From Clostridia bacterium (GTDB lineage: Bacteria; Bacillota_A; Clostridia; UMGS1883): a stretch of 22,214 nt of DNA. Below are positions 1 through 22,214 of this stretch, piece by piece. The notes under the pieces are model-generated. The model was given only the letters and a program-made list of their open reading frames with translations. It made no database searches and had not been told where the DNA came from. A program made the translations under genes and the position numbers. Positions within the stretch are counted from its first letter, which is position 1, and every line of letters starts with the position of its first letter. The stretch is taken from the NCBI GenBank assembly GCA_017467965.1, contig JAFUJZ010000004.1, positions 1 through 22,214 on the forward strand. The letters run 5' to 3'.

Positions 1-484
1 CTTTTGGCTGTTCAAATACAGGCTGTACAGGTACTTCGGGTGCTATAGGCTGTTCAAACACCGGCTGTACAGGTACTTCGGGTGCTACAGGCTGTTCAAA
101 CACCGGCTGTACAGGTACTTCGGGTGCTATAGGCTGTTCAAACACCGGCTGTACAGGTACTTCGGGTGCTACAGGCTGTTCAATCACAGGCTGTACGGGT
201 ACTTCGGGTGCTACAGGCTGTTCAATCACAGGCTGTACGGGTACTTCGGGTGCTACAGGTTCTGCCTTGGGTTCCATAACGGGACCAAGATCAGGTGCCT
301 TTACAAATCTGCTTTTTACTTCTGTAGGTGCCTGAGGAGCCCCAGAAACTACTACCTTGGGTTCTACCACCTCGTGTGTTGTCACATTGGGGGCTTCTGC
401 TACTACAGGCTGAAGCTTATTGCCGCAGTTGCCACAAAAAGCCTGTCCGTCTTCTGCTTTATGTCCGCATTTAGTACAAAACAT
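1..484 (-). CDS. Zinc-ribbon protein with 14-residue Pro/Val/Glu repeats (3' end beyond window)
   Basis: Partial gene, 161 codons visible, open to the left edge. The start at 484 has AAAGGAG about 7 bases upstream and a promoter at 529-557. The N-terminus is a zinc ribbon with Cys3, Cys6, Cys17 and Cys20 (MFCTKCG...FCGNCG), followed by a roughly 60-residue linker and then at least six copies of a 14-residue unit, APEVPVQPV[I/F]EQP[V/I]. No membrane segment occurs in the visible part; one may lie beyond the edge, as in its neighbours. The repeats are probably extended and could be a spacer or a multivalent binding tail. The PVFEQP core also occurs in the C-terminal tail of the zinc-ribbon membrane protein at 6593-7525. 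It is transcribed separately, since a terminator (568-607) lies between it and the upstream glucosaminidase gene. Function unknown. Confidence 0.8.
6..257 (-). repeat. Six tandem 42-bp coding repeats
   Basis: Copies begin at 6, 48, 90, 132, 174 and 216. The period is exactly 42 bases, so each copy adds 14 residues in frame. Copies differ at a few positions (ataca, acacc or atcaca after the shared ggctgttcaa; tata or taca at the end). The two copies nearest the gene start (174-257) share variants, as do the inner ones, which fits duplication by slippage or unequal exchange. Confidence 0.9.
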
Positions 485-528
485 AACAATTCTCCTTTCA
501 ACGACAAATTTAAAATTTGCTATTATAT

Positions 529-557
529 ATTTTACCAAAAATTACGCTAAATTTCAA
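529..557 (-). promoter_or_regulatory. Promoter of the repeat zinc-ribbon gene
   Basis: On the minus strand TTGAAA (557-552), a 17-base spacer, then TAAAAT (534-529), about 45 bases upstream of the start at 484. An overlapping TATAAT at 527-522 is an alternative -10 without a good -35. It lies just past the terminator of the preceding gene, which supports independent transcription. Confidence 0.5.
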
Positions 558-567
558 GAAATAATTT

Positions 568-607
568 AAAAAGATGTGTGCAGATTACAAACTGCACACA
601 TCTTTTT
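568..607 (-). terminator. Intrinsic terminator after the nagZ-like gene
   Basis: A perfect 16-base inverted repeat, 568-583 with 592-607 and an 8-base loop, ending in CTTTTT on the minus strand. The 5' arm overlaps the stop codon of the glucosaminidase gene. The A-rich side would give a U tract on the plus strand too, but nothing is transcribed that way here. Confidence 0.85.
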
Positions 608-1794
608 TAAAACATACCTTTTTCTTTTTTTATTGTGAGTATTTTTCTTACGCTTTCATTGATGCGTTCTTCGGATATTCTTCCTTCGTTGACAGCTTTT
701 ATCACAGCATCTGCCGCAATTTTTATATCCTTTGGCATAAGGAGCATATCATTGCCTGCTTCTATTGCCATGACGGCGGCTTCTCCGTTGCCATACTCTT
801 GGGTAATTGCACCCATTGAAAGCGAGTCTGTTATAACAATGCCTTCAAAGCCCAGTTCCGATTTAAGATAGCCCGTTATAACCTCTTTTGAAAGCGACGA
901 AGGCAATTTTTCACTGGTGGCATTGACAAGCGTCATATGAGACACCATTATAAAATCACATCCTGCCTCAATGCCTTTTTTAAAGGGCAAAAATTCGCAT
1001 TGTCTCAATTCCTCCAGTGTTCGCTCGCTTGCCGAATACCCCGTATGTGAATCCACCTTTGTACTGCCGTGACCGGGAAAATGCTTAAGCGTAGATGAAA
1101 CACCGTTTTCCTCTAAGCCTTTTACAACCTCGCCCACACATCCTGCAACCCATTCGGGGTCTGTACCAAAGCTTCTGTCACCGATTTCACTGTTTTTTTC
1201 GTATATAATAACATCTGCCACAGGGGCAAAATCCACATTAAACGAGAGTTCTTTAAGCTCTTTACCTAAAGTTTGTCCCACACTGTAGGCCTCCTCGTAG
1301 CTTTTTACGTTTTTCATGGGACCAAGCTTTGTTGTCTCCATTTCGGGTTTAGATGCAATACGTGCCACTCTGCCACCCTCTTCATCAACACCTATAAAAA
1401 GTGGTATCTTTGAGTAGTCTTGTGTAGTTGTTATCATTTGAGTAACCTGTTCTCGGGACTTTATATTCTGTGAAAAATATATTATACCGCCTACAGGACA
1501 TTTTTCAAGAGCTTCTTTTGTTGTATTGCCTGCCTGTATAACCTGTCCCACTCCCGTGAGAGACTCGGGCGTAACAAACATCATCTGATACACCTTTTCC
1601 TCAACAGTCATGTCACTCAAAATCAGCTCTACATCATCTTCAATCTCATCATGTTGGGATGCGGTGACATTTTGTGTTGTACTTTCGGTAGGTACAGTCA
1701 TATTTTCGGGGGTTTTATTTATAAGCAATATTACACATATCAAAACAAGCACTATGCCTATAGCCAACAATACGGTTTTTGCTTTTTTACCCAT
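607..1794 (-). CDS. nagZ: Membrane-anchored family 3 beta-N-acetylglucosaminidase (NagZ-like)
   Basis: 395 aa. The start at 1794 (MGKKAK) has AAAGGAG 6 bases upstream; the in-frame GTG at 1815 has no ribosome site. Residues about 7-27 are a hydrophobic signal anchor without a lipobox Cys, so the enzyme is probably held outside the cell. The rest is a single GH3 barrel: GVDEEGGRVARI, KHFPGHGSTKVDSHTG (the Asp-His pair that acts as acid/base in NagZ-type enzymes) and IVITDSLSMGAI, whose Asp is the family nucleophile. There is no second GH3 domain, the layout of NagZ-type enzymes. Likely role: release of GlcNAc from muropeptides or other glycans for wall recycling or turnover. It follows a zinc-ribbon gene after a hairpin, so it may be the last gene of that operon. 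Confidence 0.88.
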   Translation of the reverse strand: MGKKAKTVLLAIGIVLVLICVILLINKTPENMTVPTESTTQNVTASQHDEIEDDVELILSDMTVEEKVYQMMFVTPESLTGVGQVIQAGNTTKEALEKCPVGGIIYFSQNIKSREQVTQMITTTQDYSKIPLFIGVDEEGGRVARIASKPEMETTKLGPMKNVKSYEEAYSVGQTLGKELKELSFNVDFAPVADVIIYEKNSEIGDRSFGTDPEWVAGCVGEVVKGLEENGVSSTLKHFPGHGSTKVDSHTGYSASERTLEELRQCEFLPFKKGIEAGCDFIMVSHMTLVNATSEKLPSSLSKEVITGYLKSELGFEGIVITDSLSMGAITQEYGNGEAAVMAIEAGNDMLLMPKDIKIAADAVIKAVNEGRISEERINESVRKILTIKKEKGMF

Positions 1795-1815
1795 ACTTTT
1801 CTCCTTTGTTATCAC

Positions 1816-1852
1816 AAGACCCCAAAGAACGGATTTTCCGCTTTGGGGTCTT
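1816..1852 (-). terminator. Hairpin between the zinc-ribbon gene and nagZ
   Basis: A 12-base perfect stem (1816-1827 with 1841-1852), extended inside by CGG/CCG across a two-base bulge. It begins just after the stop at 1860. There is no strong U tract on the minus strand, so it may only partly stop transcription and set a lower level for nagZ, or protect the upstream message. Confidence 0.5.
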
Positions 1853-1859
1853 ATAGTAA

Positions 1860-2270
1860 TTATTCGAACTTATTGCCGCATCTTACGCAGAACTGTGCAC
1901 CGGGCGCATTCACAAATCCGCAAGTGCATACCTGTCCCGCATTTTCCTGGGGCATAGCTGCCTGCTGTACGGGAGCGGTCTCCTCTAAAGCTGCAATCTG
2001 CGTCCTTAAGTCTGCAATCTCCTGGTCTTTCTGTGCAACAAGTGTACAAAGATTGAAAGCTTCTTCTCTGGGGAAATCACCTTCAGAAGTGTCAATCATA
2101 AACTGGTAAAGAGTTGCACCGATAGATTCCAAAATCTGATGTTTTTCGGCTTCAAGCTTTTTTATTGCTGAATTAAGCTTTGACTTTTCTACCATTGTTT
2201 TTGAGTTGTCAGCGACCTTTTCAATACCACTGTTCAACTTATTAAGTACATTATCAAAAAAACCTGCCAT
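1860..2270 (-). CDS. Coiled-coil protein with C-terminal zinc ribbon
   Basis: 136 aa, no membrane segment. Residues about 5-60 and 65-97 are charged and helical with heptad-like spacing (KLNSAIKKLEAEKHQILESI; QKDQEIADLRTQIAALEE), predicting a coiled coil. After a Gln/Ala/Pro linker comes a zinc ribbon with Cys115, Cys117, Cys128 and Cys131, the first pair spaced CxC rather than CxxC. The ribbon is thus at the opposite end from its neighbours, where it is N-terminal. AGAGG lies about 8 bases upstream of the ATG, and the gene starts 18 bases after the stop of 2289-3677, so the two are in one operon. A soluble oligomeric adaptor is plausible. I do not recognise a characterised homologue. Confidence 0.85.
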   Translation of the reverse strand: MAGFFDNVLNKLNSGIEKVADNSKTMVEKSKLNSAIKKLEAEKHQILESIGATLYQFMIDTSEGDFPREEAFNLCTLVAQKDQEIADLRTQIAALEETAPVQQAAMPQENAGQVCTCGFVNAPGAQFCVRCGNKFE

Positions 2271-2288
2271 TTTAATTACCTCTTTCTT

Positions 2289-3677
2289 TTATTCTAAATT
2301 TATTATTTTTTCAACGCCTTCTGAGATTTTCTCAAGAAACGCATCAAACTCTTCTCCTGTCATGCCAAGAACATCTACTCTGTTTTCATCGAGCGGTGCA
2401 ATGAGGGCACCTGATTTGGGCGTAATTTCCATTTCCAGATTTATTTCGTCTGCAAGTATTGCAAGCATACTGTAGGAGTTATCGCCCTGAACACGTGTAA
2501 TATCACCAAAGGCTATCTTAAAGCCGTCCTTACCGCGAGAGCAAGTACCGCTTATAACCGTTACGGGAGCATCCTCGTCTTCGTCAAGTGCGTCAACCAC
2601 CTCTATGGTAAACTCACCCTTCTTAAAGTCAAAGGTTACTGTTGCAACGGTCTTTTCCGTAACCTCGCCGTCCTCCTCACTAATGATTGTGTAAACGTTT
2701 TCAACCTTGTCACCGCCTGTGGTAAGGTTACCTTCACAGGTAATTGTATTGGTCCATTCAAGGTTTTCACCGTCGTATTCGTACTCATTGATACTGCCTG
2801 TTGTAAAATTATCCAGAAGGTTTTCTGTCTTTGTAAAGCCAAAGAATACAGTTTCATTTTCGCCTGTAAGGTCGCATCTTACAACCATACCCTTGTAAAT
2901 ATAGAAGCTTACGTTTATATCGTCAAATTCTATATCGTCGAGTGCTTCTTCCATTTCCTCTTCGCTCTCGTACTCTTCCATGATAAGGTCATATACAAAC
3001 CTCATGGTTTTGGAATCCTTTGCTATCATTACAAATTCCTTCATAAACTCAACAAAGTCCTTATCCTCAGCTTCAAAATCAAGCTTGTGGACACTTCTTT
3101 CCTTGCCGTCAATTGTAAGCTTTACTGTTTCCTTGTTTTCGATTTCGGTACTGTCAACAAACTTTTTCATAGCTTCTACAAGCTTTTTAATAGTTTCCTT
3201 GTCCTCAACTTCCTTTTCGCTGTCTGTTATAAAGTTTGAAGCGGAAAGGTCAAGATTTTCGGGTACATCCAATCTGTCTGCATGAGCACTTTCGTTGAAC
3301 TTTTTACCAAAGTCTTTTGAAGGTATTGTATAAACAGTTTCTTCGCCCAAAACACCTGTTGATTTAACTGCAATCACGCTGTCATCCCAAAGAGCATCCA
3401 AAATGTCATACGCAGTGCCGTTAATCGATGCGTCAGCACTTATTTTAAAGTTTGCATCCTTTTTAGAACGGGATACTGCTATATCAGCTGTAGCGTCCTT
3501 TATGCCCATATCGCCTCTTAAGCCTGCTACTGCCACTGAAAACTTCATTGTTAGCTCCTCGCTCTCGGGGTCAATGCCAGTAAAATTCATACCTGCAGTA
3601 TCAAGCTCACTGTTTAAAACATCTATTGTCTTTGAAACTGCACTCATCGTATAAATCTTTGGCATTAAATGGAACAT
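2289..3677 (-). CDS. Large acidic domain, probably the ectodomain of the gene at 3607-4356, out of frame
   Basis: 462 aa as an ORF, overlapping the upstream ORF by 71 bases in the next frame. It has no signal peptide or membrane segment, yet is a long, acidic, Thr/Val-rich, probably beta-rich sequence (MKFSVAVAGLRGDMGIKDAT..., ISGTCSRGKDGFKIAFGDI) that looks extracellular. The upstream ORF supplies exactly what is missing, a zinc ribbon and a membrane segment, and stops soon after. The downstream frame is open only from 3707, so the switch must lie between 3707 and 3607; the T7 run at 3679-3685 is the obvious place. Removing one T gives one protein of roughly 680 residues. AAGGA lies 8 bases before ATG 3677, so separate coupled translation cannot be excluded. 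Function unknown. Confidence 0.75.
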   Translation of the reverse strand: MFHLMPKIYTMSAVSKTIDVLNSELDTAGMNFTGIDPESEELTMKFSVAVAGLRGDMGIKDATADIAVSRSKKDANFKISADASINGTAYDILDALWDDSVIAVKSTGVLGEETVYTIPSKDFGKKFNESAHADRLDVPENLDLSASNFITDSEKEVEDKETIKKLVEAMKKFVDSTEIENKETVKLTIDGKERSVHKLDFEAEDKDFVEFMKEFVMIAKDSKTMRFVYDLIMEEYESEEEMEEALDDIEFDDINVSFYIYKGMVVRCDLTGENETVFFGFTKTENLLDNFTTGSINEYEYDGENLEWTNTITCEGNLTTGGDKVENVYTIISEEDGEVTEKTVATVTFDFKKGEFTIEVVDALDEDEDAPVTVISGTCSRGKDGFKIAFGDITRVQGDNSYSMLAILADEINLEMEITPKSGALIAPLDENRVDVLGMTGEEFDAFLEKISEGVEKIINLE

Positions 3678-4356
3678 GAAAAAAATCCTTAAAGAAAAAT
3701 CCCACGGCTACCAAAACTGCAATTACAAGTACAACAATACCTGTAATCTTCAAGCCTTTTTTACCGCCCTTTTTCTTTTCCTTTTTAGCTTTTTTCTTCT
3801 TGCCCTTTGTATCTTCTACGGGCACTTCCACTGCTTTCGTTACGCCTGCATTTATATTTTCTGCATCTGGTGATTTATTTCCGGCTGCATTTGCAGTGAT
3901 TTCCTGTACTGCCTTTATAACCTGTTCCTCGTTGTTTTCTATAACAACTTGGGCGGGAGGTGTTTGTGTTTGTGCAGTAACATTCACCTCGACTGCATCA
4001 GGAACTTTAACCTCGACATTTGTTGTCGGTGTCTCAGTCACAGGTTCAAGAGGTTTTTCAACCTGTATGGTATTAACTGCCTCTACCTCCTCCTTCACTG
4101 CAACGGGAGGTTCGACAGGTATATCAGGCACAATAGGCTTAGGCGGTGCAATAGTTGTACCGTCAAGATTTGTTGCCGCTTTAAAATAGTCACGGGGATT
4201 AATCCTTTTTGGCGCCTCATTCACAGGCTTTTCTCCGCCCGAATACGCACCAAAAGTACCGCTTGGTGTTACCGGAGCCGAACCGATAGGATTGCCGCAC
4301 TGTGAGCAAAACTTTGCACCATCTGCATTATTTGCCCCGCATTTTGTACAGAACAT
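3607..4356 (-). CDS. Zinc-ribbon, single-TM protein (N-terminal part of a probable frameshifted gene)
   Basis: 249 aa as read. N-terminal zinc ribbon with Cys3, Cys6, Cys17 and Cys20; then about 150 residues rich in Pro, Val, Glu and Thr; a strongly basic stretch (KGKKKKAKKEKKKGGKKG); and one membrane helix (about 205-222, TGIVVLVIAVLVAVGFFF). By the positive-inside rule the ribbon and linker face the cytoplasm. The last 19 or so residues (NAKDLYDECSFKDNRCFKQ) look like an out-of-frame tail, because the other frame here reads into the large domain of 2289-3677. Start 4356 has AAAGGAG 8 bases upstream; that site overlaps the stop of the gene at 4370, so the genes are coupled. Likely one half of a one-TM receptor-like protein. 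Confidence 0.8.
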   Translation of the reverse strand: MFCTKCGANNADGAKFCSQCGNPIGSAPVTPSGTFGAYSGGEKPVNEAPKRINPRDYFKAATNLDGTTIAPPKPIVPDIPVEPPVAVKEEVEAVNTIQVEKPLEPVTETPTTNVEVKVPDAVEVNVTAQTQTPPAQVVIENNEEQVIKAVQEITANAAGNKSPDAENINAGVTKAVEVPVEDTKGKKKKAKKEKKKGGKKGLKITGIVVLVIAVLVAVGFFFKDFFHVPFNAKDLYDECSFKDNRCFKQ

Positions 4357-4369
4357 ATATATCTCTCCT

Positions 4370-5086
4370 TTATCGGATTTGTTTTCTCATAATAATGACA
4401 TACACAATGTTGATAAAACTGAATGCAACTGCAATAACGGGGGCAGGTGCAAAGTTGAGGCTTAAGCCGTCAACCGTCAGCATACTGTCCGCTACAACCA
4501 TGCCTGCGGTCAGACAAAGGCTTATGATAAAAGATGTTATATTGAACAGCATTGAAAAACCAACTGCTGTCCTTCCGCCTGTAACCAATGTGAACGACGA
4601 AAGTGTAAACAAAACTAAAATTATACCCAAAACAACCATACACGCAATTTTAAGTATATCAAGCGTTTCGTTCAAGGTTTCCAAGCCTTCGTTATCCTCT
4701 CCGACGAATTCTTCAATCAAATCGGATTTAAACATATCAGCGTTGCCGATTATCATAGGTATCGAAATTGCAATATCCGCGTCAAATTCCTCTTCTATTT
4801 CATAATAATTATTATATACTCCGCCAGTGATTTTTTTGACAACCTCAATTTCGGCTGTTGCAATGTTTGAAAACATCATAAACACGGTGATTATGCTGAT
4901 AATCATACTTACAGCCGCAATCCACCTCTTTTTTGTGGGAGCAGCTTTCACTTTTTCGACAGGAGCGGGTGCCGCTACTTCGGAAACAACAGGCTTTATT
5001 TCTTCACCTATATAAAACTGTTCACCACAATTTTTGCAAAATTTTGACTGTATATTATTGTCAGCTCCACATTTATTGCAAAACAT
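4370..5086 (-). CDS. Zinc-ribbon protein with four predicted membrane helices
   Basis: 238 aa. The start at 5086 (MFCNKCG) has GGGGAGG 7 bases upstream; the longer in-frame start at 5152 would place the promoter inside the gene. N-terminal zinc ribbon (Cys3, Cys6, Cys17, Cys20), a short Ala/Pro/Val linker, membrane helix 1 (about 55-75), an acidic loop of about 65 residues (EIEEEFDADIAI..., EEFVGEDNEGLETLNE) predicted outside, then three more helices to a short basic end (RKQIR). Ribbon plus four-helix layout matches the protein at 6593-7525, which suggests common descent or a shared design. First gene of the operon from the promoter at 5124-5152. Function unknown; a membrane sensor or adaptor is the natural guess. 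Confidence 0.85.
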   Translation of the reverse strand: MFCNKCGADNNIQSKFCKNCGEQFYIGEEIKPVVSEVAAPAPVEKVKAAPTKKRWIAAVSMIISIITVFMMFSNIATAEIEVVKKITGGVYNNYYEIEEEFDADIAISIPMIIGNADMFKSDLIEEFVGEDNEGLETLNETLDILKIACMVVLGIILVLFTLSSFTLVTGGRTAVGFSMLFNITSFIISLCLTAGMVVADSMLTVDGLSLNFAPAPVIAVAFSFINIVYVIIMRKQIR

Positions 5087-5123
5087 TTCAAATCCTCCCC
5101 TTATGTAAAACATCTTATTTATT

Positions 5124-5152
5124 ATCATATCATCCTGAGGCTTTTTTGTCAA
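5124..5152 (-). promoter_or_regulatory. Promoter of the second zinc-ribbon operon
   Basis: Consensus TTGACA (5152-5147), a 17-base spacer and TATGAT (5129-5124) on the minus strand, 38 bases upstream of the start at 5086. It should drive the genes down to 1860 and perhaps nagZ. Confidence 0.8.
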
Positions 5153-5261
5153 CTTTTATAAGGGTTTGCAGTAGCGTTTTACTGATGTATTTTTATAAAT
5201 ATATTCAGCCCCTAATCGTTTATCCCCCTTTTTGAGAGAATAGAAAAAATTGTTCAGAATT

Positions 5262-5344
5262 GACAAACCGAAGGAGGACGCAATGCGTTGCATCCGACCG
5301 TTGCCCGACTGCGTACACAGATATGCCGAGAGGTGAGGTTTGTC
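5262..5344. other. Structured intergenic element, possible dispersed repeat or RNA
   Basis: This is the notable content of the 416-base gap between 5086 and 5503, besides the promoter (5124-5152) and terminator (5371-5400). GACAAACC (5262-5269) pairs with GGTTTGTC (5337-5344), closing about 67 bases. Inside is a second hairpin, GGACGCAA (5276-5283) with TTGCATCC (5288-5295), one G-T pair, loop TGCG. The rest of the interior is GC-richer than the AT-rich flanks. A 61-aa ORF spans it on the minus strand, but it runs through both hairpins and has no convincing coding features. The compact, self-closed form resembles a dispersed intergenic repeat (MITE- or REP-like). Confidence 0.45.
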
Positions 5345-5370
5345 GATAGTAAAAAGGCATCAGAACATAA

Positions 5371-5400
5371 GAAAACCATCGCATTTCAGCGATGGTTTTC
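5371..5400 (-). terminator. Intrinsic terminator of the kinase operon
   Basis: Perfect 12-base stem (5371-5382 with 5389-5400) and a 6-base loop; on the minus strand the 3' arm ends GGTTTTC followed by TTATGTT. It is about 100 bases past the kinase stop, with no gene between. Confidence 0.75.
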
Positions 5401-5502
5401 CACATTTATCAAAACTTAAGACCTCTTCAAGGCGTTTCGGGATTTTTTAGCCTCTAGCTACACCTTTTTACGGTCTGGGCTATTTTTACAATCCCTCTTG
5501 TA

Positions 5503-6573
5503 CTATAAATCACTTGCATTGGTAAACCATGGGTTCGCCTTTGCTGTAGCCTTGGGTGCCGTTACTGTTTCGGGACTCTTTGTCTCTGTCACAGATGCAG
5601 CTACTCCGGGGCTTGTCACAGTAGGCTCAGGACGTGTTGTCCTAATATTTGTTATAAATCGGCTCGAATATTCAACCTTTTCGGCTCTGAAAAAGTCTGC
5701 TGATTTATCGCCTGTGATTTCGATAAGCTTTCTGTGAATATGGTCAGCATCGGGTCTTTTTTCCGGGTCAGCGTCAAGCATCTGTGCAATCAGCTCTCCG
5801 ATTTCGGGAGTGAGCAGTGCCATGTTCGGCTCAACCTTACCCTTGTCAAGAGCAACCTCGTAAAGGTAGTCATATTCACTCTTATCATAATCGGGCATCT
5901 GCCCTGTAAAATACTCATGAAATACAAGACCCAAGCTAAAAATATCAGCTTTTGTATTAATTTCAACGTTTTCGCCTATCATGTCAAGGAAAACCTCGGG
6001 AGCAAGATATGTAAGGTCGCCTCCGAGCTCTTCATTTTCTTCTCTTGTTTCGCCAACAATAAAGCCTGCGTCAAAGTCGATAAGTCTTGCAATACAGTTT
6101 CCGCCTGCCGTCTGCTTAATCATAAAATTGTTGGGTTTTACGTCCATATGTACAACACCCGCATTATGCAGACATCTGAAACAATGCGCTATAGACTTTA
6201 GTAAGAGATATTTCTTATCCAGAGGGAATTTTGAAATAACTTCTCTCGGGAGAGAATAGTTTTCAACCTTCTCAGTAACTACGTAGTATCTGCTTCCGTG
6301 ACGGAAAAACTCCATAATTCTCACAAGATTGCCTCTGCTTGCACTGTTGATCGCAATGTAGAGCTCTTTGTATTTTTCCTCAAACTCTCTGCAATATGCT
6401 ACCCTGCTTTCAAACATTTCGGGCGAAAGTGCCGTGCGGTCAATAGGATAAACAGGAGTAATAAGCTCTTTTATGAAATACTCCACGCCGTCCTTTTTTG
6501 CAAATCCCCACTTTGAAAATCCGCTGTTGGCATTATTAAGTTCACCAATAATATTATATCCGTTAATCACCAT
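5503..6573 (-). CDS. Ser/Thr protein kinase of the VWA-PP2C-kinase triad
   Basis: 356 aa, soluble. A eukaryotic-type kinase domain covers about 1-285: a loose Gly-rich loop (NNANSGF), Lys35 (FIKEL) as the ATP lysine, catalytic loop HMDVKPNN at 142-149 (Asp144, Lys146, Asn149), DFD instead of DFG at 166-168, APE at 191-193, and DIFSLG after it. All residues needed for catalysis are present. The C-terminal 70 residues are a Thr/Pro/Ala-rich tail (VTETKSPETVTAPKATAK) ending NPWFTNASDL, a likely site of autophosphorylation or docking. It has no PASTA or membrane segment, unlike PrkC/Stk1. Last gene of the operon, 19 bases after its zinc-ribbon neighbour, with GGTGG as a modest ribosome site. With the PP2C and TerY-like VWA genes it forms a TerY-P-like triad. 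Its substrates are probably the zinc-ribbon proteins encoded alongside; that is inference. Confidence 0.9.
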   Translation of the reverse strand: MVINGYNIIGELNNANSGFSKWGFAKKDGVEYFIKELITPVYPIDRTALSPEMFESRVAYCREFEEKYKELYIAINSASRGNLVRIMEFFRHGSRYYVVTEKVENYSLPREVISKFPLDKKYLLLKSIAHCFRCLHNAGVVHMDVKPNNFMIKQTAGGNCIARLIDFDAGFIVGETREENEELGGDLTYLAPEVFLDMIGENVEINTKADIFSLGLVFHEYFTGQMPDYDKSEYDYLYEVALDKGKVEPNMALLTPEIGELIAQMLDADPEKRPDADHIHRKLIEITGDKSADFFRAEKVEYSSRFITNIRTTRPEPTVTSPGVAASVTETKSPETVTAPKATAKANPWFTNASDL

Positions 6574-6592
6574 ATAAAATTACCACCAGATA

Positions 6593-7525
6593 TTACAAAT
6601 CTCCGCCCACTGAAAATCTCTGAGCGTTATTTAATGAATTCTGTACTTTAGGGACAGCGTCCTGTTCCGCTACAGGAGTAACAACCTCTTCTGCAGGCTG
6701 CTCGTAAACAGGCTCTTCTGCAGGTTGTTCAAAAACGGGCTCTTCCACAGGCTGTTCGTATACAGGCTGCTCAAAAGAAGGTGCTTCTACAGGTTCTGTA
6801 AAAACAGGTTCCTCAAAAACTGCCTCTTCTACGGGCTGTTCATACATAGCCTCTGCAGGGACACCTATAGGAGCTTTAGGCACTGTGATTTCTTCTTTCT
6901 TGCCTATGGATGCAATAAACATATTGATTATAGACAATACAAACAGAACAATAACAGTAAAGGAAATAATGGCCTGATTTTCAAGTATACTGCCTATACC
7001 ATTTCCGTATTCTTTAAAATAGCTTACTATGTCACCTTCATTAACAGCACCCATGCTGATAACAACTCCTGTTGCCACCAAAGCCATAATAATGGAAATC
7101 ATGGATGCAAGGCGGAGTGTGAGCGGATTATTCTTGCGTCTGAATTCGCCTATAATGTACCACACATACAACGCAATAGCCGACAAGGAAAGAAGAAAAG
7201 CTGCAAAAAGAGCTATAATAAAGCTCACCATAACGCTGTCCGCATGTGGCATGGTTTCAATAAGACTGTGCATATTGAAAAGGAAAAACCAGCCCTCACC
7301 AAACGCCGTTCCGGAAGGTACGGTTATCCACGGCATCAGATACATCAGTATTGAAATAATCGCAAATACAACTGCAACCATAGCGGGCTTTTTTACTGTT
7401 TTTGTTTCAAACTCCGTCATAGTAGCAGCAGGTACACTACCCATTTCTGCTACTGCCGCTGTTCCGCAGGACGGACAAAATTTGTTACCGTCTTCAAATT
7501 TAGTTCCGCAATTTCTACAAAACAT
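6593..7525 (-). CDS. Zinc-ribbon four-TM protein with C-terminal Glu/Pro repeats
   Basis: 310 aa. Zinc ribbon at 3-20 (Cys3, Cys6, Cys17, Cys20); membrane helices at about 49-67, 97-125, 141-160 and 184-206; then a cytoplasmic tail with acidic repeats from about 228 to 281 (YEQPVEEPVFEQPAEEPVYE), ending NNAQRFSVGGDL. Both termini should be cytoplasmic. The tail carries regularly spaced Tyr/Phe-Glu-Gln-Pro units and shares PVFEQP with the repeat protein at 1-484. It sits between the PP2C phosphatase (25 bases) and the kinase (19 bases), which makes it the best candidate for the membrane sensor or substrate of that pair. The ribosome site is GAAAGG about 9 bases before the ATG. No homologue of known function recognised. 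Confidence 0.87.
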   Translation of the reverse strand: MFCRNCGTKFEDGNKFCPSCGTAAVAEMGSVPAATMTEFETKTVKKPAMVAVVFAIISILMYLMPWITVPSGTAFGEGWFFLFNMHSLIETMPHADSVMVSFIIALFAAFLLSLSAIALYVWYIIGEFRRKNNPLTLRLASMISIIMALVATGVVISMGAVNEGDIVSYFKEYGNGIGSILENQAIISFTVIVLFVLSIINMFIASIGKKEEITVPKAPIGVPAEAMYEQPVEEAVFEEPVFTEPVEAPSFEQPVYEQPVEEPVFEQPAEEPVYEQPAEEVVTPVAEQDAVPKVQNSLNNAQRFSVGGDL

Positions 7526-7550
7526 ACTAATCGCCTTTCTGAATCAGATT

Positions 7551-8459
7551 TTACAGATACATACTGTAAGCGTCTTTGTATTTATTCCATTTTTCCTCGG
7601 AATTACCGTCTGTGTCTATATACTCACGATACACAATACTGTGGCGTTTTTCCAAGCTCTTTTTAAGCTTTTGGAAATTGTCCTGTGCATATACCGATAC
7701 ACAAAGTGTATAGTCATCGCCTGTATAGCTTCGTATTTCCGAATCAAGCGTCTGTTTCCATACGCCGGGAGATGCAGAACGCATCAGAGTATCAAGTAAC
7801 ATGTATTCAAACTCCATAGGAGAATTGAGATATCCAAAGCAACCGTCCGAAGCCGCAATCAGTATGCAGGGCTTCTTAAAAACAAGTCTCTTTTCGTGTA
7901 TTTCAAATCCGGAGCTTGCATTTACAACATTTGTGAGAACACCGTCACCGGAGATATTTGAAAAAGCATCCTCGCCGTCAATATCATCCAAGCTGAGTTG
8001 GTGCAATCCCATTTCATCAAGCATATAGCATCTTGAATCCCCTGCCCAGAAACACTTGCATGTTACCTTATCGGCACTTCCCTCGGATTCGATAATTGCA
8101 GCCGTTGTGGGAAAAGATTTACCCAGACTGCCCATTAATCTACCCTCTTTATCAGCATACTTGCTGCACACCTTGAGAGCACGTTCCATATATGACTTGA
8201 TTTCATCTTGACTTTGGACTTCAAACCAATTCTTTACGCCGCCGCAAACAGCTCTTGACGCCACATATGCGCCTGTTTTACCGGAAAAATTCGCATAACG
8301 ACGCGAGCCTATACCGCCACAGCCGTCAAATGCCGCAATAATTGCACGGGTTTGGTCAACACCGTAAAAAAAGCTGTCCTCACCGTTATTTGCAACCATT
8401 TCACCGTTGACGGAAAAAATAGCCGAAAGTCCACTTTTTGTTTTAGTTTTCGCACTCAT
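7551..8459 (-). CDS. PP2C-family Ser/Thr protein phosphatase
   Basis: 302 aa, soluble. Metal-ligand motifs of PP2C are in order: NGEDSF (Asp28), FDGCGG (Asp45-Gly46), FPTTAA (116-121), WAGDSR (Asp141), AASDGCFGYL (Asp205) and GDDYTL (Asp249). The Mn/Mg site therefore looks complete. It lacks the SpoIIE/RsbU regulatory domains and matches the stand-alone phosphatases found with TerY-like VWA proteins. The ATG overlaps the stop of the VWA gene as ATGA (8456-8459), so the two are translated together and are probably made in fixed ratio. Expected role: remove phosphate placed by the kinase at 5503-6573. The C-terminal 45 residues are Lys/Glu/Tyr-rich and outside the catalytic fold. Confidence 0.92.
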   Translation of the reverse strand: MSAKTKTKSGLSAIFSVNGEMVANNGEDSFFYGVDQTRAIIAAFDGCGGIGSRRYANFSGKTGAYVASRAVCGGVKNWFEVQSQDEIKSYMERALKVCSKYADKEGRLMGSLGKSFPTTAAIIESEGSADKVTCKCFWAGDSRCYMLDEMGLHQLSLDDIDGEDAFSNISGDGVLTNVVNASSGFEIHEKRLVFKKPCILIAASDGCFGYLNSPMEFEYMLLDTLMRSASPGVWKQTLDSEIRSYTGDDYTLCVSVYAQDNFQKLKKSLEKRHSIVYREYIDTDGNSEEKWNKYKDAYSMYL

Positions 8460-9142
8460 ATTGTGTTAGAAATAGTGTCAATAATCTGACTATATTCAAG
8501 ACTGCTGAGACCGTCACCTGCTGTAGAGGGGAAATGCAACACGTTGTCCCAGTTTCTGGATATAATGCTCCAACCGGGAAGGTCGGGAGCAAACAAAAGC
8601 AATCTCTTTGCGTTGTTGTCCATAAAGCCCTTCTGCTGAGCACCGCCCCACCAGGAAGAAAGTTCGCTGATATCCTTTGCCATACCGTTGGGGTAGTAGG
8701 GACTTTCCTTACCAAAGCCGAGAGCATGAGTTTCGGCATCTGTCCATACAACGATAACCTGTCTCTTCTTCATGCCTTCTGTGTCCCAGTTGGACTTGAT
8801 AGCATAGGCCAAAGCTTCGAGACCGTCTTCGGGTTCGTCTCCACCGCCGTCAGCCTGAAGGCTTCTTACGCACTGTTCAAATTCCGCTGCTTCTTCGGGC
8901 AAACGGAAAAAGTCTGTTACAAGCATAGCGTCCTGACCGTCTGCAATATAGTCACGGAACGCAACAACTCTTACACGAAGCTGTGTAATGTGCTTGTTCT
9001 TCTGCTCCATAACCTTTGTAACGTCCTGATAAAAGTTAAGAGCATTGTTCTTAACGATGTCGATAATGTTGTCCATACTACCTGTACAGTCGATACAGAA
9101 TACCATGTCAACATTGTAAGTAATTTTGTAATTGCTACCCAT
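8456..9142 (-). CDS. TerY-like VWA domain protein
   Basis: 228 aa, one von Willebrand A domain and little else. The metal-dependent adhesion site reads DCTGSM (Asp18, Thr20, Ser22, a DxTxS form of DxSxS), with GGGDEPEDGLEAL at 99-111 giving a second acidic loop and WTDAETHA (Thr134, Asp135) the third. With no signal peptide it acts in the cytoplasm. GGAGG lies 8 bases before the ATG. Stop and PP2C start overlap by four bases. TerY-type VWA proteins co-occur with a PP2C phosphatase and a Ser/Thr kinase (TerY-P triad) and are thought to scaffold them in a metal-dependent way. No TerB, TerC or TerD gene is visible in this window, so a link to tellurite or metal stress is not shown. Confidence 0.9.
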   Translation of the reverse strand: MGSNYKITYNVDMVFCIDCTGSMDNIIDIVKNNALNFYQDVTKVMEQKNKHITQLRVRVVAFRDYIADGQDAMLVTDFFRLPEEAAEFEQCVRSLQADGGGDEPEDGLEALAYAIKSNWDTEGMKKRQVIVVWTDAETHALGFGKESPYYPNGMAKDISELSSWWGGAQQKGFMDNNAKRLLLFAPDLPGWSIISRNWDNVLHFPSTAGDGLSSLEYSQIIDTISNTI

Positions 9143-9167
9143 TTTATATTCCTCCGTTTTTTATATT

Positions 9168-9803
9168 TTAGTCTTCTTTATATGTGTGTTTTTTTGCCCA
9201 GTCTTTCGCTAATTGTTCTTTTTTTATTTCATTGTTTTCGTTTTTAATTTTATCTACATTCTCAAGAGCATATTTTTGCATCGCCTCTTCATTTTTTATG
9301 CTTTCAAGTGCATAAGTTTCTTTATCTTTTTCGGAAACTTCTCCCTGAGAAGGATTATTAAAGAAATAATCATATGCGTCGCGCTGTTCTTTGGTAAGCA
9401 CCTCCGGATCAAACGGAGTTTCTTCCTCATCTTCTGTTTCTGTAATATCACGTGTTTCTGTAATATCACGTGTTTCTGTTTCCTCTTCGTCTGTATCTTC
9501 ATCGCGAGCTGTATCAACATTTGCACACATCAGCATTGCCGAAATAGACAAAATAATTGCCACTACGCTCACGCCGATTGCAACTATGCTGAGTATCGGA
9601 GCAAGTGGACTTGCTTTTTCGGGAGCCTTTGCCGGCACTGTATTCATTACTGTTACACCTTCCTTTACGCTATTTTCGCTATTTTCATAGCTCAATATGT
9701 CCCCAAATCCGCCGCAGGAAGTTTTCTGAGGCATTAAAGCGCCGCAGTACTTACATTTAGTTTGGTTTTCGGGATTTGTTTTTCCGCATTTTTCACAATA
9801 CAT
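9168..9803 (-). CDS. Zinc-ribbon, single-TM protein with acidic repeat region
   Basis: 211 aa. Zinc ribbon with Cys3, Cys6, Cys17 and Cys20 (MYCEKCG...CKYCG); a linker of about 40 residues; one membrane helix at about 67-93; then an acidic stretch containing two perfect RDITET copies (DEDTDEEETETRDITET...); and a Lys/Glu-rich, probably helical C-terminal 80 residues. The acidic and helical half should be outside the cell if the ribbon is inside. AGAGGTG stands 7 bases before the ATG. Second gene of the kinase operon, 16 bases after the RanBP2-like gene and 25 before the VWA gene. Function unknown. Confidence 0.85.
   Translation of the reverse strand: MYCEKCGKTNPENQTKCKYCGALMPQKTSCGGFGDILSYENSENSVKEGVTVMNTVPAKAPEKASPLAPILSIVAIGVSVVAIILSISAMLMCANVDTARDEDTDEEETETRDITETRDITETEDEEETPFDPEVLTKEQRDAYDYFFNNPSQGEVSEKDKETYALESIKNEEAMQKYALENVDKIKNENNEIKKEQLAKDWAKKHTYKED
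9436..9478 (-). repeat. 18-bp tandem repeat encoding RDITET
   Basis: GTTTCTGTAATATCACGT occurs at 9436-9453 and 9454-9471, then GTTTCTG to 9478. The two full copies are identical at the DNA level, so the duplication is recent. It keeps the frame and adds six residues to the acidic region. Confidence 0.85.
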
Positions 9804-9819
9804 TATGTTTCACCTCTTA

Positions 9820-10206
9820 TCAGAATAAATAAAAGTTTTCGTTGAGGAAAACCACAAGTCCGATGATAACAATAATAGCAATGACAACACATATAATCGC
9901 CTTTATTCCTGTTGAATCCCCTCTTGAGTATGTAGGAGGAGCATACTCAGGTTCTGCAGGCTTACTGCTCGGAGCAGTTGTATTGACCCAGCCACCGGTG
10001 GTTACCGTCGGGGTCGGTACGGTTTTAGGTTTTGTGCGTGCTGTTTCCCAGGTTTCAAGAACTCTGCTTGTAACCTGTCTGTTCATACCGCATACAATAC
10101 ATTTTGTATATTCCATGTGATTTTCGGTTTCACACTCGTTGCACAACCATGCCTTGCTGTTGCGCTTATATGTAAGTATTGTTACGGTTTCATTATGCTC
10201 TGCCAT
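9820..10206 (-). CDS. RanBP2-type zinc-finger, tail-anchored membrane protein
   Basis: 128 aa. The start at 10206 (MAEHNE) has AAGGAGG 4 bases upstream; the longer TTG start at 10221 is inside that ribosome site. Residues 20-39 read W-x-C-x2-C-x3-N-x6-C-x2-C (Trp20, Cys22, Cys25, Asn29, Cys36, Cys39), the RanBP2 zinc-finger pattern, unlike the other ribbons here. A Thr/Pro-rich linker follows, then one hydrophobic helix at about 101-121 close to the C-terminus (ICVVIAIIVIIGLVVFL), so it is probably tail-anchored with the finger in the cytoplasm. First gene of the operon that holds the VWA, PP2C and kinase genes. RanBP2-type fingers bind ubiquitin or RNA in eukaryotes; no such role can be claimed here. 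Confidence 0.85.
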   Translation of the reverse strand: MAEHNETVTILTYKRNSKAWLCNECETENHMEYTKCIVCGMNRQVTSRVLETWETARTKPKTVPTPTVTTGGWVNTTAPSSKPAEPEYAPPTYSRGDSTGIKAIICVVIAIIVIIGLVVFLNENFYLF

Positions 10207-10310
10207 TTTGCCTCCTTCCAAGGTTTACCTTAAAAGAAAATATTTTGCATTGCTCATTGTAATTTTGAGGGTTAACTCTCCATTCACAAAAAAGCAACAA
10301 TTATAGACAA

Positions 10311-10339
10311 ATTATATCACATTTTGTAAAAAGTGTCAA
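10311..10339 (-). promoter_or_regulatory. Promoter of the kinase/zinc-ribbon operon
   Basis: Consensus TTGACA (10339-10334), 17-base spacer, TATAAT (10316-10311) on the minus strand. The leader is about 100 bases long, rather long for this window, and contains an imperfect palindrome GAGGGTTAACTCTC (10267-10280) that could be an operator or nothing. Confidence 0.85.
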
Positions 10340-10393
10340 ATACTTATTGCCTTTTTATGTCATACAAACACATCATTTTTTTTACAGTTGCAC

Positions 10394-10422
10394 TTGCACA
10401 AATCCATAAACGGTGTTATAAT
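10394..10422 (+). promoter_or_regulatory. Promoter of apgM
   Basis: TTGCAC (10394-10399), 17-base spacer, TATAAT (10417-10422), 33 bases before the apgM start. The two divergent promoters are back to back with 54 bases between their -35 boxes. Confidence 0.75.
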
Positions 10423-10455
10423 ACACTAAATTGTTTGAAAGGAGCTTATTTTCCT

Positions 10456-11664
10456 ATGAAATATGTAATAGTATTGACCGACGGTGCAGGCGACTACCCT
10501 ATCGACGCATTAGGCGGCAAAACACCTTTAGAAGTTGCCAATATGCCCAATATCAACTTCTTTGCATCAGAAGGCAAGCTTTGTCTTGTAAAAACAGTCG
10601 GTGCAGGCTTAAAGCCCGGCAGCGACGTTGCCAACCTTTCTGTTATGGGCTACAACCCTTACGAATATTATACAGGTCGTTCCCCTCTTGAGGCAGCAAG
10701 TATTGGTGTTGAGCTCAGCGAAACACAGACAGCTTTCCGTGCAAACACCGTAACACTTTCCGATGAAGAAAACTACGAAGACAAAACAATGCTTGACTAT
10801 TCTGCAGGCGAAATCACAACAGAGGAAAGCAGAGAGCTTATCTTAGCCGTTAAAGAAGCACTTTTCAGCGGTGATATTGACCTTTTCCCCGGCGTAAGCT
10901 ACCGCCATTTATTCACTTGGGACAATGCACCCGAAAAATTCACTCTCACTCCCCCTCACGATATTTCCGACCGTAAAATTAAGGACTACCTCCCCGACAA
11001 TGAGCGTATCCTTGATTTGATGAAAAAGAGCGAAGCTGTTCTTAAAAATCACCCTGTTAACCTTAAGCGAATTGCCGAGGGCAAAAACCCTGCAACAAGT
11101 ATCTGGGTATGGGGCGAGGGTAAAAAGCCACTCCTTACAAGTTTTGAAGAAAAGTTCGGCGTTCGTGGCGCAGTTGTTTCCGCAGTTGACCTTATTAAAG
11201 GCATCGGTATCTTGGCAAAGATGAAGTCCATCGACGTTGAAGGCGTAACAGGCAATTTGCACACTAACTTTGACGGCAAGGCAAAAGCCGCCGCAGACGC
11301 CCTTTTAAAGGATGACTACGATTTAGTCTATGTTCATCTCGAAGCCCCCGACGAATGCGGTCACCAGGGCGATATGGAGGGCAAAATCAAGAGTCTGGAA
11401 TTAATCGACGAAAAGATTGTAGGTTATATCAAGAATGAGCTTGATAAGGCAAATGAAGACTACTGCTTTATGATTCTCCCCGACCACTTCACCCCCATAG
11501 CAATCAAAACCCACTCCGCAGAAAACGTTCCCTGCGTAATGTATCGTAAGGGCGATGAAAACAGAACCGGCTATACATACTGCGAAAAATGTGCCGATGC
11601 AAACGGTGAATATATCGAAATCGGACACGAATTAATGAAAAAGTTTATTGATATGGGTAAATAA
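10456..11664 (+). CDS. apgM: Archaeal-type cofactor-independent phosphoglycerate mutase (ApgM family)
   Basis: 402 aa, soluble alkaline-phosphatase superfamily enzyme. The start MKYVIVLTDGAGD at 10456 has GGAG 11 bases upstream; the 41 extra residues of the longer ORF cross the promoter and are not homologous. Metal/catalytic motifs: LTDGAGD (first metal Asp), KPGSDVANLSVMGYN with the phospho-acceptor Ser, LEAPDECGHQGD (Asp and His ligands) and LPDHFTP (Asp-His). Expected reaction: interconversion of 3- and 2-phosphoglycerate through a phosphoserine. A subgroup of this family has been proposed as an alternative homoserine kinase; no threonine genes lie next to it here, so the mutase name is kept with that caveat. 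Single gene with its own promoter and terminator. Base composition is slightly richer in C than the zinc-ribbon genes, typical of a highly expressed gene. Confidence 0.88.
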   Translation: MKYVIVLTDGAGDYPIDALGGKTPLEVANMPNINFFASEGKLCLVKTVGAGLKPGSDVANLSVMGYNPYEYYTGRSPLEAASIGVELSETQTAFRANTVTLSDEENYEDKTMLDYSAGEITTEESRELILAVKEALFSGDIDLFPGVSYRHLFTWDNAPEKFTLTPPHDISDRKIKDYLPDNERILDLMKKSEAVLKNHPVNLKRIAEGKNPATSIWVWGEGKKPLLTSFEEKFGVRGAVVSAVDLIKGIGILAKMKSIDVEGVTGNLHTNFDGKAKAAADALLKDDYDLVYVHLEAPDECGHQGDMEGKIKSLELIDEKIVGYIKNELDKANEDYCFMILPDHFTPIAIKTHSAENVPCVMYRKGDENRTGYTYCEKCADANGEYIEIGHELMKKFIDMGK

Positions 11665-11667
11665 TGA

Positions 11668-11693
11668 AAACGGCACGCAAATGCGTGCCGTTT
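11668..11693. terminator. Bidirectional terminator between apgM and the HEPN gene
   Basis: Perfect 12-base stem (11668-11679 with 11682-11693), in practice a hairpin with a small AAATG-type loop. T-rich tails occur on both sides (GTTTGAATTAT on plus, GTTTTCATTATTT on minus), fitting the convergent genes. Confidence 0.8.
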
Positions 11694-11696
11694 GAA

Positions 11697-11969
11697 TTAT
11701 ACAATACTTTTAAAGAATTCTTTTACTACGGGAATCTCAGTTGTGGCAATATCCCAAATAATTTTATAATCCAATGTTCCATATCGATGTGCACAAACGT
11801 TTCTTAACTGCTTAAAATTCCGCCAATCAATATCGTCAAGGTGCTCCTCTCGAAATTCATCTGTAAAATGAGTTATCAATTCACCCATAGCAAGTAGCTG
11901 CATTGTTACTCCGTCTTGAATAAGTTCATCGTGCATAAAATCTTCGATTTTATTGTTACAACGTGCCAA
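11697..11969 (-). CDS. HEPN-domain protein (HepT/DUF86-like toxin), 5' end probably frameshifted
   Basis: 90 aa from the only in-frame start, a TTG at 11969 without ribosome site. It carries RNVCAHRY, i.e. R-x4-H-x-Y, the RNase motif of HepT toxins including the Tyr that the partner AMPylates. Family features continue upstream of the TTG: the same frame encodes SHCERIERYL, typical of the first HEPN helix, but there is no start before the partner's stop at 12024. An ATG at 12019, 4 bases past that stop, opens another frame (MNVASHMIHIVKE, then stop). Removing one CA from CACA at 11992-11995 joins them into a normal 106-aa protein. So this is either a decaying toxin gene or a sequencing error. 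Follows the nucleotidyltransferase gene in the usual antitoxin-toxin order. Confidence 0.72.
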   Translation of the reverse strand: MARCNNKIEDFMHDELIQDGVTMQLLAMGELITHFTDEFREEHLDDIDWRNFKQLRNVCAHRYGTLDYKIIWDIATTEIPVVKEFFKSIV

Positions 11970-12023
11970 ATAACGCTCTATTCTTTCACAATGTGAATCA
12001 TATGACTCGCAACATTCATATCT

Positions 12024-12341
12024 TTACTGCTCATAAATGCACTTCCGCTCTTCATTTATCTTTTGGATAAGCTGTTTATTTGCACCCATCGTCACAGGAT
12101 TATACAATCCGTCCTTTGTAATAATATCAATGCTCTTGCCAACACTTTCTTCAACATCGGAGAAGAAACTGCAAAACTTAAGTCCCAAGGGCTTTGAAAG
12201 TTCAACATAAAAGTCTATGTCGCTATTTTCCGTTGCCTCACCTCTTGCATATGACCCAAACAGATATACTTTGTCAATACCATATTCTTCTGAAATCGGT
12301 CTTACTTTATCTGCAATTTCTTTTGTTGTATAAATACACAT
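12024..12341 (-). CDS. MNT-type minimal nucleotidyltransferase (MntA-like antitoxin)
   Basis: 105 aa. The start at 12341 (MCIYTT) has AGGAGGG 6 bases upstream; the longer start at 12368 has none. GSYARGEATENSDID gives the G-S-x10-D-x-D signature (Gly29-Ser30, Asp41, Asp43) of the DNA polymerase beta-like fold, and IDIIT later fits the third acidic position. No other domain. In MntA/HepT pairs this protein neutralises the HEPN RNase by adding AMP to its RX4HXY tyrosine. Here the motifs for that are intact in this protein, while the partner's 5' end seems broken. A good promoter precedes it (12378-12405). Confidence 0.88.
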   Translation of the reverse strand: MCIYTTKEIADKVRPISEEYGIDKVYLFGSYARGEATENSDIDFYVELSKPLGLKFCSFFSDVEESVGKSIDIITKDGLYNPVTMGANKQLIQKINEERKCIYEQ

Positions 12342-12377
12342 AAACAACCCTCCTCTCAACACTATCATCTCAATAAT

Positions 12378-12405
12378 ATTATATTATAGAATATTGGATT
12401 TTCAA
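12378..12405 (-). promoter_or_regulatory. Promoter of the MNT/HEPN pair
   Basis: TTGAAA (12405-12400), 16-base spacer, TATAAT (12383-12378) on the minus strand. A second TATAAT overlaps at 12388-12383 but is too near the -35. Confidence 0.6.
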
Positions 12406-12469
12406 GTGATAAATAATATGTACATTTATTTACTGTCAAAAGTAGTAGCGGTCTATCCGCCGATGCTTG

Positions 12470-12715
12470 CTACACCTCTATTTTTACACAATCACCGTTT
12501 GAGCTATTCACTTCTACAAGCGTCCAGTCTTCGTGATTGTGTCTGTACTTATTCAATGCTTTCATAAATTTAACTGACTGCTTTTTTGTAATCTTAACGC
12601 CGTGCGGTTCTAAAACTTTCGGAATAAACATAGCTGTAAAACTGTTTACAACAACAGCTGTCGGAACGGACAGCTTAATATTTGTATTTTCACCACTTTT
12701 TACAATAATTCTCAT
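12470..12715 (-). CDS. Stand-alone copy of the XRE regulator's C-terminal domain
   Basis: 81 aa. It begins MRIIVKSGENTNIKLSVPTA and ends LVEVNSSNGDCVKIEV, parallel to LRIIVDSEGGDKVKINLPLA and LLEVESQSGDVVRILVE in the C-terminal half of the regulator just upstream. This is probably the SHOCT-like domain seen in DUF2089 and YvlB-type proteins (recognised by eye). The middle (KITKKQSVKFMKALNKYRHNHED) is more basic than in the regulator. Starts 3 bases after the regulator's stop; its ribosome site GGTGGAG is the last codons of that gene, so translation is coupled. Could pair with the regulator to modulate it. No motif for catalysis. Confidence 0.75.
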   Translation of the reverse strand: MRIIVKSGENTNIKLSVPTAVVVNSFTAMFIPKVLEPHGVKITKKQSVKFMKALNKYRHNHEDWTLVEVNSSNGDCVKIEV

Positions 12716-12718
12716 ACT

Positions 12719-13219
12719 TTACTCCACCAAAATACGAACAACATCCCCACTCTGTGACTCTACTTCGAGTAGATTTCCCACAACACCTTGGTTAACCAGC
12801 TCTATAATTTTATTAAAATCAATACTCTTGAGTGTATCATTTCCCGAAACCTGAGGTATTTCCACACCCATATCGATTGCCATTTTAACCAAAGCCAAGG
12901 GAAGATTAATTTTCACCTTATCTCCCCCCTCTGAATCAACAATTATGCGAAGCATCATATTATTGATATCTTTTCTTTCTTCAGGCTGAACCATCTTGAC
13001 ATCAGGCTGATTTTCAATCTCTCCCGACAGCAAATCGTCAACACTTACCTTTAGTATCCTTGCAAGATGAGGCAGCAAGCTTATATCAGGGCAAGTCTGA
13101 TCGTTCTCCCACTTACTCACTGCCTGTGCACTGACATTCAGCATCTGTGCCAAATCATCCTGTTTCAGTCCCTTTTCTTTTCGCAATGTTGCAATCTTTG
13201 TACCTAATGTAGCTTTCAT
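12719..13219 (-). CDS. XRE-family regulator with C-terminal SHOCT-like domain
   Basis: 166 aa. The start MKATLGTKIA at 13219 has AAAGGAG 8 bases upstream; the longer reading frame to 13285 is leader. Residues about 3-60 are a lambda-repressor-type helix-turn-helix (LRKEKGLKQDDLAQMLNVSA, then QAVSKWENDQTCPD), a standard DNA-binding domain. A linker of about 35 residues leads to a beta-alpha domain (about 105-166) resembling the SHOCT-like domain of DUF2089/YvlB proteins. No membrane segment. It probably binds the GGTTGA/TCAACC palindromes upstream (13287-13351) and controls itself and the 81-aa partner; this is inferred from position. Confidence 0.85.
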   Translation of the reverse strand: MKATLGTKIATLRKEKGLKQDDLAQMLNVSAQAVSKWENDQTCPDISLLPHLARILKVSVDDLLSGEIENQPDVKMVQPEERKDINNMMLRIIVDSEGGDKVKINLPLALVKMAIDMGVEIPQVSGNDTLKSIDFNKIIELVNQGVVGNLLEVESQSGDVVRILVE

Positions 13220-13286
13220 AACACATTCTCCTTTCAGTTGGTAATTAAAATATATCACCCAAACCTCAAAAAATGAATGGCTCAAA

Positions 13287-13304
13287 GGTTGAATTCACTC
13301 AACC
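13287..13304. promoter_or_regulatory. Palindrome GGTTGA-N6-TCAACC, candidate operator
   Basis: Two 6-base half sites separated by ATTCAC, both flanked by AAA, about 70 bases upstream of the XRE regulator start. The same half sites recur, in the opposite order, in the loop-proximal part of the large inverted repeat at 13307-13351. Confidence 0.45.
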
Positions 13305-13306
13305 AA

Positions 13307-13351
13307 ACAGAGAATATCAACTCAACCAAAGGTTGAGTTGATATTCTCTGT
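13307..13351. terminator. Perfect 21-base inverted repeat
   Basis: 13307-13327 pairs without mismatch with 13331-13351 around AAA. It lies between the GH43 stop (13355) and the XRE gene, so it can end the GH43 transcript, although a U tract is poor on the minus strand (CTGTTTGG) and better on plus (CTGTGTTTT). Because it contains TCAACC-AAA-GGTTGA it may double as a regulator site. Confidence 0.6.
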
Positions 13352-13354
13352 GTT

Positions 13355-14857
13355 TTAGTACGTCAATTTCTTTACCTCATCACCGTCATCGGCGAAAAAT
13401 TCAATGTAGTGACCGCGCATTTTCTCGGGGGCTTCAATTTTAAGATTAACGCTTGCTGTTGCAAACTGGCCAACGTTCACTCGCTGAACCTCTGTTGCAA
13501 CCAAGTTCGACTGATAATCATACAATTCCATGATAACGTCAACTTCGGTTTCGCATTCACCCGACTGCACCTCAACAACACCTTCAATTATGTCACCTTC
13601 ATCAACACCGTCAAGGTCTGTATGGCGTACAATTTTTGAAAGGGTGTTAAATTCTTCTCCCTCTGTCACACCTTCAAGTGTTGGCTTTGTTTTTACAATT
13701 CTGCCGTTTTCATCAAAGTTGAACTTGTCAAGACAAAGCTCACGGTGAACACCGTAATAATCGCTCTCATCGCCCTCAAAACGCGCCGGGAAATTAAACC
13801 TGTGATAAAGTATGTACCATTTATCAGTATCGGGAACATTTATGATTGTATGGTGACCTGTTGCATAAATTCCGTGGCTTTCGTCCTTTTCAATCATAAT
13901 CTCGTTGCCGACGATAGGGCCCATCGGGTTATCTGAATAACCCCAACGGACGTGGTAGTTTTTGTTTCTTGTATCATCTTCTGCCCATGTGAAGTAATAA
14001 ATACCCTTGCGGTAGAAAACATGCACACCTTCGCGGAAATTAGGCGGTGTTATGCACATCGGTTCGCCCTTAAGACTAATCATATCGTCATTTAATTCAC
14101 AAACCCAAAGAGAGCCATTACCCCAGTAAAGATAGCTCTTTCCTGTCTCGGGGTCCGTAAACACCGCAGGGTCAATAACCTGACCGGGATAGTGCATTTC
14201 TTTCTCGTTGCCGTCCTCGTCTGTGATTTTCATTGTATCGTACACGATAGGGTGACCAAGCGGTTCAACAAACCTTCCTGTAGGAGTATCACACACTGCA
14301 ACACCCACAGCCTTTCCGACATTTCTTTCGAACTTGTCAGTATTTGCGCTGTAGTAATAATAATATTTGCCGTTCTTTTTAATAATGCAAGGTGCCCATG
14401 CATTGCCGTCAGACCAGCTTACGTCCTCCTTCAAATCAAGGATAACGCCTTCATCTGTCCAGTTTATTAAATCTGGAGACGAAAAAGCCTTGAAGTAATG
14501 TCCGCCCCAGCCTTCAAATCCGTCACTTGTCGGGTAAACATAATACTTGCCGTCAAAGCAGTCAGCCTCAGCATCTGCAAAATAACCGTATTCGCCTGTT
14601 ATGGCATTGCCCCATTCACGGATTGCAACCGTCCACTCTTCGCTTTCACCGTTTGCCGTAAGGAGGTATTTTACGTGATTGTCCTTATCGGCGTGAGATA
14701 TTTTCTCCCAATTACCGTCAATATCAAATACCAACTCAATGCTATCGGGATTAACTCCCGGCACAACAGGCACCAATATATATTTTTGACTTGCATCAAC
14801 AATAACATTATACTTTTTAACCTTATCGCCCGATACACCGTTTATCTTAATAGCCAT
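13355..14857 (-). CDS. Family 43 glycoside hydrolase, cytoplasmic
   Basis: 500 aa. The start MAIKINGVSG at 14857 has AAGGAG 7 bases upstream; the longer frame to 14932 lies inside yqeY. No signal peptide, so it acts on imported oligosaccharides. Residues 1-85 are a small N-terminal beta region; about 88-400 is a five-bladed propeller with YFADAEADCFDGKYYVYPT (Asp95, base), QVIDPAVFTDPETGKSYLYW (Asp229, pKa modulator) and FREGVHVFYRKGIYYFTW (Glu276, acid), plus ATGHH. The last 90 or so residues form a beta domain. Likely arabinofuranosidase or xylosidase-type activity on pectin or hemicellulose fragments; the exact sugar cannot be told. It is the second gene after yqeY (10 bases apart) and diverges from an AraC regulator, which is the likely control. 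Confidence 0.87.
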   Translation of the reverse strand: MAIKINGVSGDKVKKYNVIVDASQKYILVPVVPGVNPDSIELVFDIDGNWEKISHADKDNHVKYLLTANGESEEWTVAIREWGNAITGEYGYFADAEADCFDGKYYVYPTSDGFEGWGGHYFKAFSSPDLINWTDEGVILDLKEDVSWSDGNAWAPCIIKKNGKYYYYYSANTDKFERNVGKAVGVAVCDTPTGRFVEPLGHPIVYDTMKITDEDGNEKEMHYPGQVIDPAVFTDPETGKSYLYWGNGSLWVCELNDDMISLKGEPMCITPPNFREGVHVFYRKGIYYFTWAEDDTRNKNYHVRWGYSDNPMGPIVGNEIMIEKDESHGIYATGHHTIINVPDTDKWYILYHRFNFPARFEGDESDYYGVHRELCLDKFNFDENGRIVKTKPTLEGVTEGEEFNTLSKIVRHTDLDGVDEGDIIEGVVEVQSGECETEVDVIMELYDYQSNLVATEVQRVNVGQFATASVNLKIEAPEKMRGHYIEFFADDGDEVKKLTY

Positions 14858-14867
14858 AATATGCTCC

Positions 14868-15305
14868 TTATTTGCACAAATCTGCAACAACCTGATTGAT
14901 AACGCTACCCTCGGCCTTGCCCTTGAGTGCACCCATAACGTTTTTCATAATCATGCCCTTATTTTTTGACTGAACAACTTCGGCAAAATCACGCATGATA
15001 ATTTCCTTCACCTCATCTGCACTGAGCATCTTAGGTGCATACTTTGAAATAATATCAAAAGTTGCCTGATAGCCTTCTTTTAAATCAGTACGGGAATCAG
15101 GGCATGTATCAATCTGTTCCTTGATTGTTTTTAACTCTTTGAGAATAACTCTGTCACAAAGCTCAGGTGTAATATTATCTCTCACACCCTCGTCAATGGC
15201 AACCTTTTTGATTGCCGCAATAAGGTTACTTATTGCATCCTTTGTTGTTTTATCGTGCGCCTTCATAGCCGCAACCATATCGCCCTGAAGTGTCTTGAAT
15301 TCCAT
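14868..15305 (-). CDS. yqeY: GatB/YqeY domain protein
   Basis: 145 aa, the usual YqeY length. The start MEFKTLQGDM at 15305 has AAAGGATG 7 bases upstream. Family features: helical N-terminal half with KAHDKTTKDAISNLIAAIKK, and the C-terminal tRNA-binding-like domain ending GKAEGSVINQVVADLCK (the normal pattern is KGKADGKLVNEIVKKLL). YqeY resembles the tail domain of GatB, the amidotransferase subunit; its role in the cell is not settled. First gene of a two-gene operon with the GH43 enzyme, an odd pairing. Confidence 0.92.
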   Translation of the reverse strand: MEFKTLQGDMVAAMKAHDKTTKDAISNLIAAIKKVAIDEGVRDNITPELCDRVILKELKTIKEQIDTCPDSRTDLKEGYQATFDIISKYAPKMLSADEVKEIIMRDFAEVVQSKNKGMIMKNVMGALKGKAEGSVINQVVADLCK

Positions 15306-15335
15306 AATCAAACATCCTTTCAAATTATTGGTATA

Positions 15336-15364
15336 ATTTTATCACTTTTATCTATTCGGGTCAA
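15336..15364 (-). promoter_or_regulatory. Promoter of yqeY-GH43
   Basis: TTGACC (15364-15359), 17-base spacer, TAAAAT (15341-15336) on the minus strand, 31 bases before yqeY. Confidence 0.75.
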
Positions 15365-15393
15365 TATATTCTGTTAAAGTTTTGTTTCTCTAC

Positions 15394-15422
15394 TTGACAA
15401 TGCCCCCGTTTTTTGTTATTTT
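15394..15422 (+). promoter_or_regulatory. Promoter of the AraC gene
   Basis: TTGACA (15394-15399), 17-base spacer, TATTTT (15417-15422), 42 bases before the start. It is 30 bases from the divergent yqeY promoter, so one regulator site could control both. Confidence 0.6.
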
Positions 15423-15463
15423 TAAATTATAGAAATTTTCTCATAATCAAGGAGGTTTTTTTG

Positions 15464-16294
15464 ATGTATCCGTCATTTAAAACCTATTATAATCACGAAC
15501 CGAGAGATTACACGGTTCGTATCAATAACTACGGCTACCGAAAATGCACTCCGGGCTTTTCACCGGGGTATGTTTCGCGTAAGCATTATGTCCTCCATTA
15601 TATATATGAGGGTGAATGTATTTTTGAAACAGGTTCAAAATCATACCGTGTATATCCCGGTCAGATGTTTATTATCACTCCGGGTAATGTTTATAATTAT
15701 ACTTCTTCTCCCGAAAATCCCTGCACGTACCGCTGGATTGATGTTTCGGGACACAATTTTGAAAAACTTATCTCCCAGACAGGCTTTACGCTGGAAAAAC
15801 CCGTAGTGTCTGATTTCGCTGATCATCGTATCGGCAATCTTATACGTGAAATGACTGATAAAGGCAAAATGAGCGGTAAAGAAATCAACGGTTACAGCTG
15901 GTTCTTGGCAGATGCCGTCTGTAAGAGGGACAAATCAAGACAAAACGTGTGGGAAAAATATATTGAGCCTGCTATTGAATATATTATATCCAACAGCGAG
16001 AGAAAAACCTCGGTTTCCGATGTTGCGGAATATCTCAACATTGACCGTAGCTATCTTTCGAGAGTTTTTAACGAATATATGGGCATATCAATAAAAAAAT
16101 ATATCTACAACTATCATATGGATATCGGCAAGAGCTTTCTTACCTACTCTGATTTGCCCATAAAAGACATCGCCACGGCCATAGGCTATGACGATCCGCT
16201 TGACTTTACAAAAGCGTTCCACCGCACATATGGGGTATCTCCCACAAAGTGGCGCGAGGAAAACGCCATGAAAGTGTTCAAAAAAAGTGAATAA
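15464..16294 (+). CDS. AraC-family transcription regulator
   Basis: 276 aa. The start MYPSFKTYYN at 15464 has AAGGAGG 8 bases upstream. Residues 1-140 are an AraC-type cupin with HYIYEGECIFETGSKSYRVY and GQMFIITPGNVYNY, the pocket that senses a sugar. The C-terminal 100 residues hold two helix-turn-helices: TSVSDVAEYLNIDRSYLSRV (first) and IKDIATAIGYDDPLDFTKAF followed by the family ending YGVSPTKWRE. Divergent from yqeY and the GH43 gene, so it probably activates the GH43 operon in response to a sugar; the effector is unknown. Single gene, ended by a strong terminator. Confidence 0.92.
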   Translation: MYPSFKTYYNHEPRDYTVRINNYGYRKCTPGFSPGYVSRKHYVLHYIYEGECIFETGSKSYRVYPGQMFIITPGNVYNYTSSPENPCTYRWIDVSGHNFEKLISQTGFTLEKPVVSDFADHRIGNLIREMTDKGKMSGKEINGYSWFLADAVCKRDKSRQNVWEKYIEPAIEYIISNSERKTSVSDVAEYLNIDRSYLSRVFNEYMGISIKKYIYNYHMDIGKSFLTYSDLPIKDIATAIGYDDPLDFTKAFHRTYGVSPTKWREENAMKVFKKSE

Positions 16295-16300
16295 AAATAA

Positions 16301-16346
16301 AACACCGCGTACAGGCAAAGGCTTGTAACGCGGTGTTGTTTTTTTT
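16301..16346 (+). terminator. Terminator of the AraC gene, bidirectional
   Basis: 10-base stem AACACCGCGT/ACGCGGTGTT (16301-16310, 16328-16337), continued by ACAGGC/GCTTGT with one G-T pair, then T8 (16339-16346). On the minus strand the tail GTTTTATTTTTATTC ends the small membrane protein gene. Confidence 0.92.
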
Positions 16347-16352
16347 GTATTA

Positions 16353-16484
16353 TCAGTCTGCAATAACCTTACGGTATAAATATTTATTGCAGATTCTTTT
16401 TACAAGTGACATCATACTTATCAAAATAGCAGATACCACGATTGCTAAACTTACATTACTTATTATTTCAAACATGATTTTCAT
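16353..16484 (-). CDS. Small single-TM membrane protein, 43 aa
   Basis: Sequence MKIMFEIISNVSLAIVVSAI, then LISMMSLVKRICNKYLYRKVIAD. One hydrophobic helix at about 6-29, then a basic tail (KR, K, RK), so the C-terminus is cytoplasmic. ATG 16484 has AAAGGAG 8 bases upstream. An in-frame GTG at 16520, with GGAG 6 bases upstream, would add 12 residues (MTNSNKYKGADV); both starts are plausible. It has its own consensus promoter (16540-16568), a dyad in the leader and a terminator, which is strong evidence for a real gene despite its size. Divergent from mntP, so a role in metal balance is a reasonable guess. No homologue recognised. Confidence 0.65.
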   Translation of the reverse strand: MKIMFEIISNVSLAIVVSAILISMMSLVKRICNKYLYRKVIAD

Positions 16485-16510
16485 AACATCTGCTCCTTTG
16501 TATTTATTTG

Positions 16511-16528
16511 AGTTAGTCACAACTAACT
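16511..16528. promoter_or_regulatory. Dyad AGTTAGT-CACA-ACTAACT, candidate operator
   Basis: Perfect 7-base arms around four bases, placed about 12 bases downstream of the -10 box of the small membrane protein gene, where a bound repressor would block transcription. It resembles sites of metal-responsive DtxR-type or MarR-type repressors but matches no consensus I can state with certainty. It also overlaps the alternative GTG start. Confidence 0.55.
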
Positions 16529-16539
16529 CCTTCAATTAA

Positions 16540-16568
16540 AGTGTAGCATACCCTTAGTTTTTTGTCAA
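16540..16568 (-). promoter_or_regulatory. Promoter of the small membrane protein gene
   Basis: TTGACA (16568-16563), 17-base spacer, TACACT (16545-16540) on the minus strand. Confidence 0.75.
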
Positions 16569-16592
16569 TACTTTTTTAGACAAATATAGTTG

Positions 16593-16621
16593 TTGACATA
16601 TCCTTCACTATGTGTTAGAAT
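16593..16621 (+). promoter_or_regulatory. Promoter of the mntP riboswitch leader
   Basis: TTGACA (16593-16598), 17-base spacer, TAGAAT (16616-16621). Transcription should begin near 16628, just at the first stem of the riboswitch. Confidence 0.85.
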
Positions 16622-16627
16622 GCTCTT

Positions 16628-16754
16628 GTTGTGAGGGAGTAGCAAGCGTGCTCTTACGTAGCAAGTCAACATACTGACCTTTTGGTCTGGCTTGTTTTAA
16701 ATTGCGAGACTCATGCGTAACTGTGAAGCTATGCGTGGAGTCTGACTTTTTTTG
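16628..16754 (+). ncRNA. yybP-ykoY manganese riboswitch with terminator platform
   Basis: Conserved parts of the family are present: GAGGGAGTAGC (16632-16642) for the first loop and TTGCGAGACTC (16702-16712) for the second, joined by hairpins (GCAAG/CTTGT and GACC-TTTT-GGTC at 16676-16687). The first stem can form from TGTGAG (near 16630-16635) with CTCATG (16711-16716). The same 3' strand also builds a terminator (16707-16719 with 16730-16743) before T7 (16747-16753). Mn2+ binding would hold the first stem and block the terminator, turning on the exporter mntP, the known logic of the class. Confidence 0.85.
16707..16753 (+). terminator. Riboswitch-controlled terminator
   Basis: Stem 16707-16719 with 16730-16743 (one bulged G, a few G-U pairs), loop of 10 bases, then T7. 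Its 5' arm overlaps the closing strand of the riboswitch. Confidence 0.8.
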
Positions 16755-16760
16755 TTCGTC

Positions 16761-16788
16761 ACCAAGTATGGTTTTCACCATGCTTGGT
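16761..16788 (+). terminator. Second hairpin between riboswitch and mntP
   Basis: ACCAAGTATGG (16761-16771) pairs with CCATGCTTGGT (16778-16788), 11 pairs with one G-U, then TATTTTATTATA. It ends 19 bases before the ribosome site of mntP. It may be a weak second terminator or a translation-control stem. Confidence 0.5.
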
Positions 16789-16820
16789 TATTTTATTATA
16801 TGAAATTGGAGGAGCAAATG

Positions 16821-17405
16821 ATGATTTTTGGACTTAGATTAGTTTTAAACAGCGTACTTTTGGGTGTTGGGCTTGCTATGGACGCGTTTTCGGTATCACT
16901 GGCAAATGGTCTTAATGAACCTAAAATGAAAAAACGTAAAATGTGTGCCATTGCAGGTACGTTTGGTTTTTTCCAGGCGCTGATGCCAATGATAGGTTGG
17001 GTCTGTATACATACTATTGTTCAGTATTTTCAATCCTTTGAAAAGCTTATCCCCTGGATTGCACTTATTCTTCTCGGATATATTGGCGGCAATATGCTGT
17101 ACGAAGGCATCAAAAATCGCGATGAAGAAGTTGAAAAGCCCGGCGTTGGCTTAGTTGCTCTTTTAGTACAGGGTATTGCAACAAGCATCGATGCTCTTTC
17201 CGTAGGTTTTACCATTGCTGATTACGACCTGCTCTCTGCAATTGTTTCAGCTTTGATTATTGCCCTTGTAACATTTGTCATCTGTATGGCTGGGCTTGTA
17301 ATAGGCAGAAAAGCAGGTACACGCCTTGCAGGCAAAGCAAGCATTTTAGGCGGTGTGATTTTGATAATCATCGGACTTGAAATCTTTATATCAAATATAA
17401 TTTAA
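16821..17405 (+). CDS. mntP: Manganese efflux pump MntP
   Basis: 194 aa. Start 16821 (MIFGLRLVLN) sits 6 bases after GGAGGAG; ATG 16818 is next to it and also possible. The longer frame from 16752 begins inside the riboswitch tail. MntP family: six predicted helices in two repeats, each with the metal-binding pattern, GVGLAMDAFSVSLANG in the first (Asp-Ala-Phe-Ser) and GIATSIDALSVGFT in the second (Asp-Ala-Leu-Ser). A short charged loop (NRDEEVEKPG) lies between the repeats. It exports Mn2+ from the cytoplasm. The riboswitch in front supports both the name and the control: high Mn2+ turns it on. Single gene with its own terminator. Confidence 0.95.
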   Translation: MIFGLRLVLNSVLLGVGLAMDAFSVSLANGLNEPKMKKRKMCAIAGTFGFFQALMPMIGWVCIHTIVQYFQSFEKLIPWIALILLGYIGGNMLYEGIKNRDEEVEKPGVGLVALLVQGIATSIDALSVGFTIADYDLLSAIVSALIIALVTFVICMAGLVIGRKAGTRLAGKASILGGVILIIIGLEIFISNII

Positions 17406-17412
17406 CAAAACA

Positions 17413-17447
17413 AAAAGTGGTATTGCTTTTGGTGCAATACCACTTTT
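17413..17447. terminator. Bidirectional terminator between mntP and the UPF0210 gene
   Basis: 14-base perfect stem (17413-17426 with 17434-17447), 7-base loop, T-rich and A-rich flanks for both strands; convergent genes end on each side. Confidence 0.9.
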
Positions 17448-17453
17448 ATTATG

Positions 17454-18794
17454 TTAATTTTTGAGGCTCTGCAACGGTGCAGGAATTCTGCCGCCGCGAG
17501 CAATAAAATCTGCGCAGGATTTTGTGTTAAGGGGCATAATTGGTGCTGTACCCAAAAGACCACCAAACTCAACCATATCGCCAACCTTTTTGCCGCGTGC
17601 AGGGATAATACGTACAGCTGTTGTCTTGCTATTTACCATACCTATTGCCGCTTCGTCTGCAATAATACCCGAAATTGTCTCAGCTGACGTATCGCCGGGC
17701 ACTGCTATCATGTCAAGGCCTACGGAGCACACACACGTCATAGCTTCGAGCTTTTCTAAGCTCAGTGTTCCGTTTGCCGCTGCCGCAATCATACCTGCGT
17801 CTTCACTTACGGGAATAAACGCACCCGATAAACCACCAACGAAGCTTGACGCCATAACGCCGCCCTTTTTAACAGCATCGTTCAAGAGGGCAAGTGCCGC
17901 TGTTGTGCCGTGAGTACCGCACTGTTCCAAGCCCATTTCCTCAAGAATATACGCAACGCTGTCTCCTACAGCAGGGGTGGGAGCCAACGAAAGGTCAACT
18001 ATACCAAAGGGTACACCCAATCTTTTTGACGCTTCTACAGCAACCATCTGACCCATTCTTGTTATCTTGAATGCGGTCTTTTTTATTGTATCGGCAACAA
18101 CGCCAAAGGGCTGACCCTTTACCTTTTCAAGTGCACATTTTACAACACCGGGACCGGATACACCAACATTAATAACACATTCGCCCTCGCCTGTACCATG
18201 GAAAGCCCCTGCCATAAAGGGGTTATCTTCAACTGCATTTGCAAAAACGACAAGTTTTGCACAAGCCATATCGTCCAATTCTGCCGCTTTCTTTATGACC
18301 TGACCCATTTGTCTGACAGCATCCATATTGATGCCTGCTTTTGTGGAAGCAACGTTTACAGATGAACACATCTTTTTTGTTTCGGCCAAAGCTTCGGGGA
18401 TAGATTCAACAAAAAGTCTGTCGGAGTCGGTATATCCCTTTGCAACAAGGGCGCTGTAGCCACCTATAAAGTTTACGCCGGTTGTATCGGCAGCACGGTC
18501 AAGTGCTCTTGCAAAATCAATATAGTGTCCGCAGGACGATGCAACATGAGATATAGGCGTTACCGAAATACGCTTATTGATAATCGGAATTCCGTATTCT
18601 TTTTCAATATCACAGCCTGTTTTAACAAGATTTTCCGCATATTTTGTTATCTTGTCATATACCTTCTGTGTCGCCTTTTTATAATCATCACTGGCACAGT
18701 CCAAAAGTGAAATACCCATTGTGATTGTACGAACATCAAGATGCTCGGAATTAATCATATTCAGGGTTTCAAAAATTTCAGAATTATTAATCAT
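17454..18794 (-). CDS. UPF0210 (PFL-like) family protein
   Basis: 446 aa, close to the family's usual 450. Conserved stretches: [15 protein letters not shown] near the start, [59 protein letters not shown] and [21 protein letters not shown] at the end. Soluble. Members resemble the glycyl-radical fold in part but the usual radical motifs are not evident, and the function is unknown. It follows the ACT-domain gene by 11 bases; this pairing (UPF0237 then UPF0210) is widespread and suggests they work together, with the ACT protein as the ligand sensor. Last gene of the operon. Confidence 0.92.
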
Positions 18795-18805
18795 ATTTTT
18801 ACACC

Positions 18806-19075
18806 TCAGATTCTGTGCATTGATTCAAATATAGTTTTTCTCTGAATTGTAACCTGTACACCGATTTCGATACCGAGATTTGAGAGCTCGTGACGGAGTA
18901 CATCAAATTCAACATTACACTCCTTTGTATCAACCATGGCTGTCATAACAAACATATCTTCCATGATAGTCTGTGAAATATCAATTATATTAACATTTCT
19001 TTCGTAAAGAAGACCGCTTACCTTTGCGATAATTCCTTTTCTGTCCTGACCGATTACTGCAACAACTGCTTTCAT
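18806..19075 (-). CDS. UPF0237 ACT-domain protein
   Basis: 89 aa, the standard family length. The start [20 protein letters not shown] at 19075 has AAAGGG 9 bases upstream; the ATG at 19084 is directly against that site. The single ACT domain ([20 protein letters not shown] at the ligand interface) usually forms dimers that bind an amino acid. In other Bacillota it sits, as here, directly before the UPF0210 gene. Starts 19 bases after rlmB's stop. Confidence 0.93.
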
Positions 19076-19094
19076 ACCTGTCATCCCTTTCGTG

Positions 19095-19826
19095 TTATCT
19101 CTGTTTCATTGTTTCATAAATCATCAGTGCTGCCGCAACAGACGCGTTGAGACTGTTTACGTCACCCTTCATGGGAATACCCACCAAAAAGTCGCATTTT
19201 TGTGCCGTAAGACGGCTTATACCTTTATCCTCGCCGCCTACAACAAGTGCCACTGCACCCTTGAGGTCAGCTTCGTAAATACTTCTGTCGCCTGCCGCAT
19301 CAGCACCTGTTACCCATATGCCCTCTTCCTTTAAGCGGTCAATTGTCTGGGCAATGTTACTTACCCTTGCAACAGGAGTGAAGCTTGCCGCACCAGCGCT
19401 TGCCTTTACAGCCGCAGCAGTAAGCGTTACACCATCATGCTTTGAAATAATAACTCCGTGAACACCTGCACAGTTTGCAGTACGGATAATACTGCCCAAG
19501 TTATGCGGGTCTTCCAAATGGTCAAGTATAACAATAAATGGTGGCTCGCCTTTTTCCTTGGCAATATTCAAAATATCGTCAACAGTTTTGTATTCATAGG
19601 GAGGAATACGTGCAATAACCCCCTGATGAACACCTGTTTCACTCATTGAATCAAGTTTTTTCTGGTCGACTTCAACAACCTGTATTCCCCTATCCTTTGC
19701 CTTTGCGATAATGGGTACTAAACTTCCCTTGTTGTCGCCTTTTTTTATATAAATCTTATCGATTTGTCTGCCGCTTTTAATAGCCGCAGTAACGGCATTT
19801 CTGCCTTCAATAATATCTTCATACAT
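19095..19826 (-). CDS. rlmB: 23S rRNA 2'-O-ribose methyltransferase RlmB (TrmH/SpoU family)
   Basis: 243 aa. Start at 19826 (MYEDIIEGRNAV), where the family's IIEGRNAV begins; the GTG at 19838 abuts the AAAGGA site. Residues 1-75 are the substrate-binding domain (EGRNAVTAAIKSGRQIDKIY), the rest a SPOUT methyltransferase with the three family motifs: LDHLEDPHNLGSIIRTA, VVGGEDKGIS and IPMKGDVNSLNASVAAAL. It methylates the ribose of a 23S rRNA residue (G2251 in E. coli) using S-adenosylmethionine. It overlaps the P-type ATPase gene by 8 bases (ATGTATGA), so it is translationally coupled; cysS or mrnC, often upstream, are not seen. Confidence 0.93.
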   Translation of the reverse strand: MYEDIIEGRNAVTAAIKSGRQIDKIYIKKGDNKGSLVPIIAKAKDRGIQVVEVDQKKLDSMSETGVHQGVIARIPPYEYKTVDDILNIAKEKGEPPFIVILDHLEDPHNLGSIIRTANCAGVHGVIISKHDGVTLTAAAVKASAGAASFTPVARVSNIAQTIDRLKEEGIWVTGADAAGDRSIYEADLKGAVALVVGGEDKGISRLTAQKCDFLVGIPMKGDVNSLNASVAAALMIYETMKQR

Positions 19827-22214
19827 GTTTTGTGTCACGTCCTTTCAATTTGAGCTGTGACAAAACTGCATTGATAACAACGCTTGCCAATGCACAAATG
19901 AGTATAATCATAGTGTTCTCGCTCTTTACTACACCAAAACCGATGTTTGCGCATACTGCCAGAATTATCAACGCCGCCGCACAAATCAGCATGCCAATAA
20001 TACCAGTCTTACCCTTTTCAAGGTTTTTGAACGACATACATATCCTGCAAGATTCCATCGTGGCATAAAACGCCGCAAAGGTCACAATACTGCCGCCTGA
20101 CAAAATAGCCGCAACAGATGCAATAAAACCTGCCGATATACATTTTGCCGCAAGAAGCTTTTGATTTTTTGTTTCACAATGTACTGATGCAAACAATGCA
20201 ACTGCCATACAGGGCACAAATGTCACAAAAAGATTTACAATCAGCATATCAAGCGATGATGGAATATTCCCACCTGTCAATATCATGTACATAAGTACAA
20301 GTGCTTCACAAAGACCTACCGAAATTGCAAGAAGTGACGCATACGCAAGGTTACCGCGCATCGCTCTTGCTTTATAAATAACATCTGCAACCTTGGGCAT
20401 ATCTGCTTTTTTTACTATAACATCACAGTCATCGCCCTCGCCTACCGCAACGGAGGAGTTGATAGCCACAGAGTGCTCACACATCTGTTTTCCGCAAACT
20501 GCCACAGCAGCACCCTTTGCCGTAAGCACCCTTGCAACTTTTTCCCTATCTTCTCTTGTTGCGCCGGTAAATACCTTATAACGGCTAAGATATTCACAAA
20601 GCTCCTCGTCACTGCAGCCTGCAATTTCTCTAAAGCTTATACATTCGCTTTCTTTTTTAATAATGCCTGCCTGTCTTGCGATAGCCGCCGCAGTTATCGT
20701 ATGATCACCTGTCACCATAACAGGGTGTACAAACACGCTTTCCAATTTCTTTACGGCGTCACGTGTTTTTCTTACAATAACCTCTCTGTAGCCCAGTGCT
20801 CCCGCAAAAATCAGCTCTTTGATTTCGTTTTCGATGTTTTCGGGCAAAACGTCAAAATCACGGAAAGCCAATGCTCTGATTTTAAGCCCTTTTTCAGCCA
20901 TAGCTGATGAGATATTCTCAAGCTTATGAAGTGCCTCGCCGTTCATCTCCATAACCTCGTCACCATCCGCAATATGACTGCACAATGTGGGGATAACATC
21001 AACAGAGCCTTTAACTATAATCCTGTAACCCTTATCCTTTTTGATAACAACCGCCATAAGCTTTCTTTGCTCGTCAAAAGGCATAAAAAGGATACGTTCG
21101 TTTTCTTCTAGAATTCTCTTTGCATCGACGCCTTCATTCATCAATGCCTCAATTGTTGCCTTATCAATGTCACTGCCTGTAAGAATTGACTCTTTAAATT
21201 CGCAATCACTGCAAATAACTGCCATTTCGAGCTTATCACGACCCGATACAACCCTGTCTTCAAGCTCCATGTCGCCGTTTGTGATAGTGCCGCCCTTATC
21301 AAAAAGGACATATTCTGTCATGCCAATCTGATATGCAAAATCATCATCGGGAAGCATAGTATCTGCTTTGACAATTCTTTTGTTGCAATATCTTATTGCA
21401 AGCATTCTGACAAGACACACGGGGGCCGGAATAAGACACAGCGCAACAGTACACGCCTTAAGCATTGCATTCATGGGGTTTTTCTCTGTTATACTTACAA
21501 AGCACATAACAAAAGTTGCCATAACAAGAGCAAGGCAAATAAGCATTTTTTCGCTTTTTGCGCTCTTTGCAAATTTATCGTGCATATCAAGCTTTTTTGA
21601 TTTGCTTTCACGTGTGCGTGCAAGCGTGGTATCCTTGCCTATAGCCGTAACAGCCGCAAATGCCCAGCCCTGCTTTATTACACTGCCGCAATAGAGAATA
21701 TTGGGTGAATTAGACTCATCAATATCATCCTCTACTCTTTCGCTCTGCTTGTCTACAGGGATGTTGCGTCCCACAAAAATGCTTTCATCCGCCTTAAGGT
21801 TTTCGCATCTTAATACCCTTAAGTCAGCAGGGACAAAATCCCCCTCCGAAAGGACCACAATATCGCCCTTTACCAAAAGCATAGGGTCGGTCATCATTTC
21901 CTTGCCGTCACGTATGATTTTACATTCCTCGGCTCTCTGAGAGTCGAATTTTACGGCAATTTTTCTATCCTGATTATCACGCAAAAAGCCGCTTACCATG
22001 TTAAGAGCGGCAACGGCAAAAAATATTACCCATGCCCATATGCTTTTTGTAAAATCGCACAAGGCAGTGATAATGCCCATAGCAAAAAATGCTATGGTAT
22101 ATAAATTTGTTATCTGAGATAAAACCACCGCCGTGCTTCTTTTTGCATAGCTTTTTTCGGGCACATTGCGCCCGTTATCAATAAGACGGTCGTGCGCAGT
22201 GAAGGACTTAAGTC
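19819..22214 (-). CDS. Degenerate P2-type ATPase-like membrane protein (5' end beyond window)
   Basis: At least 797 codons; the frame is open to the right edge, and the GTG at 22164 used as residue 1 below is not convincing. Full P-type layout: two helices (about 15-60), actuator domain, two helices (205-260), phosphorylation and nucleotide domains, six C-terminal helices. The key motifs are eroded. The phosphorylated Asp is kept but DKTGT reads DKGGT (289-293); TGES reads VGRN (131-134); the helix-4 PEGL reads PAPV (246-249); GDGVNDAP reads CGKQMCEH. Only KGS (385-387) and VTGD (484-487) look normal. The gene has no stops or frameshifts and is in an operon with rlmB, so it seems to be kept as a non-pumping or regulatory relative of Ca2+-ATPases. 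Confidence 0.88.
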   Translation of the reverse strand, partial: LKSFTAHDRLIDNGRNVPEKSYAKRSTAVVLSQITNLYTIAFFAMGIITALCDFTKSIWAWVIFFAVAALNMVSGFLRDNQDRKIAVKFDSQRAEECKIIRDGKEMMTDPMLLVKGDIVVLSEGDFVPADLRVLRCENLKADESIFVGRNIPVDKQSERVEDDIDESNSPNILYCGSVIKQGWAFAAVTAIGKDTTLARTRESKSKKLDMHDKFAKSAKSEKMLICLALVMATFVMCFVSITEKNPMNAMLKACTVALCLIPAPVCLVRMLAIRYCNKRIVKADTMLPDDDFAYQIGMTEYVLFDKGGTITNGDMELEDRVVSGRDKLEMAVICSDCEFKESILTGSDIDKATIEALMNEGVDAKRILEENERILFMPFDEQRKLMAVVIKKDKGYRIIVKGSVDVIPTLCSHIADGDEVMEMNGEALHKLENISSAMAEKGLKIRALAFRDFDVLPENIENEIKELIFAGALGYREVIVRKTRDAVKKLESVFVHPVMVTGDHTITAAAIARQAGIIKKESECISFREIAGCSDEELCEYLSRYKVFTGATREDREKVARVLTAKGAAVAVCGKQMCEHSVAINSSVAVGEGDDCDVIVKKADMPKVADVIYKARAMRGNLAYASLLAISVGLCEALVLMYMILTGGNIPSSLDMLIVNLFVTFVPCMAVALFASVHCETKNQKLLAAKCISAGFIASVAAILSGGSIVTFAAFYATMESCRICMSFKNLEKGKTGIIGMLICAAALIILAVCANIGFGVVKSENTMIILICALASVVINAVLSQLKLKGRDTKHV

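Follow-up and report, generated by a model that had tools for sequence, protein, structure and literature searches.

What could a soluble protein kinase, a PP2C-type phosphatase and a VWA protein be doing in a single operon with three zinc-ribbon membrane proteins, and what might hold their products together? This combination is found in the window, a stretch of 22,214 nucleotides forming positions 1 to 22,214 (forward strand) of contig JAFUJZ010000004.1 from a Clostridia bacterium (assembly GCA_017467965.1). The kinase and one membrane protein end in a common C-terminal tag, which was overlooked in the earlier note, and we propose that the VWA protein reads it. The features are as follows:

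10311..10339, minus strand: sigma-70-type promoter, TTGACA-17-TATAAT, 12/12 consensus, TG ahead of the second hexamer
9820..10206, minus strand: zf128, RanBP/NZF-type zinc ribbon (WLCNECETENHMEYTKCIVC), Pro-rich linker and C-terminal TM anchor
9168..9803, minus strand: zf211, N-terminal zinc ribbon, one TM segment and acidic C-terminal region
8456..9142, minus strand: VWA protein, integrin-beta I-like, proposed tag reader (Pfam VWA_4 42.5 bits, Integrin_beta 26.0 bits)
7551..8459, minus strand: PP2C-type Ser/Thr phosphatase (PP2C_2 25.7 bits against a cut-off of 24)
6593..7525, minus strand: zf310 (310 aa), zinc ribbon, about 4 TM segments and Pro/Glu-rich tail, proposed tagged client
6596..6619, minus strand: codons of the zf310 tag, RFSVGGDL
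5503..6573, minus strand: soluble Ser/Thr protein kinase with a disordered tail (Pkinase 102.3 bits)
5506..5529, minus strand: codons of the kinase tag, WFTNASDL
5370..5401, minus strand: terminator-like stem-loop 3' of the kinase gene, 13 pairs, short T tail

The six genes (5503-10206, minus strand) are ordered zf128, zf211, VWA, PP2C, zf310 and kinase, with successive gaps of 16, 25, -4, 25 and 19 bases. The scans that gave the promoter and the stem-loop returned 35 promoter-like sites against 20.1 in shuffles, and 10 terminator-like sites against 7.8. The earlier reading of one promoter serving six closely packed genes as an operon was confirmed, and this make-up recurs in relatives. The ATGA overlap, previously taken to couple VWA to PP2C, is present in the window; however, only 9 of the 56 loci in which VWA directly precedes PP2C have it, indicating a feature that is not conserved.

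Kinase residues K35, H142, D144, K146, N149 and D166 were invariant in 62 aligned sequences, as were D45-G46, D205-G206 and D248-D249 of PP2C in 28 sequences. Judged by these alignments, both enzymes are probably catalytically complete, as had been claimed, with the DFG motif of the kinase reading DFD. The AlphaFold2 model of the kinase had a pLDDT of 86, falling to about 50-64 in the tail. Pfam assigned only kinase-type families to the window kinase, residues beyond about 290 belong to the low-confidence tail, and no fused zinc ribbon was seen; neither TM segments (hydropathy) nor PASTA repeats (Pfam) were detected.

The earlier note described three membrane proteins, each with a cytoplasmic zinc finger. 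The four ribbon cysteines are indeed present in each of zf128, zf211 and zf310, but the Pfam cut-off was passed by zf310 only (Zn_Ribbon_1, 26.9 bits against 25); zf211 (Zn_Ribbon_1, 24.0 against 25) and zf128 (RanBP, 17.7 against 27) scored below it. TM segments were counted with a simple hydropathy window rather than a topology predictor, and the ribbons presumably face the cytoplasm. Across 81 loci, a CxxC..CxxC ribbon was found in 162/496 nearby non-core genes versus 15/468 other genes. The most specific partner was a RanBP/NZF-type ribbon on a membrane anchor, whose motif occurred in 49/1269 nearby ORFs versus 1/3838 others; ORFs were called by length, with approximate start sites and some spurious ORFs in the nearby sets. 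In relatives, the zinc-ribbon membrane proteins carry PASTA, Big_2/LRR_5 or WG-repeat ectodomains (Pfam scan of 127/128 zinc-ribbon neighbours and 90/99 others).

The VWA-PP2C-kinase combination recurs as a unit, as proposed before, with all three genes within 6 kb in 72/81 loci; the set consists of the best 80 of 163 relatives and is biased toward near ones. A zinc ribbon lay within 5 kb of the core in 46/56 loci with enough flank, while rates of 66/76 (zinc ribbon) and 46/68 (NZF) were set aside, as truncated loci had entered them only if positive. On a Herpetosiphon plasmid (Chloroflexota), a VWA-PP2C-kinase trio is already followed by a zinc-ribbon TM protein, and the RanBP/NZF type reaches there, so that pairing with a zinc-ribbon protein appears to be ancient and not a substitution made locally. 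Full-length VWA is patchily distributed, occurring in 2/147 genomes of one order, 2/100 of one family and 4/21 of another. One carrier of the locus, Blautia caecimuris DSM 29492 (L029), is culturable.

The consensus end of the kinase family is WFxxAGDL. A strict pattern of this tag was found, behind an unconserved linker, in 107/120 kinase homologue clusters, some of which may overlap the 80 loci on which the tag patterns were tuned. Among the best 80 of 163 relatives, the strict tag was seen in only 25/74 kinase rows and the loose tag in 37/56; in distant members the end varies, GEDDL and DDFD being examples. Fresher sets were provided by the 120 kinases and by three loci new to the analysis (L144, L145, L152), in which the kinase was tagged in 3/3; L143, L146, L148 and L151 were excluded from the new loci, being the same places as L012, L007, L017 and L016. 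The tag also ended 19/496 nearby genes against 0.2 expected from shuffling, and in relatives operon proteins other than the kinase and zf310 were tagged as well. No tag was seen on PP2C, and zf128 and zf211 are without one. The 310-aa protein between phosphatase and kinase had been singled out as the likely substrate or sensor; its end matches the kinase tag, which supports it as a special partner.

The strict pattern was almost restricted to the operon, and a role as a genome-wide sorting signal was therefore dropped. Four off-operon matches were judged to be chance or duplicates: one in a transporter region with no matching ORF end (G020:C79), one with an in-frame stop within the pattern (G008:C83), one at a contig end with letters identical to that genome's kinase end (G003:C44), and one where no ORF of at least 80 aa ends (G012:C72). 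Docking of the kinase tail onto its own domain was also rejected, the tail being predicted at low confidence in the model.

Which protein might read the tag? The AlphaFold2 model of the VWA protein had a pLDDT of 85 and a pTM of 0.87, and among the matches listed, the nearest solved folds were integrin beta. Its metal-site residues D18, S22, D102, E105 and D135 were present in 81/81 loci, as was T/S20; their putative assignment to integrin positions follows the alignment. The VWA protein shows no secretion sign and is thus probably cytoplasmic. A long N-terminal fusion of the VWA in one locus (L059) turned out to be merely an upstream open frame. The C-terminal AGDV of fibrinogen gamma binds an integrin beta metal site (PMC4813479); AGDV and the tag's AGDL are both C-terminal A-G-D-hydrophobic, a likeness that may be convergence. 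The integrin beta I-like domain and the VWA thus share fold, profile match and invariant metal-site residues, whereas the VWA here would be cytoplasmic and has no alpha subunit. An intracellular bacterial precedent is the CbbO VWA of the CbbQO rubisco activase, which requires its metal site and one acidic target residue; CbbQO partners with a MoxR-type AAA+ ATPase, whereas the operon here has none (PMC4660213).

We consider it about evenly balanced whether the operon specifies a Ser/Thr phosphorylation switch docked at the membrane, in which the VWA recognises the tags and thereby brings the kinase and membrane clients together. In this mechanism, the soluble kinase and PP2C, whose sequences include no membrane anchor, would set the phosphorylation state; anchors and, in relatives, diverse ectodomains are present on the separate zinc-ribbon membrane proteins. 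The VWA would bind tags via the tag Asp at its invariant metal site, gathering the kinase and clients such as zf310; the NZF/zinc-ribbon proteins would keep the assembly at the membrane and relay envelope or external signals; PP2C, as is usual for its family, would reset the switch. A more specific version, which we hold slightly more doubtful than even, is an intracellular integrin-like receptor system: the cytoplasmic VWA would read [W/F]FxxAGDL metal-dependently and plug the kinase-phosphatase core into interchangeable zinc-ribbon sensors, making a split modular receptor kinase. If so, a signalling core found commonly but patchily across Clostridia takes plug-in sensors that are selected through a short tag at the C terminus, and the job of integrins outside animal cells, metal-ion reading of a C-terminal Asp motif, is done in the bacterial cytoplasm by an integrin-like domain. 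As the tag marks clients in the sequence, kinase substrates and sensors would become predictable in uncultured gut bacteria.

The tag may be real and yet be read by PP2C, a zinc ribbon or a partner's kinase domain, with the VWA scaffolding something else; we regard this as unlikely but worth weighing. PP2C is a core gene like VWA, and no tag was seen on it. Moreover, Asn is a poor metal ligand, and kinases end in GNL instead of GDL in 5/120 clusters and in locus L047. A clade of 13 loci bears on this as well: its kinases lacked the tag in 11/11 scored and have His in place of the catalytic Asn in 11/11, yet its VWA proteins retain every metal-site residue, indicating that this site has some use without the tag. 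Against another reader, clade-specific positions separating tagged from tagless loci numbered 9 in VWA (206, 208 and 209 in one loop) and 2 in PP2C. Of the core proteins, VWA was also the most strongly conserved: over 69 loci, identity to the window averaged 64%, as against 39% in PP2C and 40% in the kinase domain. Its fold matches Asp-reading integrin-beta domains.

In the same clade, the triad had no nearby zinc ribbon in 9/9 scorable loci. The earlier note would have given up its reading if relatives had the triad without zinc-ribbon neighbours; this is so in that one clade, whereas ribbons are usual elsewhere (46/56). Tag and zinc ribbon were associated by Fisher's test (37/0 vs 9/10, p 2.6e-6), a count that is pseudo-replicated and excludes 25/81 loci with short flanks. 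The tagless, ribbonless loci form one clade (SH-aLRT 100) and a tree-based pairs test of the association was not significant, so the correlation was not taken as proof; it rests on few events.

In the earlier note, the operon was read as a TerY-P triad in which other proteins had taken the place of the ter partners. This was not supported: the VWA is integrin-beta-like, the kinase is without a fused ribbon, and the Herpetosiphon plasmid already has a zinc-ribbon partner. Tblastn of 72,556 plasmid records (E up to 1), among which ter-bearing plasmids presumably occur, returned only the Herpetosiphon and Calothrix VWAs. TerY-P triads are linked to ter genes or to CoCoNuT/restriction genes; no ter family was found in the window genes scanned or among the 25 of 117 Pfam families listed for 90 neighbour proteins. 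TerY-P is thus retained as a likeness only, in having VWA, PP2C and Ser/Thr kinase classes in a single operon. TerY-P kinases are described as carrying a C-terminal zinc ribbon fusion, or an OB-fold in a defence variant, and the triads are proposed as a phosphorylation switch and as metal sensors (PMC11090510). The operon here differs in its integrin-beta-like VWA, a window kinase with neither fusion, separate zinc-ribbon membrane proteins and a common C-terminal tag.

It is improbable, in our view, that the operon works as a TerY-P-type module against phages or chemical stress, with kinase and phosphatase toggling an effector and the membrane proteins acting as effectors or infection sensors. 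Stand-alone defence is reported for TerY-P-like modules (PMC11090510), the distribution is patchy (2/147, 2/100 and 4/21 genomes), and the kinase resembles the PADLOC mad6 and PD-T4-6 models; in addition, a tagged TIR-like + kinase protein occurs in one locus (L024) and FHA-subtilase proteins in loci of the L027/L028 style. However, VWA and PP2C had no PADLOC match beyond AbiEi (E 0.046), the 25 of 62 PADLOC families listed for 90 neighbours were mostly kinase models with no defence-specific family prominent, and relatives were found on no viral contigs and in only 2/72,556 plasmid records.

Such ribbons often have a structural role, and external sensing is suited by the varied ectodomains (PASTA, LRR_5 and Big_2 included), both of which speak against the least probable reading, a zinc or thiol-stress switch with the ribbons as sensors and the tag as a mere sorting or turnover signal, even though no other non-core part recurs as regularly as the ribbons (162/496 nearby genes) and metal sensing has been proposed for TerY-P triads (PMC11090510).

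The statement that no system of this make-up is known stands only in part. An actinobacterial kinase-PP2C-vWA set is linked to GAP1-N2 GTPase systems (Kaur et al. 2020, PMC7159879); there likewise, a catalytically active kinase is encoded next to PP2C and a standalone vWA, the zinc ribbon or TM is fused to the kinase, and the vWA is suggested to bind peptides. By contrast, ribbon and TM are on separate proteins here, and no mention of a tag was seen in the passages on that set. Pfam found no GTPase family in the window genes, hence no DO-GTPase/GAP1 pair in the operon. In one open-licence library, no paper was found on separate zinc-ribbon membrane proteins or a tag in such an operon, and this part of the statement stood.

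Receptor kinases of the PrkC/StkP type carry PASTA domains and pair with a PP2C partner. The operon shares the kinase and PP2C with them, whereas the window kinase has neither TM nor PASTA. In one relative (L013), a PASTA domain is present in the operon; it is carried by an NZF zinc-ribbon TM protein, and the kinase is without it.

The operon lies on the minus strand, running from 10206 to 5503, and comprises six genes in the order zf128, zf211, VWA, PP2C, zf310, and kinase (zf denotes a zinc-ribbon membrane protein, named by its length in amino acids), separated by gaps of 16, 25, −4, 25, and 19 bases. Two flanking signals were assigned:
10339-10311, minus strand, operon promoter agreeing with the consensus at 12 of 12 positions
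5401-5370, minus strand, terminator-like stem after the kinase gene
The VWA protein matched Pfam VWA_4 with 42.5 bits, and the PP2C and kinase gave Pfam matches of 25.7 and 102.3 bits, respectively. Among the three zinc ribbons, only that of zf310 exceeded the Pfam cut-off (26.9 bits); those of zf211 and zf128 scored below it, with the four cysteines present. The catalytic residues of the kinase, in which DFD replaces DFG, did not vary across 62 aligned sequences, nor did the PP2C metal residues across 28. The window was Clostridia-like, its closest named relatives being Oscillospiraceae and Clostridia MAGs. A phosphoglycerate-mutase-type gene (10333-11664, plus strand) flanks the operon, and a relative was found at L111 1205-2407, on a separate contig of the genome that carries L014.

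The VWA was strongly conserved, since the best 120 of 1983 homologue clusters were at least 73% identical, except for one at 55%. Scanning of genome contigs revealed 163 places encoding a relative, of which the best 80 were kept. Together with the window, the three core genes were no more than 6 kb apart in 72 of 81 loci, ordered VWA-PP2C-kinase in 53 and PP2C-kinase-VWA in 19. Among whole genomes, the distribution was patchy: full-length VWA matches occurred in 2 of 147 genomes of one order (with five additional weak, partial ones), in 2 of 100 and 4 of 21 genomes of two families, and VWA matches in 14 of 391 genomes of a class sample. Two plasmid records, from Herpetosiphon and Calothrix, carried a relative, and none was found in the viral contigs searched. 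At L150 6545-8710, three VWA-family genes in tandem correspond to three of the five VWA matches in genome G587.

Zinc ribbons accompanied the core genes. A CxxC..CxxC ribbon was present in 162 of 496 nearby non-core genes versus 15 of 468 other genes, and a zinc ribbon lay within 5 kb of the core in 46 of the 56 loci with enough flank. The sharpest partner signal was the NZF/RanBP-like ribbon (WxCxxCxxxN...CxxC), found in 49 of 1269 nearby ORFs versus 1 of 3838 others, and on an ORF with a TM segment in 42 of 81 loci. Its placement varied, being N-terminal with a C-terminal anchor in the window and C-terminal with an N-terminal TM segment in L029. On the Herpetosiphon plasmid pHAU01 (L113, Chloroflexota), an 82-aa ORF (9845-10093), absent from the gene table, encodes an NZF ribbon with a C-terminal TM segment directly 3' of the kinase in a VWA-PP2C-kinase set. 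Such proteins are also present in the divergent class members L147 and L149, so the NZF membrane partner looks older than the Clostridia set.

The kinase and some partners share a C-terminal tag. In the window, the kinase ends in WFTNASDL and zf310 in RFSVGGDL. The consensus across 120 kinase clusters was W-F-x-x-A-G-D-L, preceded by an unconserved stretch; 107 clusters fitted the strict pattern, rising to 112 with a looser version, and the other eight comprised five GNL ends, two with other residues before DL, and one tagless. The strict tag occurred in 19 of 496 nearby non-core genes (0.19 expected from shuffling) versus 1 of 468 others, and that single gene is an operon member of L002, 7.7 kb away, a locus with at least five tagged partners. 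Among the tagged proteins were zinc-ribbon proteins with and without TM segments and, in L042, an additional kinase. In the L024 triad locus, the gene two positions ahead of the PP2C encodes another tagged protein (8520-9932), which joins a TIR-like N-terminal region (TIR_2, 27.8 bits; cut-off 28) to a kinase domain. In 22 genomes carrying the system, FxxAGDL-stop gave 34 matches versus 2 for the reversed pattern, about 30 of them inside the operon by coordinates, and the stricter WF pattern gave 16 versus 1. Across 98 genomes of one order, FxxAGDL-stop gave 13 matches versus 22 for the reversed pattern, 11 of the 13 lying outside the two system genomes. Partner tails were closer to the tail of their own kinase than to those of others (20.96 vs. 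16.15, SD 0.94, 0/2000), as with the DDFD tails shared by the kinase and partners of L030, a likeness to which shared descent of loci can contribute. Among the kinase rows of the wider 80-locus set, the strict tag was present in 25 of 74; the tag is a trait of nearer relatives, with variants in distant ones.

Integrin beta-3 recognises fibrinogen gamma through the Asp of its C-terminal AGDV (PMC4813479), and the bacterial CbbO VWA requires its metal site and an acidic residue of rubisco (PMC4660213). By analogy, the presence of an integrin-beta-like VWA in the same operon as a kinase and clients with AGDL-like tags suggests that the VWA may read them. The kinase tail was disordered in the structure model, as expected for a short linear motif, and a crude count of about four TM segments in zf310 would place its tag on the same membrane side as its ribbon. 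The model builds on the observed parts, their co-occurrence, the tag, and the fold: the VWA would bind the C-terminal tags, the complex would be held at the membrane via the zinc-ribbon proteins, and the partner ectodomains would sense signals. However, zf128 and zf211 end without a tag, 5 of 120 kinases have GNL tails, and a tagless clade still keeps the VWA metal site. This clade comprises:
13 loci, L044, L045, L048, L059, L060, L062, L066, L070, L073, L074, L077, L079, and L080
The tag was absent from all 11 scored kinases of the clade and ribbons from all nine scored loci. The same 11 kinases have His in place of catalytic Asn149 and are perhaps weak or inactive. As the tagless, ribbonless loci form one clade, the Fisher result on tag versus ribbon is not independent evidence, and a tree pairs test of the association was not significant. 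Clade-specific positions separating tagged from tagless loci numbered nine in the VWA, including three in the 206-209 loop, and two in PP2C; those in the VWA give a hint that it may be the tag reader.

The operon has three classes in common with TerY-P (VWA, PP2C, and kinase), whereas the TerY-P kinase is described with a fused zinc ribbon (PMC11090510). Kaur et al. 2020 (PMC7159879) describe an actinobacterial kinase-PP2C-vWA set with the zinc ribbon or TM segment on the kinase, and suggest vWAs as peptide binders. Searches of one open-licence library turned up no publication describing the tag or zinc-ribbon membrane partners encoded separately.

Ectodomains differed by locus, with Big_2 and LRR_5 in L056 and WG repeats in L004. 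In L013, one protein (10952-12676) combines an NZF ribbon, a TM segment, and PASTA, and adjoins a soluble kinase, possibly representing a PASTA receptor kinase divided between two proteins. FHA domains were found in L026, L028, and L031, and 4 of 90 other neighbours also carried them.

A second cluster of the window (1860-5152, minus strand), directly downstream of the operon, encodes further zinc-ribbon proteins; no tags were seen at the protein ends in this cluster:
5152-5124, minus strand, the cluster's own promoter-like site, agreeing with the consensus at 11 of 12 positions
4370-5086, minus strand, zinc-ribbon protein
3607-4356, minus strand, zinc-ribbon protein
1860-2270, minus strand, weak C-terminal ribbon
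ORF 3607-4356, with a zinc ribbon and TM segment, overlaps ORF 2289-3677, which had no match in a Pfam scan, by 71 bases in a different frame. Together they resemble a single zinc-ribbon-TM-ectodomain protein interrupted by a frame break, either genuine or an assembly error.
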